Source: an uncultured Elusimicrobiales bacterium | GTDB taxonomy: Bacteria > Elusimicrobiota > Elusimicrobia > Elusimicrobiales > Elusimicrobiaceae | Reading direction: 5' to 3' | Assembly (NCBI GenBank): GCA_944325225.1 | Contig: CALUZQ010000007.1 | Span: 1 to 61,108, forward strand | Length of the DNA: 61,108 nt | Part shown: piece after piece, positions 1 through 61,108 of the stretch | Layout: each line of letters opens with the position of its first letter | Numbering within the stretch: the first letter of the stretch is position 1 | Program-made: the position numbers and the translations under genes | The notes under the pieces: model-generated | Seen by the model: only the letters and a program-made list of their open reading frames with translations | Database searches by the model: none | Told to the model about the DNA's origin: nothing

Positions 1-1
1 A

Positions 2-286
2 ACACTGGGAATTTTGGTATTGGGCATTATTGCCTTTTCCATCGCCACCGCTTCGGGCGTTTTGCTGGCCAAATTAATGAATTGCTTCAGCAAAACCAAA
101 ATCAACCCGCTGATTGGTTCGGCCGGTGTATCGGCGGTGCCGATGGCGGCCCGCGTATCCAACAAAATCGGGTTGGAATACGATAAGAACAACTACCTCC
201 TTATGCACGCCATGGGGCCCAATGTAGCCGGGGTCATCGGCAGCGCGGTAGCGGCGGGGGTATTGCTCTCGCTGTTGGGTAAATGA
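2..286 (+). CDS. oadB: Sodium-translocating decarboxylase beta subunit, C-terminal part (partial)
   Basis: The open frame runs in from the left edge with no start, so only about the last 94 residues are present. They are hydrophobic and contain the signature segment [19 protein letters not shown] followed by [18 protein letters not shown], typical of the C-terminus of the OadB/GcdB/MmdB family. These are the membrane subunits that couple decarboxylation of oxaloacetate, glutaconyl-CoA or methylmalonyl-CoA to sodium export. Which substrate cannot be told from the beta subunit. The alpha and gamma subunits would be expected just upstream, outside the window. A strong terminator follows 17 bp after the stop, so this is the last gene of its operon. 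Confidence 0.85.
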
Positions 287-303
287 TTACTAGGTAACAA
301 AAG

Positions 304-330
304 AACGCCCCGTGTAAACGGGGCGTTTTT
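304..330 (+). terminator. Rho-independent terminator after oadB
   Basis: Perfect 9-bp stem AACGCCCCG / CGGGGCGTT (304-312 / 319-327) with a 6-nt loop, followed by a T run. Confidence 0.9.
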
Positions 331-333
331 GTG

Positions 334-339
334 CTACAA
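334..339 (+). promoter_or_regulatory. Putative -10 box, GT8 gene (leaderless candidate)
   Basis: TACAAT lies 9 nt before the ATG at 349, directly behind the oadB terminator. There is no Shine-Dalgarno sequence between it and the start. The -35 region would fall inside the terminator hairpin and shows no consensus. Confidence 0.45.
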
Positions 340-348
340 TAATCCCAT

Positions 349-1296
349 ATGAATTCCCATTTTATTCCATCTTCTCCCCAAAAAAACATCGCCGTCGTGC
401 TGGGGGCGACCGGCAATTTAACCTTTGCGTTGGGCGTAGTCCTTAAAGGGCTCAAGCGCCATAATGCCCCGCTGTTGGAAAAAGCGGATATTATCATCTA
501 TTACCAAAAAATGGACGAACCTTGCCGGCTGGCTCTAAACCAAATAGTGCCCTGCCGGTTTGTGGAATATCATTTCCCGCATATGCAGGGAATGCGTCCA
601 CACATTCTGCGTGATTATGGCGAAATGACTTTCGTGCGCTATGAATGTTTCCGCTTTTTAAAACACTACGAATATGTACTGTGGCTGGACGCAGACATTT
701 TGGTACAAGGAGATATTTCGGGAATGCTTGCGCAAATTCTGCACGGCATTGGATTTCGTCGGGAATACTACAATGAACGCGTACGCGTGAACTTTCTGCA
801 AGATATTCCCAGTTATACGATGGACGCGCCGCACTATAACGCAGGCATTATGGCAATCAGCAATCAATTGCCGGGGGATATGGACGAACTGTCCGCCTGG
901 TGCTACCAAAAAACCAGCGAAATCAGCGAGTCGCTGTACTACCCGGACCAAGGCATTTTGCTGCTCATGTGCGAGCATTTTAAATTGACGATTGATCCCT
1001 TGGACGAAAAATATAACTGTGAAGCGCGCCGCTGCGCCGCTGCCTTAAAACAAGCCGCCATCGTGCACGCCGTGGGGCACCGCAAATTCTGGAAGTATTA
1101 TTATTTGGACGAATGGTTTAAACTTTACAAAGAATGGGTCAAAGAAACGGGTTTATTATGCGAAAACAATTTCCCCGTGTTCAAAAAACTGGGACTCTTG
1201 AAATACCCGTTGTTTCAAGTTGCGCCGAATCCGGCAAAATATCCGCTGAAATTTATTCGGTATTTAATTCGGGCGTTCTTTCACTGTCGGTATTAA
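349..1296 (+). CDS. Glycosyltransferase family 8-like protein
   Basis: A 315-residue protein with a GT-A type nucleotide-sugar transferase look. It has an N-terminal beta-strand (NIAVVLGATGN), a conserved central VLWLDADILV carrying the DxD motif that binds metal and UDP-sugar, then DAPHYNAGIMAI and DQGILLLM, and a late His segment IVHAVGHRKFWK matching the third GT8 metal ligand (HxxGxxKPW-like). GT8 enzymes transfer glucose or galactose onto LPS cores, proteins or polysaccharide primers. The acceptor cannot be predicted. No signal peptide, so it is probably cytoplasmic or membrane-peripheral. It stands alone between a terminator and a convergent hairpin. The start is the first ATG behind a -10-like TACAAT, with no ribosome site. 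Confidence 0.75.
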   Translation: MNSHFIPSSPQKNIAVVLGATGNLTFALGVVLKGLKRHNAPLLEKADIIIYYQKMDEPCRLALNQIVPCRFVEYHFPHMQGMRPHILRDYGEMTFVRYECFRFLKHYEYVLWLDADILVQGDISGMLAQILHGIGFRREYYNERVRVNFLQDIPSYTMDAPHYNAGIMAISNQLPGDMDELSAWCYQKTSEISESLYYPDQGILLLMCEHFKLTIDPLDEKYNCEARRCAAALKQAAIVHAVGHRKFWKYYYLDEWFKLYKEWVKETGLLCENNFPVFKKLGLLKYPLFQVAPNPAKYPLKFIRYLIRAFFHCRY

Positions 1297-1300
1297 TAGC

Positions 1301-1322
1301 AATCCCGCCGTTTGGCGGGATT
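1301..1322. terminator. Hairpin between convergent GT8 and nth genes
   Basis: AATCCCGCC / GGCGGGATT perfect 9-bp stem with a GTTT loop. The T run is poor on both sides, so it may act as a weak bidirectional terminator. Confidence 0.55.
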
Positions 1323-1356
1323 GTTGGCATTAAAAAACTTCCTTCTCCACAAATTA

Positions 1357-2004
1357 TTAAGCCGAAACGGTAACCCCTTTTTTGGGGCACTCCCGCTCCA
1401 ACGGGCAGCGCGAACATTCCGGCTTGCGGGCATTACACACTTGCCTTCCGTGAAACACCAGTGCAATGCCAAACCAGCCCCAGTATTTGTAAGGAATCTC
1501 TTTCATCAAATCTTGCTCCACTTTCACGGGATCGGTCTGTTTGGTAAGCCCCATTCGGTACGATAAACGCTTGATGTGTGTATCTACCACAATGCCTTCG
1601 GGTTTTTTAAAATAGTCCCCCAGCATCACATTGGCGGTTTTGCGCGCCACCCCGCGCAGGGAAAGCAAATCTTTCATATTCTGCGGCACTTCGCCCCCGT
1701 ACACCTCGCAGATGCGTTTAGAGCTTTCTATTAAAGAAAGCGCCTTGCTGTGATAAAACCCGCAAGAATGAATAATTTTTTCCACCTCTTTGATATCGGC
1801 CTTTGCCATGGCTTGGGGAGTAGGAAACACTTTAAACAAAGCCGGAGTAATTTTATTCACGCGTTCATCGGTGCACTGCGCCGACAAAATCACGGCGCAC
1901 AAAAGCTGCCAGGCATCTTTGTGGTGCAGGGGAATGATATGATCGGGATACAATTTTTTCAATGCTTTTAATAATCTTTCTATGCTGACTTTTTTAACGG
2001 GCAT
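1357..2004 (-). CDS. nth: Endonuclease III (DNA glycosylase/AP lyase)
   Basis: A 215-residue protein of normal family length. It excises oxidised pyrimidines and nicks abasic sites in base excision repair. The helix-hairpin-helix LRGVARKTANVML carries the catalytic lysine (K122), and VVDTHIKR carries the catalytic aspartate (D141). The C-terminal C-x6-C-x2-C-x5-C pattern (CNARKPECSRC...EC) binds a 4Fe-4S cluster. The hairpin motif differs slightly from the usual LPGVGRKTA (P to R, G to A). The start overlaps the end of the znuB-like gene by 11 bp, so nth is translated as the last gene of the metal-transporter operon. Family assignment is firm. Confidence 0.95.
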   Translation of the reverse strand: MPVKKVSIERLLKALKKLYPDHIIPLHHKDAWQLLCAVILSAQCTDERVNKITPALFKVFPTPQAMAKADIKEVEKIIHSCGFYHSKALSLIESSKRICEVYGGEVPQNMKDLLSLRGVARKTANVMLGDYFKKPEGIVVDTHIKRLSYRMGLTKQTDPVKVEQDLMKEIPYKYWGWFGIALVFHGRQVCNARKPECSRCPLERECPKKGVTVSA

Positions 2005-2818
2005 TTTCTGCTCCCCCCAACCGCGTCCAAGCGTACGCGCCGGCCAATATAGCCAGATTCATTAAAATAATCGTCGCTCCGGACGGGATATTGAATACAA
2101 AAGACAAATACACCCCCGCCCACACGCTCGCAACGCCGAACCCGGCCGCCAGCCACAACACCTGCTTAAACGAGCGAGATACCAACAGCGCCGCCACCGG
2201 CGGGATAATCAGAAGCGCCGAAATCAGAAAAATTCCCACCACTTTAAACGCCAACACCACCGCTACGGAAGTTACCACCGCCAACCCTGCATTCACCCCT
2301 TGCACCGAAATTCCGCGGGTACGGGCAAACGGTTCATCAAAACAGGCGGAAGTTAAATCCCGATAGAAGAAAAACAACCCCAACAGCACCGCCGCCATCA
2401 GCACGGCGCCCAGCGCGGCTTCGTCCTTGGAAACCGTCAGAATGCTGCCAAACAAATACCCCAGCAAATCCGTATTGAACCCGCCAGCCAAAGCCGTAAT
2501 CAAAAGCCCGATGGAAAGCCCCGCCGCACTGACAATGCCGATTGCCGCATCGCCGTAAATTTTAAATTTCTGCGTCAGCTTCATAATGCCCAAAGACGCC
2601 GCCGCCACCACCGGCACCGATACATACACCGGATTGGCCGACAGCAACAGTGCCGCCGCTACGCCCGTCAGACATACATGGCTCATACCGTCCCCAATTA
2701 AGGACAATCGCTTCAGCACCAAAAATACCCCCAACAACGCACACGCCGCCGCCACCAGCGACCCGGCCAACAGCCCGCGCTGTACAAACCCATAACTTAA
2801 AAATTCGCCTATCATCAT
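1994..2818 (-). CDS. znuB: Metal (zinc/manganese) ABC transporter permease
   Basis: About 274 residues, strongly hydrophobic with roughly eight membrane spans. It belongs to the ABC-3 permease family (ZnuB/MntB/TroC), with the typical N-terminal FVQRGLLAGSLVAAACALLGVFLVLKR-like region and the GDGMSHVCLTGVA motif that contacts the ATPase. The start at 2818 is chosen because a GGGGAG ribosome site lies 5 nt upstream and the ATG overlaps the TGA of the ATPase gene (ATGA). An upstream in-frame codon at 2851 would overlap further and lacks a site. It is the membrane channel of the importer formed with the ATPase and binding protein upstream. Metal identity (Zn versus Mn) is inferred only. Confidence 0.9.
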   Translation of the reverse strand: MMIGEFLSYGFVQRGLLAGSLVAAACALLGVFLVLKRLSLIGDGMSHVCLTGVAAALLLSANPVYVSVPVVAAASLGIMKLTQKFKIYGDAAIGIVSAAGLSIGLLITALAGGFNTDLLGYLFGSILTVSKDEAALGAVLMAAVLLGLFFFYRDLTSACFDEPFARTRGISVQGVNAGLAVVTSVAVVLAFKVVGIFLISALLIIPPVAALLVSRSFKQVLWLAAGFGVASVWAGVYLSFVFNIPSGATIILMNLAILAGAYAWTRLGGAENAR

Positions 2819-3600
2819 TTTGACTCCCCGCACAAACACCCCAGCGGACAATGCCCATGATTATGCAAATGGTCTATCGTATGCTGGGCAAAAGCGCCCA
2901 GTTTTTCGGCTACGGCCTGCGAATGGCAAAATTCTTCTTTGGTGCCGTAAAACACCAGGGTTTTATCTATATACATAAATTTGGAAATATATTTGCCCAC
3001 TTCGCCGGTATCGTGCGTAATAAGCAAAATGGTTACCCCGCGCCGGGCATTGAGTTCCCCCAGCAAATTAAAAAACATCTCGCGCGATTCCGGGTCTAAC
3101 GCGGTGGAAGGTTCATCTAAAATCAGCAGTTCGGGTTGGCTGACCAAGGCCCGCGCCAACAAGACACGCTGTTGCTGGCCGATGGATAAATCGTGAAAAA
3201 TCCGCCCGGCATATTCCCGGGTATGCGTTTGCTGCATAGCGGCATGCACCTGTTTCAGTTCGCCCACGGATACGCCGCTGCCGCGGCGGTCCGACAGCCC
3301 CATCAGCACCACTTCCTCGGCCGATACCGGAAACCGGCTTTGCGATACCGGACTCTTTTGCGCCAAATAACCGATTTTATGCCAATCGTTAAATTTTTTC
3401 AGCGGCTGACCAAATAATTTAATGGAGCCCTGGCCGTTCTCCAGCCCCAACAATACTTTTAATAAAGTCGTTTTTCCCCCGCCGTTGGGGCCGATAATCC
3501 CTACATAATCGCCCTGTTCCACGGTAAAAGAAACCCCTTCCAGCACCGGCACGCGCGCATAGGCAAAGTGCAATTTTTCGGCTTCTATTACGGCTGACAT
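2815..3600 (-). CDS. znuC: Metal ABC transporter ATP-binding protein
   Basis: A 261-residue ABC ATPase with Walker A GPNGGGKT at residues 37-44, signature LSIGQQQR, Walker B LLILDEPS and a switch His in LLITHD. It powers the ZnuB-like permease. The C-terminal extension ends HNHGHCPLGCLCGESK, a run of four His/Cys-rich metal-binding-like residues that resembles tails on some zinc-specific ATPases and may sense metal. That role is inference. The gene start overlaps the znuA-like gene by 13 bp and the stop overlaps znuB by 4 bp, a tightly coupled operon. Confidence 0.92.
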   Translation of the reverse strand: MSAVIEAEKLHFAYARVPVLEGVSFTVEQGDYVGIIGPNGGGKTTLLKVLLGLENGQGSIKLFGQPLKKFNDWHKIGYLAQKSPVSQSRFPVSAEEVVLMGLSDRRGSGVSVGELKQVHAAMQQTHTREYAGRIFHDLSIGQQQRVLLARALVSQPELLILDEPSTALDPESREMFFNLLGELNARRGVTILLITHDTGEVGKYISKFMYIDKTLVFYGTKEEFCHSQAVAEKLGAFAQHTIDHLHNHGHCPLGCLCGESK

Positions 3601-4487
3601 CCAAGCCCCCTTTGCAAGCTTTCCAGGTTGCGCCGCATCAGCTCGCCATAGGTTACGCCACGGTCAAAATCGGCCTTGCTTACATGTTCCACCGTATAGA
3701 GCGGCAGCACCGGTACCCCGGTTTCTTCCGACACGACCGCCGATAAGCGGGGCGAAAGAGTTTCCTCGGTAAAAATAGCCGGGATTTGATTTTCTTTGAT
3801 AAACTGAATCAATTCCGTTACGCGGCGGACGGAATTTTCTCCGTCGTGCGAAGAACCCGCCAACGCCGACAGGGATAAATCGTAGTTTTTCGTCAAATTA
3901 CCAAACGCCAAATGCCCCACATGCACCACCTGGCGGCTTTGGCAGGAAGCCAGCCCCGTTTGATACGCTTCGTCCAATTCGGTGATTTCTGTTTCAAACG
4001 CTTTTAAGTTTGCCTGATAAACGGCCCGGTGGTCCGGGTCTTTCTGGATAAGGGCATAGGCCACCGCCCGGGCAATTTGCCGGACATTTTTAAAATCCAT
4101 CCATATATGCGGATCGTCCGACTCGTCTGCATACTGGGCCGCCTGCACCACGGCCGTATGTTCCCCCGCCGAAGCCAAGATATCTTTGGCCCACGGTTCA
4201 ATCCGGTCTGATACATAAATAAAAATATCGGCATTTTTAACCGTTACCAAAGCCCCCGGCGTGGGCTCAAAAGAATGGGGTTCGGCATTGGCCGGCAGCA
4301 GCATAGACACTTCGGCCTGCCCGCCGGCGAGCTGTTTTGCAAGCGTATAAGGCACATAGCCGGAAGTTACCACCCGGGGTTTTTGCCCCTCGGGTACCGG
4401 CATTTGATGGCGGCGCGGCGCCAGTGAAAGCCACCATAAAAGAGCGGCGGCCAATAAAAATAAAACGGCAGGCAAATGTTTTTTCAT
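3588..4487 (-). CDS. znuA: Metal ABC transporter substrate-binding protein
   Basis: A 299-residue cluster A-I binding protein (ZnuA/MntA/TroA type). An N-terminal hydrophobic segment (residues 5-22) acts as signal peptide or anchor, with no lipobox visible. Candidate metal ligands are H71 (EPHSFEPT), H127 (DPHIWMD), H192 (VGHLAFG) and an acidic residue in FTEETLSPRL, the usual three-His plus acidic pattern. The long His-rich loop typical of zinc ZnuA proteins is absent, so manganese or iron is possible. First gene of the operon. A TATAAT -10 box lies 30 bp upstream of the ATG on this strand. Confidence 0.9.
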   Translation of the reverse strand: MKKHLPAVLFLLAAALLWWLSLAPRRHQMPVPEGQKPRVVTSGYVPYTLAKQLAGGQAEVSMLLPANAEPHSFEPTPGALVTVKNADIFIYVSDRIEPWAKDILASAGEHTAVVQAAQYADESDDPHIWMDFKNVRQIARAVAYALIQKDPDHRAVYQANLKAFETEITELDEAYQTGLASCQSRQVVHVGHLAFGNLTKNYDLSLSALAGSSHDGENSVRRVTELIQFIKENQIPAIFTEETLSPRLSAVVSEETGVPVLPLYTVEHVSKADFDRGVTYGELMRRNLESLQRGLGCQP

Positions 4488-4517
4488 AAATCAAGCTTCT
4501 CCCAAATGCTATGTTAT

Positions 4518-4523
4518 ATTATA
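4518..4523 (-). promoter_or_regulatory. Putative -10 box of the znuACB-nth operon
   Basis: Perfect TATAAT reading on the minus strand, 30 bp before the ATG at 4487. No good -35 is seen. Confidence 0.55.
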
Positions 4524-4564
4524 CGATTTTCCCCGCGCCGGGCGGGCGGCCTGTTTGAATTTAC

Positions 4565-4582
4565 TATAATATAAAAAAGGAG
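4565..4582 (+). promoter_or_regulatory. -10 box and ribosome site of the DMT exporter gene
   Basis: TATAAT at 4565-4570, then AAGGAG at 4577-4582, then ATG at 4589. No recognisable -35. Confidence 0.55.
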
Positions 4583-4588
4583 AAATAT

Positions 4589-5491
4589 ATGAGTTATATA
4601 CTGGCTTTGTGTTTGGCACTTTGTTGGGGGACGGCTTTTTTAGCGTCTAAAAATATCGTGGAAAGTTTGCCGCCGTACTGGGGCACTTTTTACCGTGTGC
4701 TGGCGGGATTGTGTTTTTTTATTGTGCTGTATGCCATACAGCGGAAAAATTTAAAATGCCCGATTAAGCAGTTGTGGCGCCCGTGGACAATCGGATTTTT
4801 GCTGATTTTATTGCCGTTTGCCGCTATTTCCTGGGGCCAGCGTTTTGTGGCGCCTACCATCGGCGGGATTTTTAACGGAACGGTGCCGATATGGTCCTTT
4901 ATTGCGGGGGCGGTGCTGCTGAAAGGAGAGGACCGCTTTACCTGGCGCCGGGCGGCGGGCGTAACCGTAGGTATGATTGGACTTCTGATTATTATGCACC
5001 CAATGATTTCCGCCGCGAAACTCAATGCCAGCCCCATGGCCCTTTACGGCTGTTTTGCGTTTTTGATTATGGCCTGGTCGTACAGCTTGGGGAATGTACT
5101 AACCAAAAAAATCATGGTGGACAGCAACGCCATGACCCACGAAGCCAACACCTTTCATCAATACTTATTTTCGGCGGTGGTGTTGTTGCTTATTTCCCTG
5201 TGTGCAGAACCGGTGCCGGCGGCGGCGGCTTTCAGCACCAAAGTTATTTTGTCCATCATCAGTGCGGGGGTATTTTCTTCCGCGGTGGCGTTCCTGTTAA
5301 TGGTGGCGTTGATCAAGCGATGGGGCGCTACACGCATGGCCTCGGTTACTTATTTTACGCCGGTCGTGGCCATGGCCAGCGATATGATTGCCTTCGGCAG
5401 AATGCCTACCGGGGCGGAACTGGGCGGACTCTTGCTGATTTTCGCCAGTTTGGTGATGATTCAAAAGAAAGTGGAACCCGAAGCCAACTGA
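4589..5491 (+). CDS. DMT-family (EamA) transporter
   Basis: A 300-residue inner-membrane protein with about ten hydrophobic helices arranged as two EamA repeats. It has ALCWGTAFLASK near the start and a WGQRFVAPTIGGIFNG loop at the end of the first half. DMT/EamA proteins export small metabolites, often amino acids. The threonine synthase gene begins 3 bp after its stop, which suggests, but does not prove, a role in threonine or related amino-acid efflux. Start supported by AAGGAG 6 nt upstream. Confidence 0.85.
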   Translation: MSYILALCLALCWGTAFLASKNIVESLPPYWGTFYRVLAGLCFFIVLYAIQRKNLKCPIKQLWRPWTIGFLLILLPFAAISWGQRFVAPTIGGIFNGTVPIWSFIAGAVLLKGEDRFTWRRAAGVTVGMIGLLIIMHPMISAAKLNASPMALYGCFAFLIMAWSYSLGNVLTKKIMVDSNAMTHEANTFHQYLFSAVVLLLISLCAEPVPAAAAFSTKVILSIISAGVFSSAVAFLLMVALIKRWGATRMASVTYFTPVVAMASDMIAFGRMPTGAELGGLLLIFASLVMIQKKVEPEAN

Positions 5492-5494
5492 TAT

Positions 5495-6736
5495 ATGAAA
5501 AAAATTCTCAATCTCCAGTGCATCAACTGCGGCAAAGAACATAAAACCAGCGAAGCCAACTTTGTTTGTACGGCCTGCGGCGGGAATTTGGAAGTCAATT
5601 ACGACTATAAATTAATTTCCAAACGCTTCAGCATCGGAAAACTGAAGGATAACCGCGAGTTTGATATGTGGCGCTATATGGATTTGCTGCCTATCAACGA
5701 TCACGATAAAGTGCCCCATGTGCATGTGGGCTGGACGCCGCTCTACCCCTGCAAAGAACTGGCCAAAGAACTGCATATTTCCAACCTGCTCATTAAAGAC
5801 GAAGGGCGCAACCCGACCGGCTCCATCAAGGACCGCGGCAGCGCAGTCGCCGTAGCCCGCGCGCTGGAACTGGAGCAGGAAGTAATTGCCGACGCTTCCA
5901 CCGGCAATGCCAGCGACTCCCTGGCCTGCCTAACCGCCAGTATGCCGATGAAAACCGTCATCTTTGCCCCTAAATCGGTACCGGACCCGAAGTTGGTGCA
6001 GCTGTTAGTATATGGGGCGGAAGTGATTGGGGTGGACGGTTCTTACGACGAGGCCTTTGAACTGTGCAAACAATCCGTACAAAAATACGGTTGGTATTCC
6101 CGCGCAGCGGGTTTTAACCCGTTTACCCGGGAAGGCAAAAAGACCTGTGCTTTTGAGATTTGCGAACAGCTGGACTGGGAAGCGCCGGACAAAGTGATTG
6201 TGGCCGCGGGCGACGGAACGATTTTGGCCGGCTTATGGAAAGGGTTTACCGATTTTAACAAACTGGGTATTATTGAACGAATGCCCCAGATGATTGCCGT
6301 CCAGGCCGAAGGCAGCGCCGCCATCGCCCAGGCATTTAACAGCCAAAGCGAGGTAAAATCCGTATTGGCGCACACGGTGGCGGACAGTATCGTCGTCAAC
6401 TACCCGCGCGACGCCGCGCTGGCCCTGCAGGCGCTCCAAGAATCCAACGGCATGGCGCTTACGGTAACGGACGAAGAAATCCTGCAGGCCATTCCGGAAC
6501 TGGCGCGCAAGGCCAACATTTTTGCTGAACCCGCCGGCGCGGCCACTTATGCGGCACTTAAAAAACTGGTGGAACAAAAGAAAATAGAGCGGGACGAAAC
6601 CGTCGTACTAATTGTTGGCGGGAACGGTTTAAAAGATATTGATTCCGCCATGCAGGTACTGCCCAAAGTGTGCGTTATTCCCCCCACAATGGCCGCCGTG
6701 GAACAGGAATTAAAAGACAAGGGGCTTATTAAATAG
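5495..6736 (+). CDS. thrC: Threonine synthase
   Basis: A 413-residue PLP enzyme that converts O-phosphohomoserine to threonine, in the cytoplasm. NPTGSIKDRG contains the PLP lysine at K112 (usual family form NPTGSFKDRG). STGNASDSLA binds the phosphate, and a glycine-rich VGGNG loop lies near the C-terminus. An N-terminal zinc-ribbon-like pair, C9-x2-C12 and C25-x2-C28, is present as in several bacterial thrC proteins. It lies 3 bp behind the transporter gene and is probably translationally coupled. A strong terminator follows. A related PLP beta-family enzyme is possible, but length and motifs fit ThrC well. Confidence 0.9.
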   Translation: MKKILNLQCINCGKEHKTSEANFVCTACGGNLEVNYDYKLISKRFSIGKLKDNREFDMWRYMDLLPINDHDKVPHVHVGWTPLYPCKELAKELHISNLLIKDEGRNPTGSIKDRGSAVAVARALELEQEVIADASTGNASDSLACLTASMPMKTVIFAPKSVPDPKLVQLLVYGAEVIGVDGSYDEAFELCKQSVQKYGWYSRAAGFNPFTREGKKTCAFEICEQLDWEAPDKVIVAAGDGTILAGLWKGFTDFNKLGIIERMPQMIAVQAEGSAAIAQAFNSQSEVKSVLAHTVADSIVVNYPRDAALALQALQESNGMALTVTDEEILQAIPELARKANIFAEPAGAATYAALKKLVEQKKIERDETVVLIVGGNGLKDIDSAMQVLPKVCVIPPTMAAVEQELKDKGLIK

Positions 6737-6760
6737 CCCGAATCTGCCTTTTAAAGACCC

Positions 6761-6786
6761 GTCCCCCGTTTAAACGGGGGACTTTT
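6761..6786 (+). terminator. Terminator after thrC
   Basis: GTCCCCCGTTTAAACGGGGGAC is a perfect 22-bp palindrome followed by TTTT. Confidence 0.88.
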
Positions 6787-6796
6787 GCGATAAAGC

Positions 6797-7057
6797 TTAT
6801 TTACTTAATTGTTCAAACTGTTCCAATCCCGCGCTGCGTACTTCCGTCGGCACACAAATATTGCCCACCAACCGCCCGTTGCACGGCGCAGCCGGCCGGG
6901 CTGACGCGCCCGTCCGCACGGCGGCCGGCGCCTTGATTCCCTGCAAACTCCGGCGCGTTTGCCCCGCATATCGCTGAAGCACCAAAGACAGCATGACCGC
7001 CACAATAACTACCGCTATCAATAAACCCAACAGCCCCATACCCTTTTTATTGTGCAT
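6797..7057 (-). CDS. Small pilin-like membrane protein, unknown function
   Basis: An 86-residue protein. The first residues MHNKKGMGLLGLLIAVVIVAVMLSLV look like a class III (prepilin) leader: a short basic stretch, a glycine, then a long hydrophobic helix. The conserved Glu at mature position 5 is missing, as in some minor pseudopilins. The rest is short and basic and holds two cysteines in PCNGRLVGNICVP that could form a disulfide. A good ribosome site (AAGGGAGG) precedes the ATG. It is a single gene reading towards the thrC terminator. It may be an ordinary one-span membrane protein. No function can be assigned. Confidence 0.6.
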   Translation of the reverse strand: MHNKKGMGLLGLLIAVVIVAVMLSLVLQRYAGQTRRSLQGIKAPAAVRTGASARPAAPCNGRLVGNICVPTEVRSAGLEQFEQLSK

Positions 7058-7210
7058 AAGAACCTCCCTTGTTTATTCTAACAAAAGCCAAATGGAAATG
7101 AATAGGGATACGGCGGTTAAAATTTCCCTTTTTTCACGCTGGAAATGCTAAAATAAAATGGGGGAGAAAAAATCTCTAAACGAAATTAACAGGGTGAGGT
7201 AATACATATT

Positions 7211-8086
7211 ATGACGCAAAATTTATCTTCGTCCGCCTTGGTCAAACCCTTGGCCAAAGACATTCACGCGGAAGCGGATATTCCGTCCGGATACGGCAAA
7301 ACGGAAAGCTACCTGCTGCCGAAAGATCCGGCCTGGCTGTTCTTATTTTGGGAAATTACCCAAAATACCCTGGACTGCATTAAAAGCCAATACAGCGAAG
7401 AGGTGCTTAAAAATGCCCGCACCGTCATTCGCCTGCACGATATTACCGATGTGGAATTTTTTGACGGCAGCAACTCCGTACAGCATTACGATATGCCGGT
7501 AATTTTTGAAGCCCGCAGCTGGTATATCAATGCCCCGCAGTCCGGCCGAACCTACCTGGCCGATTTGGGGTATTTAACCGCGGACGGCAAATTTATTTTG
7601 GTTTCCCGCAGCAACTCCACGCTGCTGCCGCCTGGGAAAGTGTCCGACATTGTGGACGATAAATGGATGGTGGTGGAAGGCGACTTCCAGAAACTGTTAA
7701 AACTGGCCGGGGCCGACTATATCGGGCTGGGCGCCAGCGAACTGATGCATGTGCTGGGCCAGCGCTGGAAACTGACCGAGCTCACTTCCTCCGGCGCGCC
7801 GACTTCGTGGTCCTCTTTTACGCTGCATTTGGATAAAGTACAGCCCGAAGAGGACGAGGATATCTGGCTGCAGGCCGACTGCGAAATTATCATCTACGGT
7901 TCGGCTTCCAAAAACGCCATTGTATCCATTAACGGGCAGGACATTGAACTGAAAGAAGGTAAATTTTCTATCCGCCAGCATCTGCCGGCCGGCAGCGTGG
8001 TGGACCTTCCCATCAAAGCGCGCAACGCCAAAGGCGATAAAAAGCGCCAGGTAAACATTAAAGCATTGCGCGAACAAGGAAAGTAA
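7211..8086 (+). CDS. DUF4912 domain protein
   Basis: A 291-residue soluble protein. Residues about 30-165 match the DUF4912 pattern: a YLLPKDPAWLFLFWEIT start, then RLHDITDVEFFDGSNS, then WYINAPQSGRTYLADLGY. This fold looks like a carbohydrate-binding-module-like beta-sandwich. The C-terminal part (about 230-290) reads like a second immunoglobulin-like strand set (IIYGSASKNAIVSINGQDIELKEG). One base separates its stop from the GH57 branching-enzyme gene, and the same pairing is known in other bacteria. A glucan-binding or regulatory partner of that enzyme is therefore likely, by inference from context. Confidence 0.8.
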   Translation: MTQNLSSSALVKPLAKDIHAEADIPSGYGKTESYLLPKDPAWLFLFWEITQNTLDCIKSQYSEEVLKNARTVIRLHDITDVEFFDGSNSVQHYDMPVIFEARSWYINAPQSGRTYLADLGYLTADGKFILVSRSNSTLLPPGKVSDIVDDKWMVVEGDFQKLLKLAGADYIGLGASELMHVLGQRWKLTELTSSGAPTSWSSFTLHLDKVQPEEDEDIWLQADCEIIIYGSASKNAIVSINGQDIELKEGKFSIRQHLPAGSVVDLPIKARNAKGDKKRQVNIKALREQGK

Positions 8087-8087
8087 T

Positions 8088-9710
8088 ATGGGTGAAGAAA
8101 AAGGATATTTAGCGCTGGTACTCCACGCACATTTGCCGTTTATCAAACACCCGGAATACCCGGACTTTCTGGAAGAAGATTGGTTTTACGAAGCCATGGT
8201 GGAAACTTACATTCCGCTGCTTAATGTCTTTGAAAACCTAACCGAAGAAGGCACCGATTTCCGGCTGACGATGTCGCTCACGCCGCCGCTGTGCAATATG
8301 ATGTCGGACCCGCTCCTAATTGACCGCTTCCGCCATTATTTAAACCAGCGGATAGAACTGTCCGAAAAAGAACTGAACCGCACGCAGGGAACCGAGTTTG
8401 AAGGCGTAGCGCGCATGTATTACAACAAATTCCGCCGCTACCGGGATTTGTTTGAAAATCATTATCACGGGCATGTACTGGAAGGATTTAAAAAATTCCA
8501 GGATATGGGCAAGCTGGAAATCATCACTTGCTGCGCCACCCACGGCTACCTGCCGCTGATGGTGCACAAAGAAAGCGTCAACGCCCAAATCAAAATTGCC
8601 GCCAACGATTACAGAAGCCGCTTCGGCCGCAGCCCCCGTGGCATCTGGCTGGCGGAATGCGCCTACAATCCGGGCGACGATAAATTCCTGCGCGACGAAG
8701 GAATCCGCTTTTTCTTTACCGAATCGCACGGTATTTTGCACGGCACGCCGCGCCCCAAATACGGCATTTACGCGCCGGTTTACTGCCCGCAGACGGGGGT
8801 GGCCGCTTTTGCGCGCGATATGGAATCGGCCCAACAGGTATGGAGCGCCGAATCCGGCTATCCGGGCGATCCGCGCTACCGCGAATTTTACCGCGATTTA
8901 GGGTACGATTTGAATTACGATTACATCAAACCGTATCTGCATTCCGACGGCGTCCGCCGCAATATCGGCATGAAATACCATAAAATTACCGGCAAAGTAG
9001 CCCTCAATCAAAAGCAGGCCTACAACCCGCACGAGGCGCGCGAAGTTGCCGCCATGCACGCCGGCAACTTTATGTTCAACCGCCAAAAACAGATTGAATA
9101 CTTAAGCACGCTGTTGGACCGCAAACCGCTGGTCGTATCCATGTACGATGCGGAACTCTACGGCCACTGGTGGTATGAAGGGATTGATTTCTTGGAATAC
9201 CTGTTCAAGAAAATCTATTACGACCAGAAAGACATCAAATTGGTAACCCCCAGCGAATACCTGGAAATGTACCCGGAAAATCAAATGGTGCAGCCGTCCA
9301 TGTCCTCGTGGGGAGACAAAGGATACCACGATGTGTGGCTCAACAGCGGCAACGACTGGATTTATCGCCACTTAATCAAAGCCGCCGAACGCATGATGGA
9401 ACTGGCCAATAAATTCCCCCATGCCGACGGTCTTTTGCGCCGCGCGCTCAATCAGCTGGCGCGCGAGCTGGTGCTGATGCAATCCTCGGACTGGGCCTTC
9501 TTAATGACCACCGGCACCGCCAAGGAGTACTCCACCAAGCGCACCAAAGACCATGTAAAACGCTTCAACGAGTTATACGAACAAATCCAAGGCAACCGCA
9601 TTGACGAAGGATTTGTGTATGACCTGGAACAGAAAGATTCCATTTTCCAACAAATGGATTACAATGTCTATTCCAGTGCCGCCAAAGAAGCGGTTTTAAA
9701 GAAGTATTAA
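8088..9710 (+). CDS. GH57 family 1,4-alpha-glucan branching enzyme (DUF1957 type)
   Basis: A 540-residue cytoplasmic glycoside hydrolase family 57 enzyme. The N-terminal LVLHAHLPFIKHPE is the first conserved GH57 region. WLAECAYNPG gives the nucleophile E190. SMYDAELYGHWW gives the acid/base D354, at the same position as in the archaeal TK1436-type branching enzymes. The C-terminal part (from about 400) matches the helical DUF1957 region with DWAFLMTTGTAKEYS. It should form alpha-1,6 branches in glycogen-like glucans. Amylase-like activity is the alternative within GH57. It forms an operon with the DUF4912 gene and ends in a strong terminator. Confidence 0.9.
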   Translation: MGEEKGYLALVLHAHLPFIKHPEYPDFLEEDWFYEAMVETYIPLLNVFENLTEEGTDFRLTMSLTPPLCNMMSDPLLIDRFRHYLNQRIELSEKELNRTQGTEFEGVARMYYNKFRRYRDLFENHYHGHVLEGFKKFQDMGKLEIITCCATHGYLPLMVHKESVNAQIKIAANDYRSRFGRSPRGIWLAECAYNPGDDKFLRDEGIRFFFTESHGILHGTPRPKYGIYAPVYCPQTGVAAFARDMESAQQVWSAESGYPGDPRYREFYRDLGYDLNYDYIKPYLHSDGVRRNIGMKYHKITGKVALNQKQAYNPHEAREVAAMHAGNFMFNRQKQIEYLSTLLDRKPLVVSMYDAELYGHWWYEGIDFLEYLFKKIYYDQKDIKLVTPSEYLEMYPENQMVQPSMSSWGDKGYHDVWLNSGNDWIYRHLIKAAERMMELANKFPHADGLLRRALNQLARELVLMQSSDWAFLMTTGTAKEYSTKRTKDHVKRFNELYEQIQGNRIDEGFVYDLEQKDSIFQQMDYNVYSSAAKEAVLKKY

Positions 9711-9724
9711 TCCCGCATTCGCTT

Positions 9725-9753
9725 AACCCCCGGGTTCTACCCGGGGGTTTTTC
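9725..9753 (+). terminator. Terminator after the GH57 gene
   Basis: 11-bp perfect stem AACCCCCGGGT / ACCCGGGGGTT with a 3-nt loop and a T-rich tail. Confidence 0.9.
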
Positions 9754-9865
9754 TTTCCGACACACAAGCCAAGCCCGGCAATTTCTCTATTGGGGCCGCC
9801 AGAAGGTCCAAAAGGCCCAGCCCCGGATAGGCCCAATGACCCTGGTTTTGAAAAAACAATCTTTC

Positions 9866-9871
9866 TATAGT
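9866..9871 (+). promoter_or_regulatory. Putative -10 box 6 nt before ATG (leaderless candidate)
   Basis: TATAGT at 9866-9871, followed after 6 nt by the ATG at 9878. No ribosome site fits in between. Confidence 0.45.
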
Positions 9872-9877
9872 ATAAGT

Positions 9878-11146
9878 ATGAAGACATTCCTGACGACATT
9901 TATTACTTTGCTTTGCACCCCCTTTTTCGTCGCGGCCGGCTATGCCCAAACGGGTAAAATGCTCAAACAGGCCGCCAAAGCCGCTACGCAAAAACCGGCT
10001 GTTTCAGTAAATCAAGTTTCAGCTCCGATTTCCCATGCCGCCCAAAATTCCACCGCGTTATTAAACGCCGTCCAAGCGGCCGTACCGTTGGGCAATAAAC
10101 CCGACATACCCTCCGTCGCGCCCATACGCCTTTCTGATGAACAGAAATACCAACAGGAAGTAGCGGCCATTATGAACTTTTCGTTGGACAAGAAATTGCT
10201 CAATTACGCGTATGATTTAGAAAAAGAACGCAGCAGCGCCCGCCGGCTGGCGATGGCACTGCAAAAATACCAAACCCTTAATTTGACCAAAGACCAGACT
10301 GATAACTTGGTGAGAAAGATGGACGGTTTTTTAGTCAATAACAGTTTGCGCAATTACTTGAAAAATTCCGTAACCAATAAAAACTACAAGCAGTTTATGC
10401 GGGACTTATCCAACTACTACAGCTTATCGGTCAAGTTTTTAGGGTCTTATGAACTGCGCTTTATTGCCAATCAAGACGCACGGGAAATTTTTGCCCAAAC
10501 GGCGCTGGATTATATGCAAATGCACCCGCACAAAATGAATTTAAAACTGCGCGAAATTATGAAATCGCCGGCGGTAAGCGATGAAATAAAATCCACCCTG
10601 CGCGGCTTTATTGCATTGGATAAAATTCTGCCGCAGCACGAAAGCGCGTTCTTAACCGTCCTGCGCGAGGCCCACCGCCAGCACACGGCGGGATTGGCCG
10701 CGGCGCGATCCGAAGCAAATGTAGCCGAAACGGTAAAAATTTATAAGGATACGCTGGCCGAACTGAAAGATTTTATCAAACGCTATAACCGCTCTCCCCG
10801 CTGGAACGCCCCGGTAAAAGAACGGCGAATGTACAACAAGTTATTGTTGCTGATTACCCATAACCAGGCCAATCACTTCAAACAAGTGGAGTCGTACATT
10901 GACCAAATTGAGCAACTGTTAACCGAGTACCCCCGCATTCGGCTTAATGCGGAGCAAACGATTACCCAACTACGGCTTTTTGTGGCTAAAAATCATCGGC
11001 TGCCGCGGGCCATAACCGAAGCTCCCGAAGGAAGCATACCGGAAAAAGAATTGGAACTGTACGAAAGTGTGTTTTATTGGGAAGGGATAGATGAAAATTT
11101 TAGCAAAGAATTGGCTTTAATCCGCCGTATATCTTTGAAAAAATAG
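9878..11146 (+). CDS. Secreted helical protein of unknown function
   Basis: A 422-residue protein. The start at 9878 is chosen because it gives a clean signal peptide (MKTFLTTFITLLCTPFFVAA...YAQ). An in-frame ATG 42 bp upstream would spoil it and precedes the -10 box. After an Ala/Gln/Val linker (about 25-85) the protein is mostly alpha-helical and charged. Two segments near the C-terminus resemble each other and the small helicase-associated repeat: LKDFIKRYNRSPRW and LRLFVAKNHRLPRA, each followed by an acidic helix with LYN/LYE-like residues. No enzyme motif is seen. It is monocistronic and convergent with greA. Probably periplasmic or cell-surface. Confidence 0.7.
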   Translation: MKTFLTTFITLLCTPFFVAAGYAQTGKMLKQAAKAATQKPAVSVNQVSAPISHAAQNSTALLNAVQAAVPLGNKPDIPSVAPIRLSDEQKYQQEVAAIMNFSLDKKLLNYAYDLEKERSSARRLAMALQKYQTLNLTKDQTDNLVRKMDGFLVNNSLRNYLKNSVTNKNYKQFMRDLSNYYSLSVKFLGSYELRFIANQDAREIFAQTALDYMQMHPHKMNLKLREIMKSPAVSDEIKSTLRGFIALDKILPQHESAFLTVLREAHRQHTAGLAAARSEANVAETVKIYKDTLAELKDFIKRYNRSPRWNAPVKERRMYNKLLLLITHNQANHFKQVESYIDQIEQLLTEYPRIRLNAEQTITQLRLFVAKNHRLPRAITEAPEGSIPEKELELYESVFYWEGIDENFSKELALIRRISLKK

Positions 11147-11161
11147 CATTCGCTTTTTGCA

Positions 11162-11193
11162 AAAAACGCCCCGGCTTAAACCGGGGCGTTTTT
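11162..11193. terminator. Bidirectional terminator between the unknown gene and greA
   Basis: 13-bp stem AAAAACGCCCCGG / CCGGGGCGTTTTT with A and T runs on both sides, serving both convergent genes. Confidence 0.92.
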
Positions 11194-11217
11194 GTTGATG
11201 CTTTGGACCAGAAACAG

Positions 11218-11691
11218 TTATTTGTATTCCAATTTAACCAGTTTGTATTTTTTGGGACCGCGGGGCAAAATGGCCTCAAAGGTTTCCCCTTCTTTTTTAC
11301 CCAGCACCCCGTTTGCCAGCGGGGACTTAACAGACAGCAGCCCCTTCTCCGGGTTAGATTCCATAGAACCAACCAAGGTGTAAGTGAACTCAATGCCGGC
11401 GTCCACATCTTGAATGGTAACCGTCGCGCCGATACGCGCTTCGCTTTTATCTACGGCCAAATCGTCCGTAATTTGTGCGTTTCGCAGGCGGATTTCCAAT
11501 TCTTGAATGCGGATTAAGGTTTCCGTTTGTTTTTCTTTCGCGGCATGATATTCGGCGTTTTCTTTCAAATCTCCCTGCGCGGCGGCTTCGCCAATTTCGT
11601 TGGACAATTCGGCCTTTAAATTTTTCAAATCTTTCAGCTCGTTCACCAGAGCTTCGTATTTTTTGCGACTAACGTAAAATGGTTCTCCCAT
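11218..11691 (-). CDS. greA: Transcription elongation factor GreA
   Basis: A 157-residue protein of standard length. It rescues backtracked RNA polymerase by stimulating transcript cleavage. The N-terminal coiled coil (about 1-75) carries the tip motif QGDLKENAEYHAAKEKQ, whose acidic residues act in the polymerase secondary channel. The C-terminal FKBP-like domain contains VGSMESNPEKGLLSVKSPLA and GKKEGETFE. AAGGAG lies 8 nt before the ATG. Monocistronic by context. Confidence 0.96.
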   Translation of the reverse strand: MGEPFYVSRKKYEALVNELKDLKNLKAELSNEIGEAAAQGDLKENAEYHAAKEKQTETLIRIQELEIRLRNAQITDDLAVDKSEARIGATVTIQDVDAGIEFTYTLVGSMESNPEKGLLSVKSPLANGVLGKKEGETFEAILPRGPKKYKLVKLEYK

Positions 11692-11774
11692 AATAGCAAC
11701 TCCTTAAATACCTACTTTTTAAGTGTACTATTTATCCAGCCCCATTTCAACGCCCCTCCAAAATCATTTATTGC

Positions 11775-11780
11775 TATAAT
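11775..11780 (+). promoter_or_regulatory. Perfect -10 box 7 nt before ATG (leaderless candidate)
   Basis: TATAAT, then 7 nt, then the ATG at 11788. The spacing puts the expected transcription start at or next to the A of ATG. Confidence 0.55.
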
Positions 11781-11787
11781 CTGAAAT

Positions 11788-12540
11788 ATGAGGAAACTGT
11801 TTCTGTGCCTATGCTTCTTATGCGGGGCGCTGCTGCCGGCGGCGGCTCAAAACGATCATGTCCGCATTGCCGAACAAAATGCGCCGGCGGTGGTAGCCGT
11901 AAATGTGGTTAAAAAAGACGGTTCCACCTTTACCGGAACAGGTTTTGTGGTAACGCCGGACGGACTGATTGCCACCAGCCGCCATGTTTCACAGGACGCC
12001 CTATATATGAATGTTACCTTTAACAACGGGGCCGTATCGGGGGAGGCCGTGAGCGTAGCGGCCGCCGGAAATGTGGATTTGGCCCTGCTCAAAATACAAG
12101 CCCGCGACTTGCCCTATGTAACAGTAGGCAATTCCGACTATGTCCTGCCGGGCGAAACGATTACCGTCATCGGCAACCCGCGCCGACTGCAAAATACCAT
12201 TTCCTCTGGGCTGATCAGCCAAGTACGCAAAAAAGCCGACGGCGTAATTTGGCACCAAATCAGTGCCCCCATTTCGCCCAGTTCCAGCGGAAGCCCGGTT
12301 TTTAATGCGAAGGGCGAAGTCATTTCGGTCGCATTTGCCAGTTATAAAGGGGAAGGAAACCAGAATTTAAATTTTTCGGTGCCGTCCAATTACCTAATAG
12401 AATTAGCGGCCGCTGCCGGATACCCGCTGGCCCGGCCGGCTCCGGCGGATCCGGTTCCCCCCGCCCCGGAAAATGCCTTTTGGGCGCACCTTAAAAAATC
12501 CTGGGAAATTTTAAAACGGCTGCTGAGCCGCTGGCAATAA
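11788..12540 (+). CDS. Periplasmic trypsin-like serine protease
   Basis: A 250-residue exported protein with signal peptide MRKLFLCLCFLCGALLPAAAQ. The S1/HtrA-like protease fold is supported by GTGFVVTPDGLIATSRHV (catalytic H66), NVDLALLKI (D97) and the serine loop PSSSGSPVFNAKGEVISVA (S167, in place of the usual GNSGGPL). ISAPISPSSSGSP is a common form in HtrA-like proteins without a PDZ domain. There is no PDZ domain; a Pro-rich linker and a short amphipathic tail (KKSWEILKRLLSRW) end the protein. Likely envelope quality control or processing of a specific substrate. The target is unknown; the large unknown protein downstream is only 121 bp away. Confidence 0.85.
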   Translation: MRKLFLCLCFLCGALLPAAAQNDHVRIAEQNAPAVVAVNVVKKDGSTFTGTGFVVTPDGLIATSRHVSQDALYMNVTFNNGAVSGEAVSVAAAGNVDLALLKIQARDLPYVTVGNSDYVLPGETITVIGNPRRLQNTISSGLISQVRKKADGVIWHQISAPISPSSSGSPVFNAKGEVISVAFASYKGEGNQNLNFSVPSNYLIELAAAAGYPLARPAPADPVPPAPENAFWAHLKKSWEILKRLLSRWQ

Positions 12541-12556
12541 ACGGGAGAAATCCCCC

Positions 12557-12656
12557 TTGAAAATTTGGCATTAAACGGATAAACTATCCGTATAAGCCGG
12601 CTGAAGGCGCGAAGGTTCGCGGCCCGGGCCGGGGAATTTTTATTCTTAAAATGGAG
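12557..12656 (+). promoter_or_regulatory. Putative promoter and structured leader before the 640-aa gene
   Basis: TTGAAA (12557-12562), a 17-bp spacer and TAAACT (12580-12585) resemble a sigma-70 promoter. About 12597-12632 can fold into a GC-rich stem: CCGGC pairs with GCCGG around an inner CGCGAA/TTCGCG arm, followed by AATTTTTATT. It could be a terminator of the protease gene or a 5' leader structure. I cannot decide which. GGAG at 12653-12656 is the ribosome site. Confidence 0.35.
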
Positions 12657-12661
12657 TGGTT

Positions 12662-14584
12662 ATGAAAAAAACCCTAGGAAAAGCCCTTTTAATGCTCGGT
12701 TGTATTGCTGTTATTGCTTTTTTGCTGCTTCCTTTCTTGGAAACCAGCGCTCCGCAGCCGCCGGCGGCAGCCGCCCAAAAACCGACGCCCCAAATTTTTA
12801 CTTCCAATCCTTTGACGGAATTAGTCAATCGGATTGCCCGTTTCTTTGGCAAACGGCAAAAAAGGGAAGCGGAACCTAAAACGCTTACAGCACAACAAGC
12901 CGAAGAAAAATTCGGCACCCCGCAAACGGACGGACAAACCTACGCCGATGCCCGCGCCGCCGCCGAAAATTATATTTCCACCGAAGAAACCCCTTCGGCC
13001 GGCAATACCCGCAAAAACAGTTTTGAAAACGCCTCCATTCAAGACGAAGAAGGCGAATGGGTGCTGATCCGTCAAAAAACGCCCGAAAACAGTGCCCCCG
13101 GCATGCACGAAATCAATTCCAAGGACAATGCCTACGACCAATATATCCGCCAAGAGCGCGCCGCCCGGTTTACCCCGGCCGCCCGCCAGCAAACGCGCAA
13201 AAGCGTGCCGGATTCCAAATTGGCCCGCTTCTTTAACCCCATTAAACGCTTCTTCGGGTTTGAAAGCGCCGAAAAGCAACTGCCCAATCAAGATATTTGG
13301 CAAGAACAAGACGGTGCCCTGCTGGCTTCTTCACAGGGGATTGGCAAATCGCGCAACGAAACCGGAAGTTCTTTCGCGCGCGGCGGGAATGTGGATTTAG
13401 CGGGAATCGGCGGAGAATTGCCCTCCGATACGGGTACTGATTCCGAAACGATGCTCCTTTCCTACCTGGAACCGGACGCGTTGCTGGACGAAGTGTCCGA
13501 CTTCCTGGCAGATTCCAAATACCCGGACCCCAAAACGGAACAGGAAAAACAGGAAAAAGCCAACTACCGCCAACAGCGCCGCGCAGAAAATTTAAAATAC
13601 TTTAAAGCACGCGCCCAGGAACGAATGAACCGGCTGGCCGCCGGCCAGGAACCGGAGGACGAACTGAACAACTTGCTCGCGGGCGCCTGCAGCAACAAAA
13701 AGCCGCGGTCGGTCAAAAATTCGGACTGCAATGCCCCCGTTCCGGCTCCGGCTTCTCAAAGCCAGCTAAACAACGCCAAGCAGAAAAACGCCGCTTTGTT
13801 TACGCAAAAAACAACCAAAAAAATGCCGCCGGTTGCCATTATGCCCGTTATCGGCCGCGCCGGCGAAATCCCCCCGGCCATTCCGCCGGAATATTCGGTA
13901 GAGGCCTACACCAAAACCATGGAACTCTATGAATTTATGTTCCAAAATGCCGATTGCGCCAAAGACGGCTGCTACTGGGTGGCCAACTCCATACAAACCA
14001 GCACGGACTTATCCGATTCCATAGAAGCGGCCGGAGCCAAACTCCGCGGGGACCCGCTGGATAAATACGCCGCCATTCAAGACCAGTTTGTGCAAGCCAA
14101 ACTAAACGAAGGAGCCGAAGGCGCCAACGCCGAAGAACTGCAAAAACAAACCGAAGATTTTGCCCCGGCTTATATCTTATACAGCACCGCGGACTTAAAA
14201 GAACTCCAAGCCAAAAACCGCGAAGCGCTCCGCCAGCGGAACCAGCAGGCCGGAACGGCGATGTTTGTCCTGTCGGCACCCATCGCCCAGCAAATCAGCC
14301 GGGATCTCAACTCCACCTCGTTCTTCTACGGGCGGAATGATTCCCTTATTGATGCAGACAATTACCCCACCTTTGAGGAACGGGGAACTCTCTTAACCAA
14401 TGACCTGGCCGACCAGATTCAATTCTTCCAACAAATCGGGCAGGAAATCAAACGCAACGCCTCGCGTGAAGTCGTGCAGGACAAAACCCGCGCCCAGGCC
14501 GAACTAATCCGCCAACAAGCGGCGCAAGAAAGAGCCGCCTTTGATAAAGCCAACTCCCTGGGAAGCACCGAACGCGGCAAGTGA
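12662..14584 (+). CDS. Large anchored periplasmic protein of unknown function
   Basis: A 640-residue protein. The ATG at 12662 has GGAG 5 nt upstream; a GTG two codons earlier is less likely. Residues 1-30 form a signal anchor (KKTLGKALLMLG...FLLLPFL). Then follow Pro/Ala-rich and charged low-complexity stretches (about 35-260), an acidic helix region, a Cys-containing segment (GACSNKKPRSVKNSDCN) and a longer helical C-terminal half with two more cysteines (NADCAKDGCYW). The C-terminus is a Gln/Ala/Arg-rich coiled-coil-like helix. Four cysteines suggest two disulfides. No known domain is recognised. It is a single gene with its own terminator. A structural envelope or gliding/secretion component is possible but unsupported. 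Confidence 0.7.
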   Translation: MKKTLGKALLMLGCIAVIAFLLLPFLETSAPQPPAAAAQKPTPQIFTSNPLTELVNRIARFFGKRQKREAEPKTLTAQQAEEKFGTPQTDGQTYADARAAAENYISTEETPSAGNTRKNSFENASIQDEEGEWVLIRQKTPENSAPGMHEINSKDNAYDQYIRQERAARFTPAARQQTRKSVPDSKLARFFNPIKRFFGFESAEKQLPNQDIWQEQDGALLASSQGIGKSRNETGSSFARGGNVDLAGIGGELPSDTGTDSETMLLSYLEPDALLDEVSDFLADSKYPDPKTEQEKQEKANYRQQRRAENLKYFKARAQERMNRLAAGQEPEDELNNLLAGACSNKKPRSVKNSDCNAPVPAPASQSQLNNAKQKNAALFTQKTTKKMPPVAIMPVIGRAGEIPPAIPPEYSVEAYTKTMELYEFMFQNADCAKDGCYWVANSIQTSTDLSDSIEAAGAKLRGDPLDKYAAIQDQFVQAKLNEGAEGANAEELQKQTEDFAPAYILYSTADLKELQAKNREALRQRNQQAGTAMFVLSAPIAQQISRDLNSTSFFYGRNDSLIDADNYPTFEERGTLLTNDLADQIQFFQQIGQEIKRNASREVVQDKTRAQAELIRQQAAQERAAFDKANSLGSTERGK

Positions 14585-14596
14585 ACTTTCGTTTGT

Positions 14597-14627
14597 AACG
14601 CCCCCGTTTCACACGGGGGCGTTTTTT
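14597..14627 (+). terminator. Terminator after the 640-aa gene
   Basis: 11-bp stem AACGCCCCCGT / ACGGGGGCGTT, loop TTCAC, then a T run. Confidence 0.92.
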
Positions 14628-14844
14628 ATGGGTGCGCCTGGAAAAACCCACGGCTCAGCACGCTTTTTCAAGCAACTTACGGCTTGTTTCTGTTTCACTG
14701 ACTCCCGAAAACACCAATTGATCTGCTTTTTTAAATGCTCCTTTCCGCCCGTTTAGCCGCTGCTATAAAACCGCGCGCTTATTCCCTTTTGGCTGACTGC
14801 TGAAAATCTGCAAAAGCCGGGTTTCTTTTCTAATAAAAAACGGG

Positions 14845-14850
14845 TATAAT
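14845..14850 (+). promoter_or_regulatory. -10 box of the six-gene envelope operon
   Basis: Perfect TATAAT, 62 nt upstream of the first ATG (14913). An AAGGAG ribosome site sits close to the start. No consensus -35 seen. Confidence 0.5.
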
Positions 14851-14912
14851 TTCTGTAGCGGTTTCGCGCGCCCCTATGTACGGAGCGACCCTCACATTAA
14901 GGAGTCCGGCTT

Positions 14913-15467
14913 ATGAAAAAACTGCTTGGCCTTTTATTTGTTTCTTCGTTCGTGCTGTTGGCGGGCTGCCACCAGCAAAAAGAATCTCCCTACAATCGTA
15001 CCAATCCGAATCAGGATTATGAACGGCTGCTGAACACCCACATTTTTGCGGCCTGCCAAAATGCCGGCAAACCGTATGCCACTTATTCGCTGGCCACTCT
15101 CAACAAACGCCCGTCCAACGATGACCCACGCTATAAAGTAACCTTTTTCAACGGGCCCTGCGAAGGGGAAACTATCTGGACCACCGATGTTTTATTAAAA
15201 ACGGCAGCCGTGGGGGCGGAACCCCTGCCCAAAGGGACGGTGTTGCTGCGCAATTTCTGGAACCCGAAAGATCCTTATGATCAAGAAAAAGCAGACCGCT
15301 GGCACAAAGGAGTGGTCAGCAGTTCCGAACGGCTCAACAAAGGCATTGTGGATATGGAATTCCCCCGCGACCGCAACGATTTTATGCCGGCCCGCGAAGG
15401 AGTTTATCTGCACAATGTGCGCTACATTGTACAGCCCGAAGTAAAAGATGTGCGGACTTTTTTATAA
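14913..15467 (+). CDS. Lipoprotein of unknown function
   Basis: A 184-residue lipoprotein: MKKLLGLLFVSSFVLLAGC has a clear lipobox with C19. The mature part has two further cysteines (AACQNAG and GPCEGE) that could pair, and several aromatic-rich strands. No family is recognised. It is the first gene of a run with gaps of 23, 9, 12, -4 and -17 bp leading through a beta-barrel, HAMP protein, TolC-like channel, patatin and TPR lipoprotein. An envelope role with those partners is likely, by context only. Confidence 0.75.
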   Translation: MKKLLGLLFVSSFVLLAGCHQQKESPYNRTNPNQDYERLLNTHIFAACQNAGKPYATYSLATLNKRPSNDDPRYKVTFFNGPCEGETIWTTDVLLKTAAVGAEPLPKGTVLLRNFWNPKDPYDQEKADRWHKGVVSSSERLNKGIVDMEFPRDRNDFMPAREGVYLHNVRYIVQPEVKDVRTFL

Positions 15468-15490
15468 ACTAACCCTGGAAGGAATTTGTT

Positions 15491-16216
15491 ATGATGATTA
15501 AAAAACTGGCGGTTTTTTTTATTTGTATGGTCTGCCCGTTTGCCCTGCAGGCGGGGCAAGGGGATCCCATCAGCTTGGAAACGATGATTATAGATGTCCC
15601 CACAGCCGAAACATTTGACCGTTACCAAGCGTCTTTCCTCACCCGGGCTTATGACCACGGCGCCTTGATGGAAAGCATTGATTTCGGCGTATTTCCCCGC
15701 ATTAACATTGGGGTAAGCGTAGCCGCACACGAGCTGTTGGGCTCTTCGGACGATGTGCGCGTATTGGACCCGGATTTTCAAGTAAAATGGAAAGTGTTTG
15801 ACGGCAACCTCTACCTGCCGGCTATTGCCATCGGATACGACGGCCGCCGGTATGGGTACGGATACGATGAACACCGCAATTTTACCGATTCAGACGATTT
15901 TTTGGACGACCGCAAAGGCGGGTATATTACCATGTCGCGGGAGATTATTTTCCCCGGGCTTAATGCCACAGCCGGGATTAACTTGTCTGACTGGGAAGAA
16001 TTGTACTGGTTTACCGGTATGTATTATACCTTGGCCGACAAAGTCAGTTTCCTGGCGGAGTGGGATAATATCCGCAATGTACGCGATTCGCGTTTAAATT
16101 TAGGGGCACGTTTTTACTTGCATCCCTCGCTGGCGTTGGACGGTGCAGTGCGCCGCGTGGGCCGCGGCACCGAAAGCGAACGGATTTTGCAAATCCGTTA
16201 TGTAACCAATTTTTAA
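15491..16216 (+). CDS. Outer-membrane beta-barrel-like protein
   Basis: A 241-residue exported protein with a signal peptide (MMIKKLAVFFICMVCPFALQA). The mature part has alternating strands rich in Tyr, Gly and Phe: SIDFGVFPRINIGVSVAAHEL, LYLPAIAIGYDGRRYGYG, GLNATAGINLSDWEE. It ends in an aromatic-terminated strand, ILQIRYVTNF, the usual BamA recognition signal. The FPRINIGVS region recalls YjbH/DUF940-type barrels, but the match is weak. The start could also be the second ATG; GGAAGG lies 8 nt before the first. It probably sits in the outer membrane next to the lipoproteins of this operon. Confidence 0.7.
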   Translation: MMIKKLAVFFICMVCPFALQAGQGDPISLETMIIDVPTAETFDRYQASFLTRAYDHGALMESIDFGVFPRINIGVSVAAHELLGSSDDVRVLDPDFQVKWKVFDGNLYLPAIAIGYDGRRYGYGYDEHRNFTDSDDFLDDRKGGYITMSREIIFPGLNATAGINLSDWEELYWFTGMYYTLADKVSFLAEWDNIRNVRDSRLNLGARFYLHPSLALDGAVRRVGRGTESERILQIRYVTNF

Positions 16217-16225
16217 GAGGATTTT

Positions 16226-16690
16226 ATGAACCAGCCAACCGCTCAGCAACCTTCGCCTTCCCGGTTTAACAGACGAACGATTTTTATTAAGAAAAATCTG
16301 CAAATCCGCTATATGATGTTAATGATTATGAGCGTGCTGTGCGGTTTGGCCATTATGACCTTTGAACTCACCGCTACGCTAAACGATTTGTTTGATTCCT
16401 ATCCCGTACTGGTGCAACCTTTGTATGACGAATTTATCCCGGTAGCGGCGAGTTTCTTTTATAAAATTGCCATTTATTTATTATTTGTAGTTATTATCTC
16501 GGCGATTTTATCCCACAAGATGGCAGGGCCGGTATATCGGTTTGAGCAAACTTGCAAAGCTATCGCCAAAGGGGATTTCTCCCAACGCGTACACTTGCGC
16601 CAGGGAGATCAGCTTATGGAATTGCAGGACGAATTTAATAAAATGATGGACCGCATTGAAGCAGAAATTAATCAAAAGAAAAAAGAGTAA
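16226..16690 (+). CDS. HAMP-domain membrane protein without output domain
   Basis: A 154-residue inner-membrane protein. It has a short cytoplasmic basic N-terminus, a first membrane helix (about 29-50), a short periplasmic segment with FDSYPVLVQPLYDEF, and a second helix (about 76-97). A complete HAMP domain follows: LSHKMAGPVYRFEQTCKAIAKGDF...LQDEFNKMMDRIEAEI. The protein stops there, with no kinase, cyclase or methyl-accepting domain. HAMP domains relay signals, so this must either signal to a partner or serve structurally. It is embedded in the envelope operon between a beta-barrel and a TolC-like gene. Membership of the operon is seen; its role is not. Confidence 0.8.
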   Translation: MNQPTAQQPSPSRFNRRTIFIKKNLQIRYMMLMIMSVLCGLAIMTFELTATLNDLFDSYPVLVQPLYDEFIPVAASFFYKIAIYLLFVVIISAILSHKMAGPVYRFEQTCKAIAKGDFSQRVHLRQGDQLMELQDEFNKMMDRIEAEINQKKKE

Positions 16691-16702
16691 TACGGGGGCC
16701 CT

Positions 16703-18007
16703 ATGAAAAAAGCAGGAGCATTGCTGCTAGCCATCTTTTTTTTGGCGCCGGCAGTTTTTGCGCAAAAAGAATATGGACTCAAATTTTCCAGCTTAATTAA
16801 CGATAATCTCACCTTAGAAAACGCCATCCGGCTGGGACTGGAAAACAGCACCGAGTTTTTAACCGCCAAGCAAGACATCATCATCGCCGAACAAAAAGTA
16901 ACCGAGGCCAAGTTCCGCTATCTGCCTCAATTTTCTTTACAAGGCACCGCCACCCTCTACGACTTGGACTACCCGATGGTATTGCCGGACTCCGTGGCCA
17001 ACCGCTTTTTGCCCGGCAACAACCAATATGGCGATAAAAATCAATTCTACGGGGTGGGTATTACCGCCACCCAGTATCTGTATTCCGGCGGGCGCATCAA
17101 CGGCACGCTGAAAATGGCCCGCGCCAATTTAAAACAAGTGCAAAGCCGGTATGAAATTGTAAAAAACCAGGTGGTGCTGAACATCAAAAAAGCATTTACG
17201 GAACTGCTTTATGCCCAGCACAACGCCAAACTGACGCAGGAAGTATGGGCCTTGGCTCAAAAATGGTACGCCAAACCCACCGGCGATTTATGGACGAAAA
17301 TCCGCATTCGGGCCCTGCTGGCGGACTTAACCACCTCACGCAACCAGGCGGAAAGCGAACTAAAAAAAGCCCAGCTGGGAATGCTGATTAACCTAAACAA
17401 AGAGCTCAATGCCCGCATTACCATTAAAGGGGATTTTGAACCCGTCAAAACCGAATGGGACCTGCCCCATATGAGCTTGTGGGCTATGGAATTTCGCCCG
17501 GAACTCAAGTCGGCCATTTATGCCTTGGAAGCGGACAATATCGCCATAGACCTAGCTCTTTCCAAACGCTACCCGGATATTATCTTAAACGCTTCGTACG
17601 AAAAATTAGGAGTGGAAACCTTAAATGATGTAAACAAGCAAGTTTCCCTGGCATTCCGGTTGCCGATTCCTTATACGCTTACCGAACAAATCGCAGAAAA
17701 AAAGGCCAGCCAGCAAAAGAGTGCGCTGCGCCGGTCTGCCATAGAGGACAAAATCCGCGTACAAGTAGCCGAAAGTTTTGAGAATATGCTCTTTTGGCAA
17801 AAAGAAGTGCTGGACCGGCAGGCCGCCTACGAAGAACTCAACGAACTGCTGGACCAGGCCGCCAAAGATAAACCCAAAACCGGCACGGCACCGCTGGAAG
17901 GGCTGCAGGATTACTTAAAAACCGCTCAAGGATATTTCCAGGCGGTTCGCAACAACCATACCGCCAAGGCGGAATTGGAATGGGCCATCGGCCAGGATTT
18001 AGAATGA
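16703..18007 (+). CDS. TolC-family outer-membrane channel protein
   Basis: A 434-residue protein with a signal peptide (MKKAGALLLAIFFLAPAVFAQ) and the TolC/OEP architecture. It starts with LTLENAIRLGLENSTEFLTAKQDIIIAEQKVTEAK, then shows the YLYSGGRINGTLKMARANLKQ pattern (YxxxGG before a long helix), with long coiled-coil helices in two repeats. TolC proteins form trimeric channels for efflux pumps or type I secretion. No RND, MFS or ABC pump gene lies nearby. The partner may be elsewhere, or this channel may work with the patatin and lipoproteins encoded beside it. The stop overlaps the patatin start by 4 bp. Confidence 0.88.
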   Translation: MKKAGALLLAIFFLAPAVFAQKEYGLKFSSLINDNLTLENAIRLGLENSTEFLTAKQDIIIAEQKVTEAKFRYLPQFSLQGTATLYDLDYPMVLPDSVANRFLPGNNQYGDKNQFYGVGITATQYLYSGGRINGTLKMARANLKQVQSRYEIVKNQVVLNIKKAFTELLYAQHNAKLTQEVWALAQKWYAKPTGDLWTKIRIRALLADLTTSRNQAESELKKAQLGMLINLNKELNARITIKGDFEPVKTEWDLPHMSLWAMEFRPELKSAIYALEADNIAIDLALSKRYPDIILNASYEKLGVETLNDVNKQVSLAFRLPIPYTLTEQIAEKKASQQKSALRRSAIEDKIRVQVAESFENMLFWQKEVLDRQAAYEELNELLDQAAKDKPKTGTAPLEGLQDYLKTAQGYFQAVRNNHTAKAELEWAIGQDLE

Positions 18008-18975
18008 AAAAATTATTTGGGCATTTGCTCTTAGCCGCAGCCGTCTGCAGCGGGCTATTGCTGCCGGCGCCGGCCGGTTATGCCATTCCCATTCAGACGG
18101 ACGATGAAATTCTGCGCGATTTTATGTGGTCGCGCTTTTCGTCGCTGCCGGCGCCAAGCCGCCCTAAGATCGGGCTGGCGCTGTCGGCCGGCGGGGTGCG
18201 CGGGTTTGCCCATGTAGGCGTATTGGAAGTGTTGGATAACGCCGGCGTGCCGATTGATATGGTATCGGGTACTTCTATGGGGTCGGTGGTGGGCTCGCTG
18301 TATGCGGCGGGGCTGCCTACGGACAAACTGTGGGAAATCAGCGACCATATGACGATGGACAAAATCACCCCCGACTTTAATGTAATGGGGCTGCTTCGTT
18401 TCTTGTTTGCCAGAAAACTGCCTTCTTCCGCCAACTTGGTCAATTTTTTCCACGAACAAATTGGGGATATGCGCTTTGAAGATTTAAAAACGCCGTTTAC
18501 CTGCTCGGCTATGGATATTAAAACCGGCGAACGGGTGGTATTTAATTCCGGCCCGCTGGCCATTGCGGTACGGGCCAGTATGAATATCCCGGGCGTATTT
18601 GAACCGGTGCAATACCGCCACCGGGCCTTGGTGGACGGAGCGGTTGTAGATTATCTGCCGGTGGAATCAGTCAAACTGATGGGGGCCGATTATGTAATTG
18701 CCTCGGTAACGCCGCCGGATTTCTTTTCTACTACGCCGCAGTCCATAGCGGCTTATTTGCTGCGGGTAGGCGATGTGCGCGGGGCTGCGATGATTGAAGA
18801 ATCCGCCCAAAAAGCCAATTTCGTGCTGACCAACCGCGTTCTGGACACGGGAACGCTGGAACTGGGAAAATTGCATAAGGCGGGCGAAGTAGGCATTAAA
18901 GAAGCCAACCTGCATTTGGGGGAACTGCAGCAAGATATATTGCTGTTTACATTGCCATATGTATTTAAACCGTAA
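18004..18975 (+). CDS. Exported patatin-like phospholipase
   Basis: A 323-residue protein. The start at 18004 overlaps the preceding stop (ATGA) and gives a signal peptide (MKKLFGHLLLAAAVCSGLLLPAPAGYA). The patatin domain begins at about 55: LSAGGVRGFAHVGVLEVL forms the oxyanion hole, GTSMGS holds the nucleophile S91, and VDGAVVDYLP holds the catalytic D211 of the Ser-Asp dyad. It probably acts as a lipase or lysophospholipase in the periplasm or outer membrane, unlike the cytoplasmic RssA relatives. Translational coupling to a TolC-like gene is unusual and hints at a joint function in lipid or protein export. Confidence 0.88.
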   Translation: MKKLFGHLLLAAAVCSGLLLPAPAGYAIPIQTDDEILRDFMWSRFSSLPAPSRPKIGLALSAGGVRGFAHVGVLEVLDNAGVPIDMVSGTSMGSVVGSLYAAGLPTDKLWEISDHMTMDKITPDFNVMGLLRFLFARKLPSSANLVNFFHEQIGDMRFEDLKTPFTCSAMDIKTGERVVFNSGPLAIAVRASMNIPGVFEPVQYRHRALVDGAVVDYLPVESVKLMGADYVIASVTPPDFFSTTPQSIAAYLLRVGDVRGAAMIEESAQKANFVLTNRVLDTGTLELGKLHKAGEVGIKEANLHLGELQQDILLFTLPYVFKP

Positions 18976-19939
18976 TTTAATAATTTTAACTGCCGGACTG
19001 CTGTGGCTGGGCGGCTGTTCCGCCAGCCAGACAGGGCTGCTGGGATTAGCCCCCGTAGGCGACCGCAAAGAATATGTGGAAGCGCGGGACCTTTATTCCG
19101 CCGGGAATTATACCAAAGCCGTCCAGCATTTATCCGATTACATCTATAAAACCAAAAATGTCAAACGGCGCGAAGCCCGCGCCTACCGCCTGCTGGGACA
19201 AAGCTACGAACAACTGGGTCAATTAAGCAAAGCGCTGGAAGTTTATCTGGAAGCGTTGGAATTTCACCCGGACGATGTACCCCTGCTGCTGGCCGCGGCC
19301 GACTTATACCAACGCACCGATCTGACCGACCGTTCCATTGAACTGTATGAACAAGCCCTAGACAAAGACCCGGATAACCTGGAAGCGCTGGCCGGACAGG
19401 GTATGAATTACAGCAAAATGGGCTTTTATTCCAAAGCGCGGTCGTTTTACGATGAATTTTTTGAATTAAACCCCACAGCTGCCCCAATTTATCGGGCCCG
19501 CTACGCGGAAACTTTCTTGCGCCAGCGCAATTACAAAGACGCTTATATCCACATTACCCTGGCCCTTTCGGAGGACTCTTCCAACGCGGATTTCTGGCTT
19601 TTAAGCGCTAAAGCTGCCCGCGGGCTAAACCGGCCGCAGGAAGCGCTGGCCAACCTTCAAGCAGCCCTGTTGCTGGCTCCCCAGCGCAAGGATTTGCTGG
19701 CGAACAAAGCCCTGTGGCTTTACGAAGCGGGCCGCTACGATCAATCCATCCAATGCGCCCAGCAAATTTTGAAGCAGGAACCTAACAACCAACTGGCCCT
19801 GCTCACTTGGGCGATGGACGAATACTACCTAAACCACAAATCCAGCAGCCGCTCTCTCATGCAGCAAGCCGCCAAAGAAGCCCCGGACACTTTCGTCGGG
19901 AAAATAGCCGGCAGACTGCTCCAGCAACTTCATTTCTAA
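18959..19939 (+). CDS. TPR-repeat lipoprotein
   Basis: A 326-residue protein with lipobox LGGC (C20). The mature part is a row of tetratricopeptide repeats, e.g. AYRLLGQSYEQLGQLSKALEVYLEAL, and units around DLYQRTDLTDRSIELYEQALDKDPDN and GMNYSKMGFYSKARSFYDEF, with at least seven predicted units. Such lipoproteins scaffold envelope machines. Its start lies within the patatin gene (17-bp overlap) and no strong ribosome site is visible, so it probably depends on coupled translation. Last gene of the operon, followed by a strong terminator. Confidence 0.85.
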   Translation: MYLNRNLIILTAGLLWLGGCSASQTGLLGLAPVGDRKEYVEARDLYSAGNYTKAVQHLSDYIYKTKNVKRREARAYRLLGQSYEQLGQLSKALEVYLEALEFHPDDVPLLLAAADLYQRTDLTDRSIELYEQALDKDPDNLEALAGQGMNYSKMGFYSKARSFYDEFFELNPTAAPIYRARYAETFLRQRNYKDAYIHITLALSEDSSNADFWLLSAKAARGLNRPQEALANLQAALLLAPQRKDLLANKALWLYEAGRYDQSIQCAQQILKQEPNNQLALLTWAMDEYYLNHKSSSRSLMQQAAKEAPDTFVGKIAGRLLQQLHF

Positions 19940-19957
19940 CCCGTCTTTACCAGCCGC

Positions 19958-19985
19958 AAAAGCCCCGTTTAAAACGGGGCTTTTT
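19958..19985. terminator. Bidirectional terminator
   Basis: AAAAGCCCCGTTT / AAAACGGGGCTTTT with A and T runs on both sides, between the TPR lipoprotein and the convergent TldE-like gene. Confidence 0.9.
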
Positions 19986-19986
19986 G

Positions 19987-21627
19987 CTAAGGTTTTGAAA
20001 CAAAGGGTTTGCGGTCCGGTTTTTTATCGTCCGGCAGGATTTCTATTTCGTCCACCAGCAAAGAAGGCGCGATGAGGGAATACGACCGGTACTCCGAATC
20101 CGAAAAAGTGGTAACGGTATCTTCCTGCCCGGCGGCTAAAATATCCCGCAGGGAACGCGTGCTGGGCTCGGCAATTTTAATTCCGAATACCGGTTCCCGG
20201 CGGCCGTCCCGGGTATAGATGCGTTCGGCCAAATTGACGGTTTTGGTGTCCCCGTGGGGAAACTCCTGCAAAATGTAACAGTATTCCAGTTCCAGCTCCC
20301 GGCAGCGCTGCAGCAGCTTCTGTTCCATTTGCTCCTTAGAAAGCGGATTCTTGGGCTGTACCACCACATTAGACAGTGCTTCACGCGGCAAAGTGGCAAA
20401 AGACATCCGGGCATGCCCGTTGCTGGGCTGTTTGTCCGCCGCGGGCCGGCGCGAACGCGGCAGCTGCTGCAGCCGCCCGGCCGAAACCACCGTCAGTTCT
20501 TCCGGGGCAACGCCTTCGTCATCTACCGGCATAAAGCCCGCCAACGGTTTGCCCTTGTAGTGGCGAAGAAGAGGTTTATCATAAACATCTGCCACATTGC
20601 TCATCACGCGCATACCCGTTTTGGTACGGAAACTGCCGGCGGAGTCGTCATTTTCCGCCTGCGCGGAAAACAACGGCCGCACATTTCGCACATTTTTTAC
20701 CAGCAGTTCATTTAAAAAATCGGCGGCGCCCCGCGGCGTAAGCAATACGGGGCCCAAATACGGCTCGGGCTTTTGGGCTTCAAAAAGCTGCTGGGCCGCT
20801 TGAAGGACTTGATCGGTTTCGGCTTGTAAATCCGCCGGGTCCAGCGAATGGTCAGCCGGCAGTGTAATCCGTCGGGAAATTGTTTCCTTATACCCTTCCC
20901 GGTTGCGCAGGTCCGCTTGCACCAGCACGAAAGAATCTGGCCGGGTAAACTGGTAATGGCCGCCGTCGCTGTTTAAGTAATAAATATCTTGCTGGCTCAG
21001 GCAAATCCGCACCGAAAAATCTTCCAAATAATCCACCGCTTTCCCTTTGGCGGAAAGTATTTTTGCCAGTTGCTGCATTTGTGCCGCAGGCACGACAGGA
21101 AAAGGCGAAACAGGTTCCACAAAAGAAGTTTGCTTAGCCCGGGTAAAATCGGGCTGTTTATCCGTGATGTTTTTTTGCCGTTTATAAGTTTGCTTTTTTT
21201 CATACGAATCCGCCGCTTCTATATAACCGTCATCGGTCAGCGACCACAGCGCATGGCGAATCCCCCAATAGCTGTTGGGAATTGCATATCTTTTTTGAGG
21301 CGCATACGAAAAACGGTCGTTTCTAAACCCCATACTGTCGTTTTGGGGCGTACCTGCGGCCACTACCGCCGTGGCGGAAAGGGTGTCGGCCACGGCATCT
21401 TTGCCGTCCGTCAATTCGCCCAGCGAAGCGTCCGTGCAATAATAATGGTCAAACCCCAGTTGATACGCCAGGTAATACGGCTTGGGGCTTCCCTCTACGC
21501 GCAGCTTGGAAAGGGAGCGATCCATTTCGTCTTTCATCGCGCGGAAATAGATATTATCCGGCAGATTGGCGGCTTGAAGCGGTAGCCAGCATAAAGCGGC
21601 AACAGCCAACAGAAATATTTTTTTCAT
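19987..21627 (-). CDS. Exported TldE/PmbA-like protein lacking the metal site
   Basis: A 546-residue protein with signal peptide MKKIFLLAVAALCWLPLQA. It aligns with the TldD-like protein encoded just upstream over the whole length (similar N-terminal SKLRVEGSPKPYYLAYQLGF and a similar end, SLIAPSLLVDEIEIL). The zinc motif is replaced: the region equal to HEVLGH reads NELLVK, and the C-terminal Cys ligand is gone. This mirrors TldD (active) and TldE/PmbA (inactive), whose cytoplasmic heterodimer degrades unfolded peptides and matures peptides such as microcins. Here both partners are exported. The ATG overlaps the previous stop (TAATG). Family membership is inferred from the pattern of conserved segments. 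Confidence 0.75.
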   Translation of the reverse strand: MKKIFLLAVAALCWLPLQAANLPDNIYFRAMKDEMDRSLSKLRVEGSPKPYYLAYQLGFDHYYCTDASLGELTDGKDAVADTLSATAVVAAGTPQNDSMGFRNDRFSYAPQKRYAIPNSYWGIRHALWSLTDDGYIEAADSYEKKQTYKRQKNITDKQPDFTRAKQTSFVEPVSPFPVVPAAQMQQLAKILSAKGKAVDYLEDFSVRICLSQQDIYYLNSDGGHYQFTRPDSFVLVQADLRNREGYKETISRRITLPADHSLDPADLQAETDQVLQAAQQLFEAQKPEPYLGPVLLTPRGAADFLNELLVKNVRNVRPLFSAQAENDDSAGSFRTKTGMRVMSNVADVYDKPLLRHYKGKPLAGFMPVDDEGVAPEELTVVSAGRLQQLPRSRRPAADKQPSNGHARMSFATLPREALSNVVVQPKNPLSKEQMEQKLLQRCRELELEYCYILQEFPHGDTKTVNLAERIYTRDGRREPVFGIKIAEPSTRSLRDILAAGQEDTVTTFSDSEYRSYSLIAPSLLVDEIEILPDDKKPDRKPFVSKP

Positions 21628-23327
21628 TATTTTCCCCCCTTCTCATCGGCAGACGGCGGCAGCAGCACCGGCGGCTTAAAACTGCTCTTGCCGGTTTTTT
21701 CTATTTCCAGCGCCTCCAAAAGCACACTGGGCGCAATGGCCGACACCGGCACCCAGCCCGATTCGGCCCCGCAGGAACCGTTGAACACCGCATCATCATC
21801 GGCTGCGGCCAGCACCTTATTAAAGCTGACTAACGGCGTTCCCACCATATCGGCCCCGCGCACCGCCTCTTTTCGTCCGTCGGGGTAAATTCGGTAAACC
21901 AAGGTGGGTTCCAACTTAAATGCCTGGGGCCCGTAGGTACTGGTTTGGGTAAATCCGCCGGATAAATCTTCAATAATAAACCCATACGGCTTGCCCTGGC
22001 GCTTGATTTCCGCGAGCAGCATTTCTTCCAGTTTTTCGTAGGGAACGGTTTGCGAAGCCATTACCCGGGTATTGCCCATACGCGCCACCGAACGCCGGCC
22101 CTCCTGGGAACGCCCATGCCCGTTGGAAGAGCCAAAACCGTGAATGGGGCTGCTGCTCATAAGGAAATTTTTTAACACGCCGTCCTGCACAATGGTAACC
22201 GGCCGCGATTTTACGCCTTCATCGTCATATTCATAAAATCCGCGCAGGGGTGTTCCGTCAAAATAAGCCAGGGTGGGATCGTCCACAATGGTTAAAATGG
22301 GCGACACAACCGGCTGGCCCACTTTGTCGGTAAAAGTTTTCCCGAAAGAATCGTCTTTCTGGCGGTGTCCTTCTACGCGGTGTCCCAGCACTTCATGCAC
22401 AAATACCGCCATGGCGCGGTTTTTCAAAATAGCGGGGGCGGTCATGGGTTCGGCTTCGGGCGCTTGGGAAAGGACCTGCATTTCTTGAATGGATTTCTCC
22501 ACCGCGGCCAAAAAAGCGTCTTCGCTGGGCAATTCGCTTTCTTTAAGCACATCATAAAATTCGCCGCGGGTCAGGTCCAGTCCGTCCGCGGTGCGGCCAT
22601 ACAGTTGGTATCCCAGCCGCACATACACAAACGGCGTTTTGAGCCGGGACCCCACCGAATCCACAAAATAGCGGGAACCCTGTTTAACACTAAAAACAAA
22701 GGTGCTGTACAACACAAAGGGCTTGCCCTGCACCCGCGCGGACGCTTTTACCAACATCTTTTTAATCCGCTCCCGATCAAACGACACGGGGGCTTCTTCC
22801 CGGCAATAGAGGGACTTGGGCGGAAAAACAAAATCGGCGGAATCGTCGGCCCGTTTGGAGGAAGTAATACTGTCAATTTGCACCCGGCTGAAATCTTCCT
22901 GGGCGCGTTCGGCGGCTGTCTGGGTCGCCCGCCAGAGCGCAGTTTTAAAAGCGCCGTCGCCTTCGGACCAGGCGGGCATCATCATATAAAACGGCACATA
23001 AAAATTATCGGCATCTAATTTTAAGGTACGGGTATTATCCATTTTCGGACTGCCGGCCCGGGCCATAACCTGCAAGGTATTGGTTTGCCGCTGTTGCTCC
23101 TGCACCACACCGCCTTCGGCCACTTCCAGTTGCTGGGAATCGGTTTCCGTATAAGTATAAGAAAGGTAATAAATGGGCGGTTTTTGCTTTTTGAGTACCT
23201 TAAAACTGCGCGTCAGTTCTTCCGCCAGCAGCTGCACGGGCCGCTGGTCGTTTACCTCACACAAGTTTTGCGCCTGGCCGGCCAATGCCGAAAACAGAAA
23301 AAAACATATTAAAAGAACTTGTTTCAT
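21627..23327 (-). CDS. Exported TldD-like metalloprotease
   Basis: A 566-residue protein. The start at 23327 has an AGGAGGG ribosome site and gives signal peptide MKQVLLICFFLFSALAGQAQ; a longer in-frame reading upstream crosses that site and is rejected. The TldD zinc motif is intact, HEVLGHRVEGH with H311, E312 and H316. A later GSCGAESGWVPVSAIAP segment supplies the Cys ligand known in TldD. GTPLRGFYEYDDEGV and SSNGHGRSQEGRR are further family motifs. TldD proteins are normally cytoplasmic; this one should act in the periplasm. It is paired with the metal-less partner downstream, probably as a heterodimer. Confidence 0.85.
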   Translation of the reverse strand: MKQVLLICFFLFSALAGQAQNLCEVNDQRPVQLLAEELTRSFKVLKKQKPPIYYLSYTYTETDSQQLEVAEGGVVQEQQRQTNTLQVMARAGSPKMDNTRTLKLDADNFYVPFYMMMPAWSEGDGAFKTALWRATQTAAERAQEDFSRVQIDSITSSKRADDSADFVFPPKSLYCREEAPVSFDRERIKKMLVKASARVQGKPFVLYSTFVFSVKQGSRYFVDSVGSRLKTPFVYVRLGYQLYGRTADGLDLTRGEFYDVLKESELPSEDAFLAAVEKSIQEMQVLSQAPEAEPMTAPAILKNRAMAVFVHEVLGHRVEGHRQKDDSFGKTFTDKVGQPVVSPILTIVDDPTLAYFDGTPLRGFYEYDDEGVKSRPVTIVQDGVLKNFLMSSSPIHGFGSSNGHGRSQEGRRSVARMGNTRVMASQTVPYEKLEEMLLAEIKRQGKPYGFIIEDLSGGFTQTSTYGPQAFKLEPTLVYRIYPDGRKEAVRGADMVGTPLVSFNKVLAAADDDAVFNGSCGAESGWVPVSAIAPSVLLEALEIEKTGKSSFKPPVLLPPSADEKGGK

Positions 23328-23391
23328 AAACCCTCCTTTTTTTATTTTACCATATAGAATCAATTGGAGCTGCCCCAAAAAAATGCTAGAA

Positions 23392-23397
23392 TATAAT
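23392..23397 (+). promoter_or_regulatory. -10 box of tRNA-Thr
   Basis: TATAAT ending 10 nt before the tRNA 5' end. No consensus -35 at normal spacing. Confidence 0.55.
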
Positions 23398-23407
23398 AGG
23401 TTTTTGT

Positions 23408-23480
23408 GCCGAGGTAGCTCAACTGGCAGAGCAACGGTTTTGTAAACCGTAGGTTGTGGGTTCGATTCCCATCCTCGGCT
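23408..23480 (+). tRNA. tRNA-Thr (anticodon TGT)
   Basis: A complete 73-nt cloverleaf: acceptor GCCGAGG/CCTCGGC, D arm GCTC/GAGC, anticodon arm ACGGT-TTTGTAA-ACCGT with TGT at 34-36, T arm GTGGG-TTCGATT-CCCAT with one G:T pair. The discriminator is T and CCA is not encoded, so a CCA-adding enzyme is needed. Confidence 0.97.
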
Positions 23481-23486
23481 GGATTG

Positions 23487-23507
23487 TCCGCCTGCGGGCG
23501 GATTTTA
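23487..23507 (+). terminator. Terminator after tRNA-Thr
   Basis: TCCGCC-TGCG-GGCGGA stem-loop followed by TTTTATTT. Confidence 0.75.
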
Positions 23508-23548
23508 TTTGGCTCAAAACGCCTATTCCCACACTATCAGGAGAAAAA

Positions 23549-24484
23549 ATGGAACCAGTAACCACTACCGTATCCGTCGCTATGTGGATTGCCTTTTGGG
23601 TAATCGTGCTGGCGGCGCTGTTTATTGATTTGGCCGTACTGAACAAACACCACGGCAAAGTAAGTATGAAAGAGGCCGCCGTAATGGTATGCGCCTGGAT
23701 ATCGCTGGCGGCGCTGTTCGGCGGAGCAATTTGGCTGGTGGAAGGACCGCGACATGCGTTGGAATTCTATACGGGCTATATTTTGGAATATTCACTGTCG
23801 GTGGACAATATGTTCGTATTTATTATGATTTTCAGCTATTTTGCCATTCCGCATCATTTGCAGCCCAAGGCGCTTTTGTGGGGTATTTTGGGGGCCGTCA
23901 TACTGCGGTTTATCTTTATTTTCCTGGGCGTTAAATTGATTTCTATGTTCTCATGGACGATTTATGTCTTTGGCGCCCTGCTGATTTTTACGGCGGCCAA
24001 AATGCTGCTGCAAAAAGAGGACGACAACTTTGACCCAAGCCAATCGCTGGTACTGAAAGGGCTGAAAAAAATTATGCCGCTTAAAACCGATTACCACGGC
24101 GAAAATTTCTTCGTGCTGGAGAACGCCAAACGCTACGCCACCCCGCTGTTTGCGGCGGTATTGGTGATTGAAATGTCGGACTTGATCTTTGCGGTGGATT
24201 CTATCCCGGCCGTACTTTCCATTACGCAGGACACCTTTTTAGTCTATTCGTCCAACATTTTTGCGATTATCGGCTTGCGTTCGCTGTACTTTTTGCTGTC
24301 GGGCATGGCGGGCAAATTTCCGTATCTCAAATACGGGATATCGGTTATTTTGTTCTTTGTGGGCGTAAAAATGCTGATTTCGCACCATTTTAAAATTCCG
24401 GTGGTGGCCTCTTTAGGGGTAATTGTAGGCATTTTGGCCCTGTCCATTTTGGCCAGCAAATTTTTCCCGCCCAAAGAGGCCTAG
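23549..24484 (+). CDS. TerC-family integral membrane protein
   Basis: A 311-residue inner-membrane protein with about nine hydrophobic helices. The start at 23549 has AGGAG 5 nt upstream; a longer reading would run into the tRNA and is rejected. TerC motifs are present: TGYILEYSLSVDNMFVF with the paired acidic residue, and LVIEMSDLIFAVDSIPAVLSIT with the second conserved aspartates. The family is linked to manganese export and metalation of exported proteins (Alx/TerC). A good fit in length and motifs. Confidence 0.92.
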   Translation: MEPVTTTVSVAMWIAFWVIVLAALFIDLAVLNKHHGKVSMKEAAVMVCAWISLAALFGGAIWLVEGPRHALEFYTGYILEYSLSVDNMFVFIMIFSYFAIPHHLQPKALLWGILGAVILRFIFIFLGVKLISMFSWTIYVFGALLIFTAAKMLLQKEDDNFDPSQSLVLKGLKKIMPLKTDYHGENFFVLENAKRYATPLFAAVLVIEMSDLIFAVDSIPAVLSITQDTFLVYSSNIFAIIGLRSLYFLLSGMAGKFPYLKYGISVILFFVGVKMLISHHFKIPVVASLGVIVGILALSILASKFFPPKEA

Positions 24485-24487
24485 GGC

Positions 24488-24517
24488 TGGACAGAGCAGA
24501 CTTTTATTTACTAGAAT
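24488..24517 (+). promoter_or_regulatory. rpmB promoter
   Basis: TGGACA (24488-24493), an 18-bp spacer and TAGAAT (24512-24517). AAGGAAGGAA precedes the ATG. Confidence 0.55.
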
Positions 24518-24556
24518 ATAAGAACCAAATTTATTTCAGTTATAAGGAAGGAAACT

Positions 24557-24751
24557 ATGGCGTATAAATGTGCAGTGTGCGGCAAGGCCCCGGTATCCGG
24601 CGGTTCTTACAGCCACTCTAACTTAAGAACGAAAAGAAGCTTTAAACCGAACCTCCAGAAGCAGAAAGTGGTCTTGAACGGCAAAACCCAGACTGCCTAT
24701 GTTTGCACCGGCTGCATCAAAAGCGGTTTAGCCAAAAGACCCACCAAATAA
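24557..24751 (+). CDS. rpmB: Ribosomal protein bL28 (zinc-ribbon form)
   Basis: A 64-residue protein with SGGSYSHSNLRTKRSFKPN typical of bL28. It has the zinc-binding pairs CAVC (residues 5-8) and CTGC near the C-terminus, so this is the C+ paralogue type that binds zinc rather than the zinc-free form. It is a structural part of the large ribosomal subunit. Own promoter and terminator. Confidence 0.96.
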   Translation: MAYKCAVCGKAPVSGGSYSHSNLRTKRSFKPNLQKQKVVLNGKTQTAYVCTGCIKSGLAKRPTK

Positions 24752-24772
24752 GTCAGTTTTTTTGGACGAAAC

Positions 24773-24805
24773 AGCCCGTGCTTATTCCTTAGTGCGGGCT
24801 TTTTT
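24773..24805 (+). terminator. Terminator after rpmB
   Basis: AGCCCGTGC pairs with GTGCGGGCT (two wobble pairs) around a 10-nt loop, then a run of T. Confidence 0.8.
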
Positions 24806-24830
24806 ATTAGACAAACGGGGGAGGTGTACT

Positions 24831-27191
24831 TTGTCCAAGAAATTTTTATTGCTCCTTTTGGCCGGCTTGCTGGCCGTTCCGTACGCGCGCGCGGAAGAAG
24901 CAGCTCAGCCGCAGGAAGTGGATCCCAACGGCCCATGGATGATTTGCGAAGTAGGAGTCAGTGGGCTTAAAAATATCCGCAAAAAAACCGTTACCAAGGC
25001 CGCCCATGCCAAAAAGGGCGAACTGTATGAACGGTTTACCATTTCCGAAGATATCCACGATATTTCCGCCTTGGGCAATTTTGACCAAGTGGAAATAGAC
25101 ATTTCCCCCATGCCCGGCACCCGCACCGAAAAAGACGGACGGGAAGCATATCCCTGCCACCGTTTGACCTACCTGGTGCAGGAAAAACCGATTTTTGACC
25201 GTTTAACCTACGAAGGGCGCAAACATTTGGGCAAAGGCACTATCACCCAGGCGATGACGCTTAAGCTCAAAGACCCGTTCAACGAAGCCAAACTGGAAGC
25301 CGACCTGGAACGCATCAAAGCCAAATACGCCGAAAAAGGATACATCAGCGCCGATGTTAAGTACGAACTTACCCGCGACGAACAATTAGGCGTTGTGTAT
25401 GTAAAACTAATCATTAACGAAGGCGAACGAGTGCGTGTGAAGGCCGTCAATTTTAACGGCGGCGGCGAACTGCCGACTGAAAAAATCCTCAAAAAAGCGT
25501 CCAACCGGCCCGGCAAAGTATTTAAACCGCAGAACCTGCAAAAGGATTGGGTAAAAATGACGCTCTACGGCCGCAACGAGGGGTATGCGGAATTTCTGCT
25601 CTCTGCCCCACAGGTGGATATGAACGAAGCCAAAACCGAAGCAACCATCACTTACGATTTAACCGAGGGCGAAAAAGTGGATTTCGGCACCGTATCGTTT
25701 AAAGGAAACAATGTTTTTACGCCTGAAGAACTGGGCAAGCAAGTATTCTTCCGCGAAGGGAACCTCTATAATCAAAAAGACTTTGACGATACCATCACCT
25801 CTATCCAGGAACAGTATGCCAACAAGGGCTACCTGCAGGTGCGCGTCAACCCCATTAAAAACATTAAGGACGGCCGGCTCAACATCACCTTTGACATCGC
25901 CGAAGGGCATATTTTCTACATTGACCACATAGATGTAACCGGCTACCAAAACACCAAGAAATATGTGTTCACGCGGGAACTTTCTATTCACCCCGGCGAT
26001 TTGTACGATAACGAAAAAATCCGCCGCAGCCAAACCAAAATTTTAAACCTGGGCTTCATCAACGATGTGCAAATAGACCTGCAGCCCACGGCCGACCCGC
26101 AAAAAGTGGACTTGGGCTTTAACATCGTAGAAGGACGGCCGGGTATGTTCACGGCCGGGCTGGCGATGAGCTCCATGGACGGATTGTACGGGGAAGTGTC
26201 CATTAACCATATGAACCTGTTTGGGCGGGCGCAGCGGCTGTCTTTGCGGACGCTGTTTGGTAAAGAAATTTTGGATTACACCGTCAGCTGGTCCACCCCG
26301 TGGATTTACGACAAACCGACTTCGCTTGGCTTGGATTTGTTCAACACCCGCCGTTACCGCTCCTTCTCTACGGAGAACCAGGCCTATACCGAAAAACGCC
26401 TGGGCGGACGCATCAAAGTAGGCCCCCGTTTTAACGACGATATTTACCAACTTTCGTTTGGCTACTCGTTTGAAAACATTGACATTTACGACATTGACCC
26501 GCTCTTTGTGTGCGATCCGACCAAAGATCCTTCCCAATGTATCGCCAAAGGGGATACGAATATGTCCTCCTTCAGCGTGGACTTTGCCATCGACACGCGC
26601 GACAATATCTGGGATCCCACCCGCGGCTGGCGCAACTCCATTGGGCTGGCATTGGCGGGCGGCCCGATTGGCGGCGACTTGGACTTGTGGTATTTAAACG
26701 CCCGCTCCATCTTCAACCACACGGTGTGGAATGTGGGCGGCAACTATCCGATTGTATTTGTACTGTCCAATAAAATTGGCTCTGTACAGGCCTATGGTCG
26801 TACGAAAGAAGTCCCACCGTATGAAAAATTCTTCTTAGGCGGCGCGGACACCATTCGCGGGTACGAACGCGCCGGCGAAGTAGGGCCCGAATTCGGCGGC
26901 GATATGTATTATGTGATGAATGCGGAGCTGCGCTTTCCGCTGGCGCGCGAAGGGCGGCGCAATATGGCGCAGCTGGCGTTCTTCTTTGATTTGGGCAACT
27001 CGTGGAATAAATTTGACGATTTGGAATTTTCACTGGGACCGAACGAAAACCAGTTTAAAGCCGGCGTGGGCGTGGGCTTGCGGTTTACCACGCCGTCCTT
27101 GCCGATCCGCATTGACTGGGGCTATGGGCTGAATCACAAGTCCAACGAGGACCGTTCCCATTTCTACTTCAACATCTCCAATATGATGTAA
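24831..27191 (+). CDS. bamA: Outer-membrane protein assembly factor BamA
   Basis: A 786-residue protein. A TTG start at 24831 is chosen because GGGGGAGG lies just upstream and it yields signal peptide LSKKFLLLLLAGLLAVPYARA. The ATG further upstream lies before the rpmB terminator. Five POTRA domains occupy about residues 35-415 (e.g. RLTYEGRKHLGKGTI, VDFGTVSFKGNNVFTPEEL). The 16-strand barrel follows, with the lid-lock motif FLGGADTIRGYERAGEVGP and an aromatic-containing last strand HFYFNISNMM. BamA folds and inserts beta-barrels into the outer membrane. It heads an operon with an OmpH-like chaperone and the lipid A genes, a classic arrangement. Confidence 0.95.
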   Translation: MSKKFLLLLLAGLLAVPYARAEEAAQPQEVDPNGPWMICEVGVSGLKNIRKKTVTKAAHAKKGELYERFTISEDIHDISALGNFDQVEIDISPMPGTRTEKDGREAYPCHRLTYLVQEKPIFDRLTYEGRKHLGKGTITQAMTLKLKDPFNEAKLEADLERIKAKYAEKGYISADVKYELTRDEQLGVVYVKLIINEGERVRVKAVNFNGGGELPTEKILKKASNRPGKVFKPQNLQKDWVKMTLYGRNEGYAEFLLSAPQVDMNEAKTEATITYDLTEGEKVDFGTVSFKGNNVFTPEELGKQVFFREGNLYNQKDFDDTITSIQEQYANKGYLQVRVNPIKNIKDGRLNITFDIAEGHIFYIDHIDVTGYQNTKKYVFTRELSIHPGDLYDNEKIRRSQTKILNLGFINDVQIDLQPTADPQKVDLGFNIVEGRPGMFTAGLAMSSMDGLYGEVSINHMNLFGRAQRLSLRTLFGKEILDYTVSWSTPWIYDKPTSLGLDLFNTRRYRSFSTENQAYTEKRLGGRIKVGPRFNDDIYQLSFGYSFENIDIYDIDPLFVCDPTKDPSQCIAKGDTNMSSFSVDFAIDTRDNIWDPTRGWRNSIGLALAGGPIGGDLDLWYLNARSIFNHTVWNVGGNYPIVFVLSNKIGSVQAYGRTKEVPPYEKFFLGGADTIRGYERAGEVGPEFGGDMYYVMNAELRFPLAREGRRNMAQLAFFFDLGNSWNKFDDLEFSLGPNENQFKAGVGVGLRFTTPSLPIRIDWGYGLNHKSNEDRSHFYFNISNMM

Positions 27192-27198
27192 AAGCGTT

Positions 27199-28272
27199 AT
27201 GAAAAAAGTTTGGCTGGGCTTTATAATTTGCTTCTTAGCGGCACCGGTACTGGCGCAGGAAAACTCGGCAGATGAATTATCCGCCGAAGAAGCCGCCGCC
27301 GTGGCCGCCATTTTAGCCCAAACAGCCGCCCAACAAGCCCAGGAAGCGGAGGATAAAATCGTCCTGCCGGAAGAAACCAAACAACAGGCCTTTGACGAGG
27401 TCAACCCGCCAAATGCTAACGCGTCCTCTTTGCCGGCAGACACGCCGGTTTCAGTCGACGAATCGGCCTCTTTGCCCGCAGATACGCCGCAAGCGGATTC
27501 TCTTTCGTCCGTCCCGCAAACAAACGAAACAGCCGCCGTGGCCGAGGATCCCGCCTCTGCGGCGCAGCCGCCTGCTGCAGCAGCTCCGGATTTGGCCGAA
27601 CAGCCCCTGCCCGATGATACGGAACCCAAGGCGGAAAAATGCCTGCCGGTGGCGTATATTGATATTGACGAGGCCTTCAACGAACACCCCCGCACCATAG
27701 CTGTCAAAAAGCAAATCCGGCTGAAGATTTTATCCAAAGAAGAAGAAGTCCGCGGGGCAAAAGAACTGATTAAAACCCTGGAAGCCGAAAATAGGCAAAT
27801 GACCCGGCAGGTGCGCGAGCTGAAACCGTATTACGAGCGCATCGTGGCGGAACCGCAGCCCCTGCTGCCCAAGATAGAGGAAAGCGCCGATTCTCTGCTG
27901 CTGGGCAACATCTTAAACCGGCTTACTTTTTCGGGGGCGGAAATTCTATCCACCAGCCCGCTTAATACCCCTGCGGAGCTGGAAGATTTAACGGCCCGGA
28001 TTGTTGCCAACAAAAAAATTATTGCGGAACGCGAATTTTTTATTGATAATTATAAATATACCACCCGGGAAGAAATTTTAAAGCTGGAAAAGAAAGAAGT
28101 AAACGAAATTTTAAAAGACATCTATATAGAAATTAAATCCTTCGCCAAGAAGCGAAATGTCGGCGCGATTGTGCGCAAAGAAGATTTGCTGTATGGCGAA
28201 CGGCCGGTTAATGTAACGAAAGATTTTATAGACCGGCTTAAAAAATCCAAAAAATACCGCAAACGCGGCTAA
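27199..28272 (+). CDS. OmpH/Skp-like periplasmic chaperone with long disordered N-region
   Basis: A 357-residue protein, about twice the usual Skp length. Signal peptide MKKVWLGFIICFLAAPVLAQ is followed by about 120 residues rich in Ala, Glu, Pro and Asp with a repeated phrase (SLPADTPVSVD / SLPADTPQADS). From about 145 the OmpH-like part begins: LPVAYIDIDEAFNEHPRTIAVKKQI, then a long coiled coil (about 170-300) and a basic end (KKSKKYRKRG). Position between bamA and lpxD is the conserved skp position. The inserted linker is unusual. Chaperone function is inferred from family and context. Confidence 0.8.
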   Translation: MKKVWLGFIICFLAAPVLAQENSADELSAEEAAAVAAILAQTAAQQAQEAEDKIVLPEETKQQAFDEVNPPNANASSLPADTPVSVDESASLPADTPQADSLSSVPQTNETAAVAEDPASAAQPPAAAAPDLAEQPLPDDTEPKAEKCLPVAYIDIDEAFNEHPRTIAVKKQIRLKILSKEEEVRGAKELIKTLEAENRQMTRQVRELKPYYERIVAEPQPLLPKIEESADSLLLGNILNRLTFSGAEILSTSPLNTPAELEDLTARIVANKKIIAEREFFIDNYKYTTREEILKLEKKEVNEILKDIYIEIKSFAKKRNVGAIVRKEDLLYGERPVNVTKDFIDRLKKSKKYRKRG

Positions 28273-28286
28273 CCGAGGTTCTATTT

Positions 28287-29363
28287 ATGCTTAACTTAAC
28301 CCTAGACCAACTGGTCCAAATTACCGGGGCCGAGCCCAACACCCGCCAAGAAATTACCGTGCGGGAATTATGCGCACTGGAAGAAGCGCATGAAGGAGGC
28401 CTTTGCTATTTAACCTCCCTGGAAAAAACCGATGGCTTAAAAGAGTTAAAAGCCGCCGCTTTAATCGTGCCGGAAGAAGCCAAAACCAAAGAACTTCCGT
28501 TCTCCGGCACGCTGCTTTATTCCAAAAACCCGGAATGGGCCTTTATTTTATTGATGAAATATGCCGACGCCCAAAAACAAAAACATACTTCCGGCATTCA
28601 TCCCACGGCAGTCATCAGCCCATCAGCCAAATTGGGGGCGGAAGTATCCGTAGGGGCGTACACGGTAATAGAGGACGGCGCCGTCATCGGCGAGGGGACC
28701 GTTATTTTCCCCCAATGCTACATCGGTAAAAATGTAACAATCGGCAAACACTGCTATATTTATCCGCAGGTAGTGATCCGCGAAGAATGCGTGCTGAAAG
28801 ATTATGTAATTTTGCAGGCCGGGGCCAAAATCGGTTCGGACGGATTCGGCTTCACTTTTCACGACGGGCGGCACCAAAAAATTCCGCAAATTGGCAATGT
28901 GGTGCTGGGCAACGATGTGGAAGTGCAGTCCAACTCCTGCATAGACCGCGCCAAAATTTCCAGCACTTATATTGGCGACAACACCAAAATAGACAACCTG
29001 GTGCAAGTCGGCCACAATGTAAAAGTAGGCATGAGCAGCATTATGTGCGCCCAGGTGGGAGTAGCCGGCACAACGAATATTGGAAACGGCGTCATCTTAG
29101 CGGGCCAGGTAGGGCTGGCCGGACATATGACAATCGGCGACCGGGCCCAAGTAGGTGCGCAGTCGGGCGTGATGACTTCTATCCCGGCGGGGCAGGTTTA
29201 TTTCGGTTACCCGGCCATGCCGCAGCGCGAAGCGTTCAAACAGCAAGCGATGCTGCGCAAACTGCCGGAATTATATAAAGAATTCCGCGCCGCTAAAAAA
29301 CAGGCGGACGAGCTGAAGAATTTATCGTTTTTGGGAAAACTTAAAAAATTAATAGGATTTTAA
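28287..29363 (+). CDS. lpxD: UDP-3-O-acylglucosamine N-acyltransferase
   Basis: A 358-residue protein of usual length that adds the second acyl chain in lipid A synthesis. The N-terminal LpxD domain (about 1-100) is followed by a left-handed hexapeptide repeat helix (e.g. IGEGTVIFPQCYIGKNVTIGKH, VSVGAYTVIEDGAVIGEG), and VQVGHNVKVG carries the catalytic His. GSDGFGFTFHDGRHQKIPQIG is a strong LpxD marker. A C-terminal helical tail trimerises. It lies 14 bp after the OmpH-like gene and 2 bp before lpxC. Confidence 0.95.
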   Translation: MLNLTLDQLVQITGAEPNTRQEITVRELCALEEAHEGGLCYLTSLEKTDGLKELKAAALIVPEEAKTKELPFSGTLLYSKNPEWAFILLMKYADAQKQKHTSGIHPTAVISPSAKLGAEVSVGAYTVIEDGAVIGEGTVIFPQCYIGKNVTIGKHCYIYPQVVIREECVLKDYVILQAGAKIGSDGFGFTFHDGRHQKIPQIGNVVLGNDVEVQSNSCIDRAKISSTYIGDNTKIDNLVQVGHNVKVGMSSIMCAQVGVAGTTNIGNGVILAGQVGLAGHMTIGDRAQVGAQSGVMTSIPAGQVYFGYPAMPQREAFKQQAMLRKLPELYKEFRAAKKQADELKNLSFLGKLKKLIGF

Positions 29364-29365
29364 TT

Positions 29366-30190
29366 ATGAGAAAAACACTAGCTGCACCTGCCGTGGTAAG
29401 CGGAATTGGTCTGCACACGGGCGTCCCCGCCACCATGACCTTTAAACCCGCCGATAACGGAATTACTTTTTTGCGGACGGACATTCCCCACGCCACCCCT
29501 ATTTTGGCGCAGGTAAACAGTGTCAGCTCCACGCTGCGCGGCACCAATCTTAAAAACGAAACCGCCGAAGTGTGGACGGTGGAACACGCCCTTTCTGCGC
29601 TGCACGCGCTGGGCATTACCGACGCCGCTGTAGAGATGGACGGCCCCGAACCGCCCGTAACCGACGGCGCCAGCGACCAATACATAGAAGCCCTGCAAAA
29701 ATCTGGTCTAAAAGAACTAAACGCCGAACAGCCGCTTTTACATATCAAGCAAAAAATCACCTATTCCAGCGGCAACATTTCCTATAGCGCCGAACCGGCG
29801 GATAAGCTGACTTTTACTTTTCTGTTTTTGCACAAGCACCCGCTGGTCAGCCGGCAGGAATTTACGCTGGAATTTACGCCGGAGAATTATATCCGGGAAA
29901 TTTCCCGCGCGCGCACCTTTGGGTTTGAAGAAGAATTGGCCTTTTTAAAAGCGCATGGGCTGGCCAAAGGCGGCAATTTGGAAAATGCCGTAATCGTTGG
30001 GAAAGATAAATTTTTAAACGAACTGCGCTACCCGGACGAGCTGGTCCGTCATAAAATTTTGGACCTGGTGGGCGATTTAAGCTTAACCGGCCGCAAACTG
30101 CCGCCGCTTAAAATTACCTGTGCCTGCGGCGGGCATAAACACAATGTTATTTTTGCTAAAATTTTGTTGGCAAATTCGGAGGAAAAATGA
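29366..30190 (+). CDS. lpxC: UDP-3-O-acyl-N-acetylglucosamine deacetylase
   Basis: A 274-residue zinc amidase, the committed step of lipid A synthesis. Family motifs: SGIGLHTG at the start, WTVEHALSALHALGI (zinc His), DGPEPPVTDGAS, and RHKILDLVGDLSLTG (zinc His and Asp). The usual GHALN motif near the end reads GHKHNV here, a modest change with the key His kept. It is slightly shorter than the ~305-residue enterobacterial form. The stop overlaps fabZ by 4 bp (ATGA). Confidence 0.94.
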   Translation: MRKTLAAPAVVSGIGLHTGVPATMTFKPADNGITFLRTDIPHATPILAQVNSVSSTLRGTNLKNETAEVWTVEHALSALHALGITDAAVEMDGPEPPVTDGASDQYIEALQKSGLKELNAEQPLLHIKQKITYSSGNISYSAEPADKLTFTFLFLHKHPLVSRQEFTLEFTPENYIREISRARTFGFEEELAFLKAHGLAKGGNLENAVIVGKDKFLNELRYPDELVRHKILDLVGDLSLTGRKLPPLKITCACGGHKHNVIFAKILLANSEEK

Positions 30191-30678
30191 GCGCGAAATC
30201 CGCGAGTTTAAAAGAATTTTTAACACTTCCTGCAATTAAAGTATATGATCAGGAACACATCAAACGCAATATCCCCCACCGCGAGCCGTTTTTGCTGGTT
30301 GACGAGGTGCGCGAACTGGAATCCGGCAAAAAATATGTAGGCATTCGCCGTGTACGGGCAGAGGAGTATTATTTTCAAGGGCACTTTCCAGGCCGGCCGG
30401 TAATGCCGGGCGTGCTGGTGGTAGAAAGCATGTCCCAGGCGTTTGGCGGGGCCATTATGAGTCGCACCGTCGGCGAGAACCGGGGAATCCCGCTCTTTTT
30501 AAGTATAGACGAAGCCAAATTCCGCGGTATGGTGCAGCCCGGCGACACGCTGGAAATGCCCATTGAAGTATTGCGGTTGGGCAAAATTTCAAAAATCTAT
30601 GCGGAAGCTTACGTGAACGGCAAGTTGTGCGCGCAAGCCACCCTGAACTTCATCTTAGGAGAAACTTCCCATGTCTAA
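30187..30678 (+). CDS. fabZ: 3-hydroxyacyl-ACP dehydratase FabZ
   Basis: A 163-residue hot-dog-fold enzyme that dehydrates 3-hydroxyacyl-ACP in fatty-acid elongation, competing with LpxA for the same precursor. NIPHREPFLLVDEV opens the fold, and GHFPGRPVMPGVLVVESMSQ carries the catalytic His and Glu. It sits between lpxC and lpxA with overlaps on both sides (4 and 8 bp), a standard arrangement that links membrane lipid and lipid A supply. Confidence 0.96.
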   Translation: MSAKSASLKEFLTLPAIKVYDQEHIKRNIPHREPFLLVDEVRELESGKKYVGIRRVRAEEYYFQGHFPGRPVMPGVLVVESMSQAFGGAIMSRTVGENRGIPLFLSIDEAKFRGMVQPGDTLEMPIEVLRLGKISKIYAEAYVNGKLCAQATLNFILGETSHV

Positions 30679-31468
30679 CATTCACCCCACAGCTATTATT
30701 GATCCGTCCGCCCAAATTGATTCTTCCACGGAGATCGGCCCTTATACGATTATCGGCAAGAATGTGGTGATTGGCAAAAACAATCACATCGGCCCCTATT
30801 GCGTGATAGAAAATACGACGATGGGCGACGGCAACGAACTGATTGCCAGCGCGTTTGTGGGCGTAAAACCGCAGGATTTGTCCTATAAAGACGAACCCAC
30901 CCGCGTAACGATGGGCAACGGCAATAAAATCCGCGAATGCGTAACTATTCACCGTTCCACCAAGTTGGATAAACCCACCTCCATCGGCAACAACTGCCTT
31001 TTGATGGCCAACTCCCACATTGCGCACGACTGTCAGCTGGGCAATAACATCATTATTGCCAACAGCACGGGTGTGGCGGGCCATGTGGTGGTAGAGGACC
31101 GGGTGGTTATGTCGGGCATGGTAGGCATTCATCAATTTGTACGCGTCGGCACGATGGCGATGCTTTCGGGCGGGGCCATGCTGCCGCTGGATATTCCTCC
31201 GTATTGTATTGCCCAGGGCGAACGGGCCCGGTTGGTGGGGTTAAACCTCGTCGGTATGCGCCGGGGCGGGCTGTCGCGCGAAACGATTGCCGAAATCCGC
31301 CACGCTTATAAACTGCTCTTCCGCAGCGGCAAACGCCTGCAGGAAGCCATGGACGAGCTGGAAGCCGCGCACCCGTGCAAAGAAGTGCAGCATATGATTG
31401 ATTTTTGCCGGGCTTCGTCCCGCGGGGTGGCGTCAGCCAAGCGCAAAGTAAACGAGCATGACGAATAA
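30671..31468 (+). CDS. lpxA: UDP-N-acetylglucosamine O-acyltransferase
   Basis: A 265-residue hexapeptide-repeat enzyme, first step of lipid A synthesis. Repeats start at IHPTAIIDPSAQIDSS and run through IGPYTIIGKNVVIGKNNHIGP. NSHIAHDCQLGNN contains the catalytic His. IHQFVRVGTMAMLSGG and the C-terminal helical domain (GLNLVGMRRGGLSRETI) are typical of LpxA. It overlaps lpxI by 11 bp. Confidence 0.96.
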   Translation: MSNIHPTAIIDPSAQIDSSTEIGPYTIIGKNVVIGKNNHIGPYCVIENTTMGDGNELIASAFVGVKPQDLSYKDEPTRVTMGNGNKIRECVTIHRSTKLDKPTSIGNNCLLMANSHIAHDCQLGNNIIIANSTGVAGHVVVEDRVVMSGMVGIHQFVRVGTMAMLSGGAMLPLDIPPYCIAQGERARLVGLNLVGMRRGGLSRETIAEIRHAYKLLFRSGKRLQEAMDELEAAHPCKEVQHMIDFCRASSRGVASAKRKVNEHDE

Positions 31469-32285
31469 TAAAATAGGGCTCATCGCCGGCGAAGGGAAAA
31501 TGCCCGTCTATATTGCCCAAAAGGCAACGGCACAAGGGTACGAAGTGTATGTGGCCGGGGCCAAGGGAAACGCCAAAGAAGAGGACTTTAAAAACTGCGC
31601 CCGGGTGTTCCAATCTTTCCGATTGGGACAGCTGGGGGCGGGCATTCGTTTTTTTAAAGAGCACGGCGTAACGCGCGTGATTATGGCGGGGAGGGTGCAG
31701 CACACTTCTATTTTTTCCAACTTAATGCCGGATTTGCGGGGCGCGAAATTTTTGGCTTCCTTAAAAAATATGCAGACCAAAAATATCCTCTCCCGCGTAA
31801 TGGACGAATTTAAAAAAGACGGAATAGAATTTGAACATTCCGCCTTGTTTTTAGAAGATTTTATGCCGCAGAAAGGGCTGTTGTCGGCGCGGAAGCCAAC
31901 GGAAGAAGAAGAAAAAACCGTATCCTTTGGATATAAGATTGCCAAGGCCATTGCCGCGCTGGATATTGGTTTAACTTGTGTAGTCAGCCAAAATGCGGTG
32001 ATTGCGGTAGAGGGAATGGAAGGAACGGACCGCTGTATTTTGCGGGCCGGGGAACTGTATAAAAATTCCGCAGAAAAAAAGTCCGCCGTGGCGGTAGTCA
32101 AAGTGGCCCGGCCGGACCAGGACAGCCGCTTTGATTTGCCCGTTATCGGCAAAGGCACCCTGGAAAGTTTGCACCGGGCCGGATTTGAAGTGCTGGCGTT
32201 TGAAGCCGGCAAGACTTTGGTGCTGGATTTAGAAGAAGTAATCCGACTGGCCGACAAGTACCATATTTCGCTATTGGCCGTTTGA
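31458..32285 (+). CDS. lpxI: UDP-2,3-diacylglucosamine pyrophosphatase LpxI
   Basis: A 275-residue protein of the LpxI family (formerly DUF1009), which replaces LpxH in alphaproteobacteria and several other phyla. Motifs: IGLIAGEGKMPVYIAQKA at the N-terminus, VIMAGRVQHTSIFSNL, and the C-terminal catalytic domain with QNAVIAVEGMEGTDRCILRAG, KVARPDQDSRFDLPVIG and AGKTLVLD. It is the last lipid A gene in the operon and is followed by a terminator. Confidence 0.94.
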   Translation: MTNNKIGLIAGEGKMPVYIAQKATAQGYEVYVAGAKGNAKEEDFKNCARVFQSFRLGQLGAGIRFFKEHGVTRVIMAGRVQHTSIFSNLMPDLRGAKFLASLKNMQTKNILSRVMDEFKKDGIEFEHSALFLEDFMPQKGLLSARKPTEEEEKTVSFGYKIAKAIAALDIGLTCVVSQNAVIAVEGMEGTDRCILRAGELYKNSAEKKSAVAVVKVARPDQDSRFDLPVIGKGTLESLHRAGFEVLAFEAGKTLVLDLEEVIRLADKYHISLLAV

Positions 32286-32317
32286 ACGGTTAACCGCTTT
32301 TTCATAAAAAGAGGAAG

Positions 32318-32348
32318 AAACGCCCCGGCTTTTTGCCGGGGCGTTTTT
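32318..32348. terminator. Bidirectional terminator between lpxI and pilin gene
   Basis: 12-bp stem AAACGCCCCGGC / GCCGGGGCGTTT, T5 loop and T-run; A-run on the other side. Confidence 0.9.
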
Positions 32349-32369
32349 AACTATATACTAACTGCTGGG

Positions 32370-32909
32370 CTAAGGCAATAAATAATTATTGCCTTCTGTG
32401 GCCACCCCGCCTAAACTTTTACATAACCGGTTCAGAAGCACACTTCCGCCTATACAAAAAGTCTGCCCGGGATTGGTTTTAGAATGCGGCAAATAAATAA
32501 TTGTCTTAATCAAAATTCTCCCTGATGACGGGTTATCAATCCAAGCTTCTATCCTATCAAATCCCCGGTCTGCATAGGAAGCCCCGCCATTATAATCCAT
32601 TCTTAAATTTCCATCACACTTTAGTTGGCCGCTTCCTATTTCAACACAGCCGGTAATATCCAAATCCAACCCTTGCAAGGTGTCATTTGGATAGATACCG
32701 TTGGCTAAATAATATGCTTCCAACGCCGTTTGCAGCGGCCGAACGGTAGCCATCAAGCGGGCCCATTGGGTTTTCAGCACGGCTTGTTCATATCGCGGCA
32801 GCGCCACCGCTGCCAAAATACCGATGATTAAAACAACCACTAATAACTCTATTAGCGTAAATCCGGCGTTTTTTTCGCCGGGGAATATTTTTTGATAAGT
32901 TTTGTTCAT
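32370..32909 (-). CDS. Type IV pilin-like protein (first copy)
   Basis: A 179-residue prepilin. The start at 32909 (ATG) is preferred to a TTG two codons upstream. The 16-residue leader MNKTYQKIFPGEKNAG is cut before FTLIELLVVVLIIGILAAVA; mature E5 is present. The globular part starts with YEQAVLKTQWARLMATVRPLQTALEAYYLANG, as in PilE/PilA-type pilins. Cys pairs (TGCVEI/KCDG and FCIGG/LCKS) suggest a disulfide-bonded D-region. No Shine-Dalgarno site is present. The 5' end is nearly identical to the second pilin gene at the right edge of the window, while the C-terminal parts differ. Confidence 0.92.
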   Translation of the reverse strand: MNKTYQKIFPGEKNAGFTLIELLVVVLIIGILAAVALPRYEQAVLKTQWARLMATVRPLQTALEAYYLANGIYPNDTLQGLDLDITGCVEIGSGQLKCDGNLRMDYNGGASYADRGFDRIEAWIDNPSSGRILIKTIIYLPHSKTNPGQTFCIGGSVLLNRLCKSLGGVATEGNNYLLP

Positions 32910-32939
32910 CCGCAAAATTTATCAAAAAAAACGAGTCAA
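32803..32939 (-). repeat. Pilin 5' cassette, copy 1
   Basis: Direct repeat of 60952-61092, covering the leader, hydrophobic helix and promoter region. I count 5 substitutions plus a 4-nt difference in a homopolymer over 137 bp. Confidence 0.85.
32916..32939 (-). promoter_or_regulatory. Putative pilin promoter with 8-nt T tract
   Basis: On the minus strand TTGACT (32939-32934), then CG, T8, GA, then TAAATT (32921-32916) and 6 nt to the ATG. The spacer is only 12 bp, compared with 16 in the second pilin copy. Confidence 0.4.
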
Positions 32940-33574
32940 GGGGCGAGCCGCCCCTCCCCACTCTATGCCCGTTAACACGATTAGTTTAAGCCACACTGTT
33001 CGTGCAAGGTTGCACTCTAAAAATAGGAAACACCATTTCCGCTTTGTCGTGGCTGTTGCCGGGGCTGTTGAATCAGCCCCTTTGTCCTGTTTATAAAAAG
33101 CGGTTGGGTCGGAGCAGAAATTTTATTGTTTGAGCGCGGACTTTCGCGCAAGTTATAAAATTTCCCGCTAAAACCTGCTTTTTATAGGGCCTTCCAGCCA
33201 ACGGAATCCGGCTCGGACAGGGTTTCGCGAATTACGATACTGACGCATTAGGGAAACAACGGGTTAGAGATATTTCTAAAAGGACAAGCTGTCCACGGGC
33301 CAGGACAGACGCTTTTTGGTACTTTTTCCCGTCGGGAAAAGTACACCCCTAGCCAGGGGCTTCCAGCCCGCACGCTCCGCTTCAACCACACGGCTATAAA
33401 ATCCCCGTTCCCCACTGGATTTCCTTTTGAAAAACCGCACCCGGCCAGCCCCCTGGGAAAGCGTTTATTTCGGTCTTTTCATTTTTCTTTCTTTATGATA
33501 GTATGTTAGTAGGAAGTCTCCCGCCCTAAGACGGGAGAGCGTTCTATGTATTTCTAATTTAACGAGGATTTAAA
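32940..33574. other. Non-coding stretch rich in hairpins
   Basis: No open frame here looks real. Inverted pairs: GGGGCTG/CAGCCCC at 33061-33080; GCGCG/CGCGC at 33134-33149; CTGTCC/GGACAG at 33289-33308; GTACTTTTTCCC/GGGAAAAGTAC at 33319-33344; CCCCT/AGGGG at 33346-33359. TATGAT at 33494-33499 is a possible tpiA -10. I recognise no known RNA family or insertion-sequence remnant. Confidence 0.55.
33494..33538 (+). promoter_or_regulatory. Possible tpiA promoter and leader hairpin
   Basis: TATGAT at 33494-33499, then a TCTCCCG/CGGGAGA stem-loop (33517-33538) in the presumed 5' leader, 37 nt before the ATG. Confidence 0.4.
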
Positions 33575-34330
33575 ATGACAAAAAGAACACCTATCATCGC
33601 CGGAAACTGGAAGATGCACAACACTTTGGCGGAATCTGCCGCCCTCATTACCGCACTGACGAAAGCCGGCAACAAAAACCAAGCCGAAATTATTGTAGCC
33701 CCGTCCTACACTTCGCTGGCCAAAGTGGCCGAGCTGGCCAAGGGCTCGGAAATTCAAGTAGCCGCGCAAGATGTGCATTGGGAAGATAAAGGCGCCTTTA
33801 CCAGCGCGGTTTCCCCCGTGCAAGCCAAAGACGCCGGCGCCACTCACACGCTCATCGGCCACAGCGAACGCAGAAGCGTGTTCGGCGACACTGACGAAAT
33901 TTTGAACAAAAAAGTAGCCGCGGCCCTGCGCCACGGATTAACGGTTATCTTCTGCGTGGGCGAAACCTTGGAAGAACGCGAAGCCGGCAAAACGCTCAGC
34001 GTCATTGAAAACCAACTAAAAAACGGTTTAAAAGATTTTGCCGAAGCCCAATTAAACGGCTTGGTGATTGCTTATGAACCCGTCTGGGCCATTGGCACCG
34101 GCAAAACCGCTACGCCCGAACAAGCGCAGGAAGTACACGCGGCAATCCGCGCGTATTTGGCCAAGGCATATTCGCAAGCATTTGCCGACGCTACCCGCAT
34201 CCTTTACGGCGGCAGCGTGAAAGATTCCAATGTAGATGAAATTATGGCTAAAGAAGATGTGGACGGCGCTTTAGTCGGCGGGCAATCGTTAATTGCCGAT
34301 AAATTCGCCCGCATTATTAATTTCAACTAA
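33575..34330 (+). CDS. tpiA: Triosephosphate isomerase
   Basis: A 251-residue (beta/alpha)8 enzyme of normal length, interconverting DHAP and G3P in glycolysis. Catalytic residues visible: N11 and K13 (AGNWKMH), the His in LIGHSERR, and the Glu in [15 protein letters not shown] with the flexible loop 6. YGGSVK and [10 protein letters not shown] bind phosphate. ACGAGG ribosome site upstream. First gene of a 16-kb same-strand run, 11 bp ahead of deoC. Confidence 0.97.
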
Positions 34331-34341
34331 AGGAGTTCCGT

Positions 34342-34986
34342 ATGAACCCGGCAAAACTCATTGACCATACCCTTTTAAAACCGACGGCCACCCGCGAAGA
34401 AATCCACCGCTTGTGCGAAGAAGCCCGCCAATATGGCTTCTTTAGCGTATGCATTAATCCGGTGTGGGTATCTTACGCCAAAGAACAACTGAAAGGGACG
34501 GAGGTAAAAGTCTGCACGGTCATTGGGTTTCCGCTGGGGGCCAACACCACGGCCGTAAAAACATACGAAACCGAGGACGCTTTAAAAAACGGCGCCGATG
34601 AAATTGATATGGTCATCAACCTCGGCGCCCTAAAAGATAAAGATTACCAAACCGTCCTGCAGGATATACAAGCCGTCCGCAATGCCTGCCGGGGCCATAT
34701 ACTTAAAGTCATTATTGAAACTTCGCAGCTTACGGACGAAGAAAAAGTAAAAGCGTGTGAACTTTCGGCCCAGGCCGAAGCCGATTTTGTAAAAACCTCC
34801 ACCGGTTTTACCGGCAGCGGAGCGACCGCGCCCGATGTGGCGCTGATGCGCCAATCTATCCCGCCGCATATGCAGGTAAAAGCGTCCGGCGGGGTTCGTT
34901 CGCGCGCGGATTTTGACGCTATGGTTGCGGCCGGGGCCACCCGGATTGGCGCCAGCAGCGGCGTAAAAATCGTAGAGGGAAAATGA
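34342..34986 (+). CDS. deoC: Deoxyribose-phosphate aldolase
   Basis: A 214-residue class I aldolase that splits 2-deoxyribose-5-phosphate to G3P and acetaldehyde, linking nucleoside breakdown to the TpiA step encoded upstream. [12 protein letters not shown] opens the barrel. [11 protein letters not shown] holds the active-site Asp, FVKTSTGF the Schiff-base Lys, and VKASGGVRS the proton-relay Lys. AAAGGAG ribosome site. The stop overlaps the next start (ATGA). Confidence 0.96.
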
Positions 34987-37900
34987 TTAACAATTGGGAC
35001 ATAATCTCCCGGCTGGATTCTAAAGACAACAGCCGCCGTTTTACCCTGGTAACGGACGGAACGGAACACGATGCCCGTTTAATTGCCAAGAAATTAGACG
35101 GCTATGTGCAAGCGCCGCAGCCGGCCGTTGCGCCCTTTGTATATGCCTTTGAACTGCCCGCCGATCTGGACGAAGATACCTTGGAAAAAATCCGCACGGC
35201 CGTTAAAGAAGGCGTAGAACAAACCAATAAAATCAACCAATTCGTACCGGGCGGCATTCTGGGGGACCCGCTGTTTAACGCTGATGTTGCCAAAGAAGAT
35301 AAAGAATTCCCTACTTTTGTTACGCTGGATCCTTCGGAGAGTTTCTTTCGGGGCGAAAAATCGGCCCCTGGCCTAAACCCGGAAGCGGCTCCCACTATTT
35401 CCGACGCAGTTCCCCAACCGCAAGGAACGCAGCCCGTGCCGGACTTGCAGTCCCATCAAGTAAACCTGCAAGCCGAAAACGATTCGCTGGGGCTGGAAAA
35501 GCAAACCGTATCGGCTCCGCAGTCGTCAACGGAAAAAACCGAAGAAATTACCATCAGCGACAAAGATATGCTCATTAAAGATATGGAAGGCACCATGCTG
35601 GGGCAAATGCCGCTGGAGGATATTTTTTCCGCTGAAACCAAGTACGATATGTTCCTGGATTTGGAAAACCAAAAACTCGTTAAAAATTCACAAGTCCAAC
35701 GGGAACAGAAAATGAATAACCTGGCCGACGGAAAGGACAGTTTGGAAGAATCATTTAATATCTTTGAACAAAAAATTAAAGACCAAACCTGTATCATAGA
35801 CCTGGACGATGTGAACGCCATTACTGACCGACTGACTAAAAAGGATTTAAATTTTATCCAACAAGCCGCACCGGAGCAAACCCCTGCACCAGCTGCTCCA
35901 GAACCTGCTGCGTCCTCCCCTTCGCAGGAGAAACCGGCTCCGGCGCCGCAGCCGAGTCCTGTTACGCCCGATACGCCGGAAATTCCCCATTTGGCAAAAT
36001 TTGCAACCCCCTTGGCAGAACCGGACGGACTGCCGTCTATTCACGCTCCGGCTGAAACAGAAACAAATGCTGGGGTGGAAGATCCCTTTGACCAAATAGA
36101 AAAAACTACGCGGAATCTAAATACCGCACCCCAAGACAACCTGGAACCGGCTGAAAAATTAGCCGAGGAGACAGAGTCGTTAGCACAGCCGTTAGCATCT
36201 GATCCTTCGCCAGAACAACCAGCGCAAACGCTGCCGCCAGCCGAAACGGACGAAGAACCCCTCAATTTGGGTCCCTCCCCGGAAGAAGCATCGGTCAATT
36301 CGTTTGAAATGGAGCGCCCGGCACCGGGTGAATTGCCGGAGGAAGTTTCCCTGGTAAATACAGTACCGCCCACGCAATACAGTCAAAAAACCATTTCGCC
36401 GGACAAACCGGATAACGATTTGCCCGAAATTACGATACGCGGCAAAAAAATAGAATCGCTGGAAAAGACTTTTAATTTAGAAACCACTTTAAATACTGAA
36501 ATTATGAAGCATCAGTACGAAAAGTCGTTTCACGACACACCTAAATCTGCTGCAAAAAATCCACCCGCCGGCCCGGCTGCTCCGCCGCCGGTACACCAGG
36601 CGGCCGCAGCATCCCGGCCGCAAACGCTGGAAAAACCAAAACACAAAGTATTGCGTTTGGTTGGCAAAAAAGAAAAAGAGCAACAAACAGTACATACAGA
36701 AAATTTAACAGTACATTCGGGGGAATCCATGATGGACGAAAACCAAGAACCAAAAACCACTTTTAGAATCAGACGCAAGGACGCGCCGCACGCGCCTAGC
36801 GCTCCGGTGCCGCCAGTGCCACCGGCACCGGCAGCTCCTTCCGCCCCGGTCGTACCGCCGCCGGCTGCACAAGCAATGCCAAAGCCCAAACCGGCCGCCG
36901 CCAACACCATCATTGAAAAGACCAAAACAATTGATCATTCTATTGAAATTCCACTCTCGGAGCTCAAGAAACACAACTGGCCGCTGGAAGTGCCGCTGGT
37001 GCCGACTTATACCTTAGAAACAATGGTAATGTCGGTGAACCGTTTTGCACACGCAACGGCCATTTCTGTACTGGAAAATCCTGGTAAATTATATAATCCG
37101 CTTGTTTTGCACGGCGCTACGGGGACCGGAAAGACCCACTTCTTAAACGCAATGGCGTATGCTTTTTCCAAAAAATACGGTCAGGAAAATATCTTTATGA
37201 CAAACGGCGTCCGTCTTTCGCGCGGGATTCAGCGCTATGTGATGGAAGGCAATATAGAGAAATTTGAAAAATTTATGGACACGGTCAAAGTTCTGCTAAT
37301 TGACGATGTACATCTGTTAGCCATCAACGAACAGAACCGAGTGCATATTTCTAAATTGCTCAACAAATTCTTACGCGACCAGAAACAAATCGTCATTACT
37401 TCCAAATATCCGCCGGAAAGTTTGGAAAAACTGGAAGAATTGATTAAGTTTAAATTGGATTCGGGCTGGATTTCCGAATTAAAACCGGCCAGCGGGGCGA
37501 CGCACTTCCGGATTGTAAAAAAGATGCTGCTGGATAACGGAGTTGATTTAAGCGATGCCCAAATCAGTGAATTTTTTGGCGGCCCGCATATGACGCTGGG
37601 CACGGTTACGCGCAGTATCCGCCGTTTAAAAGTGCTGGAAAACTTGATTTTCCCGCATTTGGCGGAAGCCGACCGTTCCCAGGCCACTATCTTTGAAAAA
37701 CTCTTGGCCACCGGCGGAGAGGACGCTGACAGCGAAATCTTAAGCCGCGACCCGGAAAGCATTACCACCATTTCCACCACCGGCAACGGGGAATGGGGAC
37801 GGATTGGTTTTTTCTATCCGCAAAACAGTTCGCATATGATGAACTGGATGGTTTATGCTTTGCAGCAACGCGCCAAAGAATTGGGAATTACCGGCGGTTT

Positions 37901-38168
37901 TGATATTGCCGTTCGTTCCTCGTACGCGACGGAAAACATCATCTCCTCGGCTTTTAAAATTGCCAACTTATGCGACAATAAAAAGCTCAAAGGGGCCGTT
38001 ATTTTAGGCCCTGCGCTGACGGTATGTGAACCGTCCGTACGCGAGAATTTCTATGATATTCTGACGCATATGCTGGAAATTATGCTTATTCGCTGCGGCA
38101 TCATCAATTTTGAAGATGCCAAAGCGCCCAGCACTTATGTAAAAGTACTGTCGGAATTATTGAGGTAA
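34983..38168 (+). CDS. DnaA-like AAA+ ATPase with long disordered region
   Basis: A 1061-residue protein. Residues 1-100 form a small ordered domain ([20 protein letters not shown]...). About 100-650 is low-complexity Pro/Ala/Glu/Gln, with many PAPAAP-like runs and a few acidic helices. From about 660 comes a DnaA/Hda-like AAA+ module: [23 protein letters not shown], Walker A GATGTGKT (711-718), Walker B VLLIDDVH (770-777), and a lid helix region with [13 protein letters not shown]. The DnaA domain IV DNA-binding motif is absent. Instead, about 130 residues (from 925, [21 protein letters not shown]) of unknown fold close the protein. It is not the replication initiator in the usual sense. Located between deoC (4-bp overlap) and two lipoproteins (2-bp gap). 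Confidence 0.8.
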
Positions 38169-38170
38169 CG

Positions 38171-38617
38171 ATGAAAAAACTTTTTCTCCTATGCGCCGCC
38201 GCATGCTGCCTGTGTGCGTGTACATCCGGGCTGAAATCCGCCGTTAAAGAAGGGGCCATCGCTCCCGCCTTTAACGACACGCTGTTAGACAGCAATTACC
38301 TGTGGGTGCGCGGATTTGGCGCGGCGAACCCGGCCCATACCTCCGACTCCCAACGCCGGATCATGAGCCGCGAAGCGGCCATCGCCCACGCCTATCAGCG
38401 CGCGGCGGAGGTGCTGTACGGCGCCGATTTGGAAGCCAATGTACAAGTGGTAGATGCCGTTTCTTCCGGCAGTACGATTGATACTTCCGCCCAGGGCGTT
38501 ATCCGCCAGATGGAGCTGGTCTCCACCGAATATATGGACGACGGGGGCTGTGCCGTTATTATGCGGCTGGACCGCAAACGCCTGCAGGCCGCCGGCCTTA
38601 ATTTGGAGGTCAAATAA
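38171..38617 (+). CDS. LPP20/FlgP-like lipoprotein
   Basis: A 148-residue lipoprotein with lipobox LCAC (C17). The mature part matches the LPP20 pattern: WVRGFGAANP, SREAAIAHAYQRAAEVLYGADLEA, a Ser/Thr-rich turn and a VIMRLDRKRLQ end. LPP20 proteins include Helicobacter LPP20 and FlgP, an outer-membrane ring lipoprotein at the flagellar base. No flagellar genes occur in the window. The stop shares one base with the next start (TAATG), so it is translationally coupled to the FlgT-like gene. Confidence 0.7.
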   Translation: MKKLFLLCAAACCLCACTSGLKSAVKEGAIAPAFNDTLLDSNYLWVRGFGAANPAHTSDSQRRIMSREAAIAHAYQRAAEVLYGADLEANVQVVDAVSSGSTIDTSAQGVIRQMELVSTEYMDDGGCAVIMRLDRKRLQAAGLNLEVK

Positions 38618-39723
38618 TGAAGAAACTGTTTTTGGTGGCGTTAGCAGCCACGCTGGCGTTAACGGCGTGCAGTTCGTTTCGCATCGGGCCGAAAGGAGAA
38701 GGCGAATATGTAGAAGCCGAATCGTTGGTACCGTACGATGAAAATAATTTAAAACAAATGAAAAAGGACGGTATTTTAGCCGCCCAGCGTGCCGCTGTAG
38801 AAAAAGTAGCGGGCATTTTTATATCTTCGGCAACGACGGTGGACCAAGCCCAGTTGGTGGAAGACAAAATCGTTTCTAAAACAGCGGGTTTTATCCGCCG
38901 CAGCCATGTGCAGAAGGCCTACCGCAAAGGGGACGAATATTACACCAAAATTAAAGCGATGGTGCTGGTAAAAGATATTGGGGACATTATCAAACAGTCC
39001 GAAGCGGACGCTTTTGCCAAAAAAACCAACATTTTAGTAACTTCCCGCGAGATGACCGGGGACGAAATTTCCCTGCGGCAGGACTGCAAACAAGCCATTT
39101 ATCGCGCGCTCAAAGGCCAGCCGTTTGCGCTGGTCAACGGGGATAATTTAAGCCAAAACAACATAGAAAACCCCAACCCGACCATTGACCAGGCCCGCCA
39201 GGAAGGCGCCCGTTTTGTGATTGTGGCCGATGTACAGGCCAACCCGCTGGTGGCCCTGCCGGGGACGACCTCCCCCTTTAAATCCTACCGGGCCCGCGCC
39301 AACATCCGCGCGTATGCCACCAACAACTATGCCGTGGTGGCCGAAGGGGCCGAACAGTTAAGCGGGCTGGATCCAATGGAGGATATCGCCTCGCAGAAAG
39401 CCATTTCCGCCGCCTGTGAAGCGGCCGCCAAACAACTGGCCGAACCCATCAATGCGGCAATCAATTCGGCCAAAGTTTTTAATGTAACGGTTAAAGATAT
39501 AGGAAACATAGAACGCCTCAAACAAGTGCAGGACATTCTGCGCGACCTGCGGGAAATTGAAGATTTCAACCTGATCCGTTACGCCAATTCGGCTGCCCAG
39601 TTTGAAATCTCGGCCAACATCGCCACACCCGAAGAACTGGCGGCTAAAATTATCCGCAAATACAACATTAATTTTACGGTGGTGTCTATTACACCCAGTG
39701 CCATCGTATTGAGTTTCAACTGA
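38617..39723 (+). CDS. FlgT-like lipoprotein
   Basis: A 368-residue lipoprotein with lipobox LTAC (C18). Residues about 30-125 resemble the FlgT N-terminal domain: GILAAQRAAVEKVAGIFISS, QLVEDKIVSKTAGFIRR and a YYTKIKAMV strand. A middle domain (about 140-260, with ARFVIVADVQANPLVALPG) resembles the FlgT TolB-like fold, and a C-terminal domain follows (VKDIGNIERLKQVQDIL...). FlgT builds the H-ring of Vibrio flagella. Here it is paired with an LPP20 protein and followed by competence genes. The similarity is recognised by eye and is moderately sure. Confidence 0.6.
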   Translation: MKKLFLVALAATLALTACSSFRIGPKGEGEYVEAESLVPYDENNLKQMKKDGILAAQRAAVEKVAGIFISSATTVDQAQLVEDKIVSKTAGFIRRSHVQKAYRKGDEYYTKIKAMVLVKDIGDIIKQSEADAFAKKTNILVTSREMTGDEISLRQDCKQAIYRALKGQPFALVNGDNLSQNNIENPNPTIDQARQEGARFVIVADVQANPLVALPGTTSPFKSYRARANIRAYATNNYAVVAEGAEQLSGLDPMEDIASQKAISAACEAAAKQLAEPINAAINSAKVFNVTVKDIGNIERLKQVQDILRDLREIEDFNLIRYANSAAQFEISANIATPEELAAKIIRKYNINFTVVSITPSAIVLSFN

Positions 39724-39724
39724 T

Positions 39725-41263
39725 ATGCTGGCCAATGTATGTACCGGCGCTATTAAAGGGATAGAAGGGTTTGCCGTTTCCGTAGAAATAGATATAGCCG
39801 CGGGAATGCCCACCTTGGCCGTGGTGGGGTTGCCGGACGCCGAAGTCCGGGAAAGCAAAGAACGCGTCGTAGCCGCCGTGCGCAACAGCGGGTTTGATTT
39901 TCCGGCTAAACGCATTACCGTCAACTTAAGCCCGGCCGAACTTCGCAAAAGCGGCACCCAGTTTGACCTGCCAATTGCCTTGGGCATTTTGGCCGCCAGC
40001 GGCCAGCTTTCTGCCGAAGCCAGCACCAAAATACAAAATTTACTAGTGCTGGGAGAGCTGGCGTTGGACGGAACCCTGCGCCCCTGTGCCGGCGTACTGC
40101 CGATGCTGATTTCCTGCCAGCCCTTGGGGAAAACCGCCGTTATCCCGCCTCAAAATGTGTTGGAAGGGCAAGTATCCGGCGCCCCCTTTATTACTCCGCA
40201 TACGCTAAAAGAACTGGCTGATTATTTGGAAGGCAAGTTGGAAGAAAGTGCCGTCAAAATAGCGTATGTGCCGGAACCGGAAAAACCCGTATGCAGCGAA
40301 TTGGATTTTTCCGATGTAAAAGGGCAGGCCTTGGCCAAGCGCGCGCTGGAGATTGCCGCCGCCGGCGGGCATAATGTGCTGATGATTGGGCTTCCCGGCA
40401 CGGGCAAAAGCATGCTGGCCAAGCGATTCCCCGGCATTTTGCCGCCGCTTACGCAGGAAGAATCGCTGGAAATTACCAAAATTTATTCCATTTGCAATTT
40501 GATGGGCAAAAGCCGCCTGCTGACCCAACGCCCGTTCCGCGATCCGCATCATACCATTTCCGATGTAGCGCTGATTGGCGGCGGCTCCACGCCGCGCCCG
40601 GGCGAAGTTTCTTTGGCACACAACGGCGTATTATTTTTAGATGAATTTGCCGAATTTTCCCGTTCTTCGTTAGAAGTACTGCGCGAACCTTTGGAAAACG
40701 GCCGCGTAACCATTTCCCGCGCCAAAGAAACGGTTACCTATCCGGCCCGTTTTACGCTGGTCGCCGCGATGAACCCCTGCCCTTGCGGACACCTGGGCGA
40801 CCCGCATACCCCCTGCACCTGTTCTCCGATGCAGATCAACCGCTACAAGGCGCGGATTTCCGGCCCGCTGTTAGACCGTATTGATTTAACCGTCAATTTA
40901 AATCCGGTTAAATATACGGACTGGAATAAAACCAGCGAAGGGGAAACCACCGCCCAAATTCGGGAGCGGGTGTTAAAAGCGCGCGCCATACAGCGCACCC
41001 GGTTTGCGGGATCCGCTACACCGGCCAACGCTTTTATGACCAGCCGCGAGATTAAACAGTTCTGCGCGCTTCCTGCGGGGGCGGATCAGATTCTGGAAAC
41101 CGCCATGCGTAAATTTGGGTTAAGTGCGCGCAGTTTGGACAAAATTCTCAAAACCGCCCGTACCATTGCGGACTTGGAAGGGAAAGATTCCCTAGAAACC
41201 AAACACCTGGTGGAAGTGATGCAATACCGGCCGCTGGACCGGAAAGGAGTGGCAGACCTCTAA
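39725..41263 (+). CDS. comM: ComM/YifB-family Mg-chelatase-like ATPase
   Basis: A 512-residue AAA+ protein. It promotes branch migration during natural transformation. The N-terminal Lon-protease-like fold (GIEGFAVSVEIDIAAGMPTLAVVGLPD...ESKERVVAA) is followed by Walker A GLPGTGKSML, LFLDEFAEF and a zinc-like loop with NPCPCGHLGD and CTCSPMQINRY. The C-terminal helical domain is complete. 1-bp gap from the FlgT-like gene; the stop overlaps the dprA ATG (TAATG). Confidence 0.95.
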   Translation: MLANVCTGAIKGIEGFAVSVEIDIAAGMPTLAVVGLPDAEVRESKERVVAAVRNSGFDFPAKRITVNLSPAELRKSGTQFDLPIALGILAASGQLSAEASTKIQNLLVLGELALDGTLRPCAGVLPMLISCQPLGKTAVIPPQNVLEGQVSGAPFITPHTLKELADYLEGKLEESAVKIAYVPEPEKPVCSELDFSDVKGQALAKRALEIAAAGGHNVLMIGLPGTGKSMLAKRFPGILPPLTQEESLEITKIYSICNLMGKSRLLTQRPFRDPHHTISDVALIGGGSTPRPGEVSLAHNGVLFLDEFAEFSRSSLEVLREPLENGRVTISRAKETVTYPARFTLVAAMNPCPCGHLGDPHTPCTCSPMQINRYKARISGPLLDRIDLTVNLNPVKYTDWNKTSEGETTAQIRERVLKARAIQRTRFAGSATPANAFMTSREIKQFCALPAGADQILETAMRKFGLSARSLDKILKTARTIADLEGKDSLETKHLVEVMQYRPLDRKGVADL

Positions 41264-42399
41264 TGAACCCGTCCATTTCCTCCGCCGAACGGCTGGCACG
41301 CATTCAATTAAACGCTTTTCTGTATTTTCGGGCGGACTGGCTGGAACGGCTGATTGAGATTTTTGGCTCGGCGCAGGAAATACTGCGGCAGGACGCACCA
41401 ACCCTGGCGCGCGAAGCCAATCTCAACCCGGCTACGGCAGCGCACCTGCTGCGGGACGCTTTTGCCGTCAACCCCCAGGAAGAATGGGACAAAACAACTG
41501 CCCTGGGCGGCTATATTTATGTGCCGGAAGATGAAGAATATCCCCAGTCATTAAAAAATATCAAAGAAGCCCCCATTGCCCTGTATGTCTTGGGGCAATT
41601 ACCGAGTAACGAACAAGCGTGTACTGCCATGGTCGGCACGCGCAAAATCACGCCTTACGGCCGGCGGGCAGCTGCCAAACTGGCGGGAGATTTGGCGTCC
41701 TGCGGCGTAACGATTGTAAGCGGGCTGGCCCGCGGGGTGGACAGCGAATGCCACGCCGCTGCGGTGCGGCTCAAAAAACCGACGGTCGGCGTCATCGGCA
41801 CGGGCATTGGCCGCTGTTATCCGCCGGAGAACCGCGCCTTGGAAAAAGCCATGTTGCAATACGGCGGGGCAGTTGTCAGCGAACTGCCGTTTAACAGCCC
41901 GCCCAATGCGTTTCACTTTCCGCGGCGCAACCGCATAATTGCGGGGTTGTCCCAACCGGTCGTGGTGGTGGAAGGAGAAATTAAATCCGGCGCGTTGATT
42001 ACGGCCAAGCTGGCGCTGGAGATGGGAAAAGATGTCCTGGCCGTGCCCGGCCCGATAGACAGCGCCCAATCCGCCGGCCCCAATGCCCTCATCCGGGACG
42101 GGGCAGGGGTTGTAACCGCCGTATCAGATATACTAGACTATATACCACAGCAACTGCGCTTTGGGCTGGACAGCCGATTTTTTGAAAAGAAAGATTTATC
42201 CGCCCCAAAGCCGGAAGAAGATTTGACACCTCGCCAGCGCGAGGTAATGAACGCCGTGGGCAGCAGTCAGGCCAGTTTGGACCAAATTGCCGAAGCCCTC
42301 GGCGCTGATGTGCCGGAAGCGGCCTCTTTGCTGTTTGAACTGGAAGTCAAAGGATTTCTGGCCTGCGAAAACGGGCTCTACAGCAAAAGCAAATTTTAA
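41263..42399 (+). CDS. dprA: DNA processing protein DprA
   Basis: A 378-residue protein that loads RecA on incoming single-stranded DNA during transformation. The Rossmann domain has MVGTRKITPYGRRAA, TIVSGLARGVDSECHAAA and FPRRNRIIAGLSQ, with GALITAKLALEMGKDVLAVPGP. An N-terminal helical (SAM-like) part and a C-terminal winged helix (LTPRQREVMNAVGSS...) are present. It forms a unit with comM, topA and xer, an order shared with many bacteria. Confidence 0.95.
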   Translation: MNPSISSAERLARIQLNAFLYFRADWLERLIEIFGSAQEILRQDAPTLAREANLNPATAAHLLRDAFAVNPQEEWDKTTALGGYIYVPEDEEYPQSLKNIKEAPIALYVLGQLPSNEQACTAMVGTRKITPYGRRAAAKLAGDLASCGVTIVSGLARGVDSECHAAAVRLKKPTVGVIGTGIGRCYPPENRALEKAMLQYGGAVVSELPFNSPPNAFHFPRRNRIIAGLSQPVVVVEGEIKSGALITAKLALEMGKDVLAVPGPIDSAQSAGPNALIRDGAGVVTAVSDILDYIPQQLRFGLDSRFFEKKDLSAPKPEEDLTPRQREVMNAVGSSQASLDQIAEALGADVPEAASLLFELEVKGFLACENGLYSKSKF

Positions 42400-42419
42400 C
42401 CGAATAAGGAAGTGAATGT

Positions 42420-44711
42420 ATGGCAAGCACCAATCCAAAAGGCAAAAAGCTGGTTATTGTAGAATCTCCCACGAAACAGAAAACCATCAGCAAAATTTTG
42501 GGGAATGATTATATCGTGCGCAGCTCGTTCGGTCATGTGCGGGATTTGCCGTCCAAAGATATCGGCGTGGATATTGAACACGGCTTTAAACCGACTTATG
42601 TCGCCGTGGACCGCGCCAAACGGCTGATTGCCGAACTCAACGCCACCGCCAAAAACGCCAGCGAAATTTACCTCGCTACCGACCCTGACCGCGAAGGGGA
42701 AGCCATCGCCTGGCACTTGGTGGAACTGCTCAAACTGCCCAAGGAACGCTACCAGCGCATTTACTTTCACGAAATTACGCCGGCCGCCATCAAAGAATCG
42801 TTTGAACACGCCCGCAAAATTGACGATAACCTCGTCAACGCCCAACAGGCGCGGCGCATTCTGGACCGTATTGTGGGCTATAAATTATCCCCCCTCTTGT
42901 GGAAAAAAATCACCTCCGGGCTGTCTGCCGGGCGGGTGCAGTCGGTAGCCGTGCGGCTGTTGGCGGAACGCGCCAAAGAAATTGCCGAATTTAAAGAACA
43001 GGAATACTGGACCATCGGCGCCCAGTTTGAAAAACCCGGCAGCGAGCCCGCCTTCTGGGCGCGCGTTACCAAATGGCAGGGAAAGAATGTGGAACAAACC
43101 ACCACCTATAAACTCTTTGCCGAAGATTACAAAGTAAAAACCACCGTTTTTGACAAGCCGGAAAAATTGGCCCCGCTGTCGGAACTGCTGCGAAAAGGGC
43201 CCAATACGGTTTTAAAAGTAGAAAAGAAAGAAGTCAAACAAAAACCCAAACCGCCCTTTATCACCAGCTCCATGCAGCAGGACGCTTACAACAAGCTGGG
43301 GTTCCCGTCCCAAAAAACGATGATGACGGCCCAACACCTCTACGAAGGGATTGAAATTTCCGGCCAGACCGTCGGGTTGATTACCTATATGAGAACGGAC
43401 TCGTTTAATGTGTCCAAACTGCTGCAGGAACAAACCCGAAAATTCATCGGCGAAAAATACGGCGCCGCATTCGTTCCGGCCAAACAGCCCGTATATAAGA
43501 GCAAAGTCATGGGCGCGCAAGAAGCGCACGAGTCCATTCACCCAACCGATGTGCGCCGCACGCCGCAGGCGATGAAACCCTTTTTAACCAGCGACCAGTA
43601 TAAGCTGTATGAGCTGATCTGGCTGCGGTTTGTGGCCAGCCAAATGGCGGACGCCGTCTTTAACACGGTGGCGATTGATATTGCCGCCGGCAGTGAAAAA
43701 GAATGCGTGCTGCGCGCCAGCGGACGCACGGTTAAGTTCCCGGGCTATCTGTCCATTTATAAGGATCAGGACGAGGATTCTTCCGAAGAAAAAGAAGACG
43801 GAAGCGCGCTTTTGCCTATCCTGGCGGAAGGGGACGAATTAAAACTGTTGGATATCAAAACCAAAGGCCACAAAACCACCCCCCCGCCCTGTTACAACGA
43901 AGCCAGTTTAATTAAAACCCTGGAAAAACACGGCATCGGCCGTCCTTCTACCTATGCCCCCACGATTAAAACGATTCTGGACCGCAAATACATCGCCCGC
44001 CAGCCCAAAACCAGCAAGCTGGTGGCAACGGATTTGGGCATTACGGTAACGGACAGTTTAAAAGATTTCTTTAAAGAAATTATGGATTTATCCTATACCG
44101 CCGGCGTAGAAGAACAGCTGGACCAAGTGGCCGAAGGCACCCAGCCCTGGGTGCAGCTGCTGGACAGTTTTTACACTAATTTTAAACAGGAACTGGACCA
44201 GGCCGACAAAGATATGCAGCGCCCTGCCGCCAAAGAAACGGACGAAAAATGCCCCCTTTGCGGCAAAATGATGCTTAAAAAACGAAGCCGCTTTGGGGAA
44301 TACCTGGTCTGCAGCGACCCGGAATGCAAAGGAAAAATCAATTTATCCAGCTCCGGCGAAAAAGTACAGCCGGAAAAAACCGACGAAATCTGCGATAAGT
44401 GCGGAGCGCCGATGGTTATTCGCACGGGGCGGCGCGGTAAATTTTTGGCGTGTTCGGCCTATCCGAAATGCAAAAATACTTATTCCTTGGACGCACAGGG
44501 GAACAAAGTGGCCTCCGCCGGGCCTATCGTTACCGACCGTTTGTGCGAAAAATGCGGCAAACCGATGGTGTTGCGTTCGTCCAAACGCGGTGAATTTTTG
44601 GGTTGTTCCGGGTATCCCAAATGCAAGACCATCGTTACGGTAACTCCGGAAGAAATTGCACAAATTAAAGCGGCGCACGCGGCCAAAACCGGCGAAGCGG
44701 AGAAAAAATAA
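42420..44711 (+). CDS. topA: DNA topoisomerase I
   Basis: A 763-residue type IA enzyme that relaxes negative supercoils. The Toprim domain has LVIVESPTKQKTISKILG and DPDREGEAIAWHL. The active-site Tyr lies in ITYMRTDSFNVS, and HGIGRPSTYAP is a further family motif. Three C-terminal zinc fingers follow (CPLCGKMM...C, CDKCGAPM...CSAYPKC, CEKCGKPM...CSGYPKC). Full length. Confidence 0.97.
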   Translation: MASTNPKGKKLVIVESPTKQKTISKILGNDYIVRSSFGHVRDLPSKDIGVDIEHGFKPTYVAVDRAKRLIAELNATAKNASEIYLATDPDREGEAIAWHLVELLKLPKERYQRIYFHEITPAAIKESFEHARKIDDNLVNAQQARRILDRIVGYKLSPLLWKKITSGLSAGRVQSVAVRLLAERAKEIAEFKEQEYWTIGAQFEKPGSEPAFWARVTKWQGKNVEQTTTYKLFAEDYKVKTTVFDKPEKLAPLSELLRKGPNTVLKVEKKEVKQKPKPPFITSSMQQDAYNKLGFPSQKTMMTAQHLYEGIEISGQTVGLITYMRTDSFNVSKLLQEQTRKFIGEKYGAAFVPAKQPVYKSKVMGAQEAHESIHPTDVRRTPQAMKPFLTSDQYKLYELIWLRFVASQMADAVFNTVAIDIAAGSEKECVLRASGRTVKFPGYLSIYKDQDEDSSEEKEDGSALLPILAEGDELKLLDIKTKGHKTTPPPCYNEASLIKTLEKHGIGRPSTYAPTIKTILDRKYIARQPKTSKLVATDLGITVTDSLKDFFKEIMDLSYTAGVEEQLDQVAEGTQPWVQLLDSFYTNFKQELDQADKDMQRPAAKETDEKCPLCGKMMLKKRSRFGEYLVCSDPECKGKINLSSSGEKVQPEKTDEICDKCGAPMVIRTGRRGKFLACSAYPKCKNTYSLDAQGNKVASAGPIVTDRLCEKCGKPMVLRSSKRGEFLGCSGYPKCKTIVTVTPEEIAQIKAAHAAKTGEAEKK

Positions 44712-44727
44712 CCACAGGAGCGCCAAC

Positions 44728-45609
44728 ATGGAAACATGGATAGAGGCCTTCTTACTCCACTTGCAAAACAAAAATTTCTCGCCCCATACGATTAAAAGTT
44801 ACCGGGCGGATTTGCAGGAGTTTTTGCTCTTTTTCAAACAGCGCAATCAAAATGATTTACGCTTTTTTACTTCGCCCCATATCCGTTCGTTTTTGGCGGC
44901 GGTGCAAACTCGGCACCATTCGGCCCGCAATACCATACTGCGAAAAATTGCCTCTTTAAGGAGTTTTGCGGCCTATTTGTTGTTGCAAGGCAAACTGGAA
45001 CGCAATCCGTTTAAACTGCTGCCGGCTCCCAAACGGGAGAAAATTTTGCCCAAGTTTTTATCGGTGCCGGAAACCGAGCGGCTGCTGGAAACAGCCGCCC
45101 ACAGCAAACATTTTGCTGCGCGGGACAAAGCCCTGTTTGAACTGATGTACTCCAGCGGGCTGCGCCGCAGTGAAATTACGGGGCTGTGCATAAAAGATGT
45201 GGATTTTTTTAATGGGATAGTAAAAGTATTTGGAAAGGGCGCCAAAGAGCGGCTGGTACCGGTAACGGACGCGGCGCTGGAAGCGCTGAAAACTTACCTA
45301 AGCTGCCGCAAGAATCCGCAGCCGCAGGATGCTTTGTTTTTAAACAAAAACGGCAAACGGCTGACGGGCGACGGGCTGGCGTATATTTTTAAAAACACAG
45401 CGATTGCTTCGCACCTGGCGCGCAAAGTTACGCCGCACAGTTTGCGCCATTCGTTTGCCACGCACTTACTGAACAATGGCTGTGATTTACGCAGTTTGCA
45501 GGAAATGCTGGGCCATAAAAGTTTAGCCGCGACACAGGTATATACCCATGTGTCGCTTGAAAAATTAAAAAGCGTGTACGAGCACGCTCATCCCAAAAGC
45601 AAGGAGTAG
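44728..45609 (+). CDS. xerC: Tyrosine recombinase XerC/XerD
   Basis: A 293-residue protein. The start at 44728 has CAGGAG 6 nt upstream; a longer reading inside topA is rejected. The SAM-like N-terminal domain is LLHLQNKNFSPHTIKSYRADLQEF. The catalytic set is complete: Arg in SSGLRRSEI, HSLRHSFATHLL (His and Arg), LGHKSLAATQVYTHVS (His and the Tyr nucleophile). It resolves chromosome dimers at dif sites. Position after topA fits XerC, but XerD, or a single Xer serving both roles, is possible. Confidence 0.92.
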   Translation: METWIEAFLLHLQNKNFSPHTIKSYRADLQEFLLFFKQRNQNDLRFFTSPHIRSFLAAVQTRHHSARNTILRKIASLRSFAAYLLLQGKLERNPFKLLPAPKREKILPKFLSVPETERLLETAAHSKHFAARDKALFELMYSSGLRRSEITGLCIKDVDFFNGIVKVFGKGAKERLVPVTDAALEALKTYLSCRKNPQPQDALFLNKNGKRLTGDGLAYIFKNTAIASHLARKVTPHSLRHSFATHLLNNGCDLRSLQEMLGHKSLAATQVYTHVSLEKLKSVYEHAHPKSKE

Positions 45610-45612
45610 TTT

Positions 45613-46584
45613 ATGATCGGCGTAGGAGTAGATATCGGCGGAACTTTCGTAAAACTGTTTGTGATGAACGAACACGGGGAAATTTTCCGCAAAGAAAAAA
45701 TAGAAACCGATTATTCCAAAGGGGCCAAAGGGTTTATTGCTCAAATCGGCGATTATATTAACGCCATACAAAAAGAATTTCCGGACCAGCAGGTGGCCGT
45801 GGCCGTAGGCGCCCCGGGCGATGTGGATAACCAAAAAGGCGTTCTGCGCTACAATCCCAATTTAAAATTTAAAGACATTGCCGACTGGCCCATCGCCCAA
45901 ATGCTCTACAAGCATACCGGCATCTTGCCCTGCGTGGCCAACGATGCTACCCTGGCCGCCTGGGGCGTTTATGAAGCCGATTTAAAACGCCAAGCCACCA
46001 ATGTACTGGTAGTTACACTGGGTACGGGGGTCGGCGGCGGACTCATTTTAAATAAAGAACTTTACCAGGGTTCCAACGGCACCGCCGGCGAAATCGGCCA
46101 CACTAAAATTGCTGATACCTGCGACGGCCCGTTGTGCGGCTGCGGGGCGCGCGGCTGTTTGGAAGCGTTTATCGGCACCATTGGCATCAAACGGCGCGTG
46201 TTGGAAGCCGTAACGGATTATCCGGATTCTATTTTGGCACAAATGGTATCGGCGGAAAAAGATTTTAAAATAGAAATTGTTTCCCGTGCGGCAGAAAAAG
46301 GATGCAAAGTGGCGCTGAAAGTATGGGAAGACACCGGGCACTACCTGGGCATTGGACTGGCTAACTTTACGCTGGTGCTGGATATAGACACCATTGTACT
46401 GGCCGGCGGAGTTTCCGGCGCGGCGCCTTACTTCCTGCCGGCCGCCAAACGCGTGCTGGCCGCCCAGCAGATTCAAACCCCGTTTAAACGGCTGAAAATT
46501 GTAGTTTCCCAAAATCCCAATATCGGTGGAGTAGGCGCGGCCATGTACGCCATTTACCGCGCGAAAAAAGATACGCTCAAATGA
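45613..46584 (+). CDS. ROK-family sugar kinase (glucokinase-like)
   Basis: A 323-residue protein. The ATP site reads GVDIGGTFVKL at the N-terminus and VVTLGTGVGGGLIL in the middle. The ROK zinc signature is CDGPLCGCGARGCLEAF with GEIGH just before. The catalytic Asp is in VANDATLAAWG. It phosphorylates glucose or a related hexose for glycolysis; the exact sugar is not certain. 3 bp after xer and overlapping lptD by 4 bp. Confidence 0.92.
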   Translation: MIGVGVDIGGTFVKLFVMNEHGEIFRKEKIETDYSKGAKGFIAQIGDYINAIQKEFPDQQVAVAVGAPGDVDNQKGVLRYNPNLKFKDIADWPIAQMLYKHTGILPCVANDATLAAWGVYEADLKRQATNVLVVTLGTGVGGGLILNKELYQGSNGTAGEIGHTKIADTCDGPLCGCGARGCLEAFIGTIGIKRRVLEAVTDYPDSILAQMVSAEKDFKIEIVSRAAEKGCKVALKVWEDTGHYLGIGLANFTLVLDIDTIVLAGGVSGAAPYFLPAAKRVLAAQQIQTPFKRLKIVVSQNPNIGGVGAAMYAIYRAKKDTLK

Positions 46585-48785
46585 AATTTCCTGCTTTGTT
46601 TACCTTATGCGTATGCTGTTTAACCGCCGCCCCCGTATGGGCGGCGGACAATGTGTTGCCGGAACCCAACGAGCCCGCGTTCGTTTATTTTACTTCCGAC
46701 AAAGCCGCCGCCGAACCGGATAATAAAAAAGTAACCTTGGAGGGAAATGTAACCGTTATCCAAAAAACGAAAGACGGCAAAACACGCACCGTAACGGGTG
46801 AAAATATCACCGTAGACCAAAAAAATACGCAAATTTCATCGGTCGGCCCCATGACGGTACAGGACAGCCAGGGCAATGTGCTGAAAGGGAACAATGTATC
46901 GGTCAACTACACCACCAAAGATTTCAAAGCCGAGGACATCAGCACCGAATATCCGCCCCTGCGGGTACTTTCCGCCAAAGAGATTTCTTCCTTTACCCAA
47001 AAACAAACGCTCAAAGACGCTACCCTTACCTGCTGCGATATCCCCGACCCGCATTATACGCTTTCCGTCGGGAAATTGACCGTTTCGCCTCAAAAGCGCG
47101 TATTCGGCACCAACGCGGTCCTGCGGCTGGACGGGTTCCCGGTATTTTACCTGCCGGTTTTTTGGCGCTCTTTGGAATCTCAAAAACCCTGGACGACTTA
47201 TGTGGACTTTACCCAAAGCAATAAAACGGGTTTTGGTATTTTAACTTCCACCGTTTTCCAGCCGGCGCTGAATCTGCGGCCGAAACTGAATTTGGACTAT
47301 TACACCAAATCCGGCTTCGGTTTTGGCGGCGGTCTGACCGCTGTTACTTCCCCCACTTTGCGCGGAAGCGGCGAATTTTATTTTATTCACGATCTGGCCA
47401 ACAACGACGATACTTTAAAACTGGCCGACCGTAACCGCTGGGGACTGCAGGGCGGATATTGGTGGGAAATGTATGACTCGTCGGACCATTTTAATAATCC
47501 GGACGGCGCCCTCTATCAATTCCAGACCCAGTTCCGCATGGTATCGGACCCCTACTTTTACGATACTTTCTTCCGCGGCAACCCCTATATCTTTATGCCG
47601 GACCAGGAAACCAACTTCTCCGTATCGCGCCAGACCCGCCGCTCCACCCTGCGCGTAAGCTACCAGCAAAAAGATATTTTTGCCTGGAACAAACAGGAAT
47701 TTATGGCCGAACAGCGCACCCTGCCGGAAATTAAATTTACGCTGCTGCCGTTTAATGACCCGATTTTCAAAACTTCCAACCGGTTGGAAGTGGATTTTGA
47801 CAACACCTCCCGCATTCAATACCAAAACGGCCGCCCCAACGAAGAAGGCCCCTACCAGCGCCAAGCCCATGCCAAATGGACGACGGAAAAAGCATTCCGT
47901 TTAAGCCGCGCTTTTACTTTTACGCCATCCGTATTTTACGACCAAACCGTTACTTTTGCCGATGAACAATACAAGAACGGCCAGGACGCCTGGGTGGCAC
48001 GCGTGGGAACGGATCTGAATTTACAAACCCATTCTTTCTTAGGAACGACCGATTTTGGTTACCAGTTTACCAAACGGCTTTCTACGGGCACTTTGTCCTC
48101 GGACCAACTCTCCCCGGACAAAGGCATTGAGCTCAACCGGCTGTATGTCAACAATTACTACCGTCCGTCGTTTAATACCTATATTCGCTTTCAAACGGGG
48201 TTTGATTTGTCCGACTATACCATCAGTTTAAAAGACGGTTTTGGCTACGAGCAGGGGTGGGAACACCTCAAATCCCGCATTGAACCTTTCCTGCTGGAAT
48301 GGGGATACAATTCTCCGGACGGCAAATTCCGTTTCTTCGTTCAGGACCAATACGACCTGGAGGAGAAAAATATCAACTTCATCGCCCAGTCTAATTTCTT
48401 CTACAAAAGCCATATTTTGGGACTGGGTTTCAACAACTTCGCCGATTATACCGACCCCGGTTCGCTCTATCAAACCAATTCCGACCGTTACACCGTTACC
48501 ACCACCTGGGGAATCCGCCCCACCGGCGCCAAATGGTTTATGGACCTGGGAATAGACGCCGTATTGGAACCGCACAGCTTGGTGGGTTTTAATAAAATGT
48601 TCCGTTTCTCTTATACCTTCCACGACGCTCAGGCAGAATTTACCATTCGCGACCGCAACGACAACTTGTCCTTTGCGTTCCGCATCAATATCTTATGCGG
48701 CGGCAATAAACGCGTCCAAGGCCAAATTCCGGAAGATACCTATTGGTACCCCTGGCGGAGCCAAGGCGATTTAAGAGATATGTAG
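46581..48785 (+). CDS. lptD: LPS-assembly protein LptD
   Basis: A 734-residue outer-membrane protein. Signal peptide MKFPALFTLCVCCLTAAPVWA. The N-terminal OstA/LptA-like jellyroll (about 35-150) holds KKVTLEGNVTVIQK and NVSVNYTTKDFKAEDIST. TLTCCDIPDPHYTLSVGKLTV with adjacent cysteines and VLRLDGFPVFYLPVFW lead into a large aromatic-rich barrel ending in LSFAFRINIL. LptD places LPS in the outer leaflet. It ends in PEDTYWYPWRSQGDLRDM. Confidence 0.9.
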   Translation: MKFPALFTLCVCCLTAAPVWAADNVLPEPNEPAFVYFTSDKAAAEPDNKKVTLEGNVTVIQKTKDGKTRTVTGENITVDQKNTQISSVGPMTVQDSQGNVLKGNNVSVNYTTKDFKAEDISTEYPPLRVLSAKEISSFTQKQTLKDATLTCCDIPDPHYTLSVGKLTVSPQKRVFGTNAVLRLDGFPVFYLPVFWRSLESQKPWTTYVDFTQSNKTGFGILTSTVFQPALNLRPKLNLDYYTKSGFGFGGGLTAVTSPTLRGSGEFYFIHDLANNDDTLKLADRNRWGLQGGYWWEMYDSSDHFNNPDGALYQFQTQFRMVSDPYFYDTFFRGNPYIFMPDQETNFSVSRQTRRSTLRVSYQQKDIFAWNKQEFMAEQRTLPEIKFTLLPFNDPIFKTSNRLEVDFDNTSRIQYQNGRPNEEGPYQRQAHAKWTTEKAFRLSRAFTFTPSVFYDQTVTFADEQYKNGQDAWVARVGTDLNLQTHSFLGTTDFGYQFTKRLSTGTLSSDQLSPDKGIELNRLYVNNYYRPSFNTYIRFQTGFDLSDYTISLKDGFGYEQGWEHLKSRIEPFLLEWGYNSPDGKFRFFVQDQYDLEEKNINFIAQSNFFYKSHILGLGFNNFADYTDPGSLYQTNSDRYTVTTTWGIRPTGAKWFMDLGIDAVLEPHSLVGFNKMFRFSYTFHDAQAEFTIRDRNDNLSFAFRINILCGGNKRVQGQIPEDTYWYPWRSQGDLRDM

Positions 48786-48794
48786 AGGAGTTTT

Positions 48795-49364
48795 ATGGCA
48801 AACCCGCTTATTTACCACAAACAAGGTTGGATAGAAGTCATCTGCGGCTGTATGTTTTCGGGCAAGACGGAAGAGTTAATCCGCCGCGTCCGCACGGCGC
48901 TGATTGCCAAACAGAAAGTGCAATTGTTCAATTCTAAAATTGATACCCGCTACGGGATAGACAGCATTACCAGCCACAACCAAAACAAAGTGGCGGCAAC
49001 CTGCGTTAAAAAATCGGACGAGATTTTGGCCCTGGTTGATAAAGATACGCAGGTAGTAGCCATTGACGAAATCAATTTTTTTGACAAAGGCATTGTAGCC
49101 GTCTGCGAGCAGCTGGCCCAAGCTGGCAAACGCGTGATTGCGGCGGGACTGGATACGGACTACCGCGCCGAACCGTTTGAAGTAACGGCCGCCCTCTTAG
49201 CCAAAGCCGAATTTGTAACCAAGAACCTGGCCGTCTGCACCAAATGCGGCAACCCGGCCAGCTTTACCCAGCGCATCAGCAAAGACAAAAAACGCATTGT
49301 AGTCGGCACGACGGACGCTTACCAAGCCCGCTGCCGCCGCTGTTACAAAAAACCGCGGCAATAA
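48795..49364 (+). CDS. tdk: Thymidine kinase (type II)
   Basis: A 189-residue enzyme of usual length, salvaging thymidine. Walker A is GCMFSGKTEELIRRV, and VVAIDEINFFDKG is the Walker B-like site. A lasso region with CTKCGNPASFTQR and CRRCYKKP supplies four zinc cysteines. AGAGGAG ribosome site, 9 bp after lptD. Last gene of the tpiA-tdk run. Salvage links it in theme with deoC upstream. Confidence 0.96.
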   Translation: MANPLIYHKQGWIEVICGCMFSGKTEELIRRVRTALIAKQKVQLFNSKIDTRYGIDSITSHNQNKVAATCVKKSDEILALVDKDTQVVAIDEINFFDKGIVAVCEQLAQAGKRVIAAGLDTDYRAEPFEVTAALLAKAEFVTKNLAVCTKCGNPASFTQRISKDKKRIVVGTTDAYQARCRRCYKKPRQ

Positions 49365-49691
49365 CCGTTTGGGCGCCATACTATCCGGCTGTCCCATCGG
49401 CATCCCGGCGGTTTTATATATAGCTCCAGGCCGGGGCTGTCAATCGCGCCGTTTTTCCCCCAAGCCAAGGGCTGCCCCGGCCGCCAAGCGTCCCGGCTTT
49501 AGCACGCAGATTCACCCAGCCGACTGCAAGGGGATTTGGCAAATTCGGGCACTTGTCGGCCAACCCAAGTTCTTGCTGGACGGACGATTTTTCCCCGCCG
49601 GTTCGCGCTGGCGTTGACAGAGCAAAATAAAATTTTGGTAAAAAAGATATAATGTGTTTGTTCATTTTATTTTTGTCAAAAAGGAGAAACC
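49365..49691. other. Intergenic stretch with no gene recognised
   Basis: GC-rich first part with a 9-bp inverted pair GGCCGGGGC (49429-49437) / GCCCCGGCC (49474-49482) around 36 nt. It could be a weak terminator for the operon. The last 70 bp are AT-rich and hold TATAAT at 49648-49653 and AAGGAG just before the next ATG. No credible open frame. Confidence 0.5.
49648..49653 (+). promoter_or_regulatory. -10 box of the RDD gene
   Basis: Perfect TATAAT, 38 nt before the ATG, with AAGGAG at 49680-49685. TTGACA at 49614-49619 is too far (28-bp spacer) to be a normal partner. Confidence 0.5.
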
Positions 49692-50519
49692 ATGCCCCAT
49701 ACGGTATATGCTTCATTCTGGAAACGCTTCGTTGCATTTGTTATAGATAATATCCTGGCAGCCATTCCGGCCTCTTTGATTTGTATTCCGCTGTTACTTT
49801 GGCAAGGATCGGCGTTTTCCAACGCCCCGCAGGAAGAACAAGCCCTTCATGTGGGGGCGATGTTCCTCATCTATATACTTTGGCAGCTATTGGGAGCCGT
49901 ATCTATGTGGCTGTATTACGCTTTCCTGGAAAGCAGCCCGCGCCAGGCCACTTTCGGCAAACAACTGATGAAAATTAAAGTCATCAGCAAGCAAGGCCAG
50001 CGCATCAGTTTTGCCCGGGCCAGCGGACGGTTCTTTGCGAAAATTCTTTCTTATTTGACGCTGTATGTCGGTTTTTTTATGGCTGGTTTAACCAACCGCA
50101 AGCGCGCCCTGCATGATTATATTGCCGAAACCTATGTGGTCGCCGCAGATTTTGAACCCGGTGAAGACCTGCCGGATACGCCCGCGCACCCGATATGGCT
50201 CAGCGTCATCGCCGCAGTGCTTTTTATGAGTTTTCTGTTTTTCATGGTGTTGGGGGTAATTGCTCAGCAGCCCGCAGGCCTGGCACTGCAAGCGGCCGCC
50301 CAGCTGCAAGTGATGGCGGAACAACCCGACTTAGGATACGGCACTTTCCCGGTTGGAGGAATGATTTTCTCCCATCAATCCGACGGCTACCGCGCTTCCT
50401 TTGAAGACGCCGACGGCGGGGAATACACGCTCTATCTGCCGCAAAATGGAGCCAACATTTGCTGTGAAGATTATCCGGGTTTTAGCTGTGAAGCCACCGG
50501 CTTTGAGGAATGCGAATAA
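49692..50519 (+). CDS. RDD-family membrane protein
   Basis: A 275-residue protein. The RDD domain (about 1-150) has SFWKRFVAFVIDNILAAIP, a second helix, FGKQLMKIKVISKQGQRIS and NRKRALHDYIAETYVV, with the conserved Arg and Asp pairs. A third hydrophobic helix (about 172-195) leads to an exported C-terminal domain of about 80 residues. That domain has paired cysteines (NICCEDYPGFSC) and a strand-rich look (YTLYLPQNG). RDD proteins are linked to ion exchange or lipid flipping; the function here is unknown. It lies alone between a promoter and a terminator. Confidence 0.8.
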   Translation: MPHTVYASFWKRFVAFVIDNILAAIPASLICIPLLLWQGSAFSNAPQEEQALHVGAMFLIYILWQLLGAVSMWLYYAFLESSPRQATFGKQLMKIKVISKQGQRISFARASGRFFAKILSYLTLYVGFFMAGLTNRKRALHDYIAETYVVAADFEPGEDLPDTPAHPIWLSVIAAVLFMSFLFFMVLGVIAQQPAGLALQAAAQLQVMAEQPDLGYGTFPVGGMIFSHQSDGYRASFEDADGGEYTLYLPQNGANICCEDYPGFSCEATGFEECE

Positions 50520-50538
50520 TTTCGTTTGATCCCCTGTT

Positions 50539-50565
50539 AAAGCCCCGGAAAGACCGGGGCTTTTT
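50539..50565 (+). terminator. Terminator after the RDD gene
   Basis: AAAGCCCCGG / CCGGGGCTTT stem, loop AAAGA, then TT. Confidence 0.9.
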
Positions 50566-50636
50566 GATTGTATTCTCCCCTTTCTTTTTAAAACACCGCC
50601 CGGTATTTTCCCCTTCTCTTTTCCCTGTTGAACCGA

Positions 50637-50729
50637 GCTCGGTTTAACGGGAGTTTCATTACGCTTTGAGCACAAATTACAGCAGGGCGGAAGTTGAGCT
50701 GGGCTCGGTTTAACGGGAGTTTTATTATG
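50637..50729. repeat. Direct repeat of about 27 bp, two copies
   Basis: GCTCGGTTTAACGGGAGTTT followed by YATTAYG occurs at 50637-50663 and 50703-50729 with two C/T differences. The first copy is fused to the palindrome AACCGAGCTCGGTT. Confidence 0.75.
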
Positions 50730-50865
50730 GGCCTTCCTTTTTGACGCGGTCCCGCGCATGGGGCCGCATTACCTGCCCACTTTTCCGCCAATTCAAGAAA
50801 ATAAATCGGCATTTCGCAGCAAGCAAGCTGGCCCCGGTATGGCCGTTCTCGTTACCGTTTACTAC

Positions 50866-50888
50866 AACCCCGTGCCAGGCGGGGTTTT
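50866..50888 (+). terminator. Isolated terminator-like hairpin
   Basis: AACCCCG-TGCCAGG-CGGGGTT followed by TT. No gene on the plus strand ends near it. Confidence 0.4.
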
Positions 50889-50892
50889 CCAT

Positions 50893-50929
50893 ATAATAAA
50901 AACCGGGGCCCGCTATTTGGCCCCGGTTT
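50893..50929 (-). terminator. Terminator after tolB
   Basis: AAACCGGGGCC / GGCCCCGGTTT, 11-bp stem with an 8-nt loop; on the minus strand it is followed by TTTATTAT. Confidence 0.85.
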
Positions 50930-50940
50930 CAAACGGTCTT

Positions 50941-52236
50941 TTAAAAACTCCAATGCGGGGTAAAAGAATCTCCCTTTAAATCAGCCAATAGATGAGGAGC
51001 GCTTCCGTCCATATCCATCAGATACAACTGGCGTTTGCCGTTGCGGGTGGTAGTAAAAGCGATAAAGCGCCCGTCGGGGGACCAGGTCGGATCTTCGTTG
51101 GAACCGGCGTCCGTAGTCAGCCGGCGAATTTGCGTACCGGTTAAATCCACCAGGAAAATATCCATCGGGTGATAGGGAGATTCCCGGCCAGAGAACACGA
51201 TCCACTCCCCGGTAGGGGACCATTGCGGGCTGTCCGACCAGTTAAAAGTTTTGGTAAGCGGGCGGGTGTCCCCGGTAGCGAGTTCCATCACATAAATCTG
51301 CGGGTTTCCGGCCCGGTTGGAAACAAAAGTAATGTATTTGCCGTCCGGCGAATAAGAAGGAGACCCATCTACCGAGGCCTTATTGGTAATCTGCCGTTTC
51401 TTATGGGTTTCCAAATTATAAATATAGATGCTGGGATTGGTGCCGCCGGAACTGGTAAATGCCAGGGCTTTGCCGTCGGGCGATACGCCGCCGATCAGCG
51501 ACAGCCCGCCGCGGATAATTACCGGCGCAATTTTCCCGGCGCGCAGATCTATGGCAAAGATATCCGGGTTTTTATATTTATAAGTGGTATAGAAAATCCG
51601 GCCGTCTTTGGACCAGCGGGGCAGAATGGAAATACTTTTGTCGTTCGTTAATTTCTGCAGATTTTCGCCGTCGTAATCCACGACATAAATTTCTTTGTGG
51701 CGGGTAGAATTATTGGAAAAAGCGATTTTGGTATCAGCAATGCCGCGCTTGCCGGTTAACGCCGATACAATCTGATCCGATGCAATATGTGCCAACCGGC
51801 GCAAGCTGCTTTCCGTCCCTTTAAATGCCTTGGCAAAAACCGCCGCACGGGTGGAGACATCATACACATAAATTTTAATGGTGTAATAAGGCGCCGCATA
51901 CGAAATATCCCCCGCCAGCAAATAGCTCGCGCGCACGCGGGCCCACTGAGCCAGGTTTTGGCTGATCTTCTGCGGCTCAAACGCCGGGCCTTCTTCGGTT
52001 ACATCAAAATAACGCGCAAACAGCAAGTCCGCACGCATAACATCGTGCACTTGCACCGCAGCGTCCTGCGCTTTATTGTCGCTATAGCGAAACGGAGGCA
52101 TACCAATAGCCGGCAGTTTTTTATCGCCCACCGAGGTAATACCGATATAAACATCTGTTTGGGGCTGCGCGGCCTGGACGGCGCAGGAAACAAAAAAAAC
52201 GGCAAACAAACACACGAACGAAAGAATTTTTTTCAT
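50941..52236 (-). CDS. tolB: Tol-Pal system protein TolB
   Basis: A 431-residue periplasmic protein. The ATG at 52236 gives signal peptide MKKILSFVCLFAVFFVSCAVQA; a GTG 15 bp upstream is a weaker option. The N-terminal domain (about 25-150: IGMPPFRYSDNKAQ, SYLLAGDISYAAPYYTIKIYVYD) is followed by a six-bladed propeller with repeated WSPDGRFIAFTT-type strands, e.g. PSYSPDGKYITFVSNRAGNPQIYVM. It binds Pal and works in outer-membrane constriction. Third gene of the pal-cpoB-tolB unit, 27 bp after cpoB. TolA, TolQ and TolR are not in the window. Confidence 0.94.
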   Translation of the reverse strand: MKKILSFVCLFAVFFVSCAVQAAQPQTDVYIGITSVGDKKLPAIGMPPFRYSDNKAQDAAVQVHDVMRADLLFARYFDVTEEGPAFEPQKISQNLAQWARVRASYLLAGDISYAAPYYTIKIYVYDVSTRAAVFAKAFKGTESSLRRLAHIASDQIVSALTGKRGIADTKIAFSNNSTRHKEIYVVDYDGENLQKLTNDKSISILPRWSKDGRIFYTTYKYKNPDIFAIDLRAGKIAPVIIRGGLSLIGGVSPDGKALAFTSSGGTNPSIYIYNLETHKKRQITNKASVDGSPSYSPDGKYITFVSNRAGNPQIYVMELATGDTRPLTKTFNWSDSPQWSPTGEWIVFSGRESPYHPMDIFLVDLTGTQIRRLTTDAGSNEDPTWSPDGRFIAFTTTRNGKRQLYLMDMDGSAPHLLADLKGDSFTPHWSF

Positions 52237-52263
52237 GGAATGACAACGCACCCAGCGGTATGG

Positions 52264-52959
52264 TTATTTAAGTTTAGCTAATTCGGCCTTGGCGGTTTTC
52301 GCTTCGGACGAAGAAGGGAATTCCTGCACGACGGAAGCCAGATAGCGTTTGGCTTCGTCGGTCTTGCCCAGCGGCACAATGCTCAGCGCATATTTCACGC
52401 GGGCTGCGGGAATTAATTTGCTTTTGGGAAATTTTTGCAGCAAGGTGGCATAGGCAATCGCTCCTTGCTTGGTTTGGCCGGCGGCGATATAGGCATCGCC
52501 CATATACATATAGGCCTGCTCGGCATTTTCACTGTCGGGATATTTAGACACATACAGCTTAAACCCCATCGCGGCGGGCTCATAAGCGCCTTTGTCTAAA
52601 TGGCTTTTGGATTCGGCAAACAAATCGGAAGGAAGCATAGCCGCCGCGGCCGGCTGGGCGGACGCAGAAGCGCTGCCCGTACCTGGTCGGACGGACGCTG
52701 TCAAATCGTCCAACTTGGCGGAAAGTTTAAAAATTTGGGAATCTACCTGGGAAAGGTTTTCGTTGGAAACCGACAGATTGCGGTTTAATTCTTCCATTTT
52801 CCCGGCCAATTCGGCCTGGTTGGACTGCATCTGTACAATGGTGGTATTTAATTCCTGCAGCTGCAACTTCAGCGTGCTCATATCCCGTTCACTGGCGATG
52901 CAGGCGGACAACAGAAAGCCCGAACCTGCCATAAAAATAAGTTTCGTTATATTTTTCAT
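52264..52959 (-). CDS. cpoB: Cell division coordinator CpoB (YbgF)
   Basis: A 231-residue lipoprotein here: lipobox LSAC with C20, unlike the soluble E. coli form. An N-terminal coiled coil (about 25-95, LKLQLQELNTTIVQMQ...) trimerises the protein. An Ala/Ser linker and three TPRs (from about 115, FAESKSHLDKGAYEPAAMGF) follow. CpoB links Tol function to peptidoglycan synthesis. Between pal and tolB, as in many bacteria, though the order is rearranged. Confidence 0.9.
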   Translation of the reverse strand: MKNITKLIFMAGSGFLLSACIASERDMSTLKLQLQELNTTIVQMQSNQAELAGKMEELNRNLSVSNENLSQVDSQIFKLSAKLDDLTASVRPGTGSASASAQPAAAAMLPSDLFAESKSHLDKGAYEPAAMGFKLYVSKYPDSENAEQAYMYMGDAYIAAGQTKQGAIAYATLLQKFPKSKLIPAARVKYALSIVPLGKTDEAKRYLASVVQEFPSSSEAKTAKAELAKLK

Positions 52960-52992
52960 AGAGATTCGGGCTCCTTTTCAGCAAAATATCAA

Positions 52993-53502
52993 TTAGTTGA
53001 CTTTCAACAAAGTATCAGCCCGGCGGTTTTTAGCCCAGCAAGACTGAGTAGCTTCGTAGCAAACCGGTTTTTCTTCACCGTAAGAAACCGTGGTAATGTT
53101 AGCAGCCGGAATACCAAGCCGTACATAGTAAGCTTTCACTTCGTCCGCTCTTTTCTGGCCCAACGCGATGTTGTAAGCGATGGTGCCTCTGTCGTCGCAG
53201 TTGCCTTCAATGGTTACTTTGTAAGAAGCAACAGCACCGGCCGATTTAATGGCCTGTACATTGGCTTCTACAATTTTGCGGGCATCAGCGGACAAGGTGT
53301 ATTTGTCCAAAGCAAAGTGCACTACGCCGAGGGATACTTCCTGGGCGGGAACTTCTTCCACTACCGTGGTTTCTTCCAAAACCATTTCAGCGCCGGTACC
53401 GGCGGTGAGGTCGGCGTTGGCGTCATCTTTCACATTCTTTTTGCAAGCGGACAAGCCGGCGGCCAAAGCCAAAACCAAAACTACTCTGAGTAAGTTTTTC
53501 AT
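52993..53502 (-). CDS. pal: Peptidoglycan-associated lipoprotein Pal
   Basis: A 169-residue lipoprotein. The start at 53502 has GGAG upstream and gives MKNLLRVVLVLALAAGLSAC (C20). A longer in-frame reading crosses the promoter and is rejected. The OmpA-like domain holds VHFALDKYTLSADARKIVEAN, IEGNCDDRGTIAYN, LGQKRADEVKAYYVRLGI and the end NRRADTLLKV, where the DAP-binding Asp and Arg occur. Two cysteines near the end (PVCYEATQSCWAKNRR) are usual in some Pal groups. First gene of the operon. Confidence 0.94.
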   Translation of the reverse strand: MKNLLRVVLVLALAAGLSACKKNVKDDANADLTAGTGAEMVLEETTVVEEVPAQEVSLGVVHFALDKYTLSADARKIVEANVQAIKSAGAVASYKVTIEGNCDDRGTIAYNIALGQKRADEVKAYYVRLGIPAANITTVSYGEEKPVCYEATQSCWAKNRRADTLLKVN

Positions 53503-53540
53503 TTCTTTCTCCGTTATAGATTTTTTACTTCTACACATAA

Positions 53541-53570
53541 ATGATAGCAGACTTTGTGCCACCGGGTCAA
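53541..53570 (-). promoter_or_regulatory. pal-cpoB-tolB promoter
   Basis: On the minus strand TTGACC (53570-53565), an 18-bp spacer and TATCAT (53546-53541), with a leader of about 30 nt before the ATG. The clearest two-box promoter in the window. Confidence 0.65.
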
Positions 53571-53721
53571 TGTATTTTCCCCTTGCCAAACGCTGAAATT
53601 TATGTGTATTTTATTGTAGCGTATTTGGACGGTTTTGAATACCTGTTTTTGAATTAGCCGCCAAGACGGACGGACAAAACGGTTCTGTCCCCCCGGCCGG
53701 GCCGGAAGTTATATCAATAAA

Positions 53722-53750
53722 AAAGCCGGCCGCGGATTGCGGCCGGCTTT
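53722..53750 (-). terminator. Terminator after gatB
   Basis: AAAGCCGGCCGC / GCGGCCGGCTTT, 12-bp stem, loop GGATT; on the minus strand it continues into a T run. Confidence 0.9.
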
Positions 53751-53763
53751 AGAACGGGAGCCC

Positions 53764-55209
53764 TCAGCCCAGCAATTTATTAAGCAACTGGCTGATAAGC
53801 CGCGGATTGGCTTTGCCTTTGCTCATTTTCATCACGGCGCCTACCAATGGGCCGATAGCGGCTTTGTTGCCGGCCTTGAAATCGGCCACGGGCTTAGGAT
53901 TGGCGGCGATAGCGGCCCGGGCCCATTCTTCCAGTTGGCCTTCGTCGCTTACCTGCACCATGCCGCGTTTTTCCACCACGGCAGCGGGTGCTTCGCCGGT
54001 TTTCCAAATTTCGTCAAACACTTCCCGCGCCTGCTTGCGGTTGATTTTACCGCTTTCGGTCAGCTCCAACAGTTCCGACAGCCGGGCCGCCGGGATAGGC
54101 GAATCCTGGATTTCTTTTTTCTCGGCATTGAGCATACCCAGCAGATCGGTCTGAATCCAGTTAGACGCAGTTTTTAAAGATACTTTCCCGTTTTTGGTAA
54201 CTTCTTCAAAATAGTCGGCAATTTCGCGCGAGCTGGTCAGCACGCCGGCGTCATAGGCGGAAAGCCCGGCCTTCATAAACCGCGCTTCTTTGGAACCAGG
54301 CAGTTCCGGCATACGGGCTTTTACCCCTTCCAGCCAGGATTTTTCCAACACCACGGGCGGCAAATCCGGCTCCGGGAAATAGCGGTAGTCCAAAGCGTCC
54401 TCTTTAGAGCGCATGGGCTTGGTAACGAGTTCCTCTTTGTCCCACAGCCGCGTTTCTTGTTTCACCTGACCGCCGCCGTTTAAAATTTCAGTCTGGCGGT
54501 TGATTTCGTAATAAAGAGCATCGCGCACGGCTTTAAACGAGTTTAAATTTTTGATTTCCGCCCGGGTCCCAAATTTTTCCTGCCCTTTGGGCCGCAGGGA
54601 AATGTTGACATCTACGCGCAGTTCGCCTTTTTCCATATCGCAGTTAGACGCTCCCACCCAGCGCATCAAGCGTTTGATTTCGGTCAAATACGCATAGGCC
54701 TCATCGGGCGAGCGCAAATCCGGCATAGAAACGATTTCCAACAGCGGGCAGCCGGAACGGTTGAAATCAATCAGTGAATACTGCCCTTCGTGCGAGGATT
54801 TGCTGGCGTCCTCTTCCAGGTGGGCATGGTGAATGCCGATTTTTTTCTTCTGCAAATGATCTTTGGGACCAAAGGTAATTTCCACAAATCCGGCGCCGTT
54901 GATGGGCTCGTCATACTGGGTAATTTGATAGCCCTTGGGCAAATCGGGATAGAAATAATGTTTGCGCGAAAAAGAGGAGTATTCATTGGTTTTGCAATTC
55001 ATACTCAGCCCGGCGCGCACGGCAAGCTCCAAGGCGCCTTCGGTCAGTACCGGCAGCACGCCGGGGTGCCCCGTGCAGACGGGGCAAATAGCGGTATTGG
55101 GCTTGGTATCTTCACCCACACCGTTGGGGCAGGAACAAAACAGTTTGGTTCTGCTGGCCAGCTGGACATGAATCTCCAGCCCAATAACAGGTTCAAATTC
55201 AGTGTTCAC
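53764..55209 (-). CDS. gatB: Asp-tRNA(Asn)/Glu-tRNA(Gln) amidotransferase subunit B
   Basis: A 481-residue subunit of GatCAB, which amidates mischarged tRNAs in organisms lacking GlnRS or AsnRS. Starts with GTG behind AGGAG. Motifs: EPVIGLEIHVQLASRTKLFC with Cys clusters (CSCPNGVG and CPVCTGHPG), YFYPDLPKGYQITQ, RVDVNISLRPKG, KNLNSFKAV. The C-terminal YqeY-like tail ends NPRLISQLLNKLLG. gatA and gatC are not adjacent. Monocistronic, divergent from the flippase gene with overlapping -10 boxes. Confidence 0.96.
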   Translation of the reverse strand: MNTEFEPVIGLEIHVQLASRTKLFCSCPNGVGEDTKPNTAICPVCTGHPGVLPVLTEGALELAVRAGLSMNCKTNEYSSFSRKHYFYPDLPKGYQITQYDEPINGAGFVEITFGPKDHLQKKKIGIHHAHLEEDASKSSHEGQYSLIDFNRSGCPLLEIVSMPDLRSPDEAYAYLTEIKRLMRWVGASNCDMEKGELRVDVNISLRPKGQEKFGTRAEIKNLNSFKAVRDALYYEINRQTEILNGGGQVKQETRLWDKEELVTKPMRSKEDALDYRYFPEPDLPPVVLEKSWLEGVKARMPELPGSKEARFMKAGLSAYDAGVLTSSREIADYFEEVTKNGKVSLKTASNWIQTDLLGMLNAEKKEIQDSPIPAARLSELLELTESGKINRKQAREVFDEIWKTGEAPAAVVEKRGMVQVSDEGQLEEWARAAIAANPKPVADFKAGNKAAIGPLVGAVMKMSKGKANPRLISQLLNKLLG

Positions 55210-55228
55210 GATAATCTTCTCCTAAATT

Positions 55229-55236
55229 ATTATAAT
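55229..55236. promoter_or_regulatory. Overlapping divergent -10 boxes (gatB and flippase gene)
   Basis: The palindrome ATTATAAT contains TATAAT on the plus strand (55231-55236, 7 nt before the flippase ATG) and TATAAT on the minus strand (55234-55229, upstream of gatB). Confidence 0.55.
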
Positions 55237-55243
55237 ATCAAAT

Positions 55244-56767
55244 ATGATTCATCTTTTTAAGCCCACCTCCTATACAGCCGGGGCCGCGCTGGCCGTGGGA
55301 TCCACGCTGGCGTGGAAATTGGTGTCTTTTGCCAACGCACTTTTAATTGCGTTGTATTTCGGGGCGGGACACTCCACCGATATCTATTTTTACCTGCTGA
55401 TGGTAATGGGCTTTGGCGTTACTTTTCTGCAGCGCATGAACGCGGCCGTCATCATCCCGGAAGCGATGACGCTGGAAGCCCGCCAACCCGGCGCCGAACG
55501 GCCGCTGTTAAACGGGTTTTTATACTTTTATTTGGGATTGCTTCTTTTGCTGACGGCCGCCGGATATGGGGCGCCGGTACGGCTGGCGGCGCTTTTTTCG
55601 CGTTTTCAGACGCCGCAGCTGCAAGCGGATCAACTGCTTATTACGCTTTGTTTTATTCTTTTCGGATTACAGCTGTTAACTTCGTATTTAACAGCCGTGT
55701 TGGAAATGTACCGCCGGTTTGGTTCGGCCCTGCTTACCCCGTTAAATGCCGTGCTGCCGCTGTTCTTTTTGGCAGTGTGGGGGCGCTCGTGGGGCATTAT
55801 CAGCATGGTGTATGGCTTTTTGGCGGCCAATTTGCTGCAAATTGTTATTTTTGGCTGGATTTTAAAGCGGGAACTGAATTGGGATTTCCGCCCGGCTAAA
55901 CTGCAATGGCAGAGCCATTTGTCCCGCAATTTGGCCAGCAACCAACTCATTGAGCTGGCCAACATCGTCAGCAGTGTGTTGCCGCTTTATTTGTTAAGCG
56001 GGCTTTCGGCGGGGTTGGTCAGCGCGCTTAATTACGCCAAACAACTTTCGGATTCCCCTACAGAAATTTTTACTTACCGCGTGGCGAACATTTCCAAAAT
56101 TCAACTCACGGAAAGCGCCGCCCGGAATGACTGGAACAAATTAAATGCCGATTTCCTGGCCACCCAACATTTTTTACTCTTTGTTCTTACGCCGCTGGCG
56201 GTATTTACTTGTTTTTTTGCGCCGGAAATCATTACCTTGTTTTTTAAACGGGGAAATTTTGGCGCGGCTGATGTGCAAAATGCCGCGGCCTTTTTGCGGC
56301 CGTTAATGGTACTGATGTGGTTTATGGCGTTAATTTCTATGCAAAACAATGTAGTAGCCGCGGGAAGAAAAGTGAAAGAAAGCTTGCCGTACGCCCTATC
56401 CTGTATTGGACTGTTTATTGTAACGGTTCCGTTTACGATGAAAATTTGGGGAGCGTTTGCTTTCCCTTACACGCAGGCGGCATGCAGCACGGTGAGTTTA
56501 GCCATCAATTATTTATTGTTTAAAAAATACTTTCCGCAGGTTGCCTATGTACAGTCGCTGCGGGCGGCAGGAAAATGGCTGGGGCTGAACTTGCTGGCCT
56601 TGGTGCCGGCGGGAATCTGCGCCCTGGCGGGAGCCCATTGGCCGATGCTCGTCCGGCTGGTAATAAGCGGGGTTCTCTTTCTGGCGGGACTGTTTTTCTT
56701 ATCGCGCCGGAGCGGAGATTGGAACCAATTTAAAACCTGGCTGTGCCTGCACGCGCAGACGCATTAA
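55244..56767 (+). CDS. murJ: MurJ/MviN-like lipid flippase (MVF family)
   Basis: A 507-residue protein with about 14 membrane helices. The family pattern is seen in YFGAGHSTDIYFYLLMVMGFGVTFLQR, LTSYLTAVLEMYRRFGSALLTP and LIELANIVSSVLPLYLLSGLSAGLVSALNYAKQL, then FKRGNFGAADVQNAA. It should flip lipid-linked sugars. The divergence from classic MurJ and the neighbouring glycosyltransferases leave open that the substrate is a surface glycan precursor, not lipid II. The ATG lacks a ribosome site and sits 7 nt after TATAAT. Its stop overlaps the convergent GT9 stop by 4 bp. Confidence 0.8.
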   Translation: MIHLFKPTSYTAGAALAVGSTLAWKLVSFANALLIALYFGAGHSTDIYFYLLMVMGFGVTFLQRMNAAVIIPEAMTLEARQPGAERPLLNGFLYFYLGLLLLLTAAGYGAPVRLAALFSRFQTPQLQADQLLITLCFILFGLQLLTSYLTAVLEMYRRFGSALLTPLNAVLPLFFLAVWGRSWGIISMVYGFLAANLLQIVIFGWILKRELNWDFRPAKLQWQSHLSRNLASNQLIELANIVSSVLPLYLLSGLSAGLVSALNYAKQLSDSPTEIFTYRVANISKIQLTESAARNDWNKLNADFLATQHFLLFVLTPLAVFTCFFAPEIITLFFKRGNFGAADVQNAAAFLRPLMVLMWFMALISMQNNVVAAGRKVKESLPYALSCIGLFIVTVPFTMKIWGAFAFPYTQAACSTVSLAINYLLFKKYFPQVAYVQSLRAAGKWLGLNLLALVPAGICALAGAHWPMLVRLVISGVLFLAGLFFLSRRSGDWNQFKTWLCLHAQTH

Positions 56768-57948
56768 CGGGGCAAAATCCGTTTTACCGCGGCCAGCACA
56801 TCGGCCGCTTTGACGCATTCCGTACAGGGTGCGGGGTTTTCCCCCAGCGGGCAGCGAAGCATCCAATCCGCCGTAGTCCACATACAGCCGCCGCAGGGGC
56901 CCGCCGCCAAATTCTCATTTTTCGCATATCCCAGAAACCGGGCGGAAGATGGCCCGAATATCACTACGCTTCGCACCGGCAGGAATTGGGCCAGGTGGAC
57001 CAATCCGCTTTCGGTGTCTATATGCGCCAAACTGCCGGCCAGCAGGGCGGGCAGGTCCGCCACGGCGGTTTTGCCGACCAAACCGAAATCGGCTTCCTCG
57101 TACACGGGGCTGTTTTTCCCCCCCAGCTGCACCAATTTAATCTGCGGAAATTCCCGTTTAAACAGCCGGAAAAATTCACACCAGCGCACCGCCGGCCAAG
57201 AGCGGGTGGGCCGTTGCTGCCCCACCGTCTGCGCGTGGCTGGTTCCGTCGTGAAAAGTAATATATTTAACGCCTTTTAACCCAAATTTTTCAAGCGTATC
57301 CGCCGCGGCCGGCAATTCCTCATAGGTGTCGTGCGGCAATTCCACGCCGCCCGTGTAAGCCAGCAATTCAAACCGCCGCCCGCCGCGGTTATAAAGCCAG
57401 CGGCCCAACACGCCTTCCGTTAAAAAAATATCTTCCAGCAAACTGCCCAGCGATTTTTGCGCCTCGCCAGCCCGTTCCAACACCGGCACAAAGCCGGAAA
57501 CGCGCTCCAGCCGGGTCGGACTAACATGCAAAAATTTAACCGCCATGCACGCCTGCAAAGCCAGGTCGTAATCCAGCGGTGAAAAATTTTCCCGCTCTAA
57601 AATACAGGTGTTTTTCGCGCCGCCAAACAGCATTTGGGCCACCCCGGGCAACGGGGTATAGATATCAAAAACGGCCTCCGGCAATAAGGCACGGTACGCC
57701 GTTACCAACCGCTTGGCACAGCACGCATCTCCCATACCGCCGGGCAGCCAAAAAAGCACCCGCAGCGGATCCCCTTCCGCCGGTGCGCCATGCCGGCGCC
57801 AACGGAATTTAAGTTCATTTAAAAAATGTTTTTTAAAACGGCTCCACGCAAAAGCGGCGCGCACCAGGCGGCTGTCCCGCCCGCGCCAGTCCAGCAGTTC
57901 CTGCCACTCTTTGAGGTGTAACGCCAAGTCGGGTGAGTCCCCGTTCAT
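56764..57948 (-). CDS. Glycosyltransferase family 9 (heptosyltransferase-like)
   Basis: A 394-residue protein. The start at 57948 overlaps the preceding TGA (ATGA) and has AAGGAAG upstream; an ATG 18 bp earlier is less likely. GT9 features: FWLPGGMGDACCAKRLVTAYRALLPEAVFDIYT at the start of the first domain, KYITFHDGTSHAQ, IKLVQLGGKNSPV and HIDTESGLVHLAQFLPVRSVVIFGPSS (nucleotide-sugar site). A Cys-rich segment (GPCGGCMWTTADWMLRCP...PCTECV) near the end is unusual and could bind metal. Probably adds a core sugar to LPS. Confidence 0.8.
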   Translation of the reverse strand: MNGDSPDLALHLKEWQELLDWRGRDSRLVRAAFAWSRFKKHFLNELKFRWRRHGAPAEGDPLRVLFWLPGGMGDACCAKRLVTAYRALLPEAVFDIYTPLPGVAQMLFGGAKNTCILERENFSPLDYDLALQACMAVKFLHVSPTRLERVSGFVPVLERAGEAQKSLGSLLEDIFLTEGVLGRWLYNRGGRRFELLAYTGGVELPHDTYEELPAAADTLEKFGLKGVKYITFHDGTSHAQTVGQQRPTRSWPAVRWCEFFRLFKREFPQIKLVQLGGKNSPVYEEADFGLVGKTAVADLPALLAGSLAHIDTESGLVHLAQFLPVRSVVIFGPSSARFLGYAKNENLAAGPCGGCMWTTADWMLRCPLGENPAPCTECVKAADVLAAVKRILPR

Positions 57949-59027
57949 TTGATTGCTTCCTTGCATAATTGTTCGTAAGCGTCCAAATATTTCTGGAGCG
58001 AAAAACGCTGGGTTACTTCGGTCGCTTTTTGACCAAACGCACGGCGTTTTTCTTCGTCCCGCATCAAGTCCGCCATTTTAGCGGCCAGCCGGTCGGTATA
58101 ACCGGGTTTAACTAAAAAACCGTCCACTCCGTCGCGCACGATGGCGTCCGGCCCGTTGCAGTTAAAACTAACCACGGGCAGTCCAAAAGCCATCGCTTCC
58201 AATAAAACCATCGGAAACCCCTCCGTGCGGGAGGACATGGCATACAGCTCCGCATGCCGATACACGGCATTCAATCCCTGTACCGGCGGCACCAACTGCA
58301 CGCAATACTGCACATCCAGCGTATCGGCCAATCCTTTTAATTCGGCTTCTTCTTCCCCCGCGCCGATAATACAAAGCCGCCAATCGGGGAAATCCTCACA
58401 AATGCGCCGCCACGCTTCCAACAACAAATCAAACCCCTTTTGTTTGACCAAACGGCCTACCGCAATCGCATATTTTTTGCCGGGTTCAAAAAAATCCGGC
58501 CGGGGAAAAAATCCTTTCTCTGCGGGCAAAGCCGGATTATAGATAACCGCCGGCTTCCACGCGCCGTGATACCAGGCAATAAATTTTCGGTCCCGTTCCG
58601 ACAGCACCACCACCCGGTAGGCGCGGCGCAATAAAAAGTTGCAAAGAATTTTCCACTTGAGGGAAGTGGCCAGCCGCCGCACATCCAAATGGTCCGCATA
58701 AATATACGGAATCCGCAGCAGCCAGCACGCGGCCAGCACGCTGACGGTCATAAAACTAATCAGCACCTGCGGACGGGTTGCGCGCACGGCCCAAATCAGC
58801 CGCCAAAGCCGCGGAATACCGCCCCAGAAACCGGCTTTTTTAAAAGTGGGCAGCTCAATCCGCACCCGGCGGACTTTATCGTCCAACGGATAAAAATCCG
58901 GCACGGAATTATCCAGCGTCAGCAGCGTAACTTCGTGCCCGCGCGCGGCCAAACCGCCGCACAGATAAGTCATCACGCGTTCTGCGCCGCCGCCGCCTAA
59001 ATTTCCAATGACACAGGTAATTCTCAT
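57945..59027 (-). CDS. Glycosyltransferase family 4
   Basis: A 360-residue GT-B enzyme. ATG at 59027 is preferred over a TTG at 59039. N-terminal VIGNLGGGGAERVMTYLCGGLAARGHEVTLL is typical of GT4. C-terminal AVGRLVKQKGFDLLLEAWRRI and the E-x7-E motif (EGFPMVLLEAMAFGLPVV) bind the nucleotide sugar. Donor and acceptor are not predictable. No clear ribosome site; a terminator sits right upstream, so its promoter is unclear. Confidence 0.88.
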   Translation of the reverse strand: MRITCVIGNLGGGGAERVMTYLCGGLAARGHEVTLLTLDNSVPDFYPLDDKVRRVRIELPTFKKAGFWGGIPRLWRLIWAVRATRPQVLISFMTVSVLAACWLLRIPYIYADHLDVRRLATSLKWKILCNFLLRRAYRVVVLSERDRKFIAWYHGAWKPAVIYNPALPAEKGFFPRPDFFEPGKKYAIAVGRLVKQKGFDLLLEAWRRICEDFPDWRLCIIGAGEEEAELKGLADTLDVQYCVQLVPPVQGLNAVYRHAELYAMSSRTEGFPMVLLEAMAFGLPVVSFNCNGPDAIVRDGVDGFLVKPGYTDRLAAKMADLMRDEEKRRAFGQKATEVTQRFSLQKYLDAYEQLCKEAIK

Positions 59028-59039
59028 GATTTTTTTCAA

Positions 59040-59066
59040 AAAAGCCCCGGTGGCATACCGGGGCGT
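59040..59066 (-). terminator. Terminator between two glycosyltransferase genes
   Basis: GCCCCGGT / ACCGGGGC (59044-59051 / 59057-59064) with a T run on the minus strand. Confidence 0.85.
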
Positions 59067-59078
59067 TTTTTACGGTTT

Positions 59079-60086
59079 TTAGTTTAAAAGTTCGGCAAAC
59101 GCACGGACAAAATCTTCAAACGGATATTTGTCTTTGAGCTTGCTGGCTTCCACCGCGATTCCCACGCGCTTTCCCCAGTTTACCATCAATTCATCTAAAG
59201 CGACCGTAAACGGTTCTTCTTCCCCGGCATTTACAATCAGCCCGTTAATGCCGTTGGCCACCAGTTCGGTTACGGGCGCGCTTTCGCACGCCACGCAGGG
59301 CAGTTTGCTGGCCATCGCGTCCAGCAAAATATCGGCCTGGGCGGGATTTAATGCCGGATAAGCGAAGATATCGGCATTACGCAGCAAGCTGTACACATCG
59401 CCGTCGTCGGGAACGATTTCGGTACTGTCCTGCAAATGGTTTTTAGCCACAAATTTGGCCAGGGCCGCTTTGCCGGTACCGTCGCCCACGATGGTCAAAT
59501 GCCAGGTGGAGTGCGCCGGAGCCAGCCGGGCCCAAGTTTTAAGCAAGTTTTCAAAACCGCTTTCCTTGCAAAGTTTACCGACGGCTACAATGTTGTTTTC
59601 TTTCTTAAAGCAAACCGGTTTATTGTAATTATAATGCTCCACCCACACGGCCGGGTTGATTACTTCCTGCACTTTAAGCCCGGTGTAAGGTTTCTTATTC
59701 AGCGGCTTATCCGAAGTTCTAATTACCAAAATCCGCTTGGCTTTTTTCAGAATGGCTTTTTTATCTTTGACGGTTTTATCTTCTTTGAATCCTTCGTTTT
59801 CGGCGTAGATAAACGGGATACCGGCCTCGGCCGCGGCTTGGCAGCCGGTCAAATTCATCAGCGAGATGACAAAATCAATCTGGTCTTTTTTCAAAGCGGC
59901 CGCCAAAGTTTTTGGTTTGGCTACAGCCGCATATTCCTGCAAAGCTACGGCCGATTTTTTTACTTTCCCCTTTACGGCACGAAGGGAGGTCTCCAACCCT
60001 TGTGCGGCCAGTTCCTCGGCCAATTTTACCCCTAAACGCGACGCGGTAAATGTTTTATTCCCGCCCACAAAAACAGCTACTTTCAT
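59079..60086 (-). CDS. GT4-like glycosyltransferase with degenerate E-x7-E motif
   Basis: A 335-residue GT-B-type protein. N-terminal VAVFVGGNKTFTASRLGVKLAEELAAQG and the second domain NNIVAVGKLCKESGFENLLKTWARL...LTIVGDGTGKAAL resemble GT4. The E-x7-E site reads NPAQADILLDAMASKLPCVA: the first Glu is Pro and the second is Asp, so catalysis may be altered or lost. AGGAGG precedes the ATG, and TACAAT at 60150-60155 on this strand is a possible -10. Confidence 0.78.
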   Translation of the reverse strand: MKVAVFVGGNKTFTASRLGVKLAEELAAQGLETSLRAVKGKVKKSAVALQEYAAVAKPKTLAAALKKDQIDFVISLMNLTGCQAAAEAGIPFIYAENEGFKEDKTVKDKKAILKKAKRILVIRTSDKPLNKKPYTGLKVQEVINPAVWVEHYNYNKPVCFKKENNIVAVGKLCKESGFENLLKTWARLAPAHSTWHLTIVGDGTGKAALAKFVAKNHLQDSTEIVPDDGDVYSLLRNADIFAYPALNPAQADILLDAMASKLPCVACESAPVTELVANGINGLIVNAGEEEPFTVALDELMVNWGKRVGIAVEASKLKDKYPFEDFVRAFAELLN

Positions 60087-60234
60087 GCTTCCTCCTAACC
60101 CACGGGCACACCCTGCGGCGCCCGGTTGCCGTCATTTTCTTTTTAGTTTATTGTACATAAAAAACCGCCGGAAAGAAACCCGTTTTCCGTCTGGAAAATT
60201 TTTGGGCTCCCCACAGCCATTTCAGCCATAAAAA

Positions 60235-60253
60235 AACCGCCCTTTCGGGCGGT
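60235..60253 (-). terminator. Terminator after the tRNA(CAU) gene
   Basis: ACCGCCC / GGGCGGT stem with TTTC loop; a T run follows on the minus strand. Confidence 0.85.
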
Positions 60254-60266
60254 AAAAATAAAAATC

Positions 60267-60340
60267 TTGCGGGGACTGGATTTGAACCAGTGATCTCAAG
60301 GTTATGGGCCTTGCGAGATACCAGGCTTCTCTACCCCGCA
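60267..60340 (-). tRNA. Initiator-type tRNA-Met (anticodon CAT)
   Basis: A 74-nt cloverleaf: acceptor TGCGGGG/CCCCGCA, D stem GAGA/TCTC with A11:U24, a 9-nt D loop AGCCTGGTA equal to that of E. coli initiator tRNA, anticodon arm CAAGG-CCCATAA-CCTTG, T arm ACTGG-TTCAAAT-CCAGT. A11:U24 marks it as initiator rather than elongator Met or Ile2. Position 33 is C, the 1:72 pair is U:A and the anticodon stem has AGG:CCU instead of GGG:CCC. CCA is not encoded. Confidence 0.92.
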
Positions 60341-60345
60341 ATGTT

Positions 60346-60351
60346 ATTATA
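60346..60351 (-). promoter_or_regulatory. -10 box of the initiator-type tRNA
   Basis: TATAAT on the minus strand, only 5 nt before tRNA position 1. Confidence 0.5.
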
Positions 60352-60472
60352 GCACTTTGCAACCCCAAATGCAAACCTAGAATTGCCTTTGCAACAAAAT
60401 ACTGCCTTGTAAAAAATGAGATAAATCAAAAATAAAACACTTAAATATCCCGTATCCGGCCCGAAAAACAAT

Positions 60473-60497
60473 AAACCCCGCTTCACAGCGAGGGTTT
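60473..60497 (-). terminator. Probable terminator after the second pilin gene
   Basis: AAACCCCGC pairs with GCGAGGGTTT with one bulge; T-rich sequence follows on the minus strand. Confidence 0.6.
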
Positions 60498-60536
60498 CGT
60501 CACAAAAATTTCCGGCAGCACTTAGCGCAATTTCGC

Positions 60537-61058
60537 CTATTTTGTTACAAAATCAAATGTCTTACAAACAGATGCGCATTTTGGATCCGTTCCGCTGCAT
60601 TTAATGACACCCGGCTGATCCGAATGATCAAAATAAATTGTAAAGGCACAGGAAATTGATCTGGATCCACAAGTAGTGCCAACACCTCCATAAATATTCA
60701 ATTCACCAGGCACATTTCCGCCGCTGCCTGTTAAGCTATCAAAGCAGGTTCCATTGCTATAAATTTCTCTTCCACCCACAGTGCCTGATAAAATATCCCC
60801 TTTTGGAACTGCCACATCTAACTTACTTATATCATCGGTATAAGTTCCATTAGCCAAATAATACACCTCCTGTGCGTCCTTGATACTTTTGAGGATAGGC
60901 CATAAACTGCTCATGCGGCTCTTCATCACTGCTTTTTCATATTGCGGGATCGCCACTGCTGCCAAAATACCGATGATTAAAACGACCACTAATAACTCTA
61001 TTAGCGTAAATCCGGCGTTTTTTTCGCCGGAGAATGTTTTTTGATAAGTTTTGTTCAT
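60537..61058 (-). CDS. Type IV pilin-like protein (second copy)
   Basis: A 173-residue prepilin starting at ATG 61058. Leader MNKTYQKTFSGEKNAG precedes FTLIELLVVVLIIGILAAVA, with E5 present. Then YEKAVMKSRMSSLWPILKSIKDAQEVYYLANG and a different C-terminal domain with several cysteines (TCFDS, TTCGSRSISC, IKCSG, KCASVCK), likely two disulfides. No Shine-Dalgarno site. Shares its 5' end almost exactly with the pilin at 32370-32909. It may be a major or minor pilin. Confidence 0.92.
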   Translation of the reverse strand: MNKTYQKTFSGEKNAGFTLIELLVVVLIIGILAAVAIPQYEKAVMKSRMSSLWPILKSIKDAQEVYYLANGTYTDDISKLDVAVPKGDILSGTVGGREIYSNGTCFDSLTGSGGNVPGELNIYGGVGTTCGSRSISCAFTIYFDHSDQPGVIKCSGTDPKCASVCKTFDFVTK

Positions 61059-61092
61059 ACGCAAAATTTATCAAAAAAAAAAAACGAGTCAA
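60952..61092 (-). repeat. Pilin 5' cassette, copy 2
   Basis: Direct repeat of 32803-32939 in the same orientation, 28 kb apart. Confidence 0.85.
61065..61092 (-). promoter_or_regulatory. Putative pilin promoter with 12-nt T tract
   Basis: On the minus strand TTGACT (61092-61087), CG, T12, GA, TAAATT (61070-61065) and 6 nt to ATG. The spacer is 16 bp, near the optimum. Confidence 0.4.
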
Positions 61093-61108
61093 GGCCTTCC
61101 AGGCCGGG

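Follow-up and report, generated by a model that had tools for sequence, protein, structure and literature searches.

The initiator tRNA locus

The window (i.e., the whole 61,108-nucleotide stretch of contig CALUZQ010000007.1 that was analysed, from an uncultured Elusimicrobiales bacterium) contains, close to its end, a 74-nt tRNA gene that is read from 60340 to 60267 on the minus strand as TGCGGGGTAGAGAAGCCTGGTATCTCGCAAGGCCCATAACCTTGAGATCACTGGTTCAAATCCAGTCCCCGCAA. The original prediction gives plus-strand coordinates for it, although the gene is on the minus strand. The features of the locus are presented in Table 1.

Table 1. Features of the initiator tRNA locus in the window.
Feature	Position	Strand	Basis
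Initiator tRNA-Met(CAU)	60267..60340	-	ARAGORN, Rfam RF00005, position table
Sigma-70-like promoter, TTTGCA-18 nt-TATAAT, TG before -10	60346..60375	-	Consensus scan, 10/12
Intrinsic terminator hairpin ACCGCCCGAAAGGGCGGT, then T run	60236..60253	-	Predicted from sequence
Gene for type IV pilin-like protein	60537..61064	-	

ARAGORN calls the gene as tRNA-Met(CAT), and it scores 60.6 bits (E 1.2e-10) against Rfam RF00005. It covers positions 1-73, and the CCA is not encoded. In the position table, the acceptor end presents U1:A72, G2:C71, C3:G70, G4:C69 and A73 (GCGGGG/CCCCGC), the D stem is initiator-type, with A11:U24, and the T loop has TTC at 54-56. The anticodon stem is composed of A29:U41, G30:C40 and G31:C39 (i.e., AGG:CCU at 29-31:39-41), and the anticodon loop has C32, C33 and A38 with the CAU anticodon. 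The proposed initiator identity is borne out by A11:U24, the anticodon, the ARAGORN call and a D loop with the same letters as that of E. coli, and the three departures from the bacterial norm that had been noticed, namely C33, U1:A72 and AGG:CCU, are each confirmed. As for 1:72, the U:A pair is indeed present, but what had been described as a lost mismatch is a weak pair, which varies between U:A and C:A in close relatives.

Nearly all of the congeners sampled share the TATAAT-like element of the promoter-like site that immediately precedes the tRNA, and a hairpin similar to the GC-rich one downstream is likewise found in nearly all of them. Across 22 of these congeners, the tRNA itself retains 93-100% identity, and its 60-nt flanks are mostly 30-65% identical. 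Judging from these sequences, the gene is a real, single-gene transcription unit.

The pilin-like gene lies directly upstream of the tRNA. Its product presents an N-methylation motif and resembles the ComP DNA-uptake pilin family weakly, with a match that stays below the cut-off.

Initiator content of the genome

The genome to which the window belongs has 1.63 Mb and is 93% complete. All of its 44 tRNAs above the Rfam cut-off were inspected, and 43 of them have U33, the C33 initiator being the sole exception. Three of the 44 have a CAT anticodon: the C33 initiator and two with an elongator-type D stem, which look by sequence like tRNA-Ile2 and elongator tRNA-Met. A second initiator (i.e., another U24-type CAT tRNA) was not found among the 44 tRNAs of this 93% complete genome. 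The one-contig genome G094, from the same family, presents one C33 initiator and zero U33 initiators by pattern search. The only initiator candidate of the window's genome is accompanied by genes encoding the methionyl-tRNA formyltransferase (Fmt) and IF2, and this gene encodes the initiator tRNA of the cell, apparently the only one.

Distribution within the phylum

In a survey of 341 genomes of the phylum, probably Elusimicrobiota judging from the genome set and the large genus of reduced genomes in it, for initiator-type tRNA patterns with either base at position 33, the C33 pattern matches 142 genomes and the U33 pattern matches 127. In the window's order, C33 is present in 130 of 149 genomes and U33 in none, again by pattern search, which is the conservation in the lineage that the original prediction had set as a check. 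Counted by hand, the rest of the class presents the reverse distribution, with C33 in 0/86 genomes and U33 in 55/86. Other classes contain C33 as well: it occurs in four genomes of family f19, to which G240 is added, and in eight genomes of f28/f29. G240 was the one extra C33 genome retrieved by a loose initiator search of 65 genomes matching neither pattern, whose other matches are chance-like and could hide a U33 initiator. A tRNA identical to that of the window is found in 18 of the 41 genomes of a first search for relatives, its own genome included.

The three departures had been read as a single package, a reading that does not hold, given each varies independently among relatives. A29:U41 is present in nearly every initiator of the phylum, U33 and C33 alike (the exceptions being f3, f5 and a few extra copies), and members with C33 and members with U33 each include U1:A72 and C1:A72 forms; the sister family of the window's family has both. 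The comparison therefore points to C33, AGG:CCU and U1:A72 as independent oddities. A coupling of C33 to A29:U41 alone was also considered and rejected: all C33 matches in the phylum have A29, which is, however, the background state of the phylum. Among initiators sampled from the phylum to which a Dojkabacteria genome belongs, A29 occurs in 5/8 C33 initiators and in 22/43 U33 initiators (hand count), and the C33 initiators of Leuconostoc and Weissella mostly have G29.

Other variation was observed among these genes. Initiators of the window's family mostly lack an encoded CCA and have an A13:U22 D-stem pair, whereas those of the sister family encode CCA and have C13:G22 (L045-L082). Partial initiator copies occur in addition to an intact gene in G029 (contig C30; L070, L083, L086) and G032 (L084, L085). 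They are 5' halves that break off near position 31-32 and a 3' half that begins with the anticodon loop. All of them continue into unrelated DNA, a pattern that would fit an element inserting at the anticodon loop of the initiator gene. In G332, whose ordinary C33 initiator sits on contig C37, two extra initiator-type tRNAs lie about 1 kb apart (G332:C36:1689-2803), one with C33 and one with U33 and a divergent stem, possibly on a mobile element.

Number of origins

In a tree of IF2 from 29 genomes, the C33 genomes fall into three separate clades (the order, f19, and f28 with f29), which corresponds to at least three changes, either all gains or partly losses given the poorly resolved deep backbone of the tree. 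Constraining the C33 genomes to one clade costs 62 units of log-likelihood, with a p-AU of 0.001. These values point to three or more independent origins of C33 in the phylum.

C33 initiators outside the phylum

The GTDB genome collection was scanned for C33 initiators in which position 28 is not A. C33 initiators were found on at least 117 stretches, across about a dozen or more phyla. The matches listed include the Lactobacillaceae genera Weissella, Leuconostoc, Convivina, Fructobacillus and Fructilactobacillus, as well as Erysipelotrichaceae, Phycisphaerae, many Patescibacteria-type groups, Omnitrophota and Victivallales. All 96 distinct C33 initiators that were readable in full have A11:U24 and G2:C71, and their common 1:72 types are not G:C; C32 and A38 are almost always kept. 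Among the Lactobacillaceae genomes sampled, C33 is present in about 19 of those listed (hand count), and in the Dojkabacteria-phylum sample mentioned above, 8 of 51 do.

Whole-genome checks of 20 C33 genomes outside the phylum found only C33 copies in 18. C33 is the only initiator matched in the single-contig genomes CP070678 (Phycisphaerales), CP129470 and CP129477 (both Dojkabacteria), and in cultured Leuconostoc, Weissella, Convivina and Periweissella. The remaining two genomes, from Agathobaculum sp. and Fructilactobacillus lindneri, have both forms. In F. lindneri (G346:C19:70659-71306), the U33 and C33 initiator genes lie about 600 bp apart, as a natural side-by-side pair.

C33 forms were also found on at least 120 stretches of IMG/VR viral contigs. 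C33 was not seen in the four named phage initiators inspected, all of which keep U33.

Initiation machinery

The original prediction suggested formylation and P-site selection may work differently in this lineage, and the genes analysed do not support this. Fmt is above its curated cut-off in all 30 genomes tested, and the copy in the window's genome can be aligned with E. coli MTF from end to end, the GRG loop segment included. IF2 is above cut-off in 29 of the 30, and the uS9 tail is intact, with SKR or TKR at its end whether the lineage has C33 or U33. The 16S gene is absent from the assembly of the window's own genome; in the members of the order that could be read, A790, G926, G1338, A1339 and C1400 are canonical. 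A compensating ribosome change is thereby ruled out at the sites read, given the uS9 tail and 16S positions 790, 926, 1338, 1339 and 1400 are normal.

One 16S difference was observed in three members of the order (L484, L485 and L493, from G094, G124 and G035, respectively), whose h31 loop, GACGCUACGCG, has U968 beside G966/C967. All other relatives read have A968, as do the other C33 lineages read, hence U968 is not required for C33. Since the initiation machinery is ordinary-looking, C33 is regarded as a recurrent tolerated variant and not as a sign that translation starts in a new way.

Interpretation

The anticodon loop owes its sharp turn to U33, and this turn matters most for A-site decoding. 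The loop of the free initiator departs from the standard fold in any case (PMC4611024). Initiators enter the P site directly, with neither EF-Tu delivery nor A-site decoding, and hence position 33 is likely under weaker selection in the initiator than in any other tRNA. Such relaxed constraint would explain both the sole exception among the 44 tRNAs and the repeated gains. The gene thus probably encodes an ordinary formylated initiator, in which C33 is a tolerated, recurrent U-to-C substitution. The tRNA would be charged by MetRS and then formylated by the genome-encoded Fmt, weak 1:72 pairs being compatible with formylation in E. coli mutant work. It would then bind IF2 and enter the P site directly, where 16S A1339 and G1338, which contact pairs 30:40 and 29:41 via the minor groove (PMC11497404), would grip this tRNA in the same manner; an A:U in place of G:C at 29:41 should keep the 2'-OH contacted by G1338. 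Once arisen, C33 would have stayed fixed in some lineages.

Tolerance is not without points against it. U33 is listed as a determinant for MetRS charging of the E. coli initiator (PMC9976931), and the majority of bacteria retain U33, which indicates the position is not fully free. Moreover, no reversion is seen in the 130 C33 genomes of the order; such order-wide fixation exceeds what strict neutrality would lead one to expect, and could mean selection. Under an adaptive explanation, C33 would change anticodon-loop dynamics (a 37-unstacked/37-stacked switch), tuning start-codon selection or barring elongation at internal AUG codons. This fixation speaks for it, along with the parallel recurrence of C33 with C32 and A38 almost always retained, and the free bacterial initiator loop is known to adopt a non-standard fold involving A37 and pair 29:41 (PMC4611024). 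Yet no matching change was found in the lineage's Fmt, uS9 tail or 16S P-site bases examined, C33 occurs with both G29:C41 and A29:U41, and most bacteria do without it, so we consider this explanation unlikely. Selection might also have come from an anticodon-loop ribonuclease (e.g., an initiator-cutting VapC toxin), with C33 as an escape kept by recurrent toxin exposure. Initiator-cleaving VapC toxins are known, anticodon-loop changes in phage tRNAs have been proposed as evasion (PMC10264068), and the scatter of C33 initiators across phyla and on at least 120 IMG/VR stretches would fit; however, recognition of base 33 by such nucleases is not reported in the literature covered, and the four phage initiators keep U33, which makes escape quite unlikely. 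A more general form of these ideas, in which C33 is a selected functional switch that alters the anticodon-loop fold inspected by IF3 and the 30S head (or protects against nucleases), so that C33 lineages differ from their U33 relatives in start-codon stringency or toxin resistance, is held to be rather unlikely.

The two remaining explanations would make the oddity disappear. Other systems are known in which tRNAs undergo C-to-U changes, and a deaminase restoring U33 in the RNA would render the mature tRNA conventional. Nothing in the data speaks for this directly, the enzyme would be needed separately in about a dozen or more phyla with independent C33, and eukaryotic initiators carry C33 (PMC9023262); editing is therefore very improbable. 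That the gene is a sequencing error, a pseudogene or a non-initiator tRNA has nothing in its favor beyond the oddity itself, and the chance of it is practically negligible: the identical tRNA in 18/41 genomes, C33 in 130 of the order, flanks that diverge while promoter and terminator are kept, and the lack of another initiator in the genome all contradict it.

Tolerated substitution is the preferred reading. The C33 lineages offer natural replicates that allow direct tests of position 33 in initiation: three origins fall within a single phylum and several among the lactic acid bacteria, with the F. lindneri pair in addition. Some of these are cultured strains.

Comparison with known systems

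The window tRNA shares with E. coli tRNA-fMet A11:U24, G2:C71, C3:G70, G4:C69, A73, the D-loop letters, the CAU anticodon, C32/A38, G30:C40 and G31:C39. It differs in having C33 for U33, U1:A72 for C1xA72, and A29:U41 for G29:C41. In terms of a strict E. coli-type definition (i.e., C1xA72, three G:C pairs at 29:41/30:40/31:39, and U33), none of the elements is present in full, whereas the sequence elements of a broad bacterial definition all are: CAU, purine 11:pyrimidine 24, a non-G:C 1:72, G2:C71, C3:G70, G4:C69 and A73.

Eukaryotic initiators use C33, and U33 is otherwise described as highly conserved (PMC9023262); the three G:C pairs are described as found in all initiators (PMC4611024). 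Whole bacterial lineages in this analysis depart both from the conservation of U33 outside eukaryotic initiators and from the universality of the three G:C pairs. No earlier account of a bacterial initiator with C33 was found in the open-access papers searched. What was known already are the C33 of eukaryotic initiators and the public genome sequences of cultured C33 species. The window tRNA is a known molecule in a recurrent variant that has become fixed in its lineage, not a new mechanism.

With eukaryotic cytosolic tRNAi-Met, the window tRNA has in common C33 in a CAU loop, a likeness that would be due to convergence rather than descent. The eukaryotic molecule, however, has A1:U72 and A54 where the window tRNA has U1:A72 and T54, and, unlike it, the window tRNA has A11:U24 and is found in a genome that encodes a formyltransferase.

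The window tRNA also resembles the initiators with C33 found in Leuconostoc, Weissella, Convivina, Fructobacillus, Phycisphaerae and many Patescibacteria, which likewise have A11:U24 and a non-G:C 1:72, and are in many genomes the only initiator matched. They differ from that of the window in usually having C1:A72; at 29:41, G:C predominates in the Leuconostoc/Weissella group and in Phycisphaerae, and A:U is found in others.
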